From NCBI RefSeq assembly GCF_024204665.1, contig NZ_CP100355.1:248001-312000 (forward strand): a stretch of DNA of 64,000 nucleotides. The letters run 5' to 3'. The notes beneath the pieces were generated by a model. The model saw only the letters and a program-made list of their open reading frames with translations, did not search any database and was not told the origin of the DNA. Origin of the DNA: Natronosalvus rutilus (GTDB lineage Archaea > Halobacteriota > Halobacteria > Halobacteriales > Natrialbaceae). Of the stretch, positions 1 through 64,000 are shown piece by piece. The position numbers and the translations under genes were made by a program. Within the stretch, counting starts at the first letter, position 1; each line of letters begins with the position of its first letter.

Positions 1-2
1 TC

Positions 3-467
3 TCCCACCTCACCGACGAATCCAGCCGAGAGCAGGCGCTCGCGGAACTCCGCCGCGTCGCCCGGTCCGAGAGCCCCGTCTTCGTCTCCGTTATGGGCCG
101 ACTCGCGCTCCTCCAGAACCTCGTTCGCTCCGTCGAGTACGCCCCCGGCATCCTGGCGATGGTCGAGAGCGGCACCTACGACGCCGACTTCGCCCGCGAG
201 CACCTCACCCACCTCGAGGAACCCGGCTTCACCGCGTGTCACTTCTTTCGGGCCGCGGAACTCGAGGCCGTCCTGGAGTCGGCCGGGTTCGAGATCGAAG
301 CGCTGGTGGGACTCGAGGGAATTGCGGCGAACGTCGGTGAGCGACAGGATCTAGAGGACCTCGAGCCGGACGTGGTCGAGGCTGTCACCGAGGCCGTTCG
401 CGGCCTGCGGACGGACCCCGCCGTCGTCGACTGGTCGAACCACATCCTCGTGGTCGCTCGAGCCTGA
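3..467 (+). CDS. SAM-dependent methyltransferase, C-terminal part (5' end outside window)
   Basis: The reading frame is open from the window edge, so only the last 154 codons are seen. The first visible residues (S-H-L-T-D-E, then an R-x-A-R-S-E-S-P-V-F-V-S-V strand) match the post-motif II/III part of class I methyltransferases of the Methyltransf_11 type. The rest is a helical C-terminal lid, with T-x-C-H-F-F-R-A-A-E-L-E-A-V-L-E and a terminal N-H-I-L-V-V-A-R-A strand typical of haloarchaeal members. The SAM-binding glycine motif lies upstream of the window, so the substrate cannot be judged. An internal ATG at 93 could be mistaken for the start. It converges with the next gene. Confidence 0.7.
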   Translation, partial: SHLTDESSREQALAELRRVARSESPVFVSVMGRLALLQNLVRSVEYAPGILAMVESGTYDADFAREHLTHLEEPGFTACHFFRAAELEAVLESAGFEIEALVGLEGIAANVGERQDLEDLEPDVVEAVTEAVRGLRTDPAVVDWSNHILVVARA

Positions 468-523
468 GCGCCCACTATTGTTGTTGAACTATTTTACTAT
501 AGGATCAATAGTATTGGTGCCGC
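468..523. terminator. Convergent intergenic spacer, possible bidirectional terminator
   Basis: This short AT-rich spacer separates two convergent genes. It contains a 7-bp inverted repeat (ACTATTG at 474-480, CAATAGT at 506-512) around T-rich tracts on both strands. Archaeal termination mainly uses T-tracts, so this is a plausible shared termination zone. The stem may be incidental. Confidence 0.35.
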
Positions 524-892
524 CTACTCGAGCGGCTCGGTTACCTTCGTGGGATTGGTGGGCTCGGTGAGGCGGACGCGGCCGTCCCCGTGGACGCTGA
601 CGTGGTACCCTTCGTAGGTAAACTCGAAGACCCTGTCCTCGAGGTCGGCGCCACTGTTTCGCGGACGAAACAGCGCGTTGAGCGCGTCCGGATCAATGAC
701 CTCGTAGATCGGCGGCATCTCGACCAGCGACCGCCCGGAGGCCGCAGCGACCAGGTCGACGATCGTCTCGACCGGCCCCTCCGTCGGATCGAACGACTCG
801 GTGTGCGTGCGCTTCGTTCGGTCGACGGTCGCGGAGGGAGGGAGCGAATCGTCAGCGGAATCCATACACGCATCCACTCGAGTCGCCCCCAT
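524..892 (-). CDS. HalOD1 output-domain protein
   Basis: A 122-residue acidic protein. Its second half matches the haloarchaeal HalOD1 output domain: an S-F-D-P-T-E start, a helix E-T-I-V-D-L-V-A-A-A-S-G, the M-P-P-I-Y-E-V-I-D-P-D-A-L-N-A-L-F core, then a beta pair ending in V-S-V-H-G-D-G-R-V-R-L. HalOD1 is found alone or after receiver domains in halophilic archaea and is thought to be a signalling output module. No receiver is present here. The start at 892 is favoured by a TATA-like TTAAAG about 28 nt upstream (917-924), which would give a leaderless mRNA. An internal Met at 865 is the alternative. A second protein of this family lies at 60296-60697. Confidence 0.75.
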   Translation of the reverse strand: MGATRVDACMDSADDSLPPSATVDRTKRTHTESFDPTEGPVETIVDLVAAASGRSLVEMPPIYEVIDPDALNALFRPRNSGADLEDRVFEFTYEGYHVSVHGDGRVRLTEPTNPTKVTEPLE

Positions 893-916
893 GTCTCTGG
901 TGCTGATTATATTGAT

Positions 917-924
917 CCTTTAAG
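917..924 (-). promoter_or_regulatory. TATA-like element for the HalOD1 gene
   Basis: CTTAAAGG on the minus strand is centred about 28 nt upstream of the ATG at 892, the spacing expected for a leaderless archaeal transcript. Confidence 0.4.
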
Positions 925-1099
925 TACGACCTTTCGAGACAGCGTCACGATACCGCCTTCTCGAGGAGAGCGCGTGAGGGCACGACGAGTCGACGCTCGT
1001 GTGATGGGGAGGAACACGCAGCATTCCGGGAGACAGAGGGTCAATAGCACAACGAGGACGGACGCAACGTTCATAGTTGCCGACTGGAAAGACTACCGT

Positions 1100-1261
1100 A
1101 TGGATTCGCTCCTTCGCCTCGCCGGACTCGGCCTGCTCGCGCTCGTGGTCCTCTGGGTCGTACTCGAGGTCGTCGTCGGCATCGTCTCGGCGGTCATCAG
1201 CCTCGTGGTCCTCGCCGTGGTGGTCGCACTCGCGTACCTGGCGTACTCCGTACTCGCGTAG
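1100..1261 (+). CDS. Small hydrophobic membrane protein (53 aa)
   Basis: The first in-frame ATG after an AT-rich stretch gives a 53-residue protein that is almost wholly hydrophobic. One segment covers roughly residues 5-30 and a second roughly 31-50 (V-S-A-V-I-S-L-V-V-L-A-V-V-V-A-L-A-Y-L-A), so it has one long or two short transmembrane helices. Small membrane proteins of this kind are common and uncharacterised in haloarchaea. TTCATAG about 27 nt upstream of the ATG suggests a leaderless promoter. Longer open frames exist upstream, but their composition is non-coding. No function can be assigned. Confidence 0.6.
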   Translation: MDSLLRLAGLGLLALVVLWVVLEVVVGIVSAVISLVVLAVVVALAYLAYSVLA

Positions 1262-1277
1262 GCGTCGGGGCAGAAAT

Positions 1278-1325
1278 CAGTACCAGTACCAATCTCAGTT
1301 TCAGTCTCAGCCCCAATCTCAGTTT
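1278..1325. repeat. Hexanucleotide-periodic repeat at the glmM 3' end
   Basis: Eight consecutive CA(G/A)NNN hexamers (CAGTAC twice, CAATCT, CAGTTT, CAGTCT, CAGCCC, CAATCT, CAGTTT) fill the spacer between the small membrane protein and glmM and run over the glmM stop codon. It is a degenerate period-6 microsatellite. Confidence 0.75.
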
Positions 1326-2635
1326 TTCGCCGACTCGAGCAACTCGATCGCCTCGGCCCGGAGTTCGTCCGCCCGGTCGGCAGACCGCGCCTCGGCGGTG
1401 ACCCGGATCAGCGGCTGTGTGCCACTCGCCCGGAGCAGGAACCAGCCGTCGCCGCGGTCGACGCGCACACCGTCGAGGGTGTCGACGTCGTCGTATCGCT
1501 CGAGGACCGACTCCGCAACTGCGTCCATCACGGCGCCCTTCTGGTCAACCTCGAGGGAATCGCGCCGGATGGGGTAGGTGTCGACGCTGTCGACGAGCGC
1601 CGAGAGCGGACCGGATTCGGCGACCAGTTCGACGAGTTCCGCGGCCGCGAGCGGCCCGTCCGGACAGAGCGTTTCCGCGGGCCAGATCCAGGCGCCGCTG
1701 GGTTCGCCGCCGAAGACGACGTCCGCGTCGGTCGCCCGTTCGGCCACGTAGACGTCGCCGACCGGCGTCTTCGTGAGCGACGCGCCGACGGCGGCCAGCG
1801 CGTCGTCGACGGTCAGGCTGGTGTCCACCGGTGCAGCCACCCGGTCTCCCTCGCTCGCAGCCTCCCGGGCGAACAGCGCTAGCAGGACGTCCTTCGGGAC
1901 GAACCGCCCCGTCTCGTCGACCGCGACCATCCGGTCGGCGTCCCCGTCGTGGGCGATGCCCAGGTCGGCGTCCGTGGCCGCGACCGTCTCGAGCAGCGTC
2001 TCGAGGGTCTCCTCGTTTGGTTCGCTCGGCCGACCGGGAAACGAGCCGTCTGGCTGGCCGTTGAGCGTCGTGACCGTACAGCCGAGGTCGGCGAGCACGT
2101 CCGCAGTGACCCGCCCCGCGCCGTTCCCGAGGTCGAGCACGATCGAGAGCGGCGTCTCGAGCGAAACGGCGTCCCGGATGGCGTCGCCGTGATCCACGGC
2201 GGCGTCCTGGTACGCGCGAACGGTGCCGTGGCCGTCCCAGTCCGTGAGGTCGTAGTCGCCCCGCTCGATGCGGGACGAAATCGCGTCTCGCTGGTCGGGA
2301 CCGAACGCCTTCCCGGAGGGCGTCCAGAGTTTGATTCCGTTGTCGGTCGCCGGGTTGTGCGAGGCCGTAATGACGACGCCTGCGTCGGCCTCGAGCGTGC
2401 CGACTGCGCGGGCGACGGTGGGCGTGGCTGCGAGTCCGAGGTCGACGACGTCCGCGCCGCACTCGCGGAGGCCGGCCTCGAGCGCCCGGCCGAGGACCCT
2501 GCCGCTCTCCCTGGCGTCGCGGCCGAGGACGACCCGGTCGTAGCCCTCGGAGGCGACCGCTCGGCCGACCGAGAGCGCGAGTTCGGCCGTGACTTCCTCA
2601 CCCACGGCACCGCGAATACCGCTCGTTCCGAACAT
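1319..2635 (-). CDS. glmM: Phosphoglucosamine mutase / phosphomannomutase family
   Basis: A 438-residue alpha-D-phosphohexomutase of usual family length. It would interconvert hexosamine or hexose 6- and 1-phosphates, feeding UDP-sugar and glycan synthesis in the cytosol. All four signature loops are visible. The phosphoserine loop I-T-A-S-H-N-P has Ser at about 92. The metal loop D-G-D-A-D-R is at about 230-235. The sugar loop G-G-E-P-S-G-A-W is at about 309-316. The phosphate loop R-A-S-G-T-Q-P is near 403. The N-terminus M-F-G-T-S-G-I-R-G is the normal family start, which fixes the ATG at 2635. GlmM is the usual haloarchaeal annotation. ManB-type activity is equally possible from sequence. 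Confidence 0.92.
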   Translation of the reverse strand: MFGTSGIRGAVGEEVTAELALSVGRAVASEGYDRVVLGRDARESGRVLGRALEAGLRECGADVVDLGLAATPTVARAVGTLEADAGVVITASHNPATDNGIKLWTPSGKAFGPDQRDAISSRIERGDYDLTDWDGHGTVRAYQDAAVDHGDAIRDAVSLETPLSIVLDLGNGAGRVTADVLADLGCTVTTLNGQPDGSFPGRPSEPNEETLETLLETVAATDADLGIAHDGDADRMVAVDETGRFVPKDVLLALFAREAASEGDRVAAPVDTSLTVDDALAAVGASLTKTPVGDVYVAERATDADVVFGGEPSGAWIWPAETLCPDGPLAAAELVELVAESGPLSALVDSVDTYPIRRDSLEVDQKGAVMDAVAESVLERYDDVDTLDGVRVDRGDGWFLLRASGTQPLIRVTAEARSADRADELRAEAIELLESAKN

Positions 2636-2789
2636 AGCGAGGAGTGTGACGTACGGTTACGTTATACTGTCGATTGGACCAGTCGAGAGCGCCGGCGACT
2701 GCCGGCGCTCGAGGGTATATCTCGAGAGGCATTCGTCGCTACGATCGAAGAAAGTCGAAGAGACGATAGGGTTTCGAGCGAAGCGGTCG

Positions 2790-3719
2790 TCAGTCGCTGG
2801 TTTCGTTTTCTGTGGCCTCGTCTGTTTCGTTAGTGTCGTCTGTTTCGTTAGTGTCGTCTGTCTCGTTAGTGTCGTCTGTCTCGTTAGTGTCGTCGGTGCC
2901 GTCAGACTCAGAGGTATCGTTCGATTCGTCTGTCTCGTCACTCTCGTTGGAATCGTCGGCCTCGTCAGACTCGGTCTCGTCCGTCTCTTCACTCGAGTCG
3001 GACTCCACGTCCGGATTAAAGTGGATGGTTTTGGAGACCGCACCGTAGATGTCGTCGTACTGTTTGTCTTCGTCCATCAGGAAGACCTCGACGGTGAGGC
3101 GCTCGTTTTCGCCGAACTCCTCGAGACCGCCTGGCCGGACCTCGATGTGGAACGTCCCGTTTTCGGTCATCTTGACCTGACCGGTGCGCTCGACGATCTT
3201 CCGGTTGCCTTCTCCTTCGTTGATCTTGACGAAGAAGTACGGCTCACCGATGACGTTACCGTACTCCGGCGGGTCGACGTCCTCCATGCTCGTGTTGGCG
3301 ACGATTTCGATGTTGAAGTCCGAGTAGCCCTCGCCGTTTTCCGCCTCTACTTTGTCGACGAACTCGACGCTCTTGATCCGGGTCGAACTCTCGTCTTTCC
3401 ATTCGAGCGGCATGTTCGGCTGCTGTGGCGGTGACCAGCTGGACTGGGTCGATTCGTCGCCTTCCCCGTCGTCGGTGGAACCGTCACCGTTTGCGTCGTC
3501 GGTGGAATCATCCCCGTCCGAGTCGTCTTCGGCATCCTGGCTCTCGTTCGGCGAATCGTTTTCGTCGGTATCGTTCTCTGACGTGTTCTCCGACGGATCC
3601 TCCCCGTCGGGCTGTGTCTCGTTCGGCGAGTCGCCCGCGCCGAACCCCCCGAGGGACGTACACCCCGAGAAGCCGACGAGCAAGACGACGCCGATCACAG
3701 CGAGTTTTCTGAACTGCAT
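2790..3719 (-). CDS. Putative lipoprotein with acidic repeat tail
   Basis: A 309-residue exported protein of unknown function. A signal peptide (residues 1-19) ends in a lipobox G-F-S-G-C, so it is probably lipid-anchored at the cell surface. Residues of about 28-95 are an extremely Asp/Glu/Ser/Asn-rich linker. A globular beta-rich domain (about 95-235) follows with no family I recognise. It has an S-V-E-F-V-D-K-V start and a V-F-L-M-D-E-D strand, perhaps Ig-like or FxLYD-like. The C-terminus is a low-complexity tail with four N-E-T-D-D-T repeats. A TATA-like box lies about 34 nt upstream (3751-3757). The two acidic stalks suggest a surface display role. Confidence 0.7.
   Translation of the reverse strand: MQFRKLAVIGVVLLVGFSGCTSLGGFGAGDSPNETQPDGEDPSENTSENDTDENDSPNESQDAEDDSDGDDSTDDANGDGSTDDGEGDESTQSSWSPPQQPNMPLEWKDESSTRIKSVEFVDKVEAENGEGYSDFNIEIVANTSMEDVDPPEYGNVIGEPYFFVKINEGEGNRKIVERTGQVKMTENGTFHIEVRPGGLEEFGENERLTVEVFLMDEDKQYDDIYGAVSKTIHFNPDVESDSSEETDETESDEADDSNESDETDESNDTSESDGTDDTNETDDTNETDDTNETDDTNETDEATENETSD
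2821..2892. repeat. Four tandem 18-bp repeats in the lipoprotein tail
   Basis: Four head-to-tail 18-bp units (TCTGTTTCGTTAGTGTCG, with a T/C variant in the last two) encode the D-D-T-N-E-T repeats on the minus strand. The near identity of the copies indicates recent slippage or unequal exchange, so copy number is likely to vary between strains. Confidence 0.85.
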
Positions 3720-3974
3720 CGTGGACGTCTGTATCGGCTTCCGTCACATCATTATAGCCCTGATAAGTCACCTTGGTCGCCGTATAACAACTCCATAGTC
3801 GAGTTCATCGACGGGAAAACCGTGTTCGAGGGCCCGGTTTCGGGTGTTTGTCGAGGCTCGAGCGACGACGTGCGAACAAGGTCGAATCGAGTAGCGCGTC
3901 GCTCGAGTCGGCAGTCGGCAGACGGTCCCCGGGAGCCGGCAGCCGCTAGACCGTCTCTTGGGGGCCACCCGCCG

Positions 3975-4715
3975 TCACACCGTCTCCGGAAGCCACCCAC
4001 CATCGACCTCGAGATTCTGACCGCTCACGTAGTCGCTCTCCGGGTCGACGAAGAACAGGAGCGGGCGGACGAGGTCGTCGAAACTGGCGGGGCGCCCTCG
4101 AGGAATCTCTTCGGGGAACGCCTCGGAGTTCTCGACGACGTACGGCGAGATGGCGTTCACGGTGATGCCGTCGTCCTGGGTGTCGGCGGCGAGCATCCGT
4201 GTGAACATGATCACACCAGCCTTGGCGACGAAGTACGGGAAATTCACCGGGTTGACGAGTCCCTTCTCGCTCGAGGCGTTGCCGAGGTTGACGATGCGGC
4301 CGAATCCGTTCTCGCGCATGCCGGGGAGGGCACGCTTCGTGCAGAGGTAGGTCCCGTTGAGGTTCGTCTCCAAGACGCGGTTCCAGGTCTCGAACTCGAT
4401 GTCTGCCCAGTGGGTGGGTGCGAAGTCGCCGACGTTGTTGACGAGTACGTCGACGGCCCCCAGATCGTCCTCGACGCTCGAGAACAGTTCGTCGACGCTT
4501 CCGGGGTCGATCACGTCGCCGCGAACCGTCGTGACAGCCTCGGCGCCGCGGTCTCGAGCCTCGTCGGCGACGGAACGAGCGGCTTCGTCGCTGGTGTGGT
4601 AGTGAACGGCCGTCTTCGCGCCGCGTTCGGCCAGCGCCAGCAGGAACGCCCGACCGATGCCGCGCGCGCTGCCGGTGACCAGTACGGTCCGACCGGTGAG
4701 GTCTGGTTCGTCCAT
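3975..4715 (-). CDS. SDR-family oxidoreductase
   Basis: A 246-residue classical short-chain dehydrogenase/reductase. The Rossmann motif T-G-S-A-R-G-I-G is at residues 14-21, and the N-N-V-G variant of the N-N-A-G motif is near 91. The catalytic Ser and Y-F-V-A-K lie 13 residues apart near 148-165. The C-terminus S-D-Y-V-S-G-Q-N-L-E-V-D-G-G is typical of FabG-like SDRs. It uses NAD(P)H to reduce or oxidise a carbonyl or alcohol. The substrate cannot be read from sequence; 3-oxoacyl reductase and sugar or polyol dehydrogenase are both possible. It is transcribed away from the universal stress gene, with a perfect palindrome between them. Confidence 0.88.
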   Translation of the reverse strand: MDEPDLTGRTVLVTGSARGIGRAFLLALAERGAKTAVHYHTSDEAARSVADEARDRGAEAVTTVRGDVIDPGSVDELFSSVEDDLGAVDVLVNNVGDFAPTHWADIEFETWNRVLETNLNGTYLCTKRALPGMRENGFGRIVNLGNASSEKGLVNPVNFPYFVAKAGVIMFTRMLAADTQDDGITVNAISPYVVENSEAFPEEIPRGRPASFDDLVRPLLFFVDPESDYVSGQNLEVDGGWLPETV

Positions 4716-4770
4716 ACGTCATCCTCACTCAGGAGCACGAAAAGTCGCCGGGGTCGGCAGGTGGGAGTTT

Positions 4771-4788
4771 TTACTCGATATCGAGTAA
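4771..4788. promoter_or_regulatory. Perfect 18-bp palindrome between divergent genes (candidate operator)
   Basis: TTACTCGATATCGAGTAA is identical to its reverse complement. It lies 43 nt before the universal stress gene, about 10 nt upstream of its TATA-like GCTTAAGG (4799-4806), and 56 nt upstream of the SDR start. A symmetric site just upstream of BRE/TATA is where archaeal activators or repressors commonly bind as dimers. Confidence 0.6.
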
Positions 4789-4798
4789 TCGTATGAAC

Positions 4799-4806
4799 GC
4801 TTAAGG
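4799..4806 (+). promoter_or_regulatory. TATA-like box of the universal stress gene
   Basis: GCTTAAGG is centred about 28 nt upstream of the ATG at 4831, consistent with a leaderless transcript. Confidence 0.45.
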
Positions 4807-4830
4807 TAGTGGAGGGTATACGTACTGAGT

Positions 4831-5286
4831 ATGACGCTCGAAACAATCCTGCTCGCGGTTGGTCCGGGCGATGCCGAACGGACGGACGCACTCGCCGAGG
4901 CAGTCATCGAAGTCGCAGCGCCCGCAGAGTCGACGGTCGTGCTCGCTCACGTCTTCACCGACGACGAGTACGAGAAGGTCCTGGACCAGCTCTCCTTCGA
5001 CCCCGAAGTCGAGGAGGTCGACCCGAACGAAGTCGCTGGACGTCACGCCACGATCCGCGACCTCCGGAATCCGCTCGACGACGCGGGCGTGAACTACGAG
5101 GTTCGCGGCTCGGTGGGCGATCACGGCAAGGCAATCGTCGATTTGGCGACCGACGTGAACGCCGACCGCGTCGTCGTCGGCGGACGAAAACGCTCCCCGA
5201 CCGGGAAGGCCGTCTTCGGCTCGACCGCCCAGGAAGTCTTGCTCTCGGCGCCGTGTCCCGTGACGTTCGTCCGCAGTTCCGACTGA
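4831..5286 (+). CDS. Universal stress protein (UspA family)
   Basis: A 151-residue single-domain Usp. The fold starts with the strand T-I-L-L-A-V-G. It ends with the ATP-binding signature, seen as G-G-R-K-R-S-P-T-G-K-A-V-F-G-S (about 123-137), which fits G-2x-G-9x-G-S, followed by the usual helix and C-P-V-T-F-V-R-S strand. It is therefore probably an ATP-binding type. These cytosolic proteins help cells withstand stress or act as nucleotide-sensing switches. Unlike most Usps, the first strand has G-P-G-D where V-D-G-S is usual, so the adenine-contacting Asp has moved. The gene stands alone and is preceded by a palindromic candidate operator. Confidence 0.88.
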   Translation: MTLETILLAVGPGDAERTDALAEAVIEVAAPAESTVVLAHVFTDDEYEKVLDQLSFDPEVEEVDPNEVAGRHATIRDLRNPLDDAGVNYEVRGSVGDHGKAIVDLATDVNADRVVVGGRKRSPTGKAVFGSTAQEVLLSAPCPVTFVRSSD

Positions 5287-5438
5287 TCGGATTCCGGTTT
5301 TCGGATCGTAAGTGAACTCCCAGACGACGACCGACTCCGCCGTTCTCGCCCTAGTCGCTCGAGACGCCGAATAAACCGTCCGTCACGGGAAACGCGTTCC
5401 CTCACGTTTTATCGCCCGTGAGTCCTTGCCACGTGCAT

Positions 5439-7400
5439 ATGAACTGGCGGGACGCAGAACGCGAGTACGACGACGCGGTCATTGATACGACCAGCCTGGG
5501 TCGGCTGTTCGAGGACGCCGCCGAGCAACACCCCAATCGCCCGGCACAGCGCTACAAGGGCGGGGTCTACGACCGCTCGCTCACCGACGGCGTGTTGCGG
5601 GCGGCCGCCGACGGCGACTTCCGCGCGATCTCGTACGCCGAAATGCGCGACGTCGTCCGGAAACTCGCGGCCGGCTTTCGCGACCTCGGCGTCGAGTTCG
5701 GCGACCGGATCGGCGTCTTCGCCGACACCCGCATGGAGTGGGCCCAGACCGACTTCGCGCTGCTCTCGGCCGGCGCCGTGGTCACCACCGTCTACCGCAG
5801 TTCGTCGCCCGACCAGGTCCGCTACTTGCTCGACGACCCGGAGGCGACGGGCGTCGTCGTCGAGAACGAAGCCCTGCTCGAGCGCGTCCTCGAGGTGGAG
5901 GAGGACCTCGACCTCGAGTTCGTCGTTTCGATGGACGACCTCTCCGGCACGTACGACGACCGCGACGACGTCTACACGCTCGCGGACGTCTACGCGCGCG
6001 GGGAGAAGACCTTCGACCTCGAGGCGTACCAGAGTTGGGTCGACGAACCCGAGGCCGACGACCTGGCGAGTCTGATATACACCAGCGGGACGACCGGTCG
6101 GCCGAAGGGAGTCCAGCTGACCCACGGTAACTTCCGGGCGAACGTCAACCAGATTCGCAAGCGCTACGGGCCGCGACCGGACAAGTCCGCGGACCTGCCG
6201 GTGATCGACGAATCGGTGCAAACGGTCTCGTTCCTGCCGCTGGCCCACGTCTTCGAGCGCACCGCAGGGCACTTCCTGATGTTCGCCAGCGGGGCCTGCG
6301 TCGCCTACGCCGAGAGCCCCGACACCCTGCAAGCAGACTTCAGCGCGGTTCGGCCGAACTCGGCGACGAGCGTGCCGCGCGTCTACGAGAAGATCTACGA
6401 CGCCATCCGCGAACAGGCGAGCGAGTCCGCGATCAAGGAACGGATCTTCCACTGGGCGACCGACGTCGGCGTCGAGTACGCCGAGGCGGACGTGCCAGGA
6501 CCGGCCCTGCGGGCGAAACACGCCCTCGCGGACCGACTCGTCTTCTCGCAGGTCAAGGAGGCCCTCGGGGGCAACGTCGAACTCCTCATCAGCGGCGGCG
6601 GAAGCCTCTCGAAGGAACTCTGTACGCTCTATCACGGGATGGGCCTGCCCATCTACGAGGGGTACGGCCTGACCGAGACCGCCCCCGTAGTGACGGTCAA
6701 CCCGCCCGAGGAGCCCAAAATCGGGACGGTCGGTCCCGCGCTGCCCGACGTCACGCTTCGCATCGACGAGTCCGTCGCTGACCAGGACGTCTTCGACGAC
6801 CCCGGTCAGGTCGGGGAGTTGCTCGTTCGAGGACCGAACGTGACCGAGGGCTACTGGGAGAAACCCAGCGCTACCGACCGGGCGTTCTTCGAGAGCGAGG
6901 ACGACGGTGGGCGCTGGTTCCGCACCGGCGACATCGTCCACCTTCGTCCGGACGGTTACGTCGAATTCCGCGAGCGAGTCAAACAGATCCTCGTGCTCTC
7001 GACGGGGAAGAACGTCGCCCCCGCCCCCATCGAGGACGCCTTCGCTGCCAGCGAGGTCGTCGAGCAGTGCATGGTCGTCGGCGACGGCGAGAAGTTCGTC
7101 GGCGCACTCCTCGTCCCGAACCTCGAGCACGTTCGCGAGTGGGCCGACCGAGAGGGGGTCGACCTCCCCGAGGACGCCGAAGCCGTCTGCGAGGACGAGC
7201 GCGTCCGATCCTACGTCGGCGAGGAAGTCGACGCGGTGAACGAGAGCTTCGAGAAACACGAGACGATCAAGCAGTTCCGCCTCGTCCCCGTCGAGTTCAC
7301 CGAGGACAACGAGATGCTGACGCCGACGATGAAGAAGAAACGTCGCGTTATTCTCGAGCGCTTCGACGACCGGGTCGACGAGGTCTACGCCGACGCCTGA
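5439..7400 (+). CDS. Long-chain fatty-acid-CoA ligase (AMP-forming), copy 1
   Basis: A 653-residue member of the ANL adenylating family. It would activate fatty acids to acyl-AMP and then acyl-CoA for beta-oxidation or lipid remodelling. The P-loop-like A3 motif I-Y-T-S-G-T-T-G-R-P-K-G is near 210. The A5 motif G-Y-G-L-T-E-T is near 408. W-F-R-T-G-D-I lies near 490, and the C-terminal catalytic Lys lies in T-P-T-M-K-K-K-R-R. The domain order is that of long-chain FadD/ACSL proteins. The ATG at 5439 was chosen over an upstream GTG at 5418. M-N-W-R-D-A-E-R-E-Y aligns with the start of the downstream paralogue, and GTTTTATC lies about 30 nt upstream. Confidence 0.92.
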   Translation: MNWRDAEREYDDAVIDTTSLGRLFEDAAEQHPNRPAQRYKGGVYDRSLTDGVLRAAADGDFRAISYAEMRDVVRKLAAGFRDLGVEFGDRIGVFADTRMEWAQTDFALLSAGAVVTTVYRSSSPDQVRYLLDDPEATGVVVENEALLERVLEVEEDLDLEFVVSMDDLSGTYDDRDDVYTLADVYARGEKTFDLEAYQSWVDEPEADDLASLIYTSGTTGRPKGVQLTHGNFRANVNQIRKRYGPRPDKSADLPVIDESVQTVSFLPLAHVFERTAGHFLMFASGACVAYAESPDTLQADFSAVRPNSATSVPRVYEKIYDAIREQASESAIKERIFHWATDVGVEYAEADVPGPALRAKHALADRLVFSQVKEALGGNVELLISGGGSLSKELCTLYHGMGLPIYEGYGLTETAPVVTVNPPEEPKIGTVGPALPDVTLRIDESVADQDVFDDPGQVGELLVRGPNVTEGYWEKPSATDRAFFESEDDGGRWFRTGDIVHLRPDGYVEFRERVKQILVLSTGKNVAPAPIEDAFAASEVVEQCMVVGDGEKFVGALLVPNLEHVREWADREGVDLPEDAEAVCEDERVRSYVGEEVDAVNESFEKHETIKQFRLVPVEFTEDNEMLTPTMKKKRRVILERFDDRVDEVYADA

Positions 7401-7596
7401 CCGGTGTTTCGACGTCCCGACACCATCCCCCCCTCCCTAACTCGTTCTGTCGTCCGCCGTCCGTTGATCGCCGCCCGTTGCCATCAGAACGCCGCCACCG
7501 TCCAAGCGCCGTCGCCGCTCAAGCGCTGCCACCGCCCGAACCACTCAAAACAGCCGAATAGTTCAAGAGGTGGCATGTGCATTGAGGAACCATACC

Positions 7597-9567
7597 ATGG
7601 GATGGAGGGAATCCGAACGAGAGTTCGAGGACGACGTGCTCGATATGGACACACTGGGACAGCTGTTCGCGAAGACGGTCGAGCGCAACAGGGACGCACC
7701 GGCCCAGCGTTACAAGGGCGGGATTTACGACCGCTCGCTCGCGGGGCCGGTGGTCGATCCCGCACCCGACGGCGACTACGCAGTGCTCAGCTACGCCGAG
7801 ATGGGGGCGCTCGTCGAACGACTCGCGACCGGCTTTCGCGACCTCGGCGTCGACGCCGGTGATCGCGTCGCCATATTTGCTGGGACGCGCATGGAGTGGG
7901 CCCAGACAGACTTCGCGCTGCTCTCGGCCGGCGCCGTAGTCACTACCGTCTACCGCAGCTCGTCGCCCGACCAGGTTCGGTACCTGCTCGACGACCCGGG
8001 GGCGACCGGCGTCGTCGTCGAGAACGAAGCCCTGCTCGAGCGCGTCCTCGAGGTGGAGGAGGACCTCGACCTCGAATTTATCGTCTCCATGGACGACCTC
8101 TCCAGCACGTACGACGACCGCGACGACATCTGCACCCTCGCGGACGTCTACGAGCGCGGCGACGAGGGTTATGACGAGGAGACCTACCAGAGCTGGCTCG
8201 CCGAGCGCACGCCGGACGACCTGGCGAGTCTGATCTACACTAGCGGAACGACCGGCCAGCCGAAGGGCGTCCAGCTGACCCACCGGAACTTCCGGGCGAA
8301 CGTCAACCAGACCTACCGGCGGTTCGGGCCGCGTCCGGGGAAACCGGCGGGGACGCCCTCGATCAACAGCAACACACAAAGCGTCTCGTTCCTCCCACTG
8401 GCACACGTCTTCGAGCGCACCGCGGGACACTTCCTGATGTTCGCCAGCGGGGCCTGCGTCGCCTACGCCGAGAGTTCGGACACGCTCAAGGAGGACTTCC
8501 AGCTCGTCTCGCCAACGACGGCGACGAGCGTGCCGCGGGTCTACGAGAAGATCTACGACGCCATCCGCGAACAGGCGAGCGAATCGCCGATCAAGGAGCG
8601 CATCTTCGAGTGGGCGACCGATGTCAGCCGGGCGTACTACCGCGCTGACAGCCCCGGAGCCGGTCTGAAGCTGAAGATGACGGTCGCCGACACGCTGGTC
8701 TTCTCGCAGGTCAAGGAGGCCCTCGGCGGCAACATCGATATGCTCGTCAGCGGCGGCGGCACCCTCTCGGCCGAGCTCTGCACACTCTATCACGGGATGG
8801 GCCTGCCCATCTACGAGGGCTACGGCCTGACCGAGACCGCACCCGTGGTCACGACGAATCCGCCGGAAGAACCCAAGATCGGGACGATCGGCCCCGCCCT
8901 CGTCGACACCGATCTGAAGGTCGACGAGACCGTCGTCCCCGAGGAGAGCACCGACACCGCGATCGGCGAAACCGGCGAGTTGCTCATCAAGGGCCCGCAG
9001 GTCGCGAAGGGATACTGGAACAAGCCCGAGAAGACCGCCGAGGCGTTCGTCGAGGACAACGAGGGACGGTGGTTCCGCACCGGCGACATCGTCACAATTC
9101 GACCCGACGGCTACCTCGTCTTCCACGAGCGTTCGAAACAGATGCTCGTCCTCTCGACGGGGAAGAACGTCGCCCCCGCCCCCATCGAGGACAGCTTCGC
9201 CCAGAGTCAGGTCGTCGAGCAGTGCATGGTCGTCGGTGACGGCGAGAAGTTCGTCGGCGCGCTCGTCGTTCCCAACTTCCAGTATCTGCGAGACGAACTC
9301 GAGCTCGAGGACGACGCGCGGATCGTCGACAGCGAGGCCGCCCACGACCTCGTCCAGGCGGAGATCGACGCGGTGAACGAGAACTTCGAGAAACACGAGC
9401 AGATCAAGCGTTTCCAGCTCGTTCCCGAAGAGTTCACCGAGGAAAACGAGATGCTGACGCCGACGATGAAGAAGAAGCGTCGCGTGATCCTCGAGAAATT
9501 CGACGAGGAGGTGGCGGACATCTATCCCGAGCGCGCGTCCGATCGACCGGCCGAAGCGGCCGACTGA
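7597..9567 (+). CDS. Long-chain fatty-acid-CoA ligase (AMP-forming), copy 2
   Basis: A 656-residue paralogue of the preceding gene, same strand, 196 nt downstream. It has all ANL motifs: Y-T-S-G-T-T-G-Q-P-K-G, G-Y-G-L-T-E-T-A-P, W-F-R-T-G-D-I and T-P-T-M-K-K-K-R-R. Several blocks are almost identical to copy 1 even at synonymous sites, for example around M-E-W-A-Q-T-D-F-A-L-L and F-L-P-L-A-H-V-F-E-R-T-A-G-H-F. The regions around residues 20-60, 225-250 and the linker near 465-490 differ. This suggests tandem duplication followed by divergence of substrate-facing parts. The start at 7597 matches the copy 1 start. The GTG at 7570 adds residues without homology. Confidence 0.92.
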   Translation: MGWRESEREFEDDVLDMDTLGQLFAKTVERNRDAPAQRYKGGIYDRSLAGPVVDPAPDGDYAVLSYAEMGALVERLATGFRDLGVDAGDRVAIFAGTRMEWAQTDFALLSAGAVVTTVYRSSSPDQVRYLLDDPGATGVVVENEALLERVLEVEEDLDLEFIVSMDDLSSTYDDRDDICTLADVYERGDEGYDEETYQSWLAERTPDDLASLIYTSGTTGQPKGVQLTHRNFRANVNQTYRRFGPRPGKPAGTPSINSNTQSVSFLPLAHVFERTAGHFLMFASGACVAYAESSDTLKEDFQLVSPTTATSVPRVYEKIYDAIREQASESPIKERIFEWATDVSRAYYRADSPGAGLKLKMTVADTLVFSQVKEALGGNIDMLVSGGGTLSAELCTLYHGMGLPIYEGYGLTETAPVVTTNPPEEPKIGTIGPALVDTDLKVDETVVPEESTDTAIGETGELLIKGPQVAKGYWNKPEKTAEAFVEDNEGRWFRTGDIVTIRPDGYLVFHERSKQMLVLSTGKNVAPAPIEDSFAQSQVVEQCMVVGDGEKFVGALVVPNFQYLRDELELEDDARIVDSEAAHDLVQAEIDAVNENFEKHEQIKRFQLVPEEFTEENEMLTPTMKKKRRVILEKFDEEVADIYPERASDRPAEAAD

Positions 9568-9579
9568 GCGGGAACGCGA

Positions 9580-9858
9580 CTACCCCAGTCCACCCCCTCT
9601 CGCCTTGTCGCCCTCGAGTTCGGATTCGCGGGTTCGGGTCCGTTCTTCTTCCGCCTCCGGGTCGGGTTCGCGATCGTGGGGATAGACGCCCTCCGAATCC
9701 GAGCGCGTGTTCCGGGTCAGTGCCAGCCACAGGAGCACACCGGAGAGAACGAGAAACGCCCAGGCGAATTCGCTCACACCTGCGATCACCGACGCGAGTG
9801 CGGCGATCAGACAGCCGAGGACGGCGTATCCGTACCGGTTCAATCGCTGGAGGACCAT
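9580..9858 (-). CDS. Small two-helix membrane protein with charged tail
   Basis: A 92-residue protein of unknown function. Residues 8-26 (Y-G-Y-A-V-L-G-C-L-I-A-A-L-A-S-V-I-A-G) and 30-48 (F-A-W-A-F-L-V-L-S-G-V-L-L-W-L-A-L) form two transmembrane helices. The remainder is a highly charged, Glu/Arg-rich cytosolic tail. The ATG at 9858 begins M-V-L-Q-R-L-N-R-Y-G-Y, directly before the first helix. An in-frame upstream ATG at 9882 would add eight residues. It converges with the acyl-CoA synthetase just 12 nt away. Confidence 0.6.
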   Translation of the reverse strand: MVLQRLNRYGYAVLGCLIAALASVIAGVSEFAWAFLVLSGVLLWLALTRNTRSDSEGVYPHDREPDPEAEEERTRTRESELEGDKARGGGLG

Positions 9859-9983
9859 GGTACACCTCGCTCTTGCTGCCACAAGTGTTTTTTCACGGAT
9901 ACGTCGACCACATCCGATCGGCGGTCCACTCGCTGATCCGGCGTATCCACATTCCAGATGGGAATACCACGGTTACTCGAGCC

Positions 9984-10193
9984 ACGAACGTGGCGCTACG
10001 GGCCGACCAGTGGATCCGGCGCGTTGACGTCGTCGTTCGCGACCGTGCGTTCGACGGAGGGCAGGTCCTTGAGGCGTCGGCCGTCGCTGCAGTTATCGCT
10101 GAACGGTCCGCACGAGCACTCGAGTGCGTTCCCTTCGATCGAGCCGAATCCGGCAGCGATCAGTCGAGAGCTATAACTGGGTGGTTTCGGTAG
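9984..10193 (+). pseudogene. Decayed 5' fragment of an asparagine-synthetase-like gene
   Basis: The frame from about 9984 to the TAG at 10191-10193 encodes V-A-L-R-A-D-Q-W-I-R-R-V-D-V, then R-A-F-D-G-G-Q-V-L-E-A and A-E-R-S-A-R-A-L-E. The intact gene 16 nt downstream begins V-R-L-Q-D-E-R-W-V-R-R-R-G-V, then Q-A-F-D-G-A-D-L-L-E-A and A-E-R-F-A-R-A-L-E. Similarity also holds at the DNA level (GAACGGTCCGCACGAGCACT against GAGCGGTTCGCACGGGCGCT). The copy lacks the whole synthetase domain, so it is a truncated duplicate. A GTG at 9990 could still let it be translated. Confidence 0.75.
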
Positions 10194-10208
10194 TGAATAC
10201 ATCGACGA

Positions 10209-12068
10209 ATGAACGTTCGACTACAGGACGAGAGGTGGGTGCGCCGCCGCGGCGTCGCCGTCCGGGGCCAGGCATTCGACGGGGCGGACCTCCTCGAGGC
10301 GCCGGCCATCGCCGAGCGGTTCGCACGGGCGCTCGAGGACAGGGCCGGCCGGAATCAAGACGGGGACGCTCACCTCGAGGCCGTCGCCGCCTGCGCCGAC
10401 TCCCTCGAGGGCTTCTTCGCGGCCGTCGTCGGCCTCGACGCAGACTCGACGTACCTCGTCGCCGACGGCGCTCGCTCGATTCCCCTCTGGTACGACGCCG
10501 CCGGGTCGGTCGTCAGCGATCGCGGGTGGATCGCCAGAGACGCCGTCGACGCGCCTCGAGACCCGGTCGCCGAGCGCGAGTTCCTCCTGACGCGGTACGT
10601 AACCGGTCCCGACACCATCTGGCGGGACGTCTTCGCCGTGCAACCGGGGGAAATGGTTCGACTCGAGTCGAGCGACGTCGACGGCACTGGCACCACCAGC
10701 GACGGCTATCGAATCGTCACTCGCCACACCTACCGCGAGTACTGGCCCGCCGCCGAAACGCCGACTGCCGAGGACGAGTGCGCCGGCGACATGCTCGAGG
10801 CACCCCTCACGCGCCTCGAGGCCGGCCTCCAGGCCGCACTCGACCGACTCGAGGTCGTCGCCGGCGACCGCCCCGTCGTCCTCCCACTCTCGGGCGGGTA
10901 CGACTCCCGACTGCTCGCCGCAGCCCTCGTCGAGCGCGGACGGGAGGTGATCGGCTTTACCTTCGGCCGCTCGGGCCACCCCGACGTCGAGGTCAGCCGA
11001 GAGGTCGCGGCCGAACTCGGGATCCGCTGGGAGTTCTACCCCTACTCGCGAGCGATGTGGCGTGAGCGGTACCACGGCGAGGCCGGCCACCGTTACCGGG
11101 AGTGGGCCTTCAGCAGGGACGCCCTCCCGTTTCTGGCCGAGTGGCCCGCCGTCCACGGGTTGCTCGAGGACGGCCGGCTTCCAGAAGACGCGCTCTACTG
11201 TCCAGGTCACACCGTGGCGACACCCAGCGAACGACTGCCGCGATTCGCGGGCGAGCCCCGGTTCGACATCGACCGGACGACTGTCGGCTGTGGGCCCGCC
11301 GTGGATGCCGACGAACGGGGAACCGTCGACGAAGCCCTCGAGACGATCGACCCCACGCTCGAGGCGCTGGTCGAGTACGTCCTCGAGACGCACTACGTGC
11401 TCTGGGATCTGGACGACGTCGCGAACGTGCCCACGGACGATGGCGGAAGCATCCAGGATGCGTTTCGCGAGCGCATTCGACGCGGCCTCCTCGACGACCG
11501 AGATCCTCAGACGATCTCTGACCCCGCGACGGCCGCCGCAGCCTACGAACGCTGGGAGTGGCGCGGGCGCATGTCGACGTTCACCAACGGCGACTGCCGG
11601 GTCTACGAGGACGCCGGCCTCGAGTGGTGGCTCCCGCTGTGGGACCCCGCCTACGTCCGGGCCTGGGAGGCGGTTCCCCTCGCCTTCCGTCGCGGAAAGG
11701 GGCTCCACGCCGACCTCGCCACGGCCATCTACTGGCGGGTCGCCGGTGTCACCCACGACCGGGCCGCGGTGACGGATCGAACGCTCGAGCCCGTCGATCG
11801 CTTGCTCTCACTCGTCCGTCACACCCCCGTTCGGCAGTTCCTCGAGCGCGGCGGCGACTGGGAGCCGCCGTTTCTCGCCCCGCGCGAACGGTGGCGCGAA
11901 CCCGGCTCCCACCCGCTCGCCTGGCACGGAATCGTCGACGATGCGGTTCTCGAGGCCGTTCCCTCGAGCCGAAACCTCTACGCGCTGCGAACGCTGGCGC
12001 GGGTCGAAGGCGTCGACCTCGGGGATCCGTCGTGGCTCGCCGACGTAGGTGAGGAGTGGTTCGAGTAA
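10209..12068 (+). CDS. Asparagine-synthetase-like protein without glutaminase Cys
   Basis: A 619-residue AsnB-family protein. The first about 190 residues keep the class II glutaminase-like fold remnants, with L-V-A-D-G-A-R-S-I-P-L-W-Y and an I-W-R-D-V-F-A-V-Q-P-G-E strand. The ATP pyrophosphatase domain follows, with PP-loop L-S-G-G-Y-D-S-R at about 227-234. True AsnB starts with Met-Cys so that Cys2 can hydrolyse glutamine. Here the start is M-N-V-R, so it cannot use glutamine in that way. It may use ammonia or amidate or cyclise a different substrate, as beta-lactam-synthetase or glycan-modifying relatives do. The substrate is unknown. A truncated copy of its 5' end lies directly upstream. 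Confidence 0.8.
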   Translation: MNVRLQDERWVRRRGVAVRGQAFDGADLLEAPAIAERFARALEDRAGRNQDGDAHLEAVAACADSLEGFFAAVVGLDADSTYLVADGARSIPLWYDAAGSVVSDRGWIARDAVDAPRDPVAEREFLLTRYVTGPDTIWRDVFAVQPGEMVRLESSDVDGTGTTSDGYRIVTRHTYREYWPAAETPTAEDECAGDMLEAPLTRLEAGLQAALDRLEVVAGDRPVVLPLSGGYDSRLLAAALVERGREVIGFTFGRSGHPDVEVSREVAAELGIRWEFYPYSRAMWRERYHGEAGHRYREWAFSRDALPFLAEWPAVHGLLEDGRLPEDALYCPGHTVATPSERLPRFAGEPRFDIDRTTVGCGPAVDADERGTVDEALETIDPTLEALVEYVLETHYVLWDLDDVANVPTDDGGSIQDAFRERIRRGLLDDRDPQTISDPATAAAAYERWEWRGRMSTFTNGDCRVYEDAGLEWWLPLWDPAYVRAWEAVPLAFRRGKGLHADLATAIYWRVAGVTHDRAAVTDRTLEPVDRLLSLVRHTPVRQFLERGGDWEPPFLAPRERWREPGSHPLAWHGIVDDAVLEAVPSSRNLYALRTLARVEGVDLGDPSWLADVGEEWFE

Positions 12069-12092
12069 TCGTCACTCGAGTAACTCGGGGAG

Positions 12093-13109
12093 TTAGAACA
12101 GAAGGGTAAACAGGAGGTCGCCGTAGACGAGCGCGACGACTAGCCCCGCGAAGATCGGCACCAGGAACGGCGTTCCCGGCGAAATCCAGACGGCCTCGCG
12201 TTCGGTGAGGACCTCGAGGCCGTCTCGGAGCGTCTCGGGGCCGGTGCCGTAGGCCGTGCCGTCGATGTCCTCGAGGAAGGCTGCGGCGCCCCAGGGGTCT
12301 TCGACTTCGATGTCGGCTGATGCGTCGGTATCGCGCTCGAGGCTGTCCTGGACGGGACTCGACCCGCCGTCGCTCCGAACCTCGGCCGTCACCGCGCCGT
12401 CGGTCGGCGGATTCGGTTCGTCGGGGAGACTCGCCGGGTCGCGATACGTCTCCGGGTCCGTCCGGAGTTCCTCGAGGCTGAGACCCCGCCAGCGAAGATA
12501 CATTCGGAGGGCGTCCAGGTCGAGACCGCTCAGGGACCGCCCCGAGGGCGCGTCCAGGAGTCGTCCGTGGGTGCTCGAGACGGTCGTCCACTCGACCGGC
12601 CAGCCGATGAACATCACGGGGGCGATTCGCCCAGCGATGGCGTTTCGAATCGCGAGGACGACCGGGATGAGGACGCCGAGGAGGACCGCGTTGGTCAGGA
12701 TGGCGAGCGAGAACGCGCTGGCGATCTCTGGGGTGACGGTGGGGAGCGTCCACGAGCCGATTTCGTAGGCAGGGTACGTCGGAAACAGCAACGCGAGCAC
12801 CAGCAACGCCTTCGCGTCGGCACCGCCGAATCCGCCGAACCACCAGAAGAGGTACGCGAGCGGGACGACGACCCCGAGACTCAGCGCCGAGGGGACGAGA
12901 AACTCGTGGCTCCAGACGACCCCGCCAGCCTGGTAGGCGACCCAGCCGTCCCAGACGAACAGGACCGCGGCGAGCGCCGACAGCGGGACCCAAACCGAAC
13001 TCGAGATCCGGCGGGTCTTCACGTCGCGGACGGCCGCCCAGGCGAAGACGGGGACGGCGACGAGCCGGAGGACGTCAGGCGTCGAGGCGATCGGGACGAC
13101 GTCGTACAC
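12093..13109 (-). CDS. pibD: Prepilin/prearchaellin peptidase (A24 family)
   Basis: A 338-residue membrane aspartyl protease that would cleave class III signal peptides of archaellins and type IV pilins at the inner face of the membrane. Two catalytic aspartates are visible: Asp29 in V-R-D-V-K-T-R-R after the first helix, and Asp98 in F-G-G-A-D-A-K, the haloarchaeal form of the GxGD motif. About six transmembrane segments are seen. A long hydrophilic acidic insert (about residues 205-290) precedes the final hydrophobic segment and is longer than in bacterial enzymes. The start is GTG at 13109. It converges with the asparagine-synthetase-like gene. No pilin or archaellin genes are in the window. 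Confidence 0.85.
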   Translation of the reverse strand: MYDVVPIASTPDVLRLVAVPVFAWAAVRDVKTRRISSSVWVPLSALAAVLFVWDGWVAYQAGGVVWSHEFLVPSALSLGVVVPLAYLFWWFGGFGGADAKALLVLALLFPTYPAYEIGSWTLPTVTPEIASAFSLAILTNAVLLGVLIPVVLAIRNAIAGRIAPVMFIGWPVEWTTVSSTHGRLLDAPSGRSLSGLDLDALRMYLRWRGLSLEELRTDPETYRDPASLPDEPNPPTDGAVTAEVRSDGGSSPVQDSLERDTDASADIEVEDPWGAAAFLEDIDGTAYGTGPETLRDGLEVLTEREAVWISPGTPFLVPIFAGLVVALVYGDLLFTLLF

Positions 13110-13326
13110 GTTCGCTACGGCGTCCCGGTGGGTGGTAGGTGTTACGGCTGCAACGGAGTCTCGAACGAGGTGGCACGCCCGGAATCACTGGGAAGGCGCC
13201 TAGAACCCGTGACGATCCTCGAGCAACACGAATTGCGTCCGGTCCTCGACCCGCTCTCGCTCGAGCCGATCGGATACAAATGCGTTTACCCGTGATACTA
13301 GAAAATGTTGGAAAGCGCGTTCCGGA

Positions 13327-13716
13327 CTAGATGACGCGGTTCTGCAGGTAGTCGAGGTGCTTGGCGTTGTAAACGATCTTGACCTCCTCGGACTCGGCAG
13401 TACCGATGCAGGTCAGGCGGACGTTCTTGTCCTCGACTTCCTCGTCGCTGAGGATCTGCTGCATGTCCATCTGGATTTCGCCCTCCTTGAGGATGGCCGC
13501 ACAGTTTGCACAGGCGCCGGCACGGCACGAGAAGGGCCAGTCGTAGCCCTGGGCCTCGGCGGACTCGAGGATGTACTCGCCCTCGTTGACCTCGAGGGTT
13601 CCGTAGTCCTCGGCGTCGAAGTCGGCGTCGGCGGCTTTTTCGAAGACGTCGTCGTCGTCGACACTCCATCCCTGGTCGTCCAATACTTCGTAGTTGAGGT
13701 ATTCTACCGTGGGCAT
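13327..13716 (-). CDS. Halobacterial-type 2Fe-2S ferredoxin
   Basis: A 129-residue plant-type ferredoxin with the halobacterial N-terminal acidic insertion ([15 protein letters not shown]). The cluster ligands are Cys64, Cys69, Cys72 (C-R-A-G-A-C-A-N-C) and Cys103 (L-T-C-I-G). Such ferredoxins are the main cytosolic electron carriers for 2-oxoacid:ferredoxin oxidoreductases in these cells. Length and acidity match the classic halobacterial protein. TATA-like CTATACCA (13741-13748) lies about 28 nt upstream of the ATG, suggesting a strong leaderless promoter. It is a single-gene unit. Confidence 0.95.
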
Positions 13717-13809
13717 CAGGTGGCGCTTCGAGGCCCGTACTGGTATAGCTTGCTGTTCATTTGCAACGGTTTATCAGTCCGGACAGTCCCGATCCGAGAA
13801 CGGTCGGGC

Positions 13810-14991
13810 TCAAAAGCCAAACAGCGGGACGAATCGGAAGGTGAGAAACGCCGCGACCGTCGAGATGAGCGGAACGACGTTTTGCATCAGGATGACGCGA
13901 GCGGTCGTCGACGGGTCGAACAGGTCGGCCGCCTTCGGGATGTCCTCGGCGCTTTCCTCGCCGATTTCGGGCGGTCGTTCGCCCTCTTCGTCGGCCGTGA
14001 GCGCACCGATCGAGACGGCCGTTTCCTCGCCGCGGGCGGCGTCCGAAAGCGTCGTCGTCCGGGTCGCTCGTCCCCAGCCCAGCCCGACGATGCACATGGT
14101 TGCGACGACGACGAAGCTGGCGGGAATCCCGATGAGCGAGAGGAAAATGACGATCGCCGAGGCCACGACCGCGACGACGATTGCCGCCGTCAGCGGCAGG
14201 TTCGTGATGTCGTTACCGAGTGTGTCGAGGGTCCGGCGGGCGATGGTGAACGCCCCGACGGCGACGGCGATCGAGCCGATGACGATGAGCGGACCCAGGT
14301 CGAGGCCGCCGGCGCCGTAGATCGGGGCGATGGCGTTGGCGATGTTACTCGTTCCAGAACTGAAGGCCATCAGACAGCCGATCACGACGACGACTATCGC
14401 ACCAGTTCGCTGTCGACGGCCCGAACCGGCGCGGTAGGCGACCCGCGGGACCAGCCCGGAGCGGTCGAGCGAGAGCATCGGCTCGCCGCCGCGCTTGGAC
14501 TCGATGGCGACCCAGGCATTGATCTGCGGGTAGAAGTAGCGGCCGATGACGCCCGACACCCAGAAGCCGATGACGGGCGCGACGACCCACCAGATGGCGA
14601 TCTCGAGGACGACGCCGACGTTCAACTCGCCGGTCGCGAACCCGAGCGCGGCGATGGCGCCGACCGCGGTCATCGAGGTCGACGCGGGGACGCCCGCGTA
14701 GTTCCCGATGAAGAGGGCGCCGCCGATGAAAAAGAGGACGGCGACGTTGGCCTCGAGCGTGAAGATGTCGCTGTCAGTGATAAGGTCGTTGCCGAGCGTG
14801 TCGACGACGGCGGGGCCGATGGTCCAGGCGCCGACGAAGAAGAAGATAGACATCAGTCCCGCGGCAGCGACCTTCGTGATGACGTTCGCGCCGACGGCGG
14901 GACCGAACGCCGGGCCCGTGGTCGCGCCGCCGATGTTGTAGCCGACGAAAATCGCGACGAGAACACCTGCGTATAACAGTATCTCCGACAC
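13810..14991 (-). CDS. Inorganic phosphate transporter (PiT family)
   Basis: A 393-residue polytopic membrane protein with about ten helices. Duplicated PiT signatures are visible: V-G-Y-N-I-G-G-A-T-T-G-P-A-F-G near the start, and F-S-S-G-T-S-N-I-A-N-A-I-A-P in the second half, the halophilic form of the G-A-N-D-V-A-N-A repeat. PiT carriers import metal-phosphate with protons or sodium. The hydrophilic loop near residues 310-350 is acidic. The GTG at 14991 begins V-S-E-I-L-L-Y-A-G-V directly before helix 1. The longer frame to 15150 adds basic, non-membrane sequence and is rejected. A TTTTTAGG element about 27 nt upstream fits a leaderless start. No PhoU partner is adjacent. Confidence 0.85.
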   Translation of the reverse strand: MSEILLYAGVLVAIFVGYNIGGATTGPAFGPAVGANVITKVAAAGLMSIFFFVGAWTIGPAVVDTLGNDLITDSDIFTLEANVAVLFFIGGALFIGNYAGVPASTSMTAVGAIAALGFATGELNVGVVLEIAIWWVVAPVIGFWVSGVIGRYFYPQINAWVAIESKRGGEPMLSLDRSGLVPRVAYRAGSGRRQRTGAIVVVVIGCLMAFSSGTSNIANAIAPIYGAGGLDLGPLIVIGSIAVAVGAFTIARRTLDTLGNDITNLPLTAAIVVAVVASAIVIFLSLIGIPASFVVVATMCIVGLGWGRATRTTTLSDAARGEETAVSIGALTADEEGERPPEIGEESAEDIPKAADLFDPSTTARVILMQNVVPLISTVAAFLTFRFVPLFGF

Positions 14992-15179
14992 GGACGAACG
15001 TATGGGGCAGGGGCCTAAAAACGCGCCTATTTGGGTCGGTCGGACGGTCAGACGCTTCAGAGGGCGACGATTCAGGGAGTCGTCACGAGCGTCAACAGGA
15101 GTGGTAAAACGACGACCGTGGGACCGTACCGTAGCCGAAAACCGGGGCATTTACTCGCGTCGCCCTCTGCGTACTCCGC

Positions 15180-15917
15180 ATGAGCCAGCAGTTCGCGGAG
15201 TTCGAGGTGATTCCGGCGGTCGACGTCCAGGACGGCGAGGTCGTCCAGCTCGTCCAGGGCGAGCGCGGCACCGAGAAACGCTACGGGGACCCCGTGGCGG
15301 CCGCGAAGCGGTGGATCGACGCCGGTGCTCGCAGTCTCCACCTGGTCGACCTCGACGGCGCGTTCGAGGGCGAGCGAGCGAACGCCGACGCCATCGACGC
15401 CGTCCTCGAGGTCGTCGACGTGCCGACCCAGCTCGGCGGCGGCATTCGAACCGCCAGCGACGCGTTCGACCTCCTCGAGCGCGGCCTCGATCGGGTCATC
15501 CTGGGAACGGCGGCCGTCGAGAATCCCGACGTCGTGGCCGAGATCAGCGCCGAGTACCCGGACTCCGTCGTCGTCAGCCTCGACGCGAAAGGTGGCGAGG
15601 TCGTCGTCGAGGGCTGGACCGAAGGCGCCGGCATCACGCCCGTCGACGCCGCGAGGCGGTACGACGACCTCGGCGCTGCGGCAATCCTCTTCACGAACGT
15701 CGACGTCGAGGGGCAACTCGAGGGCGTCCAGACCGAACCGGTTCACGACCTCGTCGACGCAACCGACGTCCCGATCGTCGCCAGCGGCGGGGTGGCGTCG
15801 CTCGAGGACATCGCGGCGCTTCACGAGGCCGGGGCCGCGGCGGTCGTAGTCGGAAGCGCACTCTACGAGGGGGCGTTCACGCTCGAGGCGGCCCAGCGAG
15901 TGGCTGACGGCGGGTAA
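15180..15917 (+). CDS. hisA: ProFAR isomerase HisA
   Basis: A 245-residue TIM-barrel enzyme of the histidine pathway that converts ProFAR to PRFAR in the cytosol. Features are F-E-V-I-P-A-V-D-V-Q-D-G-E-V-V at the N-terminus with the catalytic Asp, the phosphate-binding L-G-G-G-I-R-T loop near 80, L-D-A-K-G-G-E-V near 135, and I-V-A-S-G-G-V-A plus G-S-A-L-Y-E-G near the end. The length is normal. ATTTACTC about 30 nt upstream of the ATG is a plausible TATA element. hisB lies 0.7 kb downstream on the same strand, separated by a small opposite-strand gene, so the two are probably separately transcribed. Confidence 0.95.
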   Translation: MSQQFAEFEVIPAVDVQDGEVVQLVQGERGTEKRYGDPVAAAKRWIDAGARSLHLVDLDGAFEGERANADAIDAVLEVVDVPTQLGGGIRTASDAFDLLERGLDRVILGTAAVENPDVVAEISAEYPDSVVVSLDAKGGEVVVEGWTEGAGITPVDAARRYDDLGAAAILFTNVDVEGQLEGVQTEPVHDLVDATDVPIVASGGVASLEDIAALHEAGAAAVVVGSALYEGAFTLEAAQRVADGG

Positions 15918-16038
15918 TTCGGCGGACGGCGTGACGATCGTTCACCGGCGACGGGCGAACGTATCGCCGCTCCAAGGTATCCGATGACGCGTAAAAAGTG
16001 GAGTGGAGCGTGGTACGTGGGTCGAGAAGGAAGACAGA

Positions 16039-16077
16039 GTTGGAGGAGTGGAGGGTCGAAGTTGGAGGAGTGGAGGG
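16039..16077. repeat. Short direct repeat in the hisA-hisB spacer
   Basis: Two perfect copies of GTTGGAGGAGTGGAGGG (16039-16055 and 16061-16077) with a 22-bp period lie just past the end of the small membrane protein gene. Purpose unknown; a slippage product is likely. Confidence 0.7.
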
Positions 16078-16095
16078 CCCCAGCAGTGTCGACCG

Positions 16096-16371
16096 TCAGT
16101 GCTGATTGTAGCCGTGACCGGCGTACAGGGCGAAGACGTTGACGACCAGCAGCGTCACGAATGTCAGGGCGATCGTCGGATCGTTCAGGCCGTTCGCGAG
16201 GAGGGGTAGATACGCGAACGGCAGCGCGATGGCGATCCAGAAACTCAGGAACTGTGCTGAGGGTCTGACGACGCCGAGCGTCTGGCGAAGTCGGGAACTG
16301 TACTGGCTGACCGCTTCGGGAGACGGCGTGAGCGATTCAGTCGAGGGCGGGGACGGATTTGGCATGGTCAT
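16096..16371 (-). CDS. Small two-helix membrane protein (91 aa)
   Basis: A 91-residue protein of unknown function. A polar Ser/Pro-rich N-terminus (about residues 1-40) is followed by two hydrophobic helices at about 43-60 (F-W-I-A-I-A-L-P-F-A-Y-L-P-L-L) and 67-85 (I-A-L-T-F-V-T-L-L-V-V-N-V-F-A-L-Y). The end is short, G-H-G-Y-N-Q-H. The start at 16371 is preceded by the Shine-Dalgarno-like GAGGTG (about 7 nt spacing), and CTTATATG lies about 40 nt upstream. Both favour it over the in-frame ATG at 16413. The M-T-M start also allows 16365. Confidence 0.65.
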   Translation of the reverse strand: MTMPNPSPPSTESLTPSPEAVSQYSSRLRQTLGVVRPSAQFLSFWIAIALPFAYLPLLANGLNDPTIALTFVTLLVVNVFALYAGHGYNQH

Positions 16372-16407
16372 CGAACACCTCTGGGTAGCAGAGACATTCA
16401 CTGCACC

Positions 16408-16417
16408 CATCATATAA
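16408..16417 (-). promoter_or_regulatory. TATA-like box for the small membrane protein gene
   Basis: The minus strand reads CTTATATGAT about 40 nt upstream of the ATG at 16371. This would leave a leader of about 15 nt carrying a Shine-Dalgarno sequence. Confidence 0.4.
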
Positions 16418-16633
16418 GGGGACGAACATTGAGGTCGTTTCGGTCCGTTTCACCGATTATCGACTGGGGTATCGGATGCCTGAAACGCGTTTAGAACGCT
16501 CCTAAAATTTTAAAACACCATTAGAGGCGGTAATTTCTGTCGTCGAATCTCGACACAAACAGGACTAAACTCGAGCCGATCTGACACCGCCTCGAGCGCA
16601 ATCGCCTTGTATCGGCCGCCGCATACCTCGAGC

Positions 16634-17221
16634 ATGAGTCAGCGAACGGCGACCGTTTCCCGCGAAACGGGCGAGACGACTATCGAGTGCACTCTCGCCG
16701 TCGACGGGTCGGGAACCGCCGAGATCGACACCGGGATCGGCTTCTTCGATCACATGTGTACCGCCTTCGCCGAGCACGGCCTGTTCGACCTCGAACTCGA
16801 CTGCGACGGCGACCTCCACGTCGACGACCACCACACCGTCGAGGACGTCGCCATTGTCGTCGGAACCGCGTTCGACGAGGCGCTCGGTGACCGCGCGGGA
16901 ATCGTCCGGTACGCCGACCGGCGCGTCCCGCTCGACGAGGCGGTCGCAGACGCAGTCATCGACGTGAGCGGGCGCTCCCGGTTTTACTTCGACGGCACGT
17001 TCTCACAGGATCGAGTAGGGGAGTTCACGAGCGACATGGCGCGTCACTTCGCCGAGTCGCTGGCGATGCACGCCGGGCTCACCCTCCACCTGGCCGTCGA
17101 CGGCGAGAACGCCCACCACGAAGTCGAGGCGCTGTTCAAGGCGCTCGCGCGAACGCTCGACGACGCGACGCGACTCGACGAGCGGCGCGAGGGGACGCCG
17201 AGCACGAAGGGGACGCTCTGA
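16634..17221 (+). CDS. hisB: Imidazoleglycerol-phosphate dehydratase HisB
   Basis: A 195-residue manganese-dependent dehydratase of histidine synthesis. Characteristic motifs are [11 protein letters not shown] (about 36-46), the metal site [10 protein letters not shown] (about 67-76), the second [12 protein letters not shown] and the last metal site [11 protein letters not shown]. The C-terminal P-S-T-K-G-T-L is the classical ending. The ATG at 16634 gives M-S-Q-R-T-A-T-V, as in other haloarchaea. The in-frame ATG at 16607 adds nine unrelated residues. The upstream spacer is AT-rich (CCTAAAATTTTAAAAC near 16500). Confidence 0.95.
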
Positions 17222-17236
17222 CTACGACGACGTCCG

Positions 17237-17881
17237 CTACGGCCGACGCAACTGATCGCCGTCCTCGACGAGTTTCCCCTCCTCGAGCGCGTGGTCGATG
17301 ATCGCGTCGACCTCGTGGTTCTCGAGGTCGTAGGCGCCGGCAGCGAGCCCCTCGAGGTCGGCGCGGTCCATCGGGAGTTCGCGATTGCGGAGGAGTCGAA
17401 GGACCTTGCCGTAGGCGGCTGGCGGCTGCGAGTCGTCACCCGACGCGGGTTCAGTATCCCTTTCGACGGGTTCAGAACCGCCTCCAGCAGATTCTCGGTC
17501 GGCTTCGACGTTCGTCTCTGTCGTAACCCCCTGCCTGCTCGCTCGAGCGGCGCCCTCGGCGTCGTCGCTTCGCCTCTCGTCAGCGGCCCGGGTTTCGTCG
17601 TTTCTGCCGATCGACACGGCGACATCGTCGGTTTCAGAAGCAGCGCCAGTTTCGGACGGCGCGCGGTCACGCGAGGGACGACCATTTCCGTCGCGTCCGC
17701 TCTCGCCGCCTCCGAGTCGGTCGAGCAACGGCTCGAGGAGCGTCTCCAGGCGGGCGTGGCAGGCATCACAGAGAACCGCGCGACCTTGTTCGCGCTCGTT
17801 CGGTTCGAGCGTTGCCGGGACGATTTCGAAGGTTCCGGCGGCCGGTTCTCCACAAAAGTCACAGCTTTGGATTGCGCGCAT
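17237..17881 (-). CDS. Zinc-ribbon protein with disordered linker and winged-helix-like end
   Basis: A 214-residue haloarchaeal protein of unknown function. The first 40 residues hold two Cys pairs, S-C-D-F-C-G-E-P-A and V-L-C-D-A-C-H-A-R, spaced as a treble-clef or zinc-ribbon site. Residues of about 60-150 are Asp/Glu/Arg/Ser-rich and probably disordered. The last 60 residues (Y-G-K-V-L-R-L-L-R-N-R-E-L-P-M-D-R-A-D-L to L-V-E-D-G-D-Q-L) look like a small helical winged-helix fold. This suggests nucleic-acid binding or a regulatory role. The start at 17881 (M-R-A-I-Q-S-C-D-F-C) is preferred to 17908. Confidence 0.65.
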   Translation of the reverse strand: MRAIQSCDFCGEPAAGTFEIVPATLEPNEREQGRAVLCDACHARLETLLEPLLDRLGGGESGRDGNGRPSRDRAPSETGAASETDDVAVSIGRNDETRAADERRSDDAEGAARASRQGVTTETNVEADRESAGGGSEPVERDTEPASGDDSQPPAAYGKVLRLLRNRELPMDRADLEGLAAGAYDLENHEVDAIIDHALEEGKLVEDGDQLRRP

Positions 17882-18183
17882 GAACGTTCGTCCGAACCGG
17901 ACAACCAAAAACGTGAGTCAGACGCGATGGGGTCGAGTCTCGACGAATCGAGCAAACGTCGTCTCGCCACGGAGCGCCGCCCTCGTGTCTCACTGGCCGA
18001 CAGCGAGCGACAGAATCATGTTCCTTGAGACCATATCACATAGATCCTGTCCTGGGTAGGGGTACCTGCGACGGGCCACGAATCCAGTACGGTGGCGGCG
18101 TCACACGCGTCGCCCATCCCCCCGTATTCTGCGATACGTCGACCGTGGGCACTCTTCCTCCCTCTGCGACACACCGACCGCGA
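17882..18183. other. 302-bp spacer, no gene seen
   Basis: No reading frame with haloarchaeal composition is found on either strand. The part nearest 17881 presumably carries the promoter of the zinc-ribbon gene (TTTTTGG-like element on the minus strand near 17905). Nothing else is recognised. Confidence 0.5.
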
Positions 18184-19344
18184 TCACTCGAGGGCCAGCA
18201 CTGACGAGACCGCCCGTTCGACCGCCTCGAGGTCGGCCTCCGGGGCGTAGACACCGAGCCGCCACTGGGCGCGCTGGGCGGCCTGTAACCCCTGGACGAG
18301 CGGCGACTGTTCGTGAAGCCTGCGGACGGAGCCGCCGACGACGACGCGCGTCTCGGTCTCGGGCATGCTCGGCCGACCTGGACAGTCGACGACGACCGAC
18401 CGCGAATCGACGTCTGCCCGGTCGGCGACGTCGTCTTCGAGTTCTCGAACCTCGTCGTGGTCGGCCTCGAGCAGCCATTCCGGCACCGCCTCGAGTTCGG
18501 CCCAGGCCGCTCGCTTGTAGAGGCGCCGTTCCGCGAGTCGAGCCGCGAAATCGGTCGTGGGCTGGCACTCCCGGAGCGCCGACAGGAGGTCCGCATCGGT
18601 CATCCGGGCGAATCGCTCGGCCGTCAGATCGGTCTCCTCGAGCAGGGTCTCGGAGGCGCGCTCGAGCATCGACCCCGCGATGCGGGAGACGTGGTGGCGA
18701 TAGACGGTCGCGTTCATCAGCGCGCGGGCAACGAGCAGGCTCTCGGCGGTCGCGACGTTGCCCTCCTCGAGGACGAGCGCGTCGTCGACGAACCGGAGGA
18801 CTCGAACGAGCCGCCCCGGATCGACCGTGCCGTAGGGGACGCCCGTGTGGTGGGCGTCGCGCACGAGGTAGTCCATCCGGTCGACGTCGAGGTCCCCCGA
18901 GACGAGCTGGCCGAGTTTGCCCTCGCCGGCGATCAGGTTCGCGACCACTTCCGGGGCGAGGCCGTGGGACTCGAGGACGGCCGCCAGTTCCGAGTCCTCG
19001 AAGAGGTGGTGAACGTCGTCGTGGTGGCGCCCGAGGTGGCGCTCGATGATCCGTTCGGTCTGGTGGCCGTAGGGACCGTGGCCGACGTCGTGGAGCAGGG
19101 CCGCTGCGCGGACGGCCTCCGCGCGGGCCCCCTCGACGCCGAGGTGGGTGAGCGCCTGGCGCGCGAGGTGATAGACTCCGAGACTGTGTTCGAACCGGGT
19201 GTGGCTGGCCGAGGGGTAGACCAGTCGGACGGTCGAGAGCTGTTTGACGTACCGGAGTCGCTGCATCGCCGCCGTGTCCAGGAGATCCTGTACGACGCCG
19301 TCGACCTCGACGTAGTCGTGGACGGCGTCTTTGATCGCGTTCAT
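18184..19344 (-). CDS. HD-domain phosphohydrolase (dGTPase/SAMHD1-like)
   Basis: A 386-residue metal-dependent HD hydrolase. The metal ligands are visible as T-R-F-E-H-S-L-G-V-Y-H (about 51-61), L-L-H-D-V-G-H-G-P-Y-G-H (about 84-95), and D-V-D-R-M-D-Y-L-V-R-D with the distal Asp near 155. The layout Q-R-L-R-Y-V-K-Q-L then S-A-S-H-T-R-F-E-H-S-L-G is that of dNTP triphosphohydrolases and SAMHD1-type enzymes, so a dNTPase or other nucleotide phosphohydrolase is likely. The C-terminal 90 residues are acidic and unassigned. The spacer upstream carries an 11-fold hexanucleotide-like repeat. Confidence 0.85.
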   Translation of the reverse strand: MNAIKDAVHDYVEVDGVVQDLLDTAAMQRLRYVKQLSTVRLVYPSASHTRFEHSLGVYHLARQALTHLGVEGARAEAVRAAALLHDVGHGPYGHQTERIIERHLGRHHDDVHHLFEDSELAAVLESHGLAPEVVANLIAGEGKLGQLVSGDLDVDRMDYLVRDAHHTGVPYGTVDPGRLVRVLRFVDDALVLEEGNVATAESLLVARALMNATVYRHHVSRIAGSMLERASETLLEETDLTAERFARMTDADLLSALRECQPTTDFAARLAERRLYKRAAWAELEAVPEWLLEADHDEVRELEDDVADRADVDSRSVVVDCPGRPSMPETETRVVVGGSVRRLHEQSPLVQGLQAAQRAQWRLGVYAPEADLEAVERAVSSVLALE

Positions 19345-19396
19345 GGGCGTACTCGCGGCGGGAGTGTCAAAACGAAATCGGAACCGTCGCGACCGG

Positions 19397-19462
19397 GTTT
19401 TCGTTCTCGTTCAGGGTCTCGGTTTCGTTCTCGTTCTCGTTCACGGTCTCGGTTTCGTTCTC
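19397..19462. repeat. Hexanucleotide microsatellite in a divergent spacer
   Basis: Eleven consecutive hexamers of the type GTTCTC/GGTTTC/GGTCTC fill the region between the HD gene and the divergent hydrolase. An internal 30-bp period is formed by GGTCTCGGTTTCGTTCTCG at 19415 and 19445. The strand is purely pyrimidine-rich apart from the phased G. Confidence 0.75.
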
Positions 19463-19517
19463 GAGTCGACGTGCACGAACCGAAACGCCCCTGTGTTCCC
19501 GCCCCCTCGAATACCGC

Positions 19518-20360
19518 ATGCCGACCGTACGGAACCGCGGTGCGTCGCTGTTCTACAGCGCCGAGGGCGGCGACGAGGGGCCAGCGGTGGTCTTCGTCAA
19601 CGAGGCCGGCCTCGGCGGCTGGCTCTGGGGCTGGCAACACGCCTCCCTGGCAGGCCCTTTCGAGACTGTCGTCTGGGACCTCCGGGGCACCGGTCGCTCC
19701 GAGGGGACGACCGGGCCGTACGACCTTGAGACGCTCGCGAGCGACTTCGAGGCCGTCTGCCGCGAGATTGGGAGCCGGAGCGTCCACGCCGTCGGCCTGG
19801 GACTCGGCAGCGCCATTGCCCTCGAAGCCGCTCGCTCGAGCGGTCGCGTCGAGACGCTAACGCTCCTGGGAACCGCCGCACACGGGTCGGCGTTCGACCT
19901 CGAGGCGCTGTTCGACCCGCTGGAAGACGGCGGCGAAGAAACGAGTGGTGACGCGACGACCGCCCAAGACGACCGACGCAACGCGATTCGAGCCACCCTC
20001 GAGTCCGCCCTCTCCGGGGACTTTCGAAACCGCCAGCCGGACGTCGTCGACGGCATCGTGGACTGGCGTCTCGAGGGCGACGCCGATTCCGCCGGGCGAC
20101 GTGCGCAACTTGCCGCTCTAGCCGAGTTCGACGCTCAGAAGTGGCTCGTGGAGGTGACCCAGCCGACGTTAGTCCTCCACGGCACGGCCGACGCACTCGT
20201 CCCGTCTGGCGCCGGACGCGACCTCGCCGACGGCCTTCCGAGGGGGACGTTCGTCCCGCTCGAGGGCGCTGGCCACCTCGCGAACGTCGAACGCTCGCGG
20301 ACGGTAAACGATCGGTTGTTTGGGTTCCTCGAGGATCACACCGACGGCCTCGAGCGGTGA
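19518..20360 (+). CDS. Alpha/beta-hydrolase fold protein lacking nucleophile Ser
   Basis: A 280-residue alpha/beta-hydrolase. The strand order, V-V-W-D-L-R-G-T-G-R-S-E-G, the acid L-H-G-T-A-D-A-L-V-P and the histidine G-A-G-H-L-A are all normal for the family. The nucleophile elbow reads V-G-L-G-L-G-S (about 92-98) instead of G-x-S-x-G, so Gly95 sits where the catalytic Ser should be. Ser98 follows but is out of place. It is therefore either a non-catalytic binding protein or an enzyme with a displaced nucleophile. An acidic insertion (about 130-150) interrupts the lid. It stands alone, divergent from the HD gene. Confidence 0.85.
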   Translation: MPTVRNRGASLFYSAEGGDEGPAVVFVNEAGLGGWLWGWQHASLAGPFETVVWDLRGTGRSEGTTGPYDLETLASDFEAVCREIGSRSVHAVGLGLGSAIALEAARSSGRVETLTLLGTAAHGSAFDLEALFDPLEDGGEETSGDATTAQDDRRNAIRATLESALSGDFRNRQPDVVDGIVDWRLEGDADSAGRRAQLAALAEFDAQKWLVEVTQPTLVLHGTADALVPSGAGRDLADGLPRGTFVPLEGAGHLANVERSRTVNDRLFGFLEDHTDGLER

Positions 20361-20621
20361 GCGCCCTAGCCGTGCCATCCGTGAACGAGGACGCTGACGC
20401 CAAAAATCGGCTAGTTAACTGACGGTATCCGGTGGATTCATGCTCGCTCGCTCCGGAGTAGAATCTGCACGGGGACGGGCGGGATCAGTCTGTCGAATCG
20501 ATCGTCAACGTTCCACCCACACCACCTATCAACCACCACATTCCCCCGTGTTTTTCTCGAGAGCGACTTCCGTGAGCGAGCGGGCAGAAGGCCTTACTAT
20601 CCGGAGGACATTTACAGACCT

Positions 20622-21341
20622 ATGACACAGGTGCGTCTCGCGCTGCTCAACGCCGCCTACGAGGGCGAGAGCACGCGACGAAACTTTCGACGCGAACTCG
20701 ACGCCTCGCTCGCCGAGTTCGACATCACCGACGGCGAACTCCCCGAAACCTACGATTACGACGGCGTCGTCGTCACGGGCTCGAGAGCCTCGGTCTACTG
20801 GGACGAAGACTGGATCGAGCCAGCGAAGACGTGGGTCGCCGAAGCCATCGATCGCGACGTCCCGTTTCTGGGCATCTGCTGGGGCCACCAGCTCCTGGCT
20901 GACGTCCTCGGCGGGTCCGTCGACGACATGGGCGAGTACGAGGTCGGCTACAGTCATATCGAGCACACCGGCGACTCGCCCCTGTTCGACGGAATCGACC
21001 GCGAGTTCGTCGGCTACACGAGCCACTCCGACGCCGTCCTCGAGTTACCCCCCAATGCCGAGCCCCTGGCCGAAAACGAGTACTCGAACCACGGCTATCG
21101 CCTCGGGAACGTCTTCGGCGTCCAGTTCCACCCCGAGTTCGACCAGCCGACGATGCGAAAGCTGCTCGAGAACAAGGACCTCGAGTCCGAAACCCGCGAG
21201 CGTCTGCTCGCCGAGGTCACCGACGAGAACCACGCGAGGACGCGCCCGGCGAGTCTCGTCTTCGAGAACTTCGTCGATTTCGTGCGCGAAGTTCGTGAGC
21301 GAGCGGCCGCGGACGACGGGGCTCGAGACGTCTCGGCGTGA
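20622..21341 (+). CDS. Class I glutamine amidotransferase-like protein
   Basis: A 239-residue single-domain class I glutamine amidotransferase. The nucleophile Cys86 lies in F-L-G-I-C-W-G-H-Q, and the His-x-Glu pair is in V-Q-F-H-P-E-F near 172-174. The triad is therefore complete and glutaminase or gamma-glutamyl hydrolase activity is expected. There is no synthetase domain, and it is neither GuaA nor TrpG by length or neighbours. Related stand-alone proteins are annotated GMP synthase-like amidotransferases and may act on unknown amines. It ends exactly back-to-back with the convergent Fe-S oxidoreductase (adjacent stop codons, no spacer). Confidence 0.85.
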   Translation: MTQVRLALLNAAYEGESTRRNFRRELDASLAEFDITDGELPETYDYDGVVVTGSRASVYWDEDWIEPAKTWVAEAIDRDVPFLGICWGHQLLADVLGGSVDDMGEYEVGYSHIEHTGDSPLFDGIDREFVGYTSHSDAVLELPPNAEPLAENEYSNHGYRLGNVFGVQFHPEFDQPTMRKLLENKDLESETRERLLAEVTDENHARTRPASLVFENFVDFVREVRERAAADDGARDVSA

Positions 21342-23489
21342 TCACTCGAGGCCCGCCGTCTCTCGCTCACCGATGGCCTCGACGAGCAGTTCCGCGACGT
21401 CGACGATCTCGATGTCCTCTTCGAATCCACCAGTTTTGCGCCCGTCCTCGTACATCGTCATGCACATCGGGCAGGCGACAACGAACTTCTCGACGCCAGC
21501 GCCGGCGTCGGTGTCCTCGAGCGCCTCGCGAAGCCGTTCCTCGCTCGGTTTCGGCTCTTCGTCGAAGTCCATCCAGAGGCCACCGCCACCGCCGCCACAA
21601 CAGAACGAGTCGGCACGATTGCGCGGCATCTCCTGGAGGTCACAGCCGGTCGCCCGGATGAGTTCGCGCGGAGCCTCGTACTCGTCGTTGTACCGCCCGA
21701 GGTGACAGGGGTCGTGGTAGGTGACGGTGTAGTCGAGTTCGGTGCCCGACAGGGCCAACTTGCCGTCCTGGACCAGCTCCTCGACGGCCTGCGTCCAGTG
21801 GAGCACCTCGATTTCCCCGCGCTGATTCCAGTACTCGTCGTACTCGAACGGCATCATCGGATCGTCCGCGAACTCCGCGAAGTCGACCTCGGGGTACTCG
21901 TTCTCGAACGTGTTGTAGCTGTGCGGGTCGGTGCAGATCAGCTTCTCGAAGTCACAGGCCTCGAACGACTCGACGTGGTGGCCCGCCAGCTCGAGGTAGA
22001 GGAACTCCTCGCCGATGCGGCGGATGTCGTTGCCGTCGTACTTCTCGTCCTCGAAGAGAATGCCGAAGCTGACGTCGGCGGCCTCGAGGATGGTCGCCAG
22101 CGAGCGGGCGACTCGCTTGTTGCGCTCGTCGTAGCTCGGGTAGTCGCCGACGTACCAGAGGTACTCGACCTCCTCATCGCGAGCGTCCACGAGGTCGAAC
22201 TCGAGTTCGTCGGCCCAGTCGGCGCGGTTCCGCGGCGAGTCGCCGAAGGTGTTGCCGTTCTGCATGACGTTCTGGAAGACGTCCTGCATGTTCGAGTCGA
22301 CGTCACCCTGGTCGACCAGCTGGCGGTTGAGTCGCGTAAAGGACTGGAGGTGCTCGATCTCGACGGGACAGGCGTCCATGCAGGCCATGCAGGCCATGCA
22401 CGATTCCATCGTCTCCGCGTCGATAACCGAGGTACCGCCGTCGGCGATGATCGGTCGTTCCTCGCCACCGGCGTTGAGACTCTCGCGGTAGGATTTCAGG
22501 TCGAGGATGACGTTCCGCGGGTCGAGCGGCCGGTCGGACGCCTTCGCGGGGCAGACCGACGAGCAGCGCCCACACTTGGTACAGGCGTCCTGGTCGAGAA
22601 TCTCCTTCCAGGTGAAGTCGTCGATGGACTCGGCGTTCGTCGCGTCCAGGTCGGCTGGGACGCCGGGCAGGCGCTTGCCGGTCTTCTCGTCGCGCGTGAC
22701 GACGTTGGCGAACGAGGAGAGCATGTGGAACGGCTTCGCGTAGGGAATCCACGCGATGAAGAAGAACGCGAGCAGCGAGTGCGACCACCAGGCCCACCAG
22801 TGCATCGAGGTCGCGAGCGACTCGCTCATGCCCATCGACTCGAGCGCTCCGAGGCCCATCGCCAGGCCGTAGCCGACGAAGCTCACCACCTCGAACTCGG
22901 GCATGCCGGTCGCGTAGATCCGGATTCCCTCGAGGGCGAACCCGCCGAGGCCCAGGAGAAAGAGAATCCAGACGAACGCGGTGTCCTCGAGGGAGGTGTG
23001 TCGACCCCACAGGCGTTCGTTCTGTACCCAGTACCGGCGGTACATCGCCATTCCGAGGCCGACGACGAACAGCAGGCCCATCGCGTCGACCATGAACTGG
23101 TAGGCCAGGTAGAAGTCGCCGTGCCAGAAGGAGGCGTCGAACACGAGGCCGTAGGCGTACTCGTCGAATGCGAGAATCGAGGTCGCGATGAACAGCGAGA
23201 GAAAGCCCCAGAAGATGAAGGCGTGCATCAGTCCGCCGTAGAGGTCGCGATTGAACTGCTTCTCGTTCGTCAGGACGATTTTCGACGCGGCCACGACTCG
23301 ACTCGCGAGGTCGTCGACGCGAGGGAAGGGGTCGTCGTCTCCCTCGGCGTAACGGGCGAACCGTGCGTAGACGCCGAACAGGAAGACGAGGATGGCGACG
23401 GCGGCGAGGAAGTAAAACAGCACCTTCTCCACGGAGGAGATGCCGTAGTACGTTTCCCTGGTCACCTCCGTCTGTGCGATAACGTTCAT
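21342..23489 (-). CDS. Membrane-bound heterodisulfide-reductase-like Fe-S oxidoreductase
   Basis: A 715-residue fusion. The N-terminal 260 residues are a cytochrome-b-like membrane domain of the nitrate-reductase-gamma type, with helix-borne His in L-M-H-A-F, W-S-H-S and P-F-H-M-L. Next come two 4Fe-4S motifs, C-T-K-C-G-R-C-S-S-V-C-P and C-M-A-C-M-A-C-M-D-A-C-P. The C-terminal CCG region holds H-D-P-C-H-L-G-R-Y and F-C-C-G-G-G-G-G-G. This is the architecture proposed for electron-transfer-flavoprotein:menaquinone oxidoreductases. It would pass electrons from fatty acid or lactate oxidation to menaquinone. No etfAB lies nearby, but two acyl-CoA synthetases are 12-16 kb upstream. Confidence 0.88.
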   Translation of the reverse strand: MNVIAQTEVTRETYYGISSVEKVLFYFLAAVAILVFLFGVYARFARYAEGDDDPFPRVDDLASRVVAASKIVLTNEKQFNRDLYGGLMHAFIFWGFLSLFIATSILAFDEYAYGLVFDASFWHGDFYLAYQFMVDAMGLLFVVGLGMAMYRRYWVQNERLWGRHTSLEDTAFVWILFLLGLGGFALEGIRIYATGMPEFEVVSFVGYGLAMGLGALESMGMSESLATSMHWWAWWSHSLLAFFFIAWIPYAKPFHMLSSFANVVTRDEKTGKRLPGVPADLDATNAESIDDFTWKEILDQDACTKCGRCSSVCPAKASDRPLDPRNVILDLKSYRESLNAGGEERPIIADGGTSVIDAETMESCMACMACMDACPVEIEHLQSFTRLNRQLVDQGDVDSNMQDVFQNVMQNGNTFGDSPRNRADWADELEFDLVDARDEEVEYLWYVGDYPSYDERNKRVARSLATILEAADVSFGILFEDEKYDGNDIRRIGEEFLYLELAGHHVESFEACDFEKLICTDPHSYNTFENEYPEVDFAEFADDPMMPFEYDEYWNQRGEIEVLHWTQAVEELVQDGKLALSGTELDYTVTYHDPCHLGRYNDEYEAPRELIRATGCDLQEMPRNRADSFCCGGGGGGLWMDFDEEPKPSEERLREALEDTDAGAGVEKFVVACPMCMTMYEDGRKTGGFEEDIEIVDVAELLVEAIGERETAGLE

Positions 23490-23633
23490 GTACTATGACG
23501 CGGAGAGAACGTACTTAACTCTTGTCACACCGTCCACGGGGTGTCCCGGAGCCGTCGTCCGAGAATCGATACGCCGTTGAGAGTTTATTGAGAACGATTC
23601 GCTCACCCGTCGGCCAACGCTATACGGCAACAG

Positions 23634-23642
23634 GCTTAAATA
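23634..23642 (+). promoter_or_regulatory. TATA-like box of the Cmi4-family gene
   Basis: GCTTAAATATCC contains a good archaeal TATA box about 27 nt upstream of the ATG at 23667, implying a leaderless mRNA. Confidence 0.5.
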
Positions 23643-23666
23643 TCCACCCGTCTCCAGTGTGCATCC

Positions 23667-24257
23667 ATGAACGAGAAAACCGAAGAACTCCGAGACATCT
23701 TCACCAGCGTTACCGACGGCGAAGAGACCGTCACCGAATCCCAGGAAGACACCCGTGGATCGCTCGAGAAGGACGAGCGAACCGTCGAGGAGCGCCTCGA
23801 GAACGTGATCGCACAGATGCGCGAACGATACGGCTTCGAGACGCCGTTATCGGAGGCGGAGCTACAGACCGTCGCGAGACGCTACTACGAACGCGACGAT
23901 GACGACGAGATCGCCGCCGACCTCGAGGTCGACCCACAGAACGTCTTCGAGGCCCGGTGTGCGCTACACCTCGTGGACGAGGGCGACGCCGACGAGATCG
24001 ACCTGGTAGCGATTCGCGAACGTGACGAGGCCGACGCGACCCTCGCCGAGGAGTACGACGTCGACCCGGAGACGATCCGGCGCTACCGCCTCGTCGCGGC
24101 CGCGAAAGCGGAATCGCGAGCGGCGAACGACCGCTACCGCGACGAGTTCGATAGCCTGCTGGCCGACTCGGAACTCGCCTCCAAGATGGCGAGCGACGTC
24201 CGGAAGGACGGTCTCGAGGACGCGACCGAGGGCATGGAAACGGACGTCTCCTTCTGA
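23667..24257 (+). CDS. Conditioned-medium-induced protein 4 family
   Basis: A 196-residue acidic, almost wholly helical protein with no transmembrane segment. It matches the haloarchaeal family named for induction by conditioned medium. The core R-E-R-Y-G-F-E-T-P-L-S-E-A-E-L-Q and two helix-turn-helix-like segments (D-E-I-A-A-D-L-E-V-D-P-Q-N-V-F-E-A-R, and A-E-E-Y-D-V-D-P-E-T-I-R-R-Y-R) are visible. Both look like minimal HTH units that could bind DNA, but the role is unknown. A well-placed TATA box supports the ATG at 23667. Confidence 0.7.
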   Translation: MNEKTEELRDIFTSVTDGEETVTESQEDTRGSLEKDERTVEERLENVIAQMRERYGFETPLSEAELQTVARRYYERDDDDEIAADLEVDPQNVFEARCALHLVDEGDADEIDLVAIRERDEADATLAEEYDVDPETIRRYRLVAAAKAESRAANDRYRDEFDSLLADSELASKMASDVRKDGLEDATEGMETDVSF

Positions 24258-24366
24258 TCGGTCACTTCGTAGAGCGGTTTGCTTCTAATTGGCTACCGCG
24301 TACAGCTGTTTCCTGCTGACCGCGTCGCTCCCGTGCAGCTCAGCCCCTTCCCCACCGAGCCAGCAA

Positions 24367-24374
24367 TTTATATA
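24367..24374 (+). promoter_or_regulatory. TATA box of the Cas4-like gene
   Basis: TTTATATA is centred 26-27 nt upstream of the ATG at 24397. It is one of the cleanest leaderless promoters in the window. Confidence 0.6.
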
Positions 24375-24396
24375 CCAATACGCGGCCAGACCGACC

Positions 24397-25128
24397 ATGA
24401 CGCACGTCGCGTTCAGCGACCTCCGGACGGCCACCTACTGTCCGCGAAAGCTCTATTACGCCCGACGCGCCGACGACCGCGAGCCGCCACCCGGAGTCGC
24501 CGCCGTCCGAGACCTCGCGACCCGGTACGAATCCCTCCTCACGGCGACCGACAAGGCACTCGCCCACGAACCGATTGAACTCGAGCCGTCCGTCTATCGC
24601 GCCAGGCTCTGTCGAACGCGCGATCGATTGACGAACGCCGCCGAGGAGACGCGGTTCCAGCCGCCGCCGAATCGCGACCACGACGCGACGAACGGGGACC
24701 GATGGGCGGCGACCTGTGACCCCGCCACCGTGGACGCCCTCGTCACCGGTCGAGAGTGCCGTGGTATCGTTCACAAAGTACTGCACGATCCGCTCGAACC
24801 GGCCCTCGTCTCCGCCGGCAAACCGCCCGACCAGGGCGTCTGGAAATCCCAGCGCGTCCACGCCGTCGCCGCCGCGAAGGCCCTCGCATGGACACACGAA
24901 CAACCGGTTGGCGGTGCCTGGCTCGAGTATCCAGCCTACGGGGAGATCCGCTACGTTCCGATGAGGACGCGCCGGAAGGCCGAGTACCGACGGGCACTCC
25001 GAACCGTCCGCGAACTCGAGGAGCCACCGTCGCGACTCAGCAACCGCGAGAAGTGTACCGCCTGCGAGTACGCCGACACCTGTGGTGTCCGAACACGAAG
25101 CCTCCGATCGCTGCTGGGATTCGGGTGA
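24397..25128 (+). CDS. Stand-alone Cas4-like Fe-S protein, probable nuclease-dead
   Basis: A 243-residue protein of the Cas4/RecB-like family. Four cysteines for a 4Fe-4S cluster are present: Cys15 in T-Y-C-P-R-K-L-Y-Y, and Cys220, Cys223 and Cys229 in C-T-A-C-E-Y-A-D-T-C. The PD-(D/E)xK core is eroded. The motif II region reads R-G-I-V-H-K-V with His where Asp is expected. The motif III region reads L-E-P-A-L-V-S-A-G-K-P instead of P-V-E-x-K. A Q-R-V-H-A-V-A-A-A-K helix remains. No other cas gene or array is nearby. A DNA-binding or structural role is therefore more likely than exonuclease activity. TTTATATA 27 nt upstream supports the ATG. Confidence 0.7.
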   Translation: MTHVAFSDLRTATYCPRKLYYARRADDREPPPGVAAVRDLATRYESLLTATDKALAHEPIELEPSVYRARLCRTRDRLTNAAEETRFQPPPNRDHDATNGDRWAATCDPATVDALVTGRECRGIVHKVLHDPLEPALVSAGKPPDQGVWKSQRVHAVAAAKALAWTHEQPVGGAWLEYPAYGEIRYVPMRTRRKAEYRRALRTVRELEEPPSRLSNREKCTACEYADTCGVRTRSLRSLLGFG

Positions 25129-25158
25129 CTCGAATCGACGATGAGGACGCGAGCGTCG

Positions 25159-25743
25159 TCAGTAGGCGGCGAGCCAGGCCTCGATTTCGTCGGCGAGCGC
25201 GCCACGCCGGTGGATCGTCCCCGAAGCGATGTCGACGACGGTGCTCTCGGTACCGGCCGTCTCGCCGGCCTCGAGGACGACGTCGACGGCCTCTCGAACC
25301 TCGGGATCGAGATCGGCGGGACGTCGAACGCTCCCGCGGCCGCTGACGTTGGCGCTCGTCGCCGTGATCGGCGTTTCGGCGCGTTCACAGAGGCGGAGCG
25401 CGAGGTCGTGATCCGGAACGCGAACACCCACCCGGTCGTTGCCGGCGGTGAGTACGTCGGGAACGGTCTCGCGGCGACGACAGAGCACCGTCACCGGACC
25501 GGGGAGAAACCGCGCCATGAACTGACGTTCGCGGTCACTCGCCCGGACGTACTCGAGGGCCGCCGGAACCGACGGAACGGCGAGCGAGATGGGGTTCGAT
25601 CGATCACGGCGCTTGACCTCGAAGACTCGCTCGACGGCCGTGGGGTCGAGGGCGTTCGCCGCGAGTCCGTAGACGGTTTCGGTCGGGTAGACGACGAGGC
25701 TCCCGTTCCGAATAGCCGTCGCCGCTCGCTCGAGGTCGGACAT
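25159..25743 (-). CDS. Threonylcarbamoyl-AMP synthase (Sua5/YrdC family)
   Basis: A 194-residue YrdC-domain protein that makes threonylcarbamoyl-adenylate from Thr, bicarbonate and ATP, the first step of tRNA t6A37 formation. Motifs are V-V-Y-P-T-E-T-V-Y-G-L near residue 20, K-R-R-D-R-S-N-P-I-S-L near 47-57, L-P-G-P-V-T-V-L-C near 83, and T-S-A-N-V-S-G near 134. It lacks the extra C-terminal Sua5 domain, so it is the short YrdC form. The KEOPS subunit Cgi121, which acts in the same pathway, lies 5 kb downstream. The start at 25743 (M-S-D-L-E-R-A-A) is preferred over 25770. Confidence 0.88.
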   Translation of the reverse strand: MSDLERAATAIRNGSLVVYPTETVYGLAANALDPTAVERVFEVKRRDRSNPISLAVPSVPAALEYVRASDRERQFMARFLPGPVTVLCRRRETVPDVLTAGNDRVGVRVPDHDLALRLCERAETPITATSANVSGRGSVRRPADLDPEVREAVDVVLEAGETAGTESTVVDIASGTIHRRGALADEIEAWLAAY

Positions 25744-25826
25744 GTGCGAGCGTCGGTTCGTCGGGGGCAAAAACGTACCGTCCCGCGACCGTCGGTTCGT
25801 TCGACGATCAGTCGAGCGCTACGACG

Positions 25827-27377
25827 TCACTCGAGGTCGCGACTCGTGGGCTCGAGGTCCTCGGTCGCCGGCCCCTCGAGCAGGGTCCCGTCGGGCGAAA
25901 ATCGCGACCCGTGACAGGGACAGTCCCAGGTGCACTCGGCGTCGTTCCAGTCGACGACGCAGTAGGTGTGCGTACAGACGGCCGACACCGCGTGGAGGTC
26001 GCCCTCGTCGTCGCGCGCGGCAGCGACCGGTTTCGGCCCTCGCCGCAGGACTCGGCCCTCCCCCGATTCGATCGACGCGACGGCCGGCGAGAGGAGCGTC
26101 CGCGCCCAGTCGGTGACGAACTGGCTCGCAGCGTCGGCGTTCTCGGTGAGCGTCTTCGGGAGCGAGGGCTTCGGCGTGAATCGAAGTGGATCGAACGTCT
26201 CGAGGGCCCGTGGTGTCGGCGCGTCACCGGCGATGGTCTCGGCGAGTAGCTGTCCAGCGGCAGTGCCATTGGTCATTCCCCAGCCCCCGAACCCAGTCGC
26301 GACGAGGACGTGTTTCGCCCCCGGACCTGCGGGGCCGACGAACGGCACGGAATCGACCGAGACGTAGTCCTGCGTCGACCAGCGGTACTCGATCGACGCC
26401 ACGGGAAAGTGCTCGCGCGTCCAGTGGGCCAGTCGGCGGTACCGGTCGGCGGTCGAGCCCCCCTGTCCAGTCTTGTGGTTCTCGCCGCCGACTAACAACA
26501 GCGTCTCGTCGTCGTCGCAGTACGTTCGGACGGACCGGTATGGGTCGTCGTCCCGGTAGTACATACCCTCGGGTGGCTCGTCCTCGAGCCGAACGCCCAG
26601 GACGTACGACCGTTTCGGGTACAGCCGGGTGAAGAAGCCGACCCGATCGAGGAGAGGGAAGCCGGTGGCGAGGACGACCTGCTTTGCTCGCACGGTTCCC
26701 CCTTCGGTCTCGACGCGTGGCTGGTTCCCCGGAGAAACGTCGGTCACGCGCGTTCGTTCGTGGATTCGAACCCCGTCCTCTGTCTCGAGTGCGCTGGCGA
26801 GGCCGAGCAGGTACTTCCGCGGGTGAAACCAGGCCTGGTCGTCGAACTTGACGGCCGCAGCGGCGCGCTCGAACGGCGGCACCGATTTGACGAAGGACGC
26901 GGGGAGGCCCACTTGCCGAGCGGCATCGGCCTCCCGTCGGAACTCGTCGGGGTCGTCGCCGTAGCAGTAGGACGGCTGGCGCTCGAACCCACAGTCGATG
27001 TCGAGTTCTTCGACTCGCGACTCGACAGTATCGATAGCCGCCTCGTTGACCCCGGCGTACGTCCGCGCCGTCTCCCGTCCGAACTCCCGACGCAAGTGAT
27101 CGTAGCACAGGCCGTGCTGGCTCGTGACCTTCGCCGTCGACTTGCCCGTCACGCCGGACGCGATCCGGTCGCGCTCGAGGACGATCACCGAATGCCCGCG
27201 CTCTCGGAGTTCGTACGCCGTCGAGAGGCCGGTGATTCCGGCACCGACGATACAGACGTCGGCCGTCGCGTTACCCTCGAGCGCCGGGTAGGTCGCATCG
27301 GGGGTCGTCGTGAGCCACGGGGAGGTCGGTTCGCCGGGGAGCGTCTCGTCGTCGTGGAAGGGTGGGGGCTCGACCAT
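25827..27377 (-). CDS. FAD-dependent oxidoreductase with C-terminal Rieske domain
   Basis: A 516-residue flavoprotein. A DAO-type FAD domain starts with V-C-I-V-G-A-G-I-T-G-L-S (about 41-52) and continues with the T-G-K-S-T-A-K-V-T-S-Q-H-G-L substrate-domain motif. It ends with G-F-G-G-W-G-M-T-N-G-T-A-A-G near 375. Residues of about 430-516 form a Rieske 2Fe-2S domain with ligands C-T-H and C-P-C-H. The family (IPR038010-type FAD/Rieske proteins) passes electrons between an amine or similar substrate, FAD and a Rieske centre. The true substrate is not known. The ATG at 27377 begins M-V-E-P-P-P-F-H-D-D. It is transcribed in the same direction as the Sua5 gene. Confidence 0.85.
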   Translation of the reverse strand: MVEPPPFHDDETLPGEPTSPWLTTTPDATYPALEGNATADVCIVGAGITGLSTAYELRERGHSVIVLERDRIASGVTGKSTAKVTSQHGLCYDHLRREFGRETARTYAGVNEAAIDTVESRVEELDIDCGFERQPSYCYGDDPDEFRREADAARQVGLPASFVKSVPPFERAAAAVKFDDQAWFHPRKYLLGLASALETEDGVRIHERTRVTDVSPGNQPRVETEGGTVRAKQVVLATGFPLLDRVGFFTRLYPKRSYVLGVRLEDEPPEGMYYRDDDPYRSVRTYCDDDETLLLVGGENHKTGQGGSTADRYRRLAHWTREHFPVASIEYRWSTQDYVSVDSVPFVGPAGPGAKHVLVATGFGGWGMTNGTAAGQLLAETIAGDAPTPRALETFDPLRFTPKPSLPKTLTENADAASQFVTDWARTLLSPAVASIESGEGRVLRRGPKPVAAARDDEGDLHAVSAVCTHTYCVVDWNDAECTWDCPCHGSRFSPDGTLLEGPATEDLEPTSRDLE

Positions 27378-27455
27378 CGTCTCGCCTCGCTACTCGTCGT
27401 CGAGGGAGAAAAAACGGTCGTGCGCTATAGTGAGACGACTCAGTCGAAAAGACGA

Positions 27456-28334
27456 TTACTCGAGCAGGTCCGGCAACTGGTCGACCGACTCGAGGACCGC
27501 GGCGGCCCCTTCAGCGTCGTACTTCCGGCGGCCCTCCTCGCCGGTCAGTCCGCCGGTGAGGACGCCGACACCGTGGTACTCGCGGCTGGAGTCCGAATCA
27601 GCCTCGTCGGCGTTCGTCGCGGTTCGAATATCGTCGAGCGTATCGCCCACGAAAACGACCGAGTCCGCCTGGAAGCGGTCGGTGAGGGTCGTCAGGGCCC
27701 GCGGGTGCGGTTTGCCCTCCTCCCAGTCGTCCATCGTGAACCGGTGCTCGGCCGGGACGTCGAGCCCCGCCCGCTCGAGGGCGATCTCGGCTTCGGCGGC
27801 CGGCCTGCCGGTGACGATTCCCACGTCGTAGCGCTCGGTGAGGTGCTCGCGGGTCTCCTCGGCGAGCAACAGCGGCTCGTCGTGGATGAACCCGCGGGTC
27901 TCAAGGTCCGGATCCGGTTCGCCGCCCTCGAGTCCGCGGTAGAGGTCGCTTCCGAGGTAGAGCTGTTGAAAGACGTCCCGAAGCCGCTCGCGATCCCATC
28001 GTTGCTTGATTCGCTCGGTGGCTCGAGCGCCGCACTCCTCGCGGACGACGGATTCGGTGGCCTCGAGACCGCCGCCCGCGTCGGCGATGGCGTCGGTGAA
28101 CTCCTCGATCGACCGCTGGAAGCCCTCGCCGGTGGCCAGCAGGTAGAGCGCAGCGGCATAGGTGAGTTCCCAGTCGTTGTTGAAGCCGCCCGCGTCTTTG
28201 AACAGCTGAATGTCGGCTTTCTCGATGGTCCGACCGTAGACGTGATCGATGGATTCGACGATGGCCCGCCGGTAGGAGTCGGCGACGTCGACGATCACTC
28301 CGTCGATGTCGAGGACGACGGCGTCTGCGTGCAT
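27456..28334 (-). CDS. HAD-superfamily subfamily IA hydrolase (TIGR01548-like)
   Basis: A 292-residue HAD phosphatase. Motif [11 protein letters not shown] (nucleophile Asp9, acid Asp11) is at the start. The motif II region [10 protein letters not shown] lies near 175. Motif [13 protein letters not shown] is near 240. The large helical cap between motif I and II begins [11 protein letters not shown]. This matches the archaeal/cyanobacterial TIGR01548 group, whose substrate is unknown. Relatives dephosphorylate phosphoglycolate or sugar phosphates. The frame continues upstream to 28655, but [12 protein letters not shown] at 28334 is the proper start. Divergent from hel308. Confidence 0.82.
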
Positions 28335-28467
28335 GGCTGATTTCTGGGCGGCCTGCCGTATGGACGTATCGACTTTCGACGGTGCGCGCCGGCGGCGTTC
28401 GACGTCGCGTCCTGGCGGCGCTCGAGCGCACACGCGTTCGCCGACGTCGCTTCCCTCGGCCCAGAGA

Positions 28468-28476
28468 CGACACTTT
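28468..28476 (+). promoter_or_regulatory. TATA-like box of hel308-cgi121
   Basis: ACTTTAAAC lies about 30 nt upstream of the hel308 ATG in the divergent spacer. Confidence 0.45.
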
Positions 28477-28504
28477 AAACCCGAGCACGGCCCAACGGAC
28501 GGCA

Positions 28505-30886
28505 ATGAACGTCGAGGACCTCTCGGGACTGCCCCCCGGCGCCCGCGAACACTTTCGCGAGGAGGGGATCGAGGAATTGTACCCGCCCCAGGCCGCCGCC
28601 GTCGAGGCGGGCATCCTCGAGGGCGACAGTCTCGTCGCCGCGGTGCCGACCGCAAGCGGGAAGACGATGATCGCCGCCCTCTCGATGCTATCGGCGATCG
28701 AACGCGGCGGGAAGGCGCTGTACATCGTCCCGCTCCGGGCGCTCGCGAGCGAGAAGAAGGCCGAGTTCGATGCGTTCGAACGGTTCGGCGTGACGACGGG
28801 CGTCACCACGGGCAACTACGAGTCCACGAGCGACTGGCTCGCCACGAAGGACCTGATCGTCGCCACGAGCGAGAAGGTCGACTCGCTCGTCCGCAACGGC
28901 GCCGACTGGCTCTCGGAGCTGACCTGCGTCGTGAGCGACGAGGTACACCTGATCGACGACCGCAATCGGGGGCCGACGCTCGAAGTGACGCTGGCCAAAC
29001 TGCGGCAACTCAACCCGGCCCTGCAGGTGGTCGCGCTCTCGGCGACGGTCGGCAACGCCGACGAGATCGCGGGCTGGCTCGGCGCCGAACTGGTCGACAG
29101 CGACTGGCGACCGATCGATCTCCAAATGGGGGTTCATTACGGCAACGCCCTCCACTTCGACGACGGGACGACCCGCGAGGTGCCCGTCGAGGGCTCGGAG
29201 AAGCAAGAGGAAGCCCTCGTCAGGGACATCCTCGAGGAGGGCGGCTCCTCGCTCGTGTTCGTCAACTCGCGGCGGAACGCGGAGGCGGCGGCCCGCCGGT
29301 TAGCGCGGACCAGCGGCCCGCAACTCACGCCCGAAGAGCGAGGACGACTCGCCGATCTGGCGACCGAAGTTCGGGACGTGAGCGACACCGAGACGAGCGA
29401 CGACCTCGCGACCTGCGTCGAGCAGGGGTCGGCGTTTCACCACGCCGGCCTGGCGAGCGAGCACCGGACGCTGGTCGAGGACGCCTTCCGCGACCGCCTG
29501 CTGAAAGTGATTTCGGCGACCCCGACCCTCGCCGCCGGCGTCAACACGCCCGCTCGCCGCGTCGTCGTTCGCGACTGGCGGCGCTTCGACGCCACCGCCG
29601 GTGGAATGGCGCCCCTGAACGTCCTCGAGGTCCACCAGATGATGGGACGGGCCGGTCGTCCAGGACTGGATCCCTACGGCGAAGCCGTCCTGCTCGCGAA
29701 GAACCACGACGAGATGGACGACCTCTTCGAGGGCTACGTCTGGGCCGAGCCCGAGGACGTCCGCTCGAAGCTCGCCGCCGAACCCGCCCTCCGAACACAC
29801 GTGCTGGCCACGGTCGCCTCCGGGTTCGCCACCACGCGCGAGGGGCTACTCTCGTTTCTCTCGGATACGCTTTACGCCAGCCAGTCGGGCGAGGCCGGCC
29901 GCCTCGAGACCGTCACCGACGACGTATTGGGCTATCTCGAGCGGAACGACTTCATCGAACGAGAGGGCGGGAACGGGAACGGGAGCGAAACAGAACCCGT
30001 CGACGAGGGCGCGTTCGTCTCCGCGGCCGATCTCGCCGAGCCGGACTCGAGCGACGAGGCGGTCACGCTCCGGGCGACGAGCCTCGGCCACACCGTCTCG
30101 CGGCTCTACCTCGACCCGATGAGCGCCGCCGAAATCGTCCACGGGCTCGAGTCCGCCGACGAACGACCCACGCCCCTCGGCCTGTACCAGTTGATCGCCC
30201 GCACACCGGACATGTACGAACTCTACCTCCGGTCGGGCGAGGACGAGAAGTTCGGCGAACTGTTCTACGAACGCGAGGCCGAGTTGCTCGGCGACGCCCC
30301 GAGCGAGTACGAGGACGCCCGCTTCGAGGACTGGCTCGCCGCCCTCAAGACCGGAAAGCTGCTCGAGGACTGGGCCGAAGAGGACGACGAGGATCGGCTC
30401 ACCGACCGGTACAAGATCGGACCCGGTGACCTTCGCGGGAAGGTCGACACGGCCGAGTGGCTCCTGGGCGCGGCCGAATCGCTGGCCGGCGAAATCGGCA
30501 GCGAGTGGACGGTCGCGGTACGGGAGGCCCGCGCCCGCGTCGAACACGGCGTCCGCGAGGACCTGCTCGAGTTGGTCGGGATCCGCGGCGTCGGTCGCAA
30601 ACGGGCGCGACAGCTGTACGCCGCGGGGCTCGAGACGCCCGCGGATCTCCGGGCGGCGGACAAGGGCATCGTGCTCGGCGCACTCAGAGGGGAGAAGACC
30701 GCAGAGACGATACTCGAGAACGCCGGTCGCGAGGATCCATCGATGGACGGCGTCGAGCCGCGAGCGCCGGACGGGTCGCTCCGAAGTGGCGGCAGTGGCG
30801 GTGGCACCAGCGAGGCCATCGAGTCCGCCGGCAGCAATGCAGAAGACGATGACGACGAAACGCAGGCCTCGCTGGGTGATTTCTGA
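28505..30886 (+). CDS. hel308: DNA repair helicase Hel308
   Basis: A 793-residue superfamily 2 Ski2-like helicase that translocates 3' to 5' and works on stalled forks. Motif I T-A-S-G-K-T is at 49-54, motif II D-E-V-H at 145-148, motif III S-A-T-V-G near 180, and motif [12 protein letters not shown] near 378. The winged-helix and ratchet domains follow, then a helix-hairpin-helix [11 protein letters not shown] near 696-706. An insertion [10 protein letters not shown] from a GGGAAC hexamer repeat interrupts the ratchet linker. The C-terminus ends in Q-A-S-L-G-D-F after an acidic disordered stretch, resembling a PCNA-interacting peptide. The stop overlaps the cgi121 start by one base, so the two are co-translated. 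Confidence 0.95.
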
Positions 30887-31443
30887 TGGAACTCCTCGAG
30901 GGCCGACTCCGCGTGGACGACCTCGACTCGTTCATCGCGGACCTCGGCGAAATCGGCGAGACACACGACGTGACGATCCAGGCGTTCGACGCCCGGTACG
31001 TCGCGGGTCGACGCCACCTCGAGCGAGCCGTCGCCCTCGCGGATCGGGCCACCGAGCGCGGCGAGAACGTCGCTCGCGACCGGGCCGTCGAGATTTTGCT
31101 GTACGCCGCCGGACGCCGCCAGATCGATCGCGCTCTCGAGATGGGCGTCGACGAGGGGGAATCAGACGTGATCGTGCTGATCGACGGGCAAGGCGACGAA
31201 CGTGCGGCCCGCACCGACCTCGAGGATAGATTTGGTCTCGAGTCCGTGTCGGCGCTCGAGACGGTGGAGGAGGTCGTAGACGTGGACGTAGACACAGACG
31301 TAGGCGAAGACGTAAACGTAGATCGGGACCTGGACACCGTGCGTTCGTTCTTCGAAATCAGCGACGTCGAGCGGGTGGCGACGACGGCGAGCCTCGAGGA
31401 CCTCGTGTGCGAGCGGGTGGCGTTGCTCGAGGTCGAGAAGTAG
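30886..31443 (+). CDS. cgi121: KEOPS complex subunit Cgi121
   Basis: A 185-residue KEOPS subunit. In the family it binds the Bud32 kinase and the tRNA CCA end to help Kae1 form t6A37. Recognised by Q-A-F-D-A-R-Y-V-A-G-R-R-H-L, then E-I-L-L-Y-A-A-G-R-R-Q-I-D-R-A-L-E-M-G-V, the strongly conserved Cgi121 core, followed by V-I-V-L-I-D-G. Its ATG overlaps the hel308 stop (TGATG), so translational coupling is likely. An acidic insert D-V-D-V-D-T-D-V-G-E-D-V-N-V from a hexamer repeat sits in a loop near residue 130. Kae1 and Bud32 are not in the window. Confidence 0.9.
   Translation: MELLEGRLRVDDLDSFIADLGEIGETHDVTIQAFDARYVAGRRHLERAVALADRATERGENVARDRAVEILLYAAGRRQIDRALEMGVDEGESDVIVLIDGQGDERAARTDLEDRFGLESVSALETVEEVVDVDVDTDVGEDVNVDRDLDTVRSFFEISDVERVATTASLEDLVCERVALLEVEK
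31276..31335. repeat. Hexanucleotide repeat inside cgi121
   Basis: Ten consecutive GTAGAC-like hexamers (GTAGAC, GTGGAC, GTAGAC, ACAGAC, GTAGGC, GAAGAC, GTAAAC and so on) keep frame and encode an alternating Asp-Val acidic loop. Confidence 0.8.
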
Positions 31444-31466
31444 TTTGGACGACGGCGGCAAACGGA

Positions 31467-32780
31467 TCAGACGACGGCGTAAAGCACCGCACCAGCGAGC
31501 GCACCCGAGACTGTCGCGAGGAAGTTCACGCTCTGGTTGCCGAGGAGGTCACCCTCGAGGGTCGCCCCCAGAATGCTGTCGGCGGTCATCCCCAGGAAGC
31601 CGGCGACGCCGATGACGAGCGCCCCCGTGAGTCCGACGCCGGGATACGCCACGTAGCTCACGCCTGCAACCGCGGCCGCACCGACGACGCCGGCGAGTTC
31701 GCCCTGCCAGGTGACGCCACCGTCGGTTCCCGGTTCGACGCGCTCGAACGTCGTGATCAGTCGCGGGGAATCGAAGACGCTCCCAATTTCACTCGAGAGC
31801 GTGTCGCTGAGCGCGGTCGCGATCGATCCGGCGAACGCGAACAGAAAGAGGTCGGGATCAACGGTGAGCAGGCCGGCCTCGCTGGCAGCGAACCCGACGA
31901 CGGCGACGAGCGCGGCCGCGGTGTTGCCGATCACGTTCGAACTCCCGCGTGCGCCGTCGTTTTCCTCGGCGACGCCACGGTCGGTCTTTTGCTCGTATCG
32001 AAACCGCGTCGAGAGGCTTCCCACGCCGAAGAACGTGATGAGGACGGCGAACCAGCCGTAGTCGCCGAGAACGATGGTCAAGAGCGCGAGCAAGATACCG
32101 GTGAGCATTCCGGCGATAGAGGCCGCACCCAGTGCGTACGAGACGTAGCCGATTGCGATCGTGATCGCGATTGCGATGACGATCCCGGCGACGTCGACGC
32201 TCGGCTCGAGTTCGTACAGGAGCCACAGCGAGAGGCCGACGGTGAGCAGGACGATCGGGTCGTCGTAGCTGATGAGCACGTCACGGAGCAACGCCGCGAG
32301 GAACGTGCCGCTCACGGCCAGAAACACGACCACCGGGAACGCGCTCTCGAGTGGGGCATCGGTGGCCAGCCGAGCGCCGAGCTGTCCGGCGATGGCGGCG
32401 ACCGAGCCGACAGCTCCGAACGCGATCGTCTGGAGGATGTCGGCGTCGGTTCGCGTTCGGACGAACGTCTCCGCCAGGCTGCCGTATCCTACGAGGAAGA
32501 CGACGCCGACGAAAATCGAGAGCGGGAGCGACCAGTTGACGGCGAGCAGACCGAGCGTCGTCGCGGCGAGAACGAACGTGAGGAGCCCGAACAGGTGTCC
32601 CTCGGCGTAGTCGTCCGGAAACGCGAAGAGATCGAAGACGGGGCCGTCGGTGACGGCGACGGCCACCAGCGCGAGGACGAGGGCGATCGGGGCCGACAGC
32701 TCCGGGCCGAAAATCGGAACGGCCAGCGAGAGCGTACAGAGTGCGGCGAAGGCTCCTGCCCGTCGAACCGGTGTCGTCAC
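31467..32780 (-). CDS. DUF92/TIGR00297-family integral membrane protein
   Basis: A 437-residue polytopic protein with about 12 hydrophobic segments. The C-terminal half carries the DUF92 signatures: A-L-S-D-T-L-S-S-E-I-G, then P-G-T-D-G-G-V-T-W-Q-G-E-L-A-G, and G-F-L-G-M-T-A-D-S-I-L-G-A-T-L-E. The family includes plant phytyl-phosphate kinase VTE6, so polyprenyl-phosphate or CTP-dependent kinase chemistry in isoprenoid lipid metabolism is plausible. The N-terminal half (about 200 residues) is extra membrane sequence. The start is GTG at 32780. The neighbouring cis-prenyltransferase-like gene, 255 nt away and divergent, also points to isoprenoid lipids. Confidence 0.8.
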   Translation of the reverse strand: MTTPVRRAGAFAALCTLSLAVPIFGPELSAPIALVLALVAVAVTDGPVFDLFAFPDDYAEGHLFGLLTFVLAATTLGLLAVNWSLPLSIFVGVVFLVGYGSLAETFVRTRTDADILQTIAFGAVGSVAAIAGQLGARLATDAPLESAFPVVVFLAVSGTFLAALLRDVLISYDDPIVLLTVGLSLWLLYELEPSVDVAGIVIAIAITIAIGYVSYALGAASIAGMLTGILLALLTIVLGDYGWFAVLITFFGVGSLSTRFRYEQKTDRGVAEENDGARGSSNVIGNTAAALVAVVGFAASEAGLLTVDPDLFLFAFAGSIATALSDTLSSEIGSVFDSPRLITTFERVEPGTDGGVTWQGELAGVVGAAAVAGVSYVAYPGVGLTGALVIGVAGFLGMTADSILGATLEGDLLGNQSVNFLATVSGALAGAVLYAVV

Positions 32781-33035
32781 GGTGTCGATTCCTTTCTGTG
32801 GGGGGTACTTGAAGGTTCGTCAACTGCCCCGGGCGTGTCGAGGCGACGCATTCGGTCGCTCGAGTGCTCAGGCGGCCCAGATCGATCGGTTGGCCGATTC
32901 GAAAATCGTCCCACTCTCGCTACCTATCGTCCCACTTCTGTCCTCCTATTTCCCTGCTATAGCCCTACTGCTAACCCGCGCACTGTACGGGTCCACACCG
33001 TAATCGGTATCTGCCGGCCGGGAATACGAGACGTC

Positions 33036-33641
33036 GTGGGCCTGTACGAACGGTATCTCGCCGCACGGATCCGTCACCACGAGGGGGAGCCGCCGGCTCA
33101 TGTCGCGCTCGTGATCACCGAACGAGACCTCCTCGAGCGCGGTGCCTACGAGACGCTCGCGGAGTTCTTCACCTGGGCCTTCGAGTACGCCGAGCGCGTC
33201 ACCGTCTACGTGAGCGTGCTCGACCCGGCGGCCGTGCCGACGTTGCGACGCGAACTCGAGGAAATCGACGCTCCTCGAGCGGTGGCCGTCCGGGGACCGG
33301 ACGACCGACAATCGGCGGATACGCCCATCCAGATCGGAATCGGACTCGGCGGAAAACACGAATTTACGAGTGCGGTCCGGACGCTCGCAGAGCACGTCGA
33401 AGCGGGAGACCTCGAGCCGGCGATGATCGACGACGACGACGTCGAAGCACACCTGATCTTCCCGGACGAACCCGACCTCGTGATCAAGACCGGTGCCGAG
33501 CGGCTCTCGGACTTCATGATCTGGCAGTCGGTCTACTCCGAACTGTACTTCACCGACGTCAACTGGCGTAACGTTCGAAAGCGGGATTTTCTCCGGGCGG
33601 TCCGGGAGTTCTGTAATCGCTCGAGGCGGTTCGGGCGGTGA
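33036..33641 (+). CDS. Divergent cis-prenyltransferase homologue lacking catalytic Asp
   Basis: A 201-residue member of the undecaprenyl diphosphate synthase family. The C-terminal part is clear: P-D-L-V-I-K-T-G-A-E-R-L-S-D-F-M-I-W-Q-S-V-Y, then Y-F-T-D-V-N-W-R, the cis-prenyltransferase region V/IV. The N-terminal catalytic motif (D-G-N-R in the true UppS at 40748-41713) is replaced by A-L-V-I-T-E-R-D-L-L, so the diphosphate-binding Asp-Gly-Asn-Arg is gone. The protein is also shorter. Such proteins resemble the regulatory subunit NgBR/Nus1 of heteromeric enzymes. The start is GTG at 33036 (V-G-L-Y-E-R-Y-L-A). No upstream ATG exists in this frame near it. Confidence 0.8.
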   Translation: MGLYERYLAARIRHHEGEPPAHVALVITERDLLERGAYETLAEFFTWAFEYAERVTVYVSVLDPAAVPTLRRELEEIDAPRAVAVRGPDDRQSADTPIQIGIGLGGKHEFTSAVRTLAEHVEAGDLEPAMIDDDDVEAHLIFPDEPDLVIKTGAERLSDFMIWQSVYSELYFTDVNWRNVRKRDFLRAVREFCNRSRRFGR

Positions 33642-34252
33642 TCGGCCAGCACGGGTCGATCCGTGTCCGCGACGGGGCCGGACGGTGTTCTCGAGGGGCG
33701 ACACGCGATCGTCTCCACGGGAACGGGCGGGACGGTGGCGCGAATACCTCGTTCCGGGATGGAGCGGTGTCACTCTCGGATATACCGAAACATTTTGGGA
33801 CAAGGACAAAGCCCCCTCAGTTCCCAGAATTGAAACAGAGATAGCAAGTCTATCGGAAGGCCCCCTCACGAATATCGAGCACCCCCGTAGGACGCCGTGA
33901 GTGGGCCGGGGAAGCGTGTATCCGAATCAGGTTGGCGGTGCAACCAATCCTTGACGAGCGGAGAACGGATATAAGAGCACAATCACGACAAGACGCGTGC
34001 TGTCTGGACAAATGGCAAGAAAACGTAACGGTACCGTGTTTCGGTCGAGTCGTCCACCGAACGATGGGCGACGTAATCCAGCGACGGCCGTGTACCGTGG
34101 GAGAAGCAGACGATCACGACCGATCGCGATGGCCATCGACGAAACCAACGGAACCGATAACCGATGGTCGGTCAGAGGCAACGACGAGGGGCATACGGCA
34201 CCTGGTCCCGATCCAGATGTTAAACAGATGATAAACGGTACCTAATACGCGC
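33642..34252. other. 611-bp region without a supported gene
   Basis: The sequence is less GC-rich towards 33780-34252 than the neighbours and contains TATA-like stretches (GGATATAAG near 33968, GATAAACGG near 34229) and an imperfect inverted repeat CCGAAACATTTTGG near 33785. A 77-codon frame (34012-34245) is basic and not haloarchaeal-like. A regulatory leader or small RNA for the following signalling cassette is possible but unproven. Confidence 0.4.
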
Positions 34253-35554
34253 ATGAAATTAGAGGAATTCAAACGAGAGCACATTCGGGAGGGGACGAAC
34301 GTTCTCGTTCTCTCACCGCTCACCCCCCATGGGACGAAAGCGTTTACGGAGCTGCTTTCGACGACCAACCCATCCAGGACGAACATGGCTGTCGTGACGT
34401 ACACGCAGCCACCGAGCATGTGGTTGACGGACTGGGAAGCGGCCAGTAACGGTCCACCGAACGAAATCACCTTCATCCACAACGGATCGGAACCTGGCGA
34501 GGAGATCAGTACCGACCAGCAGCGACCGGGAACGATAAACACGGTCCGTGCGAGCCCACAGGACCCCATCGACGTCGTCACCCACCTCGGCGACGAACTG
34601 AAACGCTGGCAAGACGAGGGCAGGCAGTCGGTCATCTCCGTCCAGACGTTGACGATCCTGCTCGAGTACATCGATTTCGACACGGCATTTCGGTATCTGC
34701 ACATTCTCATCCACCGCGTGCAGGCTGCTGGAGCGATCGGGTACTACCAGATGGATCCCACGATCCACGACGAGGAAACGATCAACACGCTCTCGGTGCT
34801 CTTCGACGTCGTCGCCGAGGTCAGCCAGACCGAAACCGGCGAGGACGAGTGGACACTCGTCGGGAGCAAGTCACGCGCGGACGTCCCTCACGACCACGAT
34901 CACGGCTCGACGGTGGCGAAGTCGGAGTCGGAATCGGAACTGGACCAGTCGACGCGCGAGCGTACACCCGACGTCGAACGCCACACCGAACCACGACGAG
35001 ACAGGGACGGGAACGACCACTCGCCGCTCACCGAGTTCAAGACGTGGGTTAGCTCGCTCTGGTCCGGCGACGGAGGCGACGGAAGCGATGGAGGCGACAG
35101 CGCCCGGAAGCAACCACACGACCGGACGCTCGACGGAGGCGAAACCGGCCCTGCGACTAACGGGTCGCTCGAGACGGAGACGGACCAGCCACCCCGTGAC
35201 GCCGAAACCGAGCCGCCAGCACCGTCCCAGAACGGATCGAACGGGACGAGCGAATCGGTCGAACCGTCGGCGGCGCCCGCATCGGACGATCCACTACTGA
35301 CGGATCAGGAGCAGATCCAGCAGTTGATCGCCCAGTCCGGCGGCCGAATGCGACAGTCGGACCTCGTCGAGGAGACCAGGTGGTCGAGTTCCTCCGTCAG
35401 CCGCAAACTCTCGAGCATGGAAGAAGAAGGACTGATCACGCGCGTGCAGGTTGGCCGCGGGAATCTCGTTTTCCTCGCCGGCTACGAACCCGACGCGGCC
35501 GTCTCTCCATCCGGCACGTCGAGCGAACGAACGACGCCGCTGAAAGGCGAATAG
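34253..35554 (+). CDS. Degenerate KaiC-like (DUF7504-type) protein with C-terminal winged HTH
   Basis: A 433-residue three-part protein. Residues 1-200 look like a RecA/KaiC fold with a broken P-loop: L-V-L-S-P-L-T-P-H-G-T-K-A-F replaces GxxxxGK(T/S). A V-V-T-Y-T-Q-P-P-S strand and L-L-E-Y-I-D-F-D-T-A-F-R-Y-L-H-I-L follow. Residues of about 215-350 are acidic, Ser/Asp-rich and disordered. The end (about 355-415) is a MarR-like winged HTH, with Q-L-I-A-Q-S-G-G-R-M-R-Q-S-D-L-V-E-E-T and S-S-S-S-V-S-R-K-L-S-S-M-E-E-E-G-L-I. It probably binds DNA, with the KaiC-like part sensing or docking to a partner. It is the first gene of the signalling cassette. Confidence 0.75.
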   Translation: MKLEEFKREHIREGTNVLVLSPLTPHGTKAFTELLSTTNPSRTNMAVVTYTQPPSMWLTDWEAASNGPPNEITFIHNGSEPGEEISTDQQRPGTINTVRASPQDPIDVVTHLGDELKRWQDEGRQSVISVQTLTILLEYIDFDTAFRYLHILIHRVQAAGAIGYYQMDPTIHDEETINTLSVLFDVVAEVSQTETGEDEWTLVGSKSRADVPHDHDHGSTVAKSESESELDQSTRERTPDVERHTEPRRDRDGNDHSPLTEFKTWVSSLWSGDGGDGSDGGDSARKQPHDRTLDGGETGPATNGSLETETDQPPRDAETEPPAPSQNGSNGTSESVEPSAAPASDDPLLTDQEQIQQLIAQSGGRMRQSDLVEETRWSSSSVSRKLSSMEEEGLITRVQVGRGNLVFLAGYEPDAAVSPSGTSSERTTPLKGE

Positions 35555-35653
35555 GTCGTCTGCTGTCGGTCTGACGGTTGCACAGCCGCGCCCGAGATTG
35601 CCTGTACGCGCCGGTAACGCTGGATGGGACGGAACGGGACTGGTTGGGATAGC

Positions 35654-35666
35654 CAAAATTATTAAG
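35654..35666 (+). promoter_or_regulatory. AT-rich promoter element before the HalX regulator
   Basis: AAAATTATTAAGC lies about 70 nt upstream of the ATG at 35733 and could be its BRE/TATA with a leader of about 40 nt. TGTATAATAC directly before the ATG is a second candidate. Confidence 0.35.
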
Positions 35667-35732
35667 CTACGTAAGCAGATACCAAAGAGCGTCAAATACG
35701 ACACGAGCGACAACATATCTCCTGTATAATAC

Positions 35733-36320
35733 ATGGCGACATCAACAAACACTGCAGACGACTCGAATGGGGGGACGGTGCTCATCGTCGACGATGAGCC
35801 CGCAATCACCAGTGCGTACGCACGGTGGCTCGAAGGGACGTACGAGGTCAGGACCGCAAACAGCGGCCCAGATGCGCTCGAGAACCTCGACGAGGGGGTC
35901 GACGTCGTCCTTCTCGACAGACGCATGCCCGACGTGTCCGGCGACGAACTCCTGGCGACGATCCGAGAGCGCGGCCTGGATTGTCGGGTTGCCATCGTCT
36001 CGGCCGTCGAGCCGGACTTCGACATCATCGACATGGGGTTCGACATGTACCTCGAAAAGCCGGTTTCGGAGCCGAGCGAACTCCGGGAAACGGTTTCGAA
36101 ACTGCTAGACCGGTCGACGTACGACGAACAGATGCAACAGTTCCTCTCGCTCGCCTCGAAAAAGGCGTCGCTCGAGGCGAAAAAGAACGAAGAGGACCTC
36201 TCCTCGAACGAGGAGTACCAGGAACTCGCCGATCAGGTCGATTCCCTGCGAACGGACCTTTCGGCCACCGCAACGGAACTGGACGACGAAGATCTCCGTG
36301 CGGAGTTCCGCAACCACTGA
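35733..36320 (+). CDS. HalX-domain response regulator
   Basis: A 195-residue response regulator. The receiver spans residues of about 15-125, with the acidic pair in L-I-V-D-D-E-P, phosphoacceptor Asp62 in V-V-L-L-D-R-R-M-P-D, and Lys in Y-L-E-K-P-V-S. The HalX domain (about 130-192) is a helical output with S-L-A-S-K-K-A-S-L-E-A-K-K-N and S-N-E-E-Y-Q-E-L, found almost only in haloarchaea. Its output is unknown, as it lacks a DNA-binding fold. It sits between the KaiC-like/HTH protein and KaiC, so the histidine kinase downstream is its most likely partner. Confidence 0.9.
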   Translation: MATSTNTADDSNGGTVLIVDDEPAITSAYARWLEGTYEVRTANSGPDALENLDEGVDVVLLDRRMPDVSGDELLATIRERGLDCRVAIVSAVEPDFDIIDMGFDMYLEKPVSEPSELRETVSKLLDRSTYDEQMQQFLSLASKKASLEAKKNEEDLSSNEEYQELADQVDSLRTDLSATATELDDEDLRAEFRNH

Positions 36321-36503
36321 TTCGTTCGTCGTTCGTCGGCCATCGGATCGGCTGGTGCAGGGCTGCGATACCGTGTTCACAGCCTGCGTACTCGATGACG
36401 ATTCGACCGCCGAACGCCGAACGAGTCAGTTCCCATGAGACCGCTCGAGGATTGATCGACACAGAAACGAAACCCCACTCACCACGACGAAACGAGCGTA
36501 TCC

Positions 36504-37988
36504 ATGCCACCAGCAGATCGAATCTCGACCGGAATCACCGGTCTCGACACGATTATCGACGGCGGATTGATCCCGAACAGAAGCTACCTGATACGAGGAA
36601 ACCCCGGAACGGGGAAGACAATGGTCGGCCTGCACTTCCTGCTCGCGGGGGCCGAAAACGGCGAGGACGTCCTCTGTATCAACCTCGAGGAGTCCACGGC
36701 GGACATCACACGAAACGCCGAGTCCGTCGGCCTCGAACTGTCCGCAGTCGAATTTCTGGACATGAGCCCGAGTTCGGATCTGTTCCGCGAGTCACAGAAC
36801 TACAGCATTTTCTCCCCCGACGAGGTGGACCAGGAGTCGTTTGCCGCCGAAGTGACCGCCCGGATCGAAGAGATCGAGCCCAGTCGCGTGTTCATCGATC
36901 CGATCACGCGACTTCGTCACCTCGTCCCCGACGAGTACCAGTTCCGCCAGCAGGTCATCTCCTTCATGCGGTTTTTGCAGAACATGGATACCACCGTGAT
37001 GTTCACGTCCCAGCACATGGAGGGAGCCGCCGACGACGACCTCCAGTTCCTGAGCGACGGCACCTTTCACCTCGACAACGCCGAGCACGGGCGGACGGTC
37101 TCCGTCCCGAAACTTCGCGGGTCGGACGCCAGGCGTGGCCCACACTCGCTTCGAATTCGAGACGACGGCGTCGACGTGTTTCCCCGCCTCACGATTCCGG
37201 AGCAGGCCGACGACGCCGGGTTGGGAACGGTCCAGTCCGGCGTCCCGGCGTTCGACGAACTGTTGATGGGTGGTATAGACCGGGGGACGATCACCGTCAT
37301 CAGCGGGCCGACCGGCGTCGGCAAGACGACGACCGGCGCCCAGTTCATGAAAGAGGCCGCTGGACGCGGTGAGCGGTCGGTCATCTACATGTTCGAGGAG
37401 ACCAGGAAGACGTTCTTCGCGCGGGCCGAGAACGTCAACATCCCGGTCACGAACATGGTCGAACACGGGACGCTCGCCGTCGAGGAAGTCGAACCGCTCA
37501 ACCTCTCCGCCGAGGAGTTTGCACACAAAGTACGACGCGAGGTCGAGGAAAACGACACAAAGATCGTGATGATCGACGGCATCAACGGGTACCGACTCTC
37601 GCTGCGCGGCGAGCGAGAACGACTCATTCGGAAACTCCACTCGCTGGGTCGATACCTGAAGTCCAGAGGGGTAACCGTGATCCTCGTCGAGGAGGTCGGG
37701 ACGGTGACGAGCCAGTTCGAAGCGACCGACGTCGACATCAGCTACCTCTCCGATAACATCATCTTCCTGCGATACATCGAGGTCGATGGTGAAATGAAGA
37801 AAGTCATCGGCGTGTTGAAAAAGCGTACGAGCGACTTCGAGCGGACGATGCGCGAGTTCGAAATCTCGAGCCACGGCATCAAGGTCGGCGAACCGCTCAG
37901 GAACCTCCAGGGCATTCTCAGCGGGATTCCGACGCGAACCGACGAACGATCCATCCACCCCGATTCGACCCTCCATCCAGGCGAATGA
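36504..37988 (+). CDS. KaiC-family double-domain ATPase
   Basis: A 494-residue protein with two RecA-like KaiC domains, as in cyanobacterial clock KaiC. Walker A motifs are R-G-N-P-G-T-G-K-T (32-39) and S-G-P-T-G-V-G-K-T (268-275). The catalytic Glu pairs are kept in both domains: N-L-E-E-S-T-A and Y-M-F-E-E-T-R. The C-terminal domain keeps the autophosphorylation loop as A-T-D-V-D-I-S-Y-L-S-D-N, so the Ser is at 413 but the neighbouring Thr is Tyr414. A C-terminal L-Q-G-I-L-S-G-I-P-T-R motif matches KaiC. No KaiA or KaiB is seen. Its stop overlaps the histidine kinase start (ATGA), so they are co-translated. Confidence 0.9.
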   Translation: MPPADRISTGITGLDTIIDGGLIPNRSYLIRGNPGTGKTMVGLHFLLAGAENGEDVLCINLEESTADITRNAESVGLELSAVEFLDMSPSSDLFRESQNYSIFSPDEVDQESFAAEVTARIEEIEPSRVFIDPITRLRHLVPDEYQFRQQVISFMRFLQNMDTTVMFTSQHMEGAADDDLQFLSDGTFHLDNAEHGRTVSVPKLRGSDARRGPHSLRIRDDGVDVFPRLTIPEQADDAGLGTVQSGVPAFDELLMGGIDRGTITVISGPTGVGKTTTGAQFMKEAAGRGERSVIYMFEETRKTFFARAENVNIPVTNMVEHGTLAVEEVEPLNLSAEEFAHKVRREVEENDTKIVMIDGINGYRLSLRGERERLIRKLHSLGRYLKSRGVTVILVEEVGTVTSQFEATDVDISYLSDNIIFLRYIEVDGEMKKVIGVLKKRTSDFERTMREFEISSHGIKVGEPLRNLQGILSGIPTRTDERSIHPDSTLHPGE

Positions 37989-39400
37989 CTCCATCGTCGA
38001 CCGGTGAGAGACAGGCAGTGAGCGACGACGAGTCGGCTATCACGCCCCGAACGCGAGTCCTGATACCCGTCGATCACGATCAGAACCGGCAGTTGCTCGT
38101 CGACTGGTTGACGCCGAAATACGACATCGTCGTCCCCGATGTCGTGGAGACGGTCGACGTATCCTTCGACCTCTGTATCGTCGACGAAAGGGCGTTTAGA
38201 CGGCTCGAGGACTGGTGTACGTCCCGGAAGGAAGCCGTTCGGCCGACGTTCTTGCCGTACCTGCTGATCACGGATCGATCCCCCACGCCGTCTGCGTTGG
38301 ACCGTCACTGTATCGACGCCGTCGTGACGGTCCCGGTCAGGAAAGCCAAGTTGCGCGAACAGATCGACGACCTCCTCGCCAAACGACGGGAGTCGGTCGC
38401 GCTCACCGAGCAAAAGCGCCAGAGCCACGAGCGATTCCAGACGCTCTTTCACACGGCACCGGATCCGGCGTTCGTCTTTCGAGCCGACGGCCTCGTTCGC
38501 GAGGTCAATCGGGCGTTTTGTGCGAAGACGGGCCTCGAGCCCACCCAGGTCGTCGGCGAGCGGTTGCAGGATCTGGACGCGTTTTCGGACGACGTTCTCG
38601 AACGACTCCGTCCGGTGGACGAGGCAGGGGACGAGGAACGCGAAGTTGCGTACCGAACCGTCGACGGTCGCCGTCGAATTGCGGAGGTCAACACCTCCAG
38701 GATCGACACCGCGGACGAACTCGAGGAGATCATCGGAACCTTTCGCGACGTGACCGAGCAACGCCGACAGAAACGCGAACTCGAGCGCCTCGACGAGTTC
38801 GCGAGCATCCTCGCTCACGAACTTCGAAACCCACTCGGCATCGCCCAGATGTACCTCTCCATCGCACGAGAGAGCCACCAACCGGAGGATTTCGAGCAGA
38901 TCGACGACTCGCTCGAGCGGATGAGTGAGATGATCGACGAACTGCTCTCGCTCGCCAGAGAGGGCGAGACGCTCGACGTCACCGAACGGGTCTCGCTCGA
39001 GGCGGTCGTCGACGACGCCTGGTCCCAGGTGGCCGCACCCAAGGCGACCCTCCGGACGGAGTCGCTGTCCGGAACCGCCGAGGCGGACGTCGATCGGCTC
39101 GAGCGAGTGTTCGAGAACCTGTTTCGAAACGCCATCGAGCACGCGACGGACGACGTGACGGTGCGAGTCGGGGTGCTCGAGAACGAGCGGTCGGGCGTGT
39201 TCGTCGAGGACGACGGTCCCGGCATCGAACCCGGCGACCGCGAGACGATTTTCGACCGGGGGTTCACGACCGGAGGCAACGGGACCGGTCTCGGTCTCCC
39301 GATCGTCAAGCAGATCGTCGAGGCACACGGGTGGGAGATCGATTCGGTCGACAGCGAGACAGGCGCGCGATTCGAGATCGACGGACTGCGCCTCTCCTGA
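37985..39400 (+). CDS. Receiver-like/PAS histidine kinase coupled to KaiC
   Basis: A 471-residue soluble histidine kinase. Residues of about 20-135 form a receiver-like domain with Asp in D-L-C-I-V-D-E-R but no clear conserved Lys (T-V-P-V-R-K), so it may be a pseudo-receiver. A PAS domain covers about 148-255. The dimerisation box I-L-A-H-E-L-R-N-P-L-G has His278. The ATPase boxes are N-L-F-R-N-A-I-E-H, D-D-G-P-G-I, F-D-R-G-F-T and G-T-G-L-G-L. No transmembrane helix is present, so it senses an internal signal. The ATG overlaps the kaiC stop by four bases. A KaiC-controlled kinase acting on the HalX regulator, like SasA in cyanobacteria, is an inference from layout. Confidence 0.88.
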   Translation: MTPSSTGERQAVSDDESAITPRTRVLIPVDHDQNRQLLVDWLTPKYDIVVPDVVETVDVSFDLCIVDERAFRRLEDWCTSRKEAVRPTFLPYLLITDRSPTPSALDRHCIDAVVTVPVRKAKLREQIDDLLAKRRESVALTEQKRQSHERFQTLFHTAPDPAFVFRADGLVREVNRAFCAKTGLEPTQVVGERLQDLDAFSDDVLERLRPVDEAGDEEREVAYRTVDGRRRIAEVNTSRIDTADELEEIIGTFRDVTEQRRQKRELERLDEFASILAHELRNPLGIAQMYLSIARESHQPEDFEQIDDSLERMSEMIDELLSLAREGETLDVTERVSLEAVVDDAWSQVAAPKATLRTESLSGTAEADVDRLERVFENLFRNAIEHATDDVTVRVGVLENERSGVFVEDDGPGIEPGDRETIFDRGFTTGGNGTGLGLPIVKQIVEAHGWEIDSVDSETGARFEIDGLRLS

Positions 39401-39979
39401 ACAGGGACTCGTTTTCGACGCCAGGCCCCAGGTCACGAGCGAGTGCTCCGGCGACGACGTGATGGCTCAAAATTCGCCGCTCGCATCTCGAGTAGCGTCG
39501 CCTCGAGTGCGGTCCACTGTCGCTGTGCAACGCCATGGGAGGGTCACCTCGAGTGTGGTTCAGCCTGAATGTGTGGTAGAGACAGACTCACAGTATTCGT
39601 GGGGGAACGTGCCCTCTGCCGAACAGGATGTCCGTTACGACGCGATCGAGACGACGGGCATCCGAACGCGTCTCACCCATAGAGATACTGATAAATAGCG
39701 CCCGGTCCGGAAGTCATTAATATACCTTTCGGCCATCCCAGGGAATTGCACGGCAAACTCCTGAAAGAGCGTGAAATGACGCGAAAAACGGAAATTGCAA
39801 GCAACGTTTACGCCTCAGTAAGAACCGTTTACGATTTCCAGGTATTGCCGTCACTGCTGTGGGTTTTGGCTCTTGCAACAGTTTCCGAACAGCCAAAACA
39901 ATCGTAGAGGCCACTGCAACTGTTCGAAATTTACTGGATGGGGTTTATCGCTTTATTACCCTCTCCGCTATCGTACCTG
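39401..39979. other. 579-bp intergenic region with AT-rich stretch, no gene supported
   Basis: It lies between the histidine kinase and the membrane-anchored HTH gene. ATTAATATACC (39716-39726) is a strong TATA-like box with no gene to serve within 200 nt. Downstream it is lower in GC, with repeated GTTTACG and TTGCAA words (39790-39905). A second TATA-like CTTTATTA (39951-39958) fits the following gene as a leaderless promoter. A non-coding transcript starting near 39750 is possible. I see no secondary-structure hallmark that would name it. Confidence 0.45.
39951..39958 (+). promoter_or_regulatory. TATA-like box of the DUF7344-type gene
   Basis: CTTTATTA is centred about 26-28 nt upstream of the ATG at 39980, consistent with a leaderless transcript. 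Confidence 0.5.
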
Positions 39980-40627
39980 ATGATGAGTCAATCACGAACC
40001 GCATCCACGACGCACGACACACCAGCTGTCGACGAGTCCCCCATCAGCGGATCCGCGTCCGAAGACGCGGACACGGAGGAAGAACCCACCCTTTCGAAGG
40101 ACGAAATCTTCCACCTGCTGCAAAACGAGCGTCGTCGCTTCGTCCTGCAATATTTGCAGGGGAAGGACGACTCCGTACGCATGCCTGACATCGCAGAACA
40201 GGTAGCCGCCTGGGAGAACGACACGACAGTCGAGCAACTGTCCTCACAGGAGCGCCAGCGCGTGTACATCCCGCTCTACCAGTCCCACCTGCCCAAGCTG
40301 GACAAGGCCGGGATCATCGACTACAACCAGAGTCGTGGCATCGTCGAGCGGAAACCCCTCGCTGACGAGATGGACCGATACATCGACGCCGAGCGGGACG
40401 GCGACGACCAAGGGCCGGACGCCAGCGCGAGCCCCGACTTCGCGTCGGGCCGCTTCGTGGGCTTCACCGGCGTCTCGGCGATGGTGTTCCTCGGTGCCAT
40501 CCTCGAGGTCACGGCCTTCTCGCCGCTCTCGATTGCCATCCTGTTCGCCGTCGCGCTCCTGGGATACACCCTGATGACGGCAGAGAAGTTCAACGACGGC
40601 GTCTTCGGCCGAACCGACCAGTCGTAA
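39980..40627 (+). CDS. Membrane-anchored winged-HTH protein (DUF7344-type)
   Basis: A 215-residue protein. Residues of about 35-125 form the haloarchaeal DUF7344-type wHTH, with E-I-F-H-L-L-Q-N-E-R-R-R-F-V-L-Q-Y-L, a helix M-P-D-I-A-E-Q-V-A-A-W-E-N, and Y-I-P-L-Y-Q-S-H-L-P-K-L-D-K-A-G-I-I. Two transmembrane helices follow (about 160-200: V-G-F-T-G-V-S-A-M-V-F-L-G-A, then I-A-I-L-F-A-V-A-L-L-G-Y). A DNA-binding domain tethered to the membrane is the likely arrangement. The N-terminus is acidic. The M-M start leaves 39980 or 39983; the promoter spacing suits both. It follows the KaiC cassette, on the same strand. Confidence 0.78.
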   Translation: MMSQSRTASTTHDTPAVDESPISGSASEDADTEEEPTLSKDEIFHLLQNERRRFVLQYLQGKDDSVRMPDIAEQVAAWENDTTVEQLSSQERQRVYIPLYQSHLPKLDKAGIIDYNQSRGIVERKPLADEMDRYIDAERDGDDQGPDASASPDFASGRFVGFTGVSAMVFLGAILEVTAFSPLSIAILFAVALLGYTLMTAEKFNDGVFGRTDQS

Positions 40628-40747
40628 GCATCTTTTATCGTCGCTCGTCGCGGTGGCGCTCCAGCTACTCGAGTTGCAACTGTACGCAGGTCGCCAAACA
40701 GTACGCCAGCTTGCGGTTACACAATTCTCGCCCGGTAGCGGAGCAGA

Positions 40748-41713
40748 TCAATCCGCCACTCGTCCGTTCGAGTCGACCGTTTCGACTCGTCCGTCAGCGT
40801 CGGTACTCAGGTTCTCGAGTTCATCGACTGCCGACTGTTCGGCCGTCGGCAAGGAATCGCGAAACCGCGAGAGGATCGCCCGCGCGTCGGCGAGTTCGGG
40901 TTCGCTCACGGCACCCAGCAGCGCCAGTGCCCGTCGGGCGCGCGTCCGTCGCCAGGACGCCTCGCGGTGTTCGTAGGTCCTGATCCCGCGCAGGAAGTCG
41001 GCTTTGGAGAACTCCGGCCAGTACGGCGCACAGAAGTAGACTGCGGCCTCGTTTCCGTTGGCGTGCCAGGGCAGGAAGTTCGAGGTTCGTTCGTCGCCGC
41101 CGGTTCGGATGATCAGATCCACGTCGCGAACCGACTGCCCGTACAGGCGCTCGTCGATCGTCTCGACGTCGATGTCCGCCGGCGAGAGCGACCCCGCCTC
41201 GACGTCTCGAGCGACGCTCCGGGCGGCCTCGAGCAGGTGGGTCCGACCGCCGTAGGCCAGCGCGACGTTGAGGACGAACCGGTCGTAGTCGGCCGTCTGC
41301 GATTCCGCGTAGTCGATGGTCTCGCGAACCCGGGGCGGCAGGCGTTCGATGTCGCCGATGGCGCGAATGCAGACGCCGTTGTCGTGGACGCGATCGGCGT
41401 CAGCGAACTCCCGGAGTTTCTCACAGAGCAGGTCGAACAGCGCCTCGCGTTCGTGCTCGGGTCGAGAGAAGTTTTCCGTCGAGAATGCGTAGAGGGTGAG
41501 TTCCTCGACGCCGATTTCCTGACACCACTCGAGGACCCGCTCGGTCGTGTCGGCGCCGGCTCGGTGTCCGTCGGGGGCGTCGTCGCCGTGTTGCCGGGCG
41601 TAGCGGCGGTTTCCGTCCTGGATCACGGCGACGTGCGTCGGCGCGCCGGAGACTTCACTAGAAAGCAGCCGCTCGTAGCCCCAGTTGATTCGCCGACGAA
41701 GCCAACTCCTCAT
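40748..41713 (-). CDS. uppS: Undecaprenyl/cis-polyprenyl diphosphate synthase
   Basis: A 321-residue cis-prenyltransferase that extends allylic diphosphates with IPP to the dolichol- or undecaprenyl-type lipid carrier used for glycosylation. All regions are present: A-V-I-Q-D-G-N-R-R-Y-A with Asp33, E-L-T-L-Y-A-F-S-T-E-N-F-S-R-P, L-I-I-R-T-G-G-D-E-R-T-S-N-F-L-P-W, and Y-W-P-E-F-S-K-A-D-F. The final about 70 residues are an acidic extension not needed for catalysis. The start is at 41713 (M-R-S-W-L-R-R-R-I-N); 41725 adds four residues. A second, catalytically incomplete homologue lies at 33036-33641. Confidence 0.93.
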   Translation of the reverse strand: MRSWLRRRINWGYERLLSSEVSGAPTHVAVIQDGNRRYARQHGDDAPDGHRAGADTTERVLEWCQEIGVEELTLYAFSTENFSRPEHEREALFDLLCEKLREFADADRVHDNGVCIRAIGDIERLPPRVRETIDYAESQTADYDRFVLNVALAYGGRTHLLEAARSVARDVEAGSLSPADIDVETIDERLYGQSVRDVDLIIRTGGDERTSNFLPWHANGNEAAVYFCAPYWPEFSKADFLRGIRTYEHREASWRRTRARRALALLGAVSEPELADARAILSRFRDSLPTAEQSAVDELENLSTDADGRVETVDSNGRVAD

Positions 41714-41878
41714 CGTCGGTACCAAGAATAGCTATCGTTATGGTTCTTGTGTGTGTTTCGTCCGCAAACAACTCATTCGGGAAGCGAGGTTCGGTCTCGC
41801 AGTCACACGAGGTCGGAAGCGGGAAAGGTATCAATCAGAACCGTGACGGCTATCCGTCGGCGCACGAACCCTCGAGAC

Positions 41879-42283
41879 ATGGCAAACGCGATCGACGAGG
41901 ACCTCTACCAGCGGACGAAGGCGTTGCTCGAGCCAGGGGACATCCAGCTCAACGGGGCGGTCGTCCACACTGAGTACGGCTCCGACGAGGACGTCCAGAT
42001 GATGCAGGCGACGATCGACGTCGGTGACGTCATCGCCGAACACGCGGGTCACGACCCGAAAGACTGCTTCGTCTACTCGGGCAACGACGACCCGAACTTC
42101 TCCTCGAACCAGCACCAGGGGCTGACCCTCGAGGACGAGGAGTTCGTCTGGGAATGCCAGCAGCTACTGCGCCAGGGGACGTTCGACATCGTGATTTACT
42201 ACGAGGCGAGCGCCGACCACGAAGCGATCCTCGAGGATATCGAGGAGTTGGGCTACGACGTGACCGGCGTCGAAGGCGAGTGA
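41879..42283 (+). CDS. DUF5778-type small conserved haloarchaeal protein
   Basis: A 134-residue acidic soluble protein found as a conserved hypothetical in haloarchaea. It reads M-A-N-A-I-D-E-D-L-Y-Q-R-T-K-A-L-L-E-P-G-D-I at the start, then V-Q-M-M-Q-A-T-I-D-V-G-D-V-I, and ends D-I-E-E-L-G-Y-D-V-T-G-V. The alternating strands and helices suggest a ferredoxin-like alpha/beta fold, but no catalytic motif is visible. The ATG at 41879 fits other members. The open frame up to 41747 adds basic sequence and is rejected. Function unknown. Confidence 0.65.
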   Translation: MANAIDEDLYQRTKALLEPGDIQLNGAVVHTEYGSDEDVQMMQATIDVGDVIAEHAGHDPKDCFVYSGNDDPNFSSNQHQGLTLEDEEFVWECQQLLRQGTFDIVIYYEASADHEAILEDIEELGYDVTGVEGE

Positions 42284-42519
42284 GTCACGCCGTGAGTGCC
42301 CGCAGTCAGCGCTCGCGAACCCGCTCGAGAGTCGGTGACCGTGGCGTCGGCGTACCCGCGCCACTCGCTCGAGTCCGTACGTGACCGTGGGCGAGCCCCG
42401 GCAGTAACGTCTTTTAGTAGACTCGATTCACCTCCAAGGACTGGCTCGCCGGTACGAAGCGGGGAAAGGCTTCCAACCGTCCCGAGGCCCTTATGTCCCG
42501 TCCGTCCCGACACCCGTGT

Positions 42520-43674
42520 ATGAACACGGACGTCGACCTCACCGAGCGCGAACGGGCGGTCGTCAACGCCTTCCAGGGTGGCTTTCCGGTCGTCGAATCG
42601 CCCTTTGAGCCGGCGGCGACCGCCATGCGCAAGGCCGGGGTCGAGATTACCGCGAGCGAACTCCTCGAGACCGTTCGCGACCTCGACGAACGGGGCGTAC
42701 TCTCCCGGTTCGGCCCCCTCGTGAACGCCCAGGAGATCGGCGGCGCGGCGACCCTGGTCGCAATGTCCGCCCCCGAAGACCGGTTCGACGAGGTCGTCCA
42801 GGCGGTCAACGACCATCTCGAGGTGGCGCACAACTACGAACGCGAGCATCCGCACCTGAACGTTTGGTTCGTCGTGTCGGTAGCAGACGAGGCCGAGGTC
42901 GAGCGAGTGCTCGAGGACATCGAAGCCGAGACTGGCCAGGAGACGTACAACCTGCCCAAACTGCAGGAGTTCCGCGTCGAGGCGAAATTCTACGTCGACG
43001 GCCCCCTCGGAGACGGCGGCCTCGACCTGACCGACCTCGGCCCCGCCGTCGAGCCGACCGACCGCGACTCGCTCACCCCCGCCGAACGCGACCTCGTGCT
43101 CGCGGTCCAGGACGGGTTCCCGATCACCGAGACACCCTACGCCGACGTGGCCGAGGCCATCGGGAAGGACCTCGAGTGGACGCTCGAGACGCTCGCCCGA
43201 TTCGACCGGGAAGGGAAGATTCGACGGATCGGCGTGATCCCGAACCACTACGCGCTCGGATACACGGAAAACGGGATGACGGTCTGGGACGTCCCCGACG
43301 AGGTAGTTTCCGAGGTCGGTCCCGAGGTGGCCGCCCTGCCGTTCGTCACCCACTGCTACGAGCGCCCGCGCCACGAGGGTGTCTGGCCGTACAACGTCTT
43401 CGCGATGACCCACGGTCGGAGCGAAGCCGAGAGCGACCGACGCGTCGAACAGGTCCGAGAGACGATGGCCGAGTACTGGGACGTCACGGACGACGACTGG
43501 GACACCCTGTTCTCGACGCAGATCCTGAAGAAGACCGGGATCAGGCTCGCGGAGCGGGCGGACGCGAACACCGAGGTGGAGACGGGAGCAGAGATGGACA
43601 CGGACACGCAGACGGACACAGACACACAGACAGACACGAACACGCAGACACAACCTGAGGCGGAGCCGCGATAA
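42520..43674 (+). CDS. Fused siroheme decarboxylase AhbA-AhbB
   Basis: A 384-residue protein with two consecutive AhbA/AhbB (NirD/L, Lrp/AsnC-like) units. Each starts with an HTH-like segment. Each then has a family core: H-N-Y-E-R-E-H-P-H-L-N-V-W-F-V-V in the first half, and T-H-C-Y-E-R-P followed by W-P-Y-N-V-F-A-M-T-H-G in the second. In the alternative archaeal heme route, separate AhbA and AhbB decarboxylate siroheme to 12,18-didecarboxysiroheme. Here both lie in one chain. It is followed at once by a SirC-like dehydrogenase and HemA. The tail is a T-D-T-Q-T-D-T hexamer-encoded repeat. Often misannotated as an Lrp regulator. The ATG at 42520 follows TATA-like CTTATG. Confidence 0.85.
   Translation: MNTDVDLTERERAVVNAFQGGFPVVESPFEPAATAMRKAGVEITASELLETVRDLDERGVLSRFGPLVNAQEIGGAATLVAMSAPEDRFDEVVQAVNDHLEVAHNYEREHPHLNVWFVVSVADEAEVERVLEDIEAETGQETYNLPKLQEFRVEAKFYVDGPLGDGGLDLTDLGPAVEPTDRDSLTPAERDLVLAVQDGFPITETPYADVAEAIGKDLEWTLETLARFDREGKIRRIGVIPNHYALGYTENGMTVWDVPDEVVSEVGPEVAALPFVTHCYERPRHEGVWPYNVFAMTHGRSEAESDRRVEQVRETMAEYWDVTDDDWDTLFSTQILKKTGIRLAERADANTEVETGAEMDTDTQTDTDTQTDTNTQTQPEAEPR
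43597..43650. repeat. Hexanucleotide repeat encoding the AhbAB tail
   Basis: Nine in-frame hexamers of the GACACG/CAGACG type (GACACG, GACACG, CAGACG, GACACA, GACACA, CAGACA, GACACG, AACACG, CAGACA) produce a Thr-Asp-Thr-Gln tail. Confidence 0.8.
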
Positions 43675-43693
43675 CCCCCTCGAGACGCTACCG

Positions 43694-44347
43694 ATGATCC
43701 CACTGTTTCACGACTTCACGGACGCAACCGTCCTCGTCGTCGGCGGCGGCCCCGTCGGCGCGCGCAAGGCCCGGCGGTTCGCTCGCGAGGCGCAGGTGTA
43801 CGTCGTCAGTCCCGACTTCGGCGACGCGGACTTCGGCGACGCCGAACGGATTCGAGCGGCTCCCGACCCCGTGGACGTACCGGGGTGGCTCGAGCGCCAC
43901 GACCCCGCGCTCGTCGTTGCCGCAACCGACGACGAGACGGTCAACGACGCCGTCGTCGACGCCGCTCGAGACCGCGGCGTGCTGGTCAACCGGGCCGACA
44001 GGGCCGGATCGCGCGACCCGGGGAGCGTCGTCGTACCCGCGACCGTCGAGGACCCGCCCGTGACCGTCGCCATCGGAACCGGGGGAACCGCACCCGCGCT
44101 GAGCAAGTACCTCAGGCAGGAACTCGAAGACGCGCTGGCAGGCGCCGGCGAGATGGCGACGTTGCTCGCGGAACTGCGAGCGGAACTCAAGGCCCGCGAG
44201 GTCGATCCCGAGCGACGGCGGCAGGTCGTCACAGACGTCGTCAATACGTCGTCGGTTTGGACAGCTTTACGTACGGGTACCACCAACCACCGGCAAGTGA
44301 TCGACGACGTGCTAGCTGAGGAACGACTGGGTGGTGAGTCGCGGTGA
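43694..44347 (+). CDS. Precorrin-2 dehydrogenase / sirohydrochlorin ferrochelatase (SirC/CysG-N-like)
   Basis: A 217-residue NAD-dependent enzyme. The Rossmann motif V-L-V-V-G-G-G-P-V-G-A-R-K-A (about 13-26) begins the protein. Mid-part L-V-V-A-A-T-D-D-E-T-V-N and V-L-V-N-R-A-D, then V-P-A-T-V-E-D-P-P-V-T-V-A-I-G-T-G-G-T-A-P-A-L-S, are the canonical CysG-N/Met8 core. It oxidises precorrin-2 to sirohydrochlorin and may insert iron. The gene lies 19 nt after ahbAB and its stop overlaps the hemA GTG start (GTGA). The three therefore form a tetrapyrrole operon running from 5-aminolevulinate precursor to heme. Confidence 0.9.
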   Translation: MIPLFHDFTDATVLVVGGGPVGARKARRFAREAQVYVVSPDFGDADFGDAERIRAAPDPVDVPGWLERHDPALVVAATDDETVNDAVVDAARDRGVLVNRADRAGSRDPGSVVVPATVEDPPVTVAIGTGGTAPALSKYLRQELEDALAGAGEMATLLAELRAELKAREVDPERRRQVVTDVVNTSSVWTALRTGTTNHRQVIDDVLAEERLGGESR

Positions 44348-45684
44348 TCCGCGCGGGCGTCGTTTCCGGGATGCGGGTGACCCACGAGAGCGGCGGCATC
44401 GACGACATCGCCGCGGCCAGCCCGGAGAGCCAGCGACTGGCCGTGAGCACCCTGGTGTCCGCCCCGGACGTCGAAGAGGCGTACGTCCTCTCGACGTGTA
44501 ACCGGGTCGAGGGCTACGTCGTCACCGCCGACTCAGCCGACGGGCGGGCAACCCTCGAGGCGTTCTTCGAGGGCGTCGACGCGGATGCGGTCATCGCGAG
44601 CGACCACGAGTCGAGTCTCAGACACCTCCTCCGGGTCGCCGCCGGCCTCGAGTCGGTCGTCGTCGGCGAGGACCAGATCATCGGGCAAGTTCGGACCGCC
44701 TACGAGGACGCCCGTTCCGGCGGCGGCATCGGCGAGTTGCTCGAACGGGCCGTCACGAAAGCGATACGGGTCGGAGAACGCGCGCGCACCGAAACGGCGA
44801 TCAACGAGGGCGTCGTCTCCCTGGGCTCGGCCGCGACTCGACTCGCCGCGACAGACCTCGACCTCGAGGGCAAAACCGCCCTCGTCGTCGGCGCCGGCGA
44901 GATGGGGCAACTCGCCGCCCGCAGTCTCGCCGATTCGGGCGTTGACGAGGTCGTCGTCGCCAACAGAACCGTTCCCCACGCCGAACACCTGGTCGACGAC
45001 CTTCCAGTCGAGGGGACGGCCGTTTCCCTCGAGGCGCTCGAAGCGGTCGCGGCCGACGCGGAAGTCGTCGTCGCGGCGACCGGCAGCGCCGACCCGGTCC
45101 TGGAGCCGACCCACCTCGGCGCGCGCGAGCAGGTCGTCGTCGACCTCGGCCAGCCCCGCGACGTCCGCCCTGCCGCCGGTTCCCTCGAGACCGTGACGCT
45201 CTACGATCTGGACGACATCGAGGAACTCACCGCCGAAACCCGCGAGCAGCGCCTGGACGCCGCTCGCGACGTGGAAGCGATCGTCGACGCGGAGTTCGAT
45301 CACCTCTGTGCACAATACAAGCGCGCCCGCGCCGACGAGGTGATCGCGGCGATGTACGAGTCCGCCGAACGACTGAAACGACGCGAACTTGAGACGGCAC
45401 TCTCGCGACTCGAGGCGACGGACGATGGACTCACCGACGATCAGCGCGAGATCATCGAGGCGATGGCCGACGCGCTGGTCGGCCAGCTGCTCGCCCCGCC
45501 GACGAAGAGCCTGCGGGAGGCCGCCGCCGAGGACGACTGGGCGACGATCAACACAGCCCTGCAGTTGTTCGATCCGGACTTCGGCGACGACGGGGTCGTC
45601 ACGGCCGGTGCGAGGACGGCGGCGGTCACGAGTGAAGCGTCCACCGACCGGGACGCCTCGATCGGCGCGCTCGACGACGATTGA
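44344..45684 (+). CDS. hemA: Glutamyl-tRNA reductase HemA
   Basis: A 446-residue enzyme reducing glutamyl-tRNA to glutamate-1-semialdehyde with NADPH, the first step of C5 tetrapyrrole synthesis. Catalytic Cys52 is in L-S-T-C-N-R-V-E. V-V-G-E-D-Q-I-I-G-Q-V and G-S-A-A-T-R-L-A follow. The NADPH domain starts V-V-G-A-G-E-M-G-Q-L-A near 180-190. The dimerisation helices lie after residue 300. A C-terminal tail of about 40 acidic residues is extra. The start is GTG at 44344, overlapping the previous stop by 4 nt. Confidence 0.95.
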   Translation: MIRAGVVSGMRVTHESGGIDDIAAASPESQRLAVSTLVSAPDVEEAYVLSTCNRVEGYVVTADSADGRATLEAFFEGVDADAVIASDHESSLRHLLRVAAGLESVVVGEDQIIGQVRTAYEDARSGGGIGELLERAVTKAIRVGERARTETAINEGVVSLGSAATRLAATDLDLEGKTALVVGAGEMGQLAARSLADSGVDEVVVANRTVPHAEHLVDDLPVEGTAVSLEALEAVAADAEVVVAATGSADPVLEPTHLGAREQVVVDLGQPRDVRPAAGSLETVTLYDLDDIEELTAETREQRLDAARDVEAIVDAEFDHLCAQYKRARADEVIAAMYESAERLKRRELETALSRLEATDDGLTDDQREIIEAMADALVGQLLAPPTKSLREAAAEDDWATINTALQLFDPDFGDDGVVTAGARTAAVTSEASTDRDASIGALDDD

Positions 45685-45733
45685 GGCGGCCGTCGGCACA
45701 ATCGTTATTTCACTGGCTTGCGTTCGAGTGATT

Positions 45734-46015
45734 ATGGCGGACGTACTTTCCGACGACGAGATCTCGGACCGACTCCCGGCAGCGTGGGACCGCGACGGCG
45801 ACGAAATCGTTCGCGTCTACGAGTTCGACGACTACCTGCGCGGCGTGAACTTCGCCCAGATGGTCGGCGAAATCGCCGAATCACAGTTTCACCACCCCGA
45901 AATAACGATTCGGTACGACGAAGTCGAGATTCGGCTCACGACCCACGACGCCGGCGGGATCACGGAGAACGACCTCGAGATGGCGGAGTTGATCGAGTCC
46001 GAACACGACGCCTGA
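45734..46015 (+). CDS. Pterin-4a-carbinolamine dehydratase (PCD/DCoH family)
   Basis: A 93-residue single-domain protein. The PCD motif is Q-F-H-H-P-E-I (about 57-63) with the later T-H-D-A-G-G-I-T-E-N-D, and the opening L-S-D-D-E-I-S-D-R-L-P-A-A-W is family-typical. It dehydrates 4a-hydroxytetrahydrobiopterin or a related pterin. Archaeal members may act in tetrahydromethanopterin or molybdopterin routes. It lies 49 nt after hemA and 9 nt before the LWR-type gene, so it may be co-transcribed with both. GTTATTT about 27 nt upstream could serve as its own TATA box. Confidence 0.88.
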   Translation: MADVLSDDEISDRLPAAWDRDGDEIVRVYEFDDYLRGVNFAQMVGEIAESQFHHPEITIRYDEVEIRLTTHDAGGITENDLEMAELIESEHDA

Positions 46016-46024
46016 CAGGCACGG

Positions 46025-46432
46025 ATGGAGGCCCATTACGCGTTCCTGGTCGAAGCCAGACTCACGCCCGTCGACCCCGGGCTGACAGTCGATTCACCCG
46101 TCGTCGAGCGACGCTGTCTGCTCGAGGCGGCCGAACCCGGCAACCAGGGGTGGCGGCTGTTTCGCGACCTCCTCTGGCGCGGCGAACTCGGCGACGAGCG
46201 CCACGCTGGAGCGTTGATCTCCGAGAAACTCGGGCTGCCAGTCGAGGCCGTCGAGTTCCGGGCGTTCTACGCGGACGAACCCTACCTCGAGGCCCTGAAA
46301 TCGGCGGTCGGGGACGACCTCGAGTCCTTCAAGGCCGACGACGTCACCGAGGTCCTCTCGAAGTACTTTGGGTCGTCGCTCGAGGTTGGGGTCGATCCGA
46401 TGGGCGGCCCCGACGGATCCGGCACGGACTGA
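46025..46432 (+). CDS. LWR-type haloarchaeal small protein
   Basis: A 135-residue soluble acidic protein with F-R-D-L-L-W-R-G-E-L-G-D-E near residue 50. This fits the haloarchaeal family named LWR-salt for its L-W-R motif. Another region reads E-K-L-G-L-P-V-E-A-V-E-F-R-A-F-Y-A-D-E-P-Y-L, then L-S-K-Y-F-G-S-S-L near the C-terminus. The role is unknown. The position 9 nt after the pterin dehydratase suggests a joint transcript. The ending M-G-G-P-D-G-S-G-T-D is disordered. Confidence 0.7.
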   Translation: MEAHYAFLVEARLTPVDPGLTVDSPVVERRCLLEAAEPGNQGWRLFRDLLWRGELGDERHAGALISEKLGLPVEAVEFRAFYADEPYLEALKSAVGDDLESFKADDVTEVLSKYFGSSLEVGVDPMGGPDGSGTD

Positions 46433-46567
46433 CGCCGTCGAGTCGATACTGACTGGTGGCCGATGCCATCGATTTTTCGGCAGATAAACGGTCACCGCGC
46501 CGTCGAACCGGTGGTCAACTGTACCGCCGAATCGAACTCGAGTTCGAGGTCGAGTGCGACCGTCGCG

Positions 46568-46630
46568 ACCAGGTTCGAGCCTGGTGCCACCTGGTTCGAG
46601 CCCGGGGCCAGCAATTTCGAACCCGACCTC
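46568..46630. repeat. Three imperfect 21-bp tandem repeats
   Basis: ACCAGGTTCGAGCCTGGTGCC, an ACCTGGTTCGAGCCCGGGGCC copy and a weaker third copy (with AATTTCGAACCC) are head to tail in the spacer before the Ste24-like gene. Each copy has an inverted CAGG/CCTG arm around TTCGA, so each could fold as a small hairpin or bind a dimer. Confidence 0.7.
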
Positions 46631-46669
46631 ACCAACAGCGTTAACTCACCCGCGTGACAGGAGTCGGGT

Positions 46670-47956
46670 ATGCTCGGCTATCACCTCGCGTTTCTCGTCC
46701 TGGTCGTCGGGACGACCGCGTTCTTCAGTGCGCTCTCGTTCCTGAACGTCCGCTACGGCGAACGGGCGCTCGAGCGCGAGCAAGAGTGGGTCACCTCGCG
46801 TCTGGACTTCGACGACCTCGACCGCGTGGCCGCCTACCAGCAGGCGACAACCCGGCTCTCACAGGTTCAGACCTGGGTCACCCTCGCGCTCGTCCTCGCC
46901 GCGCTCTACTCCGGGGCGCTCGGCGCCGTCGTGGACGCACTCGAGGGACTGGGGTACGGCCCGGTCGTCACCGGCGTCGGCTTCTTCGCCGGCGTCCTCG
47001 TCGCCCTCCAGTTGTTATCGCTCCCTTTCGACGCCTACGCCACGTTCGTGATCGAGGAGCGGTTTGACTTCAACGAACAGACGCCAGCCCTGTTCGTCAA
47101 GGATCTCGTCCTCGGGACGCTCGTCGGTGTCGTCATCACCGCCGCGCTCGCCGCCGGCGTCCTCTGGTTCGTCGACGTGGTTCCGACCTACTGGCCCCTC
47201 GCCGCCGTCGCCCTCTACGTCGCCTTCTCGCTCGCGATGCTCGTCGTCTACCCGCGCGTGATCGCCCCGCTGTTCAACGACTTTGAGCCGATCGAGACCG
47301 GCGACCTCCGGGAGGCCGTCGAGCGCGTCTTCGAACGCGCGGGCTTCACCTGCGACGGCATCTACCTCATGGACGCGAGCAAGCGCTCCTCACACTCGAA
47401 CGCCTACTTCGTCGGCTTCGGACGGACCAAACGGGTCGTCCTCTTCGATACGCTGGTCGATCAGATGACCCTCGAGCAGGTCGAGGCCGTCCTCGCTCAC
47501 GAACTCGCCCACTGGAAGCGCGCGCACATCTGGAAGCAGTTCGGCGTCGGCACCCTCCGCGTGGGCGCAATGTTCGTCGCGCTCTGGGCGCTCCTCCAGA
47601 CCTCGTGGCTGTACGCGATGTTCGGCCTCCCGGAGACCGCCTACGTCGGCCTCGCCGTCGGCGCGCTCTGGATCCAGCCGCTGGCGAAGCTCACCCGACC
47701 ACTCGAGAACAAACTGTCTCTGGCCCACGAGCGAGAGGCCGACGCGTTCGCGATCGAGGTCATGGGAAGCGGCCAACCGCTGATCGACGGGCTCTGTCGG
47801 CTGACCAGCGAGAACCTCTCGAACCCGTTCCCACACCCGTGGTACGCAACGTTCCACTACACCCACCCGCCGATTCCCGACCGGATTCGCTACATCCAGG
47901 GCCTCGATGGCGAGTCACCGGAATCGACGGACCCGGCGGTCGCAGACGGCGCCTGA
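46670..47956 (+). CDS. M48-family CAAX-type (Ste24-like) zinc metalloprotease
   Basis: A 428-residue integral membrane protease. Seven or so transmembrane helices are visible. The zinc site is H-E-L-A-H at 277-281 with the third ligand in H-E-R-E-A-D at 353-358. The length and the A-S-K-R-S-S-H-S-N-A-Y-F-V-G-F-G block match Ste24-like M48A proteins more than HtpX, which is about 290 residues. It would degrade misfolded or unassembled membrane proteins. CAAX processing is unlikely in archaea. The ATG at 46670 follows GGAGTCGGGT, and GTTAACTC lies near 46641. Confidence 0.88.
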   Translation: MLGYHLAFLVLVVGTTAFFSALSFLNVRYGERALEREQEWVTSRLDFDDLDRVAAYQQATTRLSQVQTWVTLALVLAALYSGALGAVVDALEGLGYGPVVTGVGFFAGVLVALQLLSLPFDAYATFVIEERFDFNEQTPALFVKDLVLGTLVGVVITAALAAGVLWFVDVVPTYWPLAAVALYVAFSLAMLVVYPRVIAPLFNDFEPIETGDLREAVERVFERAGFTCDGIYLMDASKRSSHSNAYFVGFGRTKRVVLFDTLVDQMTLEQVEAVLAHELAHWKRAHIWKQFGVGTLRVGAMFVALWALLQTSWLYAMFGLPETAYVGLAVGALWIQPLAKLTRPLENKLSLAHEREADAFAIEVMGSGQPLIDGLCRLTSENLSNPFPHPWYATFHYTHPPIPDRIRYIQGLDGESPESTDPAVADGA

Positions 47957-47994
47957 ACGTCACCTTCCGCCGACCGAAACCATTTATGCCCGCC

Positions 47995-48004
47995 GATTTA
48001 AATC
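47995..48004. promoter_or_regulatory. Palindrome GATTTAAATC before the PadR gene
   Basis: This perfect 10-bp palindrome overlaps the expected TATA/initiation zone about 10-19 nt upstream of the ATG, followed by AGGAGC. It is a candidate autoregulatory site. Confidence 0.4.
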
Positions 48005-48013
48005 AGGAGCATA

Positions 48014-48541
48014 ATGCGGAAAAGTGGGCCGCCGAAAGGCATCATCGCGTACCTCGTCCTCGAGTTGCTCGAGGAGAAACCCCGATACGGCTACGAAATT
48101 CTCAAGGAAATCCGTGAGATCAGCGGTGGCCACTGGGAGCCGTCCTACGGGTCGGTGTACCCGATCCTCTACAAGTTCGAGGAGAAGGGGTGGGCCGAGC
48201 GCATCGAACGCGAGGACGAACCCGACCGAAAGTACTTCGAGCTCACCGACGATGGGCAGGCCGAACTCGAGAACCGACGGGATGACAGTGCCGAGAAGGC
48301 GCGCGATTTCGCGGACGTGATCCTCGGGTTCTTCCACGTCTACGCCGCCTTCTCGACGGACGAGCGGTTCGACATTCCCGAACTCGAGGGCCAGTGGCGT
48401 TTCGACGAGACGTTCAGCGCGTGGGTCGTCGAACAGGTGGTTCGCCACCACGAGCACTACTTCGATGCGACGTTCGAGCGAATCGACGACACGCCCGAGG
48501 AGTTCTACGAACGACAGGGAATCGACGAGTCCGACTCCTGA
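48014..48541 (+). CDS. PadR-family transcriptional regulator
   Basis: A 175-residue PadR regulator with an N-terminal winged HTH: I-A-Y-L-V-L-E-L-L-E-E-K-P-R-Y-G-Y-E-I, W-E-P-S-Y-G-S-V-Y-P-I-L-Y-K-F-E-E-K-G, and wing E-D-E-P-D-R-K-Y-F-E-L-T-D. The C-terminal helical part (about 95-165) would dimerise. The upstream region has TATA-like CATTTATG, the palindrome GATTTAAATC at 47995-48004 and AGGAGC just before the ATG. Autoregulation at the palindrome is plausible. It is unrelated in length to the second PadR-type gene at 57562. Confidence 0.88.
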   Translation: MRKSGPPKGIIAYLVLELLEEKPRYGYEILKEIREISGGHWEPSYGSVYPILYKFEEKGWAERIEREDEPDRKYFELTDDGQAELENRRDDSAEKARDFADVILGFFHVYAAFSTDERFDIPELEGQWRFDETFSAWVVEQVVRHHEHYFDATFERIDDTPEEFYERQGIDESDS

Positions 48542-48581
48542 ACTTCGGGCTCTCGAGTTCGGGGCCTTCGGCAGATCAAGA

Positions 48582-50252
48582 TCAGCATTCCCGCTCGGCG
48601 GACAGCCCCGTGATTTCGAATCGTGCACCCTCAGTCGATCCGTCGGCGAGCGCGAGCGTCCACCCGTGGGCGTCGACGATCGTTCGGACGAGCTCGAGGC
48701 CGTACCCCGTTCCGTCGGGCGAAGTCGTGTACCCTGGATCGAAAATCGCCTCGCGCTCGGTGTCAGGGATTCCGGTGCCCGTATCTTCGACGAAGATGCC
48801 ACCGTCGAAGTCACCGACGGTTATTTCGACTTCCGGGCCGCCGTGTTCGATGGCGTTCCGCAGGAGGTTCTCGAACACGTGCTGGACCGTCGTCGGGTCG
48901 GCATAGATAGTCCGATCGGTCTCGACGGCGAGGGTCGCCTGTTTCGTGTCGACGGCGCTCCAGGCAGTGTCCAGCACACTTCCCAGGGAAATTTCCGCTC
49001 GCTCGCCGACTCGGTCGCCTCGCCGGGCCAATGCGAGGATGTCGGTCACGATGCTCTCCATTCGTGAGTGTGCAATCGCGACGTTCTCGAGCGCCTCGCT
49101 GTCTGCGTCTTCGCGAGCGAGTTCGAGGTAGCCCTGGGCGACCGCCAGCGGGTTCCGGAGGTCGTGGGACACGGTCGCCGCAAACGCGTCCATCTGCTCG
49201 TACTGCGTCTCGAGTTGGCGCCTGGAGTGTTGGCTTTCCGTCACGTCGCGCAAGACGACGACCCATCCGACCCGTCGATTTCCGCGCTCGAGCGGTTCGG
49301 CGAGCGGTCTGACGTATCGGACCTCACCGTCGACGTCGATCGGAATCGGCTCGTCCTCACCCGTGAGCGTTTCGAGGTCGAACGAGGGAAGCAGCGACGC
49401 GAGGGGCGACCCGAAGTCGCCCCCGAGGTGCTCGAGCAGCGTTCGTCCCCGCTCGTTCACGTGCACGATTTGACCGTCGGCGTCGAGGACGAACGTGCCG
49501 TCGGGCGAGTATTTGATGACCGTCGCGTAGGCGAGCGGGGGGAGTGAAAAGAGGCGGTAGCTGAAGATGGCGATCGCGAACGCGGTGGCGGCGATCGCCC
49601 CCGATACCGGGACCAGGTTTATCGTGTCGGATCCGAACGGCGGGACGGCAGATTTCGACAGGACCGCGAACACGAGCGGACTCGCGGCGCCGACGGTGAG
49701 CAGGCCCGCCTGCTGGTAGTACGACGGACCGACGCGCCTGGCCTCCAGGCCGATGACGACGATCGCGGCGACCGTCAACGCGAGGGTGTACAGGCTGAAC
49801 ACGTAGAATACAGGCCCGTCCTCGACACGAACCAGGGTCAAGTCCCCTTCCATGACGTTTACGCCAGCGATGACGGCGTCGTCGGGCCCGACGAAGAGCA
49901 GTACGACGAACAGCGTCGGAATAGCTATGACGCCGGCGACGACGTCCCATCGAAGCCACCGGTGGCGGTCGGTGCAGGCGAGGGCGAACAGGAACAGTAA
50001 TGGCGAGACGAGCGCCACGCCGACGTGGAGGAGCTGGTAGAACAGCAGTTTCACGTCCGGGTCGGTATGAAGCAATTTGAGCGCCGAAAAGCCCGTCCAC
50101 AGGAACGCACCGAGCGAGAGGCCGAAAAAAAGGACGACCGACGAGTCCGCTCCCCGGGTTCGCACGCGAAACAGGGTGTAAACAACGATTATAAACGTAA
50201 CTATCGTTGCAAAGAGAATTGGGAGTACGACTGGCGTGTATTGCCAACTCAC
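48582..50252 (-). CDS. 7TM-PAS sensor histidine kinase
   Basis: A 556-residue membrane histidine kinase. The first about 230 residues hold seven hydrophobic helices of the His_kinase_N/7TM type, beginning V-S-W-Q-Y-T-P-V-V-L-P. A PAS domain (about 240-350) follows. The dimerisation box S-H-D-L-R-N-P-L-A has the phospho-His near 370. ATPase motifs are N-L-L-R-N-A-I-E-H, V-E-D-T-G-T-G-I and G-T-G-Y-G-L-E. Unlike G-x-G-L-G-L, the G2 box is G-T-G-Y-G-L-E. The GTG at 50252 is chosen over the ATG at 50279, since W-Q-Y-T-P starts the first helix in relatives. No response regulator is adjacent. Confidence 0.85.
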   Translation of the reverse strand: MSWQYTPVVLPILFATIVTFIIVVYTLFRVRTRGADSSVVLFFGLSLGAFLWTGFSALKLLHTDPDVKLLFYQLLHVGVALVSPLLFLFALACTDRHRWLRWDVVAGVIAIPTLFVVLLFVGPDDAVIAGVNVMEGDLTLVRVEDGPVFYVFSLYTLALTVAAIVVIGLEARRVGPSYYQQAGLLTVGAASPLVFAVLSKSAVPPFGSDTINLVPVSGAIAATAFAIAIFSYRLFSLPPLAYATVIKYSPDGTFVLDADGQIVHVNERGRTLLEHLGGDFGSPLASLLPSFDLETLTGEDEPIPIDVDGEVRYVRPLAEPLERGNRRVGWVVVLRDVTESQHSRRQLETQYEQMDAFAATVSHDLRNPLAVAQGYLELAREDADSEALENVAIAHSRMESIVTDILALARRGDRVGERAEISLGSVLDTAWSAVDTKQATLAVETDRTIYADPTTVQHVFENLLRNAIEHGGPEVEITVGDFDGGIFVEDTGTGIPDTEREAIFDPGYTTSPDGTGYGLELVRTIVDAHGWTLALADGSTEGARFEITGLSAEREC

Positions 50253-50661
50253 ACGACATACAGGGAAAGCGCACCACATGAGTGTATTGGCTGATCTCGA
50301 GGCGTTCAGCGAAGACGTGGCAGGAAATAATCATCCCGTTGGTTTCTCTCGAGGTGCCCGACCGCGTCGTTCCGTTCCCCCATCACCTGTGGCTCGTGCT
50401 GGTTCTCCGAGCAAGACCTCTGTGACGACTCGAATCCAACGCCGAGATGGCACGTGAGGAGAGAGGCCACCTCCCTTCCCCCTACCCTACGGGCCGCTTC
50501 GGGTTCTCGCACGTGCTCGGCGAGTTCGACGGCGGCCAGGCGGAATACCTGCACGCACCTTACGTCGACGTCGGCTCGGTCACAATCGAATCGGACCTCG
50601 AGGGACGCTCGGCCGCCAACGGACGTCTCGAAGCGTCCACAATTGATTTCGCAGAATTCAC
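50253..50661. other. 409-bp spacer between two histidine kinases
   Basis: No frame has haloarchaeal coding character. It should carry the promoter of the 7TM-PAS kinase on the minus strand near 50280. Nothing else is recognised. Confidence 0.4.
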
Positions 50662-51797
50662 TTATGCTGCGATCGCTTCAGGCACCGTCTTGTCGTCCGA
50701 CGATTGCGCGAACGGGAGCTCGATCGTGAACTGGCTTCCGTCGGGTCCCGTCTCCGTAACTTCGACGGTGCCGTCGTAGGTACTGACCAGTTCGTCGACC
50801 AGGTACAGCCCCAGCCCGTGGGTGGTCCCTCGTCCTTTTTTGCGCTCGAAGAGTGAGTCGATCGCGTCCGCCCGAATCCCGGGTCCGTTGTCTTCGATCC
50901 GAACGCGGGCGGTGTCGTCCATCCGTTCGGCGATGACGCTTACGGTCGGAGTGTCGGCGTCGTTGTGCGTGACCGCGTTCGAGAGCACGTTTCCGAAGAC
51001 GCGAGGCAACAACTCGTCGGCCTGGACGACGAGTTCGTCCGGGATGTCCGTCTGAACCTCGACGTCGCCGTATCGGTTCGTGAGTTTGGTCACTTCGTCG
51101 GTCAGGACCTGGGCGAGGTCCACCGGATACTGCTCGTGTGTCCCGGAAGCCGTCTCCAGGAGCACGCGAACGTCGTCGATGATCGTACTCATCTCGTTGG
51201 CCTCCTTGTGGATGATCGCGGCGTACTCCCTGTGCGCTGGATCCAGTTCCGAATCCGCTTTCAGGATCTGTGACGCGTATCCGTCGATGATGTTCGCAGA
51301 GTTGAGAACCTCGTGTCTGAGCACGCTGTTCAGGTAGTCGAGCATCGTCCGTTGCTCCTCGAGCTGTTCGGATCGGACCATCGCTCCCTCGGCGGCGATT
51401 GCCTGATCGATGGCCCGACCCCGAGGATGCCGAGCAGCAGTCCGACGCCGGCGCCGAAGGCGACCGCCCACCGCGTCCAGCCCACCACGATGCCCCACGA
51501 TCCGGTCGGCATGACGGCCATGAATCCGACGTTGAGCAAGGTGAACGTGACGAGCCCGCCGATCCACCACCAGGCGATGCGGGGATACCGACGGGACGAC
51601 ACCTGAGCCTGTTCCAGCCAGTACCCGCCATAGATGATTCCGGTTGCGGCGATAACGGTCGAGGCCGCGCCCATCGCAAAGGCGCCGTTGACGAGGACGT
51701 TCGCACCGAGAACCCGGTGCGTCAGCACCTCCCCGGCCTGAACGGCGAGTAACAGGACGCCAAACCATCGTAACAGCCAGGGGAGTTTCTCGTGCAT
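50662..51797 (-). pseudogene. Membrane histidine kinase split by a frameshift
   Basis: The N-terminal part, from the ATG at 51797 (M-H-E-K-L-P-W-L-L-R-W-F-G), encodes about four transmembrane helices ending G-L-L-L-G-I-L-G-V-G. It then runs into low-complexity codons after about 51415. The kinase part continues in another frame: A-I-D-Q-A-I-A-A-E, His box L-N-S-V-L-R-H-E-V-L-N-S, then N-V-L-S-N-A-V-T-H-N-D, E-D-N-G-P-G-I and G-L-G-L-Y-L. Restoring one base in the G/C run at about 51412-51421 would rejoin G-V-G to A-I-D-Q. It is thus either a recent pseudogene, a phase-variable switch or a sequencing error. Confidence 0.8.
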
Positions 51798-51825
51798 ACC
51801 CGTATCTGTCTCTGAACTGACGGCG

Positions 51826-51836
51826 ACGATATTAAG
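51826..51836 (-). promoter_or_regulatory. TATA-like box of the frameshifted kinase
   Basis: The minus strand reads CCTTAATATCG about 30-38 nt upstream of the ATG at 51797. Confidence 0.4.
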
Positions 51837-52029
51837 GGATGTGGCCAACCTGCCAGTGTTCAGAACTGTTGTCGATAGCGCGATAGAGCGCATGCGTCCG
51901 TTTCGTACCGTTCTCGGGCACATACGTTTGAGTAGTGTTACCAACCACGCAAATACATCGTTGCACTATCGAGATGACTCGAGAGCAGACTCGCTTGGAC
52001 GGTGCTCGTTCGCTGTGCTCACTCGCGGC

Positions 52030-53655
52030 TCAGTCGTGTCGAAACGACCGCTGCCCCGTGAACACCATGCTCATGCCGAGTTCGTTCGCCGCCTCGATCA
52101 CGTCCTCGTCGTTGACCGAACCGCCGGGCTGGATTACCGCCTCGATTCCCGCCTTTGCCGCCTCCTCGAGCCCATCCGGGAACGGGAAGAATGCGTCCGA
52201 AGCCATCACTGCACCCTTGGCGGACTTGCCCTCGGCGTGTTCCTCGGCCTTCATCGCCGCGAGTCGAACCGCGTCGACGCGAGAGACCTGGCCCATTCCT
52301 ACGCCGACCGTCTCCGTGCCCTTCGCGAAGAGGATGCCGTTCGACTTCACGTGCTTGAGCGTCTGCCAGGCGAAGACCATCGTCTCGAGTTGCTCGTCGG
52401 TCGGCTCGCGGTCGGTGACGACCTCGAGGTCCGTAGTCGAAAGGCGCTGGTCGTCGCGCTCCTGGACGAGGCGGCCGCCGACGAGGGGTTTCTCGGTGAA
52501 CCGTTCGCTAGTGCCGTCCAGGTCGTCGACGTCGAGTACGCGCAGGTTCTTCTTTTCGCACAGGATCTCGAGGGCATCGTCGGCGTAGCCGGGGGCGACG
52601 ACGACTTCCTTGAACGAGTCGGTGATCGCCGCGGCGGTGTCGGCGTCGCACTCCCGGTTGAGGGCGACGATGCCGCCGAAGGCGCTCATCGGGTCTGTCG
52701 AGAGCGCGCGGTCGTAGGCCTCGGCGACGGTGTCAGCGGTGGCGCAACCGGCCGGGTTCGTGTGTTTGATGACCGCGGCTGCCGGCTCGTCGAACTCCGT
52801 GATCAGGTTCAGGGCGCCGTCGGCGTCGTTGTAGTTGTTGTAACTGAGTGCCTTCGCTCCCTCGTTCAGCTGCTCGGCGTGGACGACGGAGGCCTCCTCG
52901 CAGGTGTAGTCGGCGTAGACGGCCGCGTTCTGGTGGGGGTTCTCGCCGTATCGCAGGGTGTCGAGTCGGTCGCTCGAGGAGAGTCGTCGAGCCGGGAGCC
53001 CGCCATCTTCGTCGGCAGCGTCGACGTCGACGGTGACCTCTCTATCGTCCAAATTCACGTCCACCGCTCCCTCGGCGAACCACTTGACCACCCGCGGGTA
53101 CGCGCGGAACTCGCTCTCGTAGAGCACGCGGTCTTTGAGCATCTCGCGGGTGTCATCCTCGTAGACTGGCACCGGTTCCTGGGTGATGATCGGACCCATG
53201 TCGACCTCGCTCTCGATGACCTCGCCGTCCTCGTTCGTGGCGTCGGTGACGACGTGAACCGTACAGCCCGTGACAGCGACGCCGGCATCGAGAGCGTCGC
53301 CCCAAGCGTCCATGCCGGGAAACGCCGGGAGCAGAGACGGGTGAACGTTGAGCGTCGTCGGCTGGGCCTCAAGGAACGTATCCGAGAGGATGCGCATATA
53401 GCCGTCGAGACAGACCAGGTCGTAGTCATAGTCCTCGAGCGCGGCGTTGACGGCCTCTTCGTGGTCTCGTCGGCTCATCCCGTCCTCGAGCGGGACGACC
53501 TCCGTCGGTATGCCGCGTTCGGCGGCGGCCTCGAGCACTGGCGCGTCGGCGTCGTTCGTCAGAACGACAGCGAGTTCGGTGCCGCCCGGCGCGCGATCAG
53601 CGACGTTCAGTAGGTTCCGCCCGCGGTTCCCGGCGAGTCCGGCGAGTCGTGTCAT
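52030..53655 (-). CDS. purH: PurN-PurH fusion: formyltransferase domains of purine synthesis
   Basis: A 541-residue fusion. Residues 1-200 are a GAR-transformylase-like PurN domain, with L-N-V-H-P-S-L-L-P-A-F-P-G (Asn103, His105) and N-E-D-G-E-V-I (Asp143). Residues of about 215-541 are the AICAR-transformylase half of PurH, with L-R-Y-G-E-N-P-H-Q, K-H-T-N-P-A-G-C-A and S-A-F-G-G-I-V-A-L-N. The N-terminal IMP cyclohydrolase domain of bacterial PurH is absent, so IMP ring closure must come from another protein. It could catalyse both folate-dependent formyl transfers in one chain. Divergent from purB (167 nt). The start is at 53655 (M-T-R-L-A-G-L-A-G). Confidence 0.9.
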   Translation of the reverse strand: MTRLAGLAGNRGRNLLNVADRAPGGTELAVVLTNDADAPVLEAAAERGIPTEVVPLEDGMSRRDHEEAVNAALEDYDYDLVCLDGYMRILSDTFLEAQPTTLNVHPSLLPAFPGMDAWGDALDAGVAVTGCTVHVVTDATNEDGEVIESEVDMGPIITQEPVPVYEDDTREMLKDRVLYESEFRAYPRVVKWFAEGAVDVNLDDREVTVDVDAADEDGGLPARRLSSSDRLDTLRYGENPHQNAAVYADYTCEEASVVHAEQLNEGAKALSYNNYNDADGALNLITEFDEPAAAVIKHTNPAGCATADTVAEAYDRALSTDPMSAFGGIVALNRECDADTAAAITDSFKEVVVAPGYADDALEILCEKKNLRVLDVDDLDGTSERFTEKPLVGGRLVQERDDQRLSTTDLEVVTDREPTDEQLETMVFAWQTLKHVKSNGILFAKGTETVGVGMGQVSRVDAVRLAAMKAEEHAEGKSAKGAVMASDAFFPFPDGLEEAAKAGIEAVIQPGGSVNDEDVIEAANELGMSMVFTGQRSFRHD

Positions 53656-53822
53656 ACGTGATGGGGCGCCCGCGAACGGCAAAGTGATTGCGGTCTCGAG
53701 ACGAGAAGTATGCACAAACGTGCCGTAAAGTCATCCGGAAAGCGCGTGGTGACCCATACGATATGCACGGCCGTGGGACTCGTTCCGACACGCTTTTGCA
53801 CGCCGCTCGTGGAGCCACGCAC
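53656..53822. promoter_or_regulatory. Divergent purNH-purB promoter region
   Basis: This 167-bp spacer separates two purine genes transcribed apart, so it should contain both promoters and perhaps a shared control site. I see no strong TATA box or symmetric operator. Confidence 0.4.
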
Positions 53823-55211
53823 ATGACCGACACTCACGCACTCTACGCCGTCTCGCCGCTCGACGGCCGCTATGGCTCCCGGACGAGACCCCTGGCGCCG
53901 TACGCGAGCGAGGCCGCGCTCATGCGCGCCCGCGTCCGCGTCGAAGTCGAGTACCTGCTCGCACTGGCCGACCTCGAGGCGACGCCACTCGAACTCACGT
54001 CCGACGAGCGAGACCACCTTCGCGGACTCTACGAGACCTTCGACGAGGAGGACGCCAAGTTGATAAAGACGCTCGAGACCGACGGCTACGCCGGATTCGA
54101 CGCGACCAACCACGACGTGAAGGCCATCGAGTACTTCGTCCGCCACCACCTGCCAGACGACAGCGAGGCGTCGCCGTGGATTCATTTCGGACTGACCAGC
54201 GAGGACGTGAATAACCTCGCCCACCGGCTGCTGGTCCGAGGGGCCGTCGAGGACGTCCTCTTGCCCGCGCTGTACGATCTCCGCGATACGTTGACCGAGA
54301 TGGCCCAGGAGCACCGCGACTTGCCGATGCTCGCGCGGACGCACGGCCAACCCGCGACGCCGACGACGTTCGGGAAGGAACTCGCGGTGTACGCGGCTCG
54401 GCTAGGTCGGCAGACGGCCCGTGTGAGCACGGCAACCGACGCGCTCTCCGGAAAGCTCGGCGGGGCCTCCGGCACCTACGCGGCCCACGTCGCCGCCTAC
54501 CCCGACGTCGACTGGCGGGGCTTCGCCCGCGAGTTCGTCGCCGGACTGGGCCTCGAGTTCACGCCACTCTCCACGCAGGTGAACCCGTGCGACGACCTCG
54601 CCGTCGTCTTCGACGCGTTCCGCGGCGTCAACAACGTCCTGCTCGACCTCGACCTCGACGTCTGGCTGTACGTCTCCGACCGCTACCTCGGTCAGGAGGC
54701 CGTCGAGGGCGAAACTGGCTCGTCGACGATGCCGCACAAGGTCAACCCCATCGACTTCGAGAACAGCGAGGGGAACCTCTCGAAGGCAAACGCCGACCTC
54801 ACGTTCCTCGCCGACTACGTCACCACCTCCCGGCTCCAGCGGGACCTCTCGGACTCGACGGTCAAGCGCAACGTGGGGGCGGCGTTTGCTCACTGCCTGA
54901 TCGGGTACGGCAAGACGCAGGCCGGCCTCGAGAAGGTCGTCCCCAACGAAGCGGTCATGCGCGAAGCCCTCCGAGAGACCCCCGCGATCATCGGCGAGGC
55001 CGTCCAGACGATTCTCCGGCGCGAAGGCCGGGACGACGCCTACGAGCAGGTGAAGGCGCTCACCCGCGGTCGAGAGGTCACCCTCGAGGACTTCCACGAC
55101 CTGTTCGTCGACCTCGAGGTGAGCGAGGACGTTCGCGAAGAGCTCCTGGCCCTGCGCCCGGAGACGTACGTCGGCGTCGCGAACGAACTGGTCGACGACC
55201 TCGAGGAGTAA
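53823..55211 (+). CDS. purB: Adenylosuccinate lyase
   Basis: A 462-residue fumarase/aspartase-superfamily enzyme that cleaves SAICAR and adenylosuccinate in purine synthesis. Motifs are Y-A-V-S-P-L-D-G-R-Y-G at the start, L-A-R-T-H-G-Q-P-A-T-P near 178-188 with the catalytic His, and the signature loop G-S-S-T-M-P-H-K-V-N-P near 301-311. The length is that of bacterial and archaeal PurB. It sits divergent from purNH, so the two purine genes probably share a control region. The ATG at 53823 is used. The frame continues upstream to 53688 but without homology. Confidence 0.95.
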   Translation: MTDTHALYAVSPLDGRYGSRTRPLAPYASEAALMRARVRVEVEYLLALADLEATPLELTSDERDHLRGLYETFDEEDAKLIKTLETDGYAGFDATNHDVKAIEYFVRHHLPDDSEASPWIHFGLTSEDVNNLAHRLLVRGAVEDVLLPALYDLRDTLTEMAQEHRDLPMLARTHGQPATPTTFGKELAVYAARLGRQTARVSTATDALSGKLGGASGTYAAHVAAYPDVDWRGFAREFVAGLGLEFTPLSTQVNPCDDLAVVFDAFRGVNNVLLDLDLDVWLYVSDRYLGQEAVEGETGSSTMPHKVNPIDFENSEGNLSKANADLTFLADYVTTSRLQRDLSDSTVKRNVGAAFAHCLIGYGKTQAGLEKVVPNEAVMREALRETPAIIGEAVQTILRREGRDDAYEQVKALTRGREVTLEDFHDLFVDLEVSEDVREELLALRPETYVGVANELVDDLEE

Positions 55212-55227
55212 CGCAGGCTTCCCGGCG

Positions 55228-55674
55228 TCAGGGTCGCTCGAGTCGCTCGCGCTCGAACTGCCCACCCTCGCCACTCGCGTCTCGCCACCGCCAGGACCTG
55301 ACGACCGCATTGTCGTCACCACCACTGCCCTCGAGACTGACGATCACGTACGACCGATCGGGCCAGGCGGCTGCCTCGGCGTCGGTCGCGCTGGGTCCCG
55401 GCGGTCCGCGCGGGTGAGAGTGGTAGAAGCCAACGATCTCCTCGTCGCGGGACTCGAGTCGTTCGAAGATTGAGAGCTGTTCTTCGGGGTCGATTCGATA
55501 GCGGGTTCGCGGCTCGTCGGCGACGTTCCGGGCCGGGTAGTGCGACCGAACGCGACTCGCGCCGGGGGCGAACTCGCCGCCGAGAATGCCGCAGCACTCC
55601 CGGGGAGCGCTAGCTCGAGCGGCCTCGAGGATCGCCCGTTCGATCGGGTCGGGGAGGACGAGCGTTGGCGCCAT
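55228..55674 (-). CDS. JAMM/MPN+ metalloprotease (possible desampylase)
   Basis: A 148-residue single-domain JAMM protease. The complete zinc motif is visible: Glu26 in P-R-E-C-C-G, His85 and His87 in Y-H-S-H-P-R-G, then Ser95 and Asp98 in P-S-A-T-D. Haloarchaeal JAMM1 proteins of this length remove ubiquitin-like SAMP proteins from targets (desampylases) or free SAMPs for sulfur transfer. That role is likely but not proven here. The ATG at 55674 gives M-A-P-T-L-V-L. An open frame far upstream is not coding. It is on the same strand as, and 77 nt after, the BtuF-like gene. Confidence 0.85.
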   Translation of the reverse strand: MAPTLVLPDPIERAILEAARASAPRECCGILGGEFAPGASRVRSHYPARNVADEPRTRYRIDPEEQLSIFERLESRDEEIVGFYHSHPRGPPGPSATDAEAAAWPDRSYVIVSLEGSGGDDNAVVRSWRWRDASGEGGQFERERLERP

Positions 55675-55751
55675 GAGCGAATCATCGCCCGACCCTCCGC
55701 GACCGGTTTCGCCGTCGCCGTCTCTATCGCCGTTTCCGTCACCTCCGGCGC

Positions 55752-56690
55752 TCACGCGTCGACCTCGAGCTCTCGATCCAGAACCTCGAGCGGGACGGCG
55801 ACGGATTCGTCCGGCGGATCCGGAAATCGGTCGGGCTTGACGATGGGTCCGAGGGCCTCGAGCGTATCCACCAGCCGCGGGCCGGGCCGGTTGAGGTACT
55901 GGTTCCCGTCGAGCGCCCAGACGCGCCCCTCGCGGACGGCGGTCAGCTCGTCCCACCCCTCTCTGTCCGTGAGGTCCGCGAGGTTGGCCGCCGTCTGCTC
56001 GAGGTCGAAGCCGCAGGGGGCGACGATGGCGATTTTGGGGTCGTACGCGCGTATCTCGTCCCACTCTCGCGGGCGCGAGCGCTCGCCCTCATCGGCGAGC
56101 CCGTACCGACCGCCGGCCCACTCGACGAGTTCGGCCGTCCAGTGGCCGGCGACCATGACGGGGTCGGTCCAGTCGAAGATGGCGACGCGCGGACGTTCGT
56201 CTGGCGTGAGGTCGGCCGTTCGAGTCCGGACGGCGTCGATGCGCTCCTCGAGAGCGGCGACCGCGTCTCGAGCGCGTTTCGGGACGCCCGCCGCCTCGCC
56301 CACGCGTTCGACATCCGCGAGCACGTCCGCGACCGAGTGTGGATCCGTCGTCACCACCTCGGGGTCGGCCGCGATCTCCTCAAGGGCGCGTTCGACGACG
56401 ACTTCGTCGACCGCACACACGTCGCACATCCCCTGGGTGACGACGAGGTCGGGATCGAGCGAGTCGAGCGTGTCGACAGCCACGTCGTAGACGCCGTCGC
56501 CCGCGGCGGCCTCGAGCACCTGTTCGTCGATCGCGCCGCTCGAGGCGTCGGCGTCGATCCGCGAGGTCGTCACCGATGGAAGGTCGCGAACGGCGGGCGG
56601 AAAGTTGCACTCGTGGGAGACGCCGACGGGCTCGAGACCCAGGGCACAGACGATCTCGGTCGCCGACGGAAGGGTGGTGACGATGCGCAT
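55752..56690 (-). CDS. Cobalamin-binding (BtuF-like) protein without signal peptide
   Basis: A 312-residue protein with the class III substrate-binding fold of BtuF-type proteins. It opens R-I-V-T-T-L-P-S-A-T-E-I-V-C-A-L-G, then G-V-S-H-E-C-N-F-P, L-V-V-T-Q-G-M-C-D-V-C-A-V (Cys pair), and I-V-A-P-C-G-F-D-L-E-Q-T. No signal peptide or lipobox is present, since the fold starts at residue 2, so it is cytosolic as written. It may bind cobalamin or another tetrapyrrole or metal complex inside the cell. Cys residues at three sites are unusual for periplasmic BtuF and could hold metal. The start at 56690 (M-R-I-V-T-T) is preferred to 56717. Confidence 0.8.
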   Translation of the reverse strand: MRIVTTLPSATEIVCALGLEPVGVSHECNFPPAVRDLPSVTTSRIDADASSGAIDEQVLEAAAGDGVYDVAVDTLDSLDPDLVVTQGMCDVCAVDEVVVERALEEIAADPEVVTTDPHSVADVLADVERVGEAAGVPKRARDAVAALEERIDAVRTRTADLTPDERPRVAIFDWTDPVMVAGHWTAELVEWAGGRYGLADEGERSRPREWDEIRAYDPKIAIVAPCGFDLEQTAANLADLTDREGWDELTAVREGRVWALDGNQYLNRPGPRLVDTLEALGPIVKPDRFPDPPDESVAVPLEVLDRELEVDA

Positions 56691-56802
56691 AACGAACGGT
56701 TGTGTGCGGCGGGCCAAAAGCCCACCTGCCTCTGGCGTTCGTTCGGTCGACCATCGATTGCAGGAACCGCCTGCCTGGTCCGGCTACAGGGACCGCCTGT
56801 CG

Positions 56803-57369
56803 TCAATCGGACGACCGTTTCGGCTGCGACAACAGTTCGTAGTAGGCTACCGCGAGCACGGCCCGCCCGTCACGAATCGTCCCCTCTCGCATGGACTCGA
56901 GAAACGCCTCGTAGTCCGTCGGCGACGCGCGAATGCTCTCGTCGTGATCCAGTTGTTGCTCGCTCGCCAGCTCACAGCCCCGAGCGACGAAGAAGTGCAT
57001 CACTGAGTCGGCGAGGCCATTCGCAGGCTCGACGGTGACCAGCGCCTCGAGCGTCTCGGCCCGGTAGCCGGTTTCCTCGGCGAGTTCGCGGTGGGCCGCG
57101 GCCTCGAGGTCGTCGTCGTCGGGTTCGGTGGTCCCGACGGGCAGCCCGCGGCTGACCCGGGAGACGGCCTGGCGCCACTCCTCGATGCAGACGACCTCGC
57201 CGTCGTCGGTCAGGGGAAGGATGCAGACGCTCGCGGGTTCGGAGAGGTAATCGAAATCGGTTTCGCTGCCGTCGGGGAGCCGTACGGTCTGAGTAACGAC
57301 GTCGAAGCCCGGACAGGAGTAGGCTACGTCGGATTCGACGGTCTCCCAGGAGAGGGGATCTGCCGGCAT
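56803..57369 (-). CDS. Nudix hydrolase (ADP-ribose pyrophosphatase-like)
   Basis: A 188-residue Nudix protein. The catalytic core reads A-A-A-H-R-E-L-A-E-E-T-G-Y (about 97-109), after G-L-P-V-G-T-T-E-P-D-D-D-D. The R-E-x-x-E-E-x-G part is complete, but the first Glu of the box is replaced by Asp with a one-residue shift. The layout with C-I-L-P-L-T-D-D-G-E-V-V and W-R-Q-A-V resembles ADP-ribose pyrophosphatases. The substrate is unproven. The M-P-A-D-P-L-S-W start at 57369 has a TTTTTG element about 27 nt upstream. The in-frame start at 57396 is possible. Confidence 0.82.
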   Translation of the reverse strand: MPADPLSWETVESDVAYSCPGFDVVTQTVRLPDGSETDFDYLSEPASVCILPLTDDGEVVCIEEWRQAVSRVSRGLPVGTTEPDDDDLEAAAHRELAEETGYRAETLEALVTVEPANGLADSVMHFFVARGCELASEQQLDHDESIRASPTDYEAFLESMREGTIRDGRAVLAVAYYELLSQPKRSSD

Positions 57370-57550
57370 ACCCGCCAGTATGGGCGTCTTGGGCAAAAAC
57401 GTCCGGTTCCATCCCGGCTCGAGTCGAAGTCAGTCGAACGGGTCGTCTCGCCCTCGCCGCTACGCCGTCGCTACGCCGTTGCTACGCTGTCCGTTCCACC
57501 GACGTACCCGCTCTATAACAAAGCCACAGATCGGTGAAGGTTCGTTTTCA

Positions 57551-57560
57551 GAGGGTGATC
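57551..57560 (+). promoter_or_regulatory. Strong Shine-Dalgarno sequence
   Basis: GAGGGTGATC matches the complement of the archaeal 16S 3' end at nearly every base. With the core GAGG it leaves 7 nt to the ATG at 57562, and so decides the start. Confidence 0.6.
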
Positions 57561-57561
57561 C

Positions 57562-57837
57562 ATGGATCAACTAACAGGCTTCCAACGCGACTTGTTGTAC
57601 GTCATCGCCGGAATGGACCGTCCGTCGGGACAGCAGATTCTCGACGACATCAACGAGTACATCGATCAGCCGGTGACGCACGGCCGGCTCTATCCGAACC
57701 TCGATACGCTCGTCGAACGCGAACTGGTCGAGAAGGGACAGCTCGACCGGCGGACGAACTACTACGCGCTCACCCCCAAGGGACGGCGCGTCCTCGAGCG
57801 GCGCCAGAAGTGGGTACAGCGATACGTCGACGTCTAG
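57562..57837 (+). CDS. Short PadR-type winged-HTH regulator (RosR-like)
   Basis: A 91-residue single winged HTH. It reads L-T-G-F-Q-R-D-L-L-Y-V-I-A-G, then Q-Q-I-L-D-D-I-N-E-Y, H-G-R-L-Y-P-N-L-D-T-L-V and the wing L-D-R-R-T-N-Y-Y-A-L-T-P-K-G. The layout resembles haloarchaeal PadR-like stress regulators such as RosR, but homology to RosR itself is only an impression. It has no effector domain. The ATG is preceded by GAGGGTGATC (57551-57560), an unusually full match to the anti-Shine-Dalgarno, and by CTATAACAA near 57513. So, unlike many neighbours, its mRNA has a leader. Confidence 0.85.
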   Translation: MDQLTGFQRDLLYVIAGMDRPSGQQILDDINEYIDQPVTHGRLYPNLDTLVERELVEKGQLDRRTNYYALTPKGRRVLERRQKWVQRYVDV

Positions 57838-57945
57838 GCGTCGGCGCCGGACGGTGGACACGGCCGACGGGCAGGGATGCGCGACGTGCGCCTCCCTGAC
57901 CGAGTGGCGTCACGTCGGCTGGCTTCTTCTCTCGATAGTGTGGGT

Positions 57946-59028
57946 TCAGGTGTCAGATTCGCTGGTACTGTTGGTTCCGTCGGTACTGTTGGTCCCGTTG
58001 GGTTCGTCTCCGTTGGTACTACTTCCGTCGGGTTCGTCCATCCCGGCTTCGTCGGCATCGTCACCTCCGTCGGAATCGTCGTCGTCACCCGGCGCGCGCT
58101 CACCCGGTTCCGGTTCCGGTTCTGCGTCCGGCTCCTCGAGCGCCGCCGGCCCGTCCTCGGTCAACTGCACCGCGAACGCGCGATCGGGTCGGTCGGTATC
58201 GGTACTGGGCTCGAGGAATCCCTCCGCGAACGCCGTGTAGGCGGTGTTCGCCTCGAGTCCGACGGTGACGGTGGCGACGGCGTCCTGACCTTGGTCAGTG
58301 CGATCATCGCCATCGGCGGCTGACGTATCCTCGTCGGTTGACGGCTCCTCGTCAGTTGACGGCTCCTCATCGTTTGTCGTCTCCGACTCGTCCGAGGGCT
58401 CCGATTCGTCCCCCGTCGGTTCGCCCCCGGCCACAGACGCGTCGCTCGCCCCGTTACCGGCCGCTGCGGGCACCACCTCGAGAGAGTACGATCCCGCCGG
58501 GAGGGCGACGTAGTTCGTCCCCCGGCCGAAGGCCACGCCGCCGAACACCGCCTGTCCGCTCTCGGCGTCGCGGACGTCGACCGCCGGTGCGTCGGGGGCG
58601 GCGTGAACGAGCCGAAGCAGCGCCGATCCGGCGTCGGATAGCAACTCGACCCGGACCGTCTCCTCCGGCGCGTCCAGGACGGCGATCGTGTAGAACGCCG
58701 GCTCGAGCGCGATGGACTCGTCGTAGAGGACGGTCTCCTCGTCGCCGGTCGCCGTGATCGTGACGTCGTGAGTGCCGGGTTCGACGACGAAGTACGGCGT
58801 CGTCCGCTCGGAAGCGATCCCCGAAACGATCGACTCTCCGTCGACGGCGACGTCGACGGCCGGTGCGCCGGGCGCGAGGTGGGCGACGCGAACGCCCGTC
58901 GTCGGTGAGTCCGAATCGTCTTCGTGCTCGTTCACCGCAAAGACATGCTCACCCTCGGAACCCGCGACCTGGCTCGAGTGGCCCGCGCGATCGAGCGACT
59001 CGAGTGTCGTGCGTCGTGTACTGGTCAT
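57946..59028 (-). CDS. DUF4397-domain protein with acidic repeat regions
   Basis: A 360-residue acidic protein. Two DUF4397 units are visible: V-R-V-A-H-L-A-P-G-A-P-A-V-D-V near 48-62, and L-R-L-V-H-A-A-P-D-A-P-A-V-D-V near 138-152, each followed by a beta sandwich. Between and after them are long low-complexity acidic stretches (E-E-P-S-T-D-E-E-P-S-T-D-E; N-G-T-N-S-T-D-G-T-N-S-T). Relatives are exported by the Tat route. Here the start M-T-S-T-R-R-T-T-L has the twin Arg, but residues 10-40 are polar with no hydrophobic core, so no signal peptide can be predicted. The ATG at 59028 is used; the frame upstream to 59217 is not coding. Confidence 0.75.
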   Translation of the reverse strand: MTSTRRTTLESLDRAGHSSQVAGSEGEHVFAVNEHEDDSDSPTTGVRVAHLAPGAPAVDVAVDGESIVSGIASERTTPYFVVEPGTHDVTITATGDEETVLYDESIALEPAFYTIAVLDAPEETVRVELLSDAGSALLRLVHAAPDAPAVDVRDAESGQAVFGGVAFGRGTNYVALPAGSYSLEVVPAAAGNGASDASVAGGEPTGDESEPSDESETTNDEEPSTDEEPSTDEDTSAADGDDRTDQGQDAVATVTVGLEANTAYTAFAEGFLEPSTDTDRPDRAFAVQLTEDGPAALEEPDAEPEPEPGERAPGDDDDSDGGDDADEAGMDEPDGSSTNGDEPNGTNSTDGTNSTSESDT

Positions 59029-59401
59029 GCGGTCGCAATCGTGCGTGCCGACCGGATAAAGCGTCCAGTCGGTTGTGGCGCCCGTGATCCGGTTTACTCG
59101 CGCGCGGCGCGTGTAGGGTGACGATACCGCACGGAAAGCGCTCCGTACAGCGACGGGGACGATGGAAGGATAGAGCGTTGGGCGCCGGACTCGACCGCCG
59201 TCGACCGTGCCCCTCACCTTCGATCAGCGTCGAATACTGTCGGTCGAATTGATACACCATTCAGAATGTGCCGTCGCGTTTTCCACTGACCGCAACATCA
59301 ATCATTTTACTAATGGTTGTATTTCTTACAGTCAGGAAATTCGAAGCTAAATGTTTTGGAATGGTCGTTATCCCTTTCGTAGCAGTACCCGATAGGTACC
59401 C
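59029..59401. other. 373-bp divergent spacer, AT-rich in its right half
   Basis: It separates the DUF4397 gene from the Bat-type regulator. The right half (59270-59400) is AT-rich with TTTTACTAATGG and a GTACC/GGTAC inverted repeat (59387-59401) abutting the next ATG. I see no gene. It probably holds both promoters. Confidence 0.4.
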
Positions 59402-60094
59402 ATGACGACAATCGCTGACTTCGAGATCGACGCGTCGACGGTCGCCCTCGGCGAGACCTTCGACACCCTGCCGGAGTTGACCTGTTCGGTCGAGCAGGTC
59501 ATCGCGGCCGCGGATCGCGGCCTCTGGTTCGAGGGCGCCGACCGCTCGGAACTCGAGGCAGCCCTCGAGGACGACCCGACGGTCGACGACATAGCGTTGA
59601 TCGCGGCCGACAAGGCCGACGGACAACTCCTCTACGACGTGACCATGGGCGACGACGCGATCGACGTGTTCGAACTCATCCTCGAGGAGCGCGGCACGGT
59701 CCTGTCGGCGTCCGCGAGCGAGGGACGCTGGCACCTCCGCGTCCGGTTCATCGACCACGACGACGCGAGTCGACTCTACGATCGACTCGAGGACAGCGAA
59801 GCGAGTTCGACGCTCAAGCGACTGACCGAGCTCCGGGAGGCCCCGTCGACGACGGACCGCCTCACCGAGAAACAGTACGAAACGCTGCTCACGGCGTTCG
59901 AGCAGGGCTACTTCACCATCCCGCGCGAGACGTCGATGGAGGAACTCGCCGACGAACTCGGCATCTCCCACCAGGCACTCTCCGAGCGCTTCCGTCGCGC
60001 CTACCGGGAACTCGTCCTGACCGCGCTCAACGGGACCCATCCCACGCATCCGGAAGACGACGCCTCGAAGCCCGAACCGAACCAACCGGCGTGA
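59402..60094 (+). CDS. Bat-type (HTH_10) transcriptional regulator
   Basis: A 230-residue regulator of the bacterio-opsin activator type. An N-terminal sensor-like beta-rich domain (residues of about 1-150; E-I-D-A-S-T-V-A-L-G-E-T-F-D, then L-L-Y-D-V-T-M-G-D-D) precedes the HTH. The C-terminal HTH_10 reads L-T-E-K-Q-Y-E-T-L-L-T-A-F-E-Q-G-Y-F, then S-M-E-E-L-A-D-E-L-G-I-S-H-Q-A-L-S-E-R-F. These are common haloarchaeal regulators whose ligands are mostly unknown. A short Asp/Pro tail ends the protein. Divergent from the DUF4397 gene. Confidence 0.88.
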   Translation: MTTIADFEIDASTVALGETFDTLPELTCSVEQVIAAADRGLWFEGADRSELEAALEDDPTVDDIALIAADKADGQLLYDVTMGDDAIDVFELILEERGTVLSASASEGRWHLRVRFIDHDDASRLYDRLEDSEASSTLKRLTELREAPSTTDRLTEKQYETLLTAFEQGYFTIPRETSMEELADELGISHQALSERFRRAYRELVLTALNGTHPTHPEDDASKPEPNQPA

Positions 60095-60221
60095 CGAGAC
60101 CGGTGGCAGCGACTCGTCTTGAGGGACCGCCCGGGCGACCATCGTCGTACTTGCCGTCGCTGTGACTGTCGTCGCAGCCGGAACTGTTATCGAAGCCATG
60201 ACTGTCGTCGCCGCCGCAACG

Positions 60222-60237
60222 ATATCACCCCTGATAT
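60222..60237. promoter_or_regulatory. Inverted repeat before the second HalOD1 gene
   Basis: ATATCA and TGATAT are separated by CCCC, giving a perfect 6-bp stem with a 4-nt loop, about 60 nt upstream of the ATG at 60296. It could be an operator or a TATA-containing promoter (TGATATAAG). Confidence 0.45.
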
Positions 60238-60295
60238 AAGCTCGTTTCGTCGTCAAAACGGCTCTTCTTCCGATGGCGTCGTCTGTGTAGTGCTG

Positions 60296-60697
60296 ATGAT
60301 ACGGACAGGAACCGAGGACGCGAACGTGAAGTCCGACGCGAGCGATCGAGGGGGTCTGGAAGCGGAGTCGGCGACGACAGGAGCCGTCGAGACGTCGGAG
60401 TCCGCCGTCGGTCCGGATCGTCGGAGATCGACCATAGAGGATGCGCCGCTCGCCTATACATTCGATCCGACGGAGGAAACGCCGGCACAGGCGATCATCG
60501 ACGCCGTCGCCGCTGCCGATGGCTGCGACCCGCTCTCGCTCCCGCCGCTCTTCGACGCGATCGATCCCGACGCACTGAACGGACTCGTGGCCCAACCGCG
60601 GTCCGGCCCCGAACGCCGATCCTGGGCGCTCTCCTTCGAATACGGCGGCTGGCTCGTCACCGTCGATGCGGATCGCCGGATCGTCCTCGAGCCGTAG
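60296..60697 (+). CDS. HalOD1 output-domain protein (second copy in window)
   Basis: A 133-residue acidic protein. The last 85 residues match HalOD1: Y-T-F-D-P-T-E-E-T-P-A-Q-A-I-I-D-A-V-A-A, then L-P-P-L-F-D-A-I-D-P-D-A-L-N-G-L, and W-L-V-T-V-D-A-D-R-R-I-V-L-E-P. The first 45 residues are a disordered acidic leader. It is a distant paralogue of the protein at 524-892 (shared F-D-P-T-E, I-D-P-D-A-L-N and the terminal strand). The ATG at 60296 follows an inverted repeat at 60222-60237. The open frame upstream is Arg-rich and not coding. Function unknown. Confidence 0.75.
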   Translation: MIRTGTEDANVKSDASDRGGLEAESATTGAVETSESAVGPDRRRSTIEDAPLAYTFDPTEETPAQAIIDAVAAADGCDPLSLPPLFDAIDPDALNGLVAQPRSGPERRSWALSFEYGGWLVTVDADRRIVLEP

Positions 60698-60703
60698 AGG
60701 GGG

Positions 60704-60752
60704 CTAAAGACCCGCAGATCCAGAGGGTCTAAAGATCGGCGGGTCCAGAGGG
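60704..60752. repeat. Imperfect 25-bp direct repeat
   Basis: CTAAAGACCCGCAGATCCAGAGG and CTAAAGATCGGCGGGTCCAGAGG follow each other with a 25-bp period just after the HalOD1 stop. Confidence 0.6.
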
Positions 60753-60898
60753 GGTACCTCCGTAGTAGACGCTGGACGATCGGGATCGCCTTCCGCCACC
60801 GAACGGAACGGCTGACTCGAGACGAGTATCGCGTGATTCTCCCGTTGGGCGGGCAAGCCCTCCTTTTTTCCCGCACAGAATCGAACGGTTATCGAAAT

Positions 60899-61687
60899 AT
60901 GTCCGACGTTCCGGACCCATCGGAGATCTTTCATCGGGCGGCCGAGGAAGGGAGGCGACGTCTCGAGCAGCCGTTGCTCGAACTCGCCGCGACGGGGTTC
61001 ATCGCCGGATTCACGATCGTCTTCGGTATCGTAGCGCTCGGCATCGTACACGCGACGGTCGAGCCACAATTTGGCGAGGTGGCGAGAGTCGCAGGCGCAC
61101 TCGCGTTCGGCGTGGGCGTCGTGATGCTGGTCGTCGGTCGCGCGGAACTGTTCAGCGAGAACTTCTTCGACCCGATCGCGGCGGCCGTCGAACGATCAAA
61201 TTCGTGGCTCATCGGTCCGCTGCTTCGCCTGTGGTCGCTCACCCTCGTGTTCAATCTCGTCGGTGGCACGCTCTTCGTCCTCGTCATGTCAGTCGACGTC
61301 GCGCTTCCCCCCGGGTCGGGAGCGGCGATGAGTACGACCGCCGAAGAACTCGCTCACCGGGAGAGCGCGGGAATGTTCGCAGACGCCATAGCGGGCGGCG
61401 TTCTCGTGGCGTTGCTTTCTCACCTCCTCGTGTCCGTCGATAGCGACGGAGGCCGCATCGCCGTCGCCTACATCGTCGGGGTCCTGCTGGCCCTCGGACC
61501 GTTCGATCACGTCGTCGTCACCGTCCTGCACGTGCTCTTCGGAATGCGGTTCGGGGCGGACATCGGCGCTGGCACCCTGGCCGTGATAACGATCGTTTCG
61601 ACGGCCGGGAACCTCGTTGGGGGACTTGGGCTGGTCACGCTCAGTCACGTCGCCCAGGCCATCGGTGCCCGCGAGTCCGACACGTGA
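60899..61687 (+). CDS. Formate/nitrite transporter family channel
   Basis: A 262-residue FNT-family membrane protein with six helices: G-F-I-A-G-F-T-I-V-F-G, V-G-V-V-M-L-V-V-G-R-A-E-L-F-S-E-N, W-S-L-T-L-V-F-N-L-V-G-G, D-A-I-A-G-G-V-L-V-A-L-L-S-H-L and so on. The second and fifth segments carry the broken-helix motifs of this family (A-E-L-F-S-E-N-F; G-P-F-D-H-V-V). It would pass formate, nitrite or a related small anion. The central pore His of characterised FNTs could not be placed with certainty. The ATG at 60899 follows a TTTTTTCCC tract. Confidence 0.8.
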   Translation: MSDVPDPSEIFHRAAEEGRRRLEQPLLELAATGFIAGFTIVFGIVALGIVHATVEPQFGEVARVAGALAFGVGVVMLVVGRAELFSENFFDPIAAAVERSNSWLIGPLLRLWSLTLVFNLVGGTLFVLVMSVDVALPPGSGAAMSTTAEELAHRESAGMFADAIAGGVLVALLSHLLVSVDSDGGRIAVAYIVGVLLALGPFDHVVVTVLHVLFGMRFGADIGAGTLAVITIVSTAGNLVGGLGLVTLSHVAQAIGARESDT

Positions 61688-61812
61688 CTCCGGCGCAAGG
61701 TGCCAGGGACGCTGCACTTCTCGTATCGATGCTCGAGTAGAGGCGGTTCGACAGCACGTTCACGGGCACAATCAGGTGGTCGGTTTAGGGAGGTTGAGCA
61801 CGTATATTGCCC

Positions 61813-63078
61813 ATGAACGTGCTCGCGGCTATCGTCGAGAGCGAGCGAGCGAACGCTGCGCTCGCCTGGTCGATCGTCGCCGCGATCGTCGTCACGGCAA
61901 TCGTGAGCGCTCGAGCGGGAGCGTTCGTCTGGGCGGCACTCGGGGCGACGGCCGTTTCGCTCGCGCTCGTTCCGACCCTGCGTCGATGGGACCCGTTCGT
62001 GATGCTTCCGTGGGAAGTGCTGGCGCTCGCGGCAGTACCGCTGGTGGTGCGTCTGGTCGCGTCGATTCCTATCGCGGGATTTCTCACGGTCGCCACCATT
62101 GCGCTGCTCATCGCCGTGGAACTCGATACGTACACCTCGGTCGAAATGACGTCGCGGTTCGCCGTCTCGTTCGTCGTCCTCGCGACGATGGCCGTCGCCG
62201 GGTGCTGGGTTATTCTCCAATGGACCAGCGACGCACTGCTCGGTACGTCCCACCTTACGGGGGTGGTCCCCCTCATGTGGGACATCGTCTACGCGACCGC
62301 CTTCGGGGGACTCGCAGGCGCGCTCTTCGTCCTCTACTTCTTCCAGCGCGACGACGCAGACGGTGATCTGACGCAGGAACGAGCGGACCACGACGAGGGA
62401 CGGGATCACCGCTCCTCGAGCGAGTCGGACACGAGCGACAGCGATACCGTCCTCGGACTCTCCGAACGACGGTGCTGGCGGGGAGTGAGGCTGCTCCAGG
62501 GCGCGCTCGCGCTTCTGGTCGGTTACGCGGTCGTCACCGTCGATCCGGCGCTGTTCGTCAACGCCGCGCTCCCGCTCGCGCTCACCTTCGCCCCGACCCT
62601 CGTCCGCCGAACGTCCGGCCACGAGATGGGAGCGGGGCTCGCGCTCTGGATCGCCGCTGCCGCGTTCCTCCACACGGTCGGCGCGATCAGGCTGTACACG
62701 ACGTTCGGGTGGTTCGACCAGCTCACACACACCCTCTCGGCGACGCTCGTCGCCGGTCTGGGGTACGCGGTCGTCGACGCCCTCGAGCGCACGGAAAGCG
62801 GCGTGGACTTCCCCACCGAGTTTCGGTTCGTGTTTCTCGTGATCTTCGTCCTCGCCTTCGGCGTTGCCTGGGAGATCCTCGAGTTCGGGTCGGGTGGCCT
62901 CGCCAGCCTCGTCGGCGGCGAAGCCGTCCTGGCCCAGTACGGGACGAGCGACATCGCGCTCGACCTCCTGTTCAACGCCGTCGGTGCCGTCCTCGTCGGT
63001 CTCTGGGGGACCGGGTACTTCGACGGGCTTGCCCGGGTGTTCACGAATCGGTTCGACGACTCCCGCGACGTCACCTGA
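61813..63078 (+). CDS. Polytopic membrane protein (two halves, DUF2238-like end)
   Basis: A 421-residue membrane protein with about eleven helices in two blocks. The blocks are separated by a charged cytosolic loop (residues of about 178-215, D-D-A-D-G-D-L-T-Q-E-R-A). The second half carries conserved polar motifs: F-G-W-F-D-Q-L-T-H-T-L-S, then A-W-E-I-L-E-F and S-D-I-A-L-D-L-L-F-N-A-V-G-A. The H-x-x-x and E/D-x-x-x-D pairs in membrane helices resemble DUF2238/YjdF proteins and could bind metal or act as a transporter or lipid enzyme. No role is known. The ATG at 61813 is used; a TTG at 61807 precedes it. Confidence 0.65.
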   Translation: MNVLAAIVESERANAALAWSIVAAIVVTAIVSARAGAFVWAALGATAVSLALVPTLRRWDPFVMLPWEVLALAAVPLVVRLVASIPIAGFLTVATIALLIAVELDTYTSVEMTSRFAVSFVVLATMAVAGCWVILQWTSDALLGTSHLTGVVPLMWDIVYATAFGGLAGALFVLYFFQRDDADGDLTQERADHDEGRDHRSSSESDTSDSDTVLGLSERRCWRGVRLLQGALALLVGYAVVTVDPALFVNAALPLALTFAPTLVRRTSGHEMGAGLALWIAAAAFLHTVGAIRLYTTFGWFDQLTHTLSATLVAGLGYAVVDALERTESGVDFPTEFRFVFLVIFVLAFGVAWEILEFGSGGLASLVGGEAVLAQYGTSDIALDLLFNAVGAVLVGLWGTGYFDGLARVFTNRFDDSRDVT

Positions 63079-63226
63079 TCCGGCGCGGGACGCGAGGGCG
63101 TCCCCGCCAGGACTACCGATGGACTCCCTCCCCCACCTCGAGTCCGGCCACTCGCTCGAGGGGTGGGCCGGCGAGCGTGAACCTGCTGGCTGGCCGTTTT
63201 TTCCCCTCCGCAGTGTCCACTCTCGT

Positions 63227-63496
63227 ATGGCAGACGTACCCGACATCGAGACCGTCGAGACCGAGGACGACTACATCCACGTCCGCTTTCGAGACCCCGA
63301 CGAGTTCGACGAGATTCGCACGCCCGACTGGGCGCAGAACCCGGCGGAGTCGCTCTCGGAGGGCGCGGAGGGCAGAACCGGAAACACGGAAGGCAACGAC
63401 GACTGGGAGGTTCAAAGTGTCCTCATCAAAAAGTCGGTCGGCGAGGGGAAGGCGAGAGAGCAGGCGAAAGACATCGTCAAGAAGATCCAGTCTTGA
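63227..63496 (+). CDS. Small acidic conserved hypothetical protein (89 aa)
   Basis: An 89-residue protein. The first 40 residues (V-E-T-E-D-D-Y-I-H-V-R-F-R-D-P-D-E-F-D-E) form a strand-rich segment. A polar Gly/Asn/Glu linker follows, then W-E-V-Q-S-V-L-I-K-K-S-V and a Lys-rich helix. The E-I-R-T-P-D-W-A and V-Q-S-V-L-I-K-K blocks suggest a small beta-barrel-like domain that could bind nucleic acid or a partner. It is probably a conserved haloarchaeal protein. The ATG at 63227 is the first in frame after a stop-rich spacer. Confidence 0.6.
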   Translation: MADVPDIETVETEDDYIHVRFRDPDEFDEIRTPDWAQNPAESLSEGAEGRTGNTEGNDDWEVQSVLIKKSVGEGKAREQAKDIVKKIQS

Positions 63497-63610
63497 GGAT
63501 CGTTCGAGCGTTCGGGCGCCTCGCTATCCAGTTGCGGAACTCGAGAACGGTCCGCCCGCATAGCGCATCCCACTGTTCTCGCCCAGCGAAGGAAGCCGAG
63601 TCCAGCGACC

Positions 63611-64000
63611 TCAGGCGACGTTTCGTTCGGCGAGCGTCTCACCACGGTCGAACCGACCGCTGTCGAGCGCCGACACGTCGACGAGGGTCGCCTCGCCGTC
63701 GAGCATGATCTCCGCGACGATCTGCCCCGTTGCCGGGGCGTGCTGGAATCCGTGTCCCGAGAAGCCAGCAGCGGTCACGAAACCGGAAATCGTTTCCTCG
63801 AGGATCGGGTGGTGATCCGGCGTCACCGCGTACAGTCCCGCCCAGCCCCGTCTGATGCGGGTTTCCGGGCCGAAGTACTCGGCGTAGTCGGCCGCGTACT
63901 CGACGGCGCGGGCCGCCCACTCGAGGTCCATCCCCTGGTCGAAGTGACCGGGGTCCATCTCCGGGTCGTCGTCCTCGGCAAAGTGGCCCCCGACGAGGGC
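63611..64000 (-). CDS. FAD-dependent oxidoreductase (DAO/sarcosine oxidase-like), C-terminal part
   Basis: Only the last about 130 codons are in the window; the frame is open to the edge (A-L-V-G-G-H-F-A-E-D-D-D-P before the first Met). The visible part has R-R-G-W-A-G-L-Y-A-V-T-P-D-H-H-P-I-L, then G-F-V-T-A-A-G-F-S-G-H-G-F-Q-H-A-P-A-T-G, the FAD-binding C-terminal G-F-S-G-H-G-F motif of DAO-family oxidases such as sarcosine or glycine oxidase. The substrate cannot be told. The start lies beyond 64000. Confidence 0.82.
   Translation of the reverse strand, partial: ALVGGHFAEDDDPEMDPGHFDQGMDLEWAARAVEYAADYAEYFGPETRIRRGWAGLYAVTPDHHPILEETISGFVTAAGFSGHGFQHAPATGQIVAEIMLDGEATLVDVSALDSGRFDRGETLAERNVA

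Follow-up and report, generated by a model that had tools for sequence, protein, structure and literature searches.

A cis-prenyltransferase homologue lacking the catalytic DGNR motif in Natronosalvus rutilus as the probable small subunit of a heteromeric polyprenyl-diphosphate synthase

To investigate the cis-prenyltransferases (cPT) of a haloarchaeon in silico we analyzed a stretch of 64,000 nucleotides (the window) from the genome of Natronosalvus rutilus, which comprises 4.3 Mb in four contigs and is 99% complete. The features of the locus are collected in Table 1. Two genes of the window belong to the cPT family PF01255, and the genome encodes no further member of this family. The shorter one, regarded here as a putative small subunit, starts with GTG (coding 33036-33638, stop 33639-33641). 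Its Pfam match is restricted to the C-terminal half (residues 96-200, corresponding to positions 115-219 of the 219 profile positions), where the family signature IKTGAERLSDFMIWQ is found. An initial annotation had described this reading frame as a cPT homologue that keeps the signature but has lost its catalytic motif, and both parts of that description hold. The longer gene encodes a UppS protein that matches the entire profile.

Table 1. Coordinates of the cPT genes, their diagnostic motifs and the neighboring DUF92 gene, in window positions.
Feature	Coordinates	Strand	Evidence
Putative non-catalytic cPT small subunit (Nus1/NgBR-like), 201 aa	33036..33641	+	PF01255 E 3.5e-24; 145/145 Halobacteria; no DGNR; C-terminal RxG; AF2 pLDDT 87, cPT fold
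T28-E29-R30-D31 in place of catalytic D-G-N-R	33117..33128	+	Alignment with UppS and E. coli UppS
R198-F199-G200, RxG motif one residue from the C-terminus	33627..33635	+	Aligns with E. coli R242-F243-G244 and human NgBR C-terminal ...QRLGK
UppS/DHDDS-like polyprenyl diphosphate synthase, putative catalytic subunit, 325 aa	40748..41725	-	PF01255 E 9.2e-70; best PDB profile match human DHDDS
UppS catalytic D37-G38-N39-R40	41606..41617	-	Invariant in 79/79 partner UppS
UppS S257-W258-R259 where RxG is expected (absent)	40949..40957	-	Alignment
UppS C-terminal helical extension (rest of H241-272, then H275-291, H294-304)	40751..40948	-	AF2 model; DHDDS matches (profile and structure) reach into the region
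DUF92 integral membrane protein, predicted to resemble polyprenyl-phosphate kinases (VTE6 family, from homology only)	31467..32780	-	PF01940 E 9.8e-57

The two cPT genes are separated by about 7.1-7.3 kb. A block of signal-transduction genes of about 7 kb (34253-40624) lies between them and contains a DUF7504/DUF7343 regulator, a HalX response regulator, a double KaiC protein, a PAS histidine kinase and a DUF7344 protein. The spacing of the gene pair is 846 bp in a genome of the same genus (G045) and below 2 kb in most relatives; the block is a lineage-specific insertion or rearrangement. On the other side of the small-subunit gene lies the divergent DUF92 gene that the initial annotation had pointed out. 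Its product reaches PF01940 but scores under the cut-off of TIGR00297; we take the DUF92 family to include the plant phytyl-phosphate kinase. Upstream of the DUF92 gene a Hel308-like helicase and a homologue of Cgi121 (KEOPS) are encoded at 28466-31440.

In the alignment of both proteins the segment H22-V-A-L-V-I-T-E-R-D31 of the small subunit is placed opposite H31-V-A-V-I-Q-D-G-N-R of UppS. As this segment aligns with the H-V-A-x-x-x-D-G-N-R pattern, the column of the catalytic Asp is occupied by Thr28, and V-I-T-E-R-D stands at the position of the D-G-N-R motif. The equivalents of E. coli D26, N28, R30, H43, S71, N74, W75 and R77 are gone from the small subunits, whereas UppS retains all or nearly all of these residues, except that W75 is replaced by Phe. 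The equivalent of R200 is variable in the small subunits. At the other end of the chains the situation is reversed. The small subunit terminates with R-R-F-G-R, whereas S-W-R of UppS sits opposite the RxG motif of the E. coli enzyme. The UppS described as complete in the initial annotation is thus correctly located at 7 kb distance, but it is not complete, since its C-terminal RxG is missing. With just two PF01255 genes in the genome, this means that the sole catalytic cPT of N. rutilus lacks RxG.

To place this observation in a broader context the subunit pairs from 40 further haloarchaeal loci, nearly every one from another genus, and from other Halobacteriota were collected. DGNR occurs in none of the 74 small subunits, and in all 74 the chain ends one residue past [R/K]-x-G, with Lys instead of Arg in a single protein. 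The partner UppS behave in the opposite way: DGNR is present in 79 out of 79 and an in-register RxG (R[RK][FYH]G) in 0 out of 79. Two paralogues of the MM_0014 type show the same pattern as the partner UppS, with DGNR present and R[RK][FYH]G absent. Both motifs were found on one chain in E. coli UppS and in two other bacterial homologues. The class of homodimeric UppS, defined by DGNR and RxG on one chain, was therefore rejected for either protein of the window. In the UppS of two methanogens a looser R-x-G is found about one residue short of the register (RSG at locus L161, RAG at L166); as it is near the right place, the loss of RxG may be incomplete in these proteins. The small subunits of two loci (L173 in genome G220, L199 in G211) are highly degenerate and still end with ERSRRFGR and ERERRFGR, respectively, as though selection had persisted longest on the tail.

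AlphaFold2 single-chain models reached a pLDDT of 87 (small subunit) and 89 (UppS). The small-subunit model has the cPT fold (structure match E 4.5e-12). Its best matches are human DHDDS and bacterial cPTs, with a TM score by query of about 0.6-0.74, and catalytic cPTs including DHDDS outscore the NgBR chains. The long helices that follow the DGNR loop and the STENFxRP motif in UppS are missing from this model; a product tunnel would therefore not be expected in the predicted small subunit, and no membrane segment was seen in its 201 residues. For UppS, human DHDDS is the first match with the model (299 columns) as well as with the sequence profile, which reaches into the C-terminal extension of DHDDS. 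The modeled C-terminal helices of UppS recall the helix-turn-helix tail of DHDDS.

The occurrence of the two genes was examined across genomes. PF01255 was found in 194 out of 194 Halobacteria genomes, with at least two copies in 193, and small-subunit orthologues were present in all 145 Halobacteria genomes searched. Across the phylum Halobacteriota 142 out of 148 genomes gave a match, and all 38 sampled non-halobacterial genomes of the phylum having PF01255 possess at least two copies. A family-profile search of three genomes of one family (f17; G200, G218, G227) found no PF01255 of either kind; these archaea seem to be without a cPT or to use something undetected. Compared with nine relatives, the small subunit of the window shows dN/dS values of 0.12-0.18 and UppS of 0.16-0.26, with the lower value for the small subunit in every comparison. 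The catalytically dead copy is thus constrained at least as strongly as UppS. Its presence in 145 out of 145 Halobacteria together with this purifying selection is an argument that the observation is not due to chance, and the same two results rule out that the gene is a decaying copy or pseudogene.

The neighborhood is conserved as well. Among the 114 Halobacteria with positions listed for both genes, these are convergent with a gap below 10 kb in 82 and below 2 kb in 70. A convergent pair also occurs in 14 genomes of other Halobacteriota families, where the two genes are between 6 bp and 2.8 kb apart. The DUF92 gene is divergent from the small-subunit gene in 38 of the 40 other haloarchaeal loci. 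The preservation of the tail-to-tail order across many non-haloarchaeal families (loci L160-L162 and L164-L171) is odd, as convergent genes are unable to share an operon; antisense or 3'-end coupling of their expression is possible.

The genes present, their key residues and conservation, their joint occurrence and the modeled folds are what is observed directly. On this basis the reading frame at 33036-33641 very probably encodes the non-catalytic small subunit, and UppS the catalytic subunit, of an obligately heteromeric cPT, a polyprenyl-diphosphate synthase in which RxG would be lent in trans. We infer the binding of the subunits, the activation and the product in N. rutilus. Four features of a non-catalytic subunit of heteromeric cPTs in the broad sense are found, namely cPT homology, loss of the catalytic residues, a C-terminal RxG and a cognate cPT in the same genome, while a physical complex and the activation of UppS are predicted. 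The initial annotation had already suggested a non-catalytic partner of UppS, and this proposal gains support at the level of sequences and models from the reciprocal loss of DGNR and RxG, the co-occurrence, the neighborhood, the purifying selection, the predicted folds and the heteromer of Methanosarcina mazei.

Mechanistically, the Asp37-Mg site and the hydrophobic tunnel, together with the arginines that bind pyrophosphate, would come from UppS, which would have given up the C-terminal RxG tail by which the monomers of homodimeric cPTs complete each other's active site. The small subunit would have given up the tunnel helices as well as the catalytic Asp and the residues for pyrophosphate binding, retaining the core on the dimer side and the RxG tail. 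It could dock onto UppS in the manner of the second monomer of a homodimer, with its RFG-R tail inserted into the UppS site and organizing the allylic (S1) and IPP (S2) pockets. The human complex provides the parallel: the RxG tail of NgBR reaches the active site of DHDDS, where backbone atoms of L291 and G292 bind the phosphate of the IPP site, and K293 touches R37 and R85 of DHDDS with its terminal carboxylate (PMC7573591). As UppS keeps the matching R40 and R88, which are invariant, and as the tail of its partner has the same length as that of NgBR, we infer by analogy that the small subunit may lend RFG-R to UppS. RxG is not strictly required of non-catalytic subunits, since yeast Nus1 does not possess it (PMC7573591). 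The product might be a C55-C60 polyprenyl diphosphate, the precursor of the dolichol phosphate for N-glycosylation. The carrier lipids of M. mazei are C45-50 (PMC8131916) and the dolichol phosphate of Haloferax volcanii is C55/C60 (PMC3827465). Because archaeal carriers range from C45 to C60, the small subunit probably serves the activity of UppS itself via the RxG tail, rather than the formation of unusually long chains.

An alternative would be that UppS functions as a homodimer without RxG, the small subunit being an independent regulator or a lipid-binding pseudoenzyme. This could be conceived because MM_0014, which ends with TLGG instead of RxG, is active with no partner (PMC8131916), and because human DHDDS alone is active, although NgBR raises the activity markedly (PMC7573591). 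However, the UppS proteins analyzed here are without TLGG as well as without RxG, and neither the co-occurrence and conserved neighborhood nor the exact conservation of the RxG-x terminus fits an independent role. Two cPT paralogues of M. mazei form a heteromeric enzyme (PMC8131916). We therefore regard this alternative as improbable. It is still less probable that the small subunit chiefly tethers UppS to the membrane or links it with the adjacent DUF92 kinase, thereby channeling polyprenyl phosphates, with no direct catalytic role. The divergent DUF92 membrane protein at nearly all haloarchaeal loci compared speaks for such a coupling, but divergent gene order implies co-regulation at most, the small subunit shows no membrane segment, and it would be left unexplained why RxG is missing from UppS and why its partner invariantly ends with RxG-x.

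The initial annotation had conceded that its own reading would fall if another alignment revealed a catalytic Asp, and the small subunit could indeed be imagined as catalytic by itself if Asp31 were used in another register. Asp31 is conserved in 69 out of 72 aligned small subunits, and four distant ones carry an Asp in the D26 column, albeit not followed by G-N-R. Yet Asp31 is found opposite the arginine of DGNR, three residues past the catalytic Asp, the other catalytic residues are lost or, in the case of R200, variable, the tunnel-forming helices are missing from the model, and human NgBR does not possess this Asp. It was consequently rejected as alternative catalytic residue, and we attribute a very low probability to self-sufficient catalysis.

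The proposed division of labor between UppS and a non-catalytic small subunit is in agreement with known systems. In the same phylum, M. mazei MM_0618/MM_1083 is a demonstrated heteromeric cPT with C45-50 products, according to a statement in PMC8131916 citing Emi et al. 2019. The genus Methanosarcina encodes an orthologous subunit with no DGNR and a C-terminal RRYG-K/R, as judged from other genomes of the genus and not from the genes of M. mazei itself. In our tree the archaeal small subunits, including the Methanosarcina protein, lie on one side of a branch with support 77. The haloarchaeal genes are usually close, convergent and beside DUF92, whereas they are far apart in the Methanosarcina genome sampled (G310). 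While the heteromer is demonstrated for M. mazei, the haloarchaeal pair is known from sequence and models, and N. rutilus is without the third, MM_0014-type paralogue. This type (PDB 7CAQ) is also without RxG, but it ends with TLGG, has DGNR, acts alone and forms a separate branch of the tree. It was seen in two sampled genomes, as a third cPT paralogue ending with DITLGG (L186 in G213, L197 in G221), and its occurrence in Halobacteriota is scattered. The homodimeric E. coli IspU shares fold and family, with DGNR and RxG together on one chain instead of divided over two.

The human enzyme DHDDS/NgBR (NUS1; PDB 6W2L, 6Z1N) resembles the window pair in both chains: the catalytic one possesses DGNR and is extended by C-terminal helices but is devoid of RxG, and NgBR has no DGNR and ends with RxG plus one residue. 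The NgBR chains (the sequence used was that of PDB chain 6w2l_B, 100% identical) align with nearly the full small-subunit profile, from the N-terminal P-x-H-x-x-L-V-I-T-E common to both proteins through the terminal RxG-x. In contrast to NgBR, the small subunit has no N-terminal transmembrane part and begins at the cPT domain (VGLYERYLAARIRHHEGEPPAHVALVI...), a start region shared by all haloarchaeal homologues; it was therefore not classified as NgBR/Nus1 proper. The expected C55-C60 products are also shorter than most eukaryotic dolichols. The resemblance to NgBR/Nus1 stated in the initial annotation thus applies to the architecture, and orthology, which neither trees nor profiles decide, is not claimed here. 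In the best tree NgBR joins the archaeal small subunits (85), with NgBR on a very long branch, and the AU test is also compatible with a grouping of NgBR and UppS (p-AU 0.84). The profile scores are similar for both, as the small-subunit profile scores no higher against NgBR than that of UppS. Labor is divided in the archaeal pair as in the eukaryotic one, with DGNR and a helical tail on one chain and HxxLVITE and the RxG-x terminus on the other. The split could therefore predate the eukaryotes, and their dolichol synthase might have been inherited from archaea as a two-subunit enzyme rather than arising twice. We regard this as possible, though less likely than not.

Haloferax volcanii and Halobacterium are main models of archaeal N-glycosylation. 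In the open-access literature we found no paper in which a cPT of two subunits is assigned to a haloarchaeon. The window pair apparently joins the known kind of heteromeric cPTs, which would then be phylum-wide in Halobacteriota. This leads to the prediction that the glycan carrier lipid is made by an enzyme with a split active site in every Halobacteria genome and in nearly all Halobacteriota. Genes of the small-subunit type labeled as 'undecaprenyl diphosphate synthase family' are accordingly predicted to encode partners and not redundant enzymes. The haloarchaeal pair would represent a soluble and genetically tractable relative of a human disease complex (NgBR R290H), and through it the question of how the eukaryotic complex originated becomes accessible to testing.

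We further report two observations on the variation of the family. The small subunits of one Halobacteria genus (g22; G065, G027, G038, G133, G006, G011) appear to be enlarged by a central insertion of up to about 50 residues, as indicated by split matches. Some Halobacteria (G002, G061, G068, G098, G105, G148, G149) possess a third PF01255 copy, and at least those of G068 and G148 are further full-length UppS-like genes.
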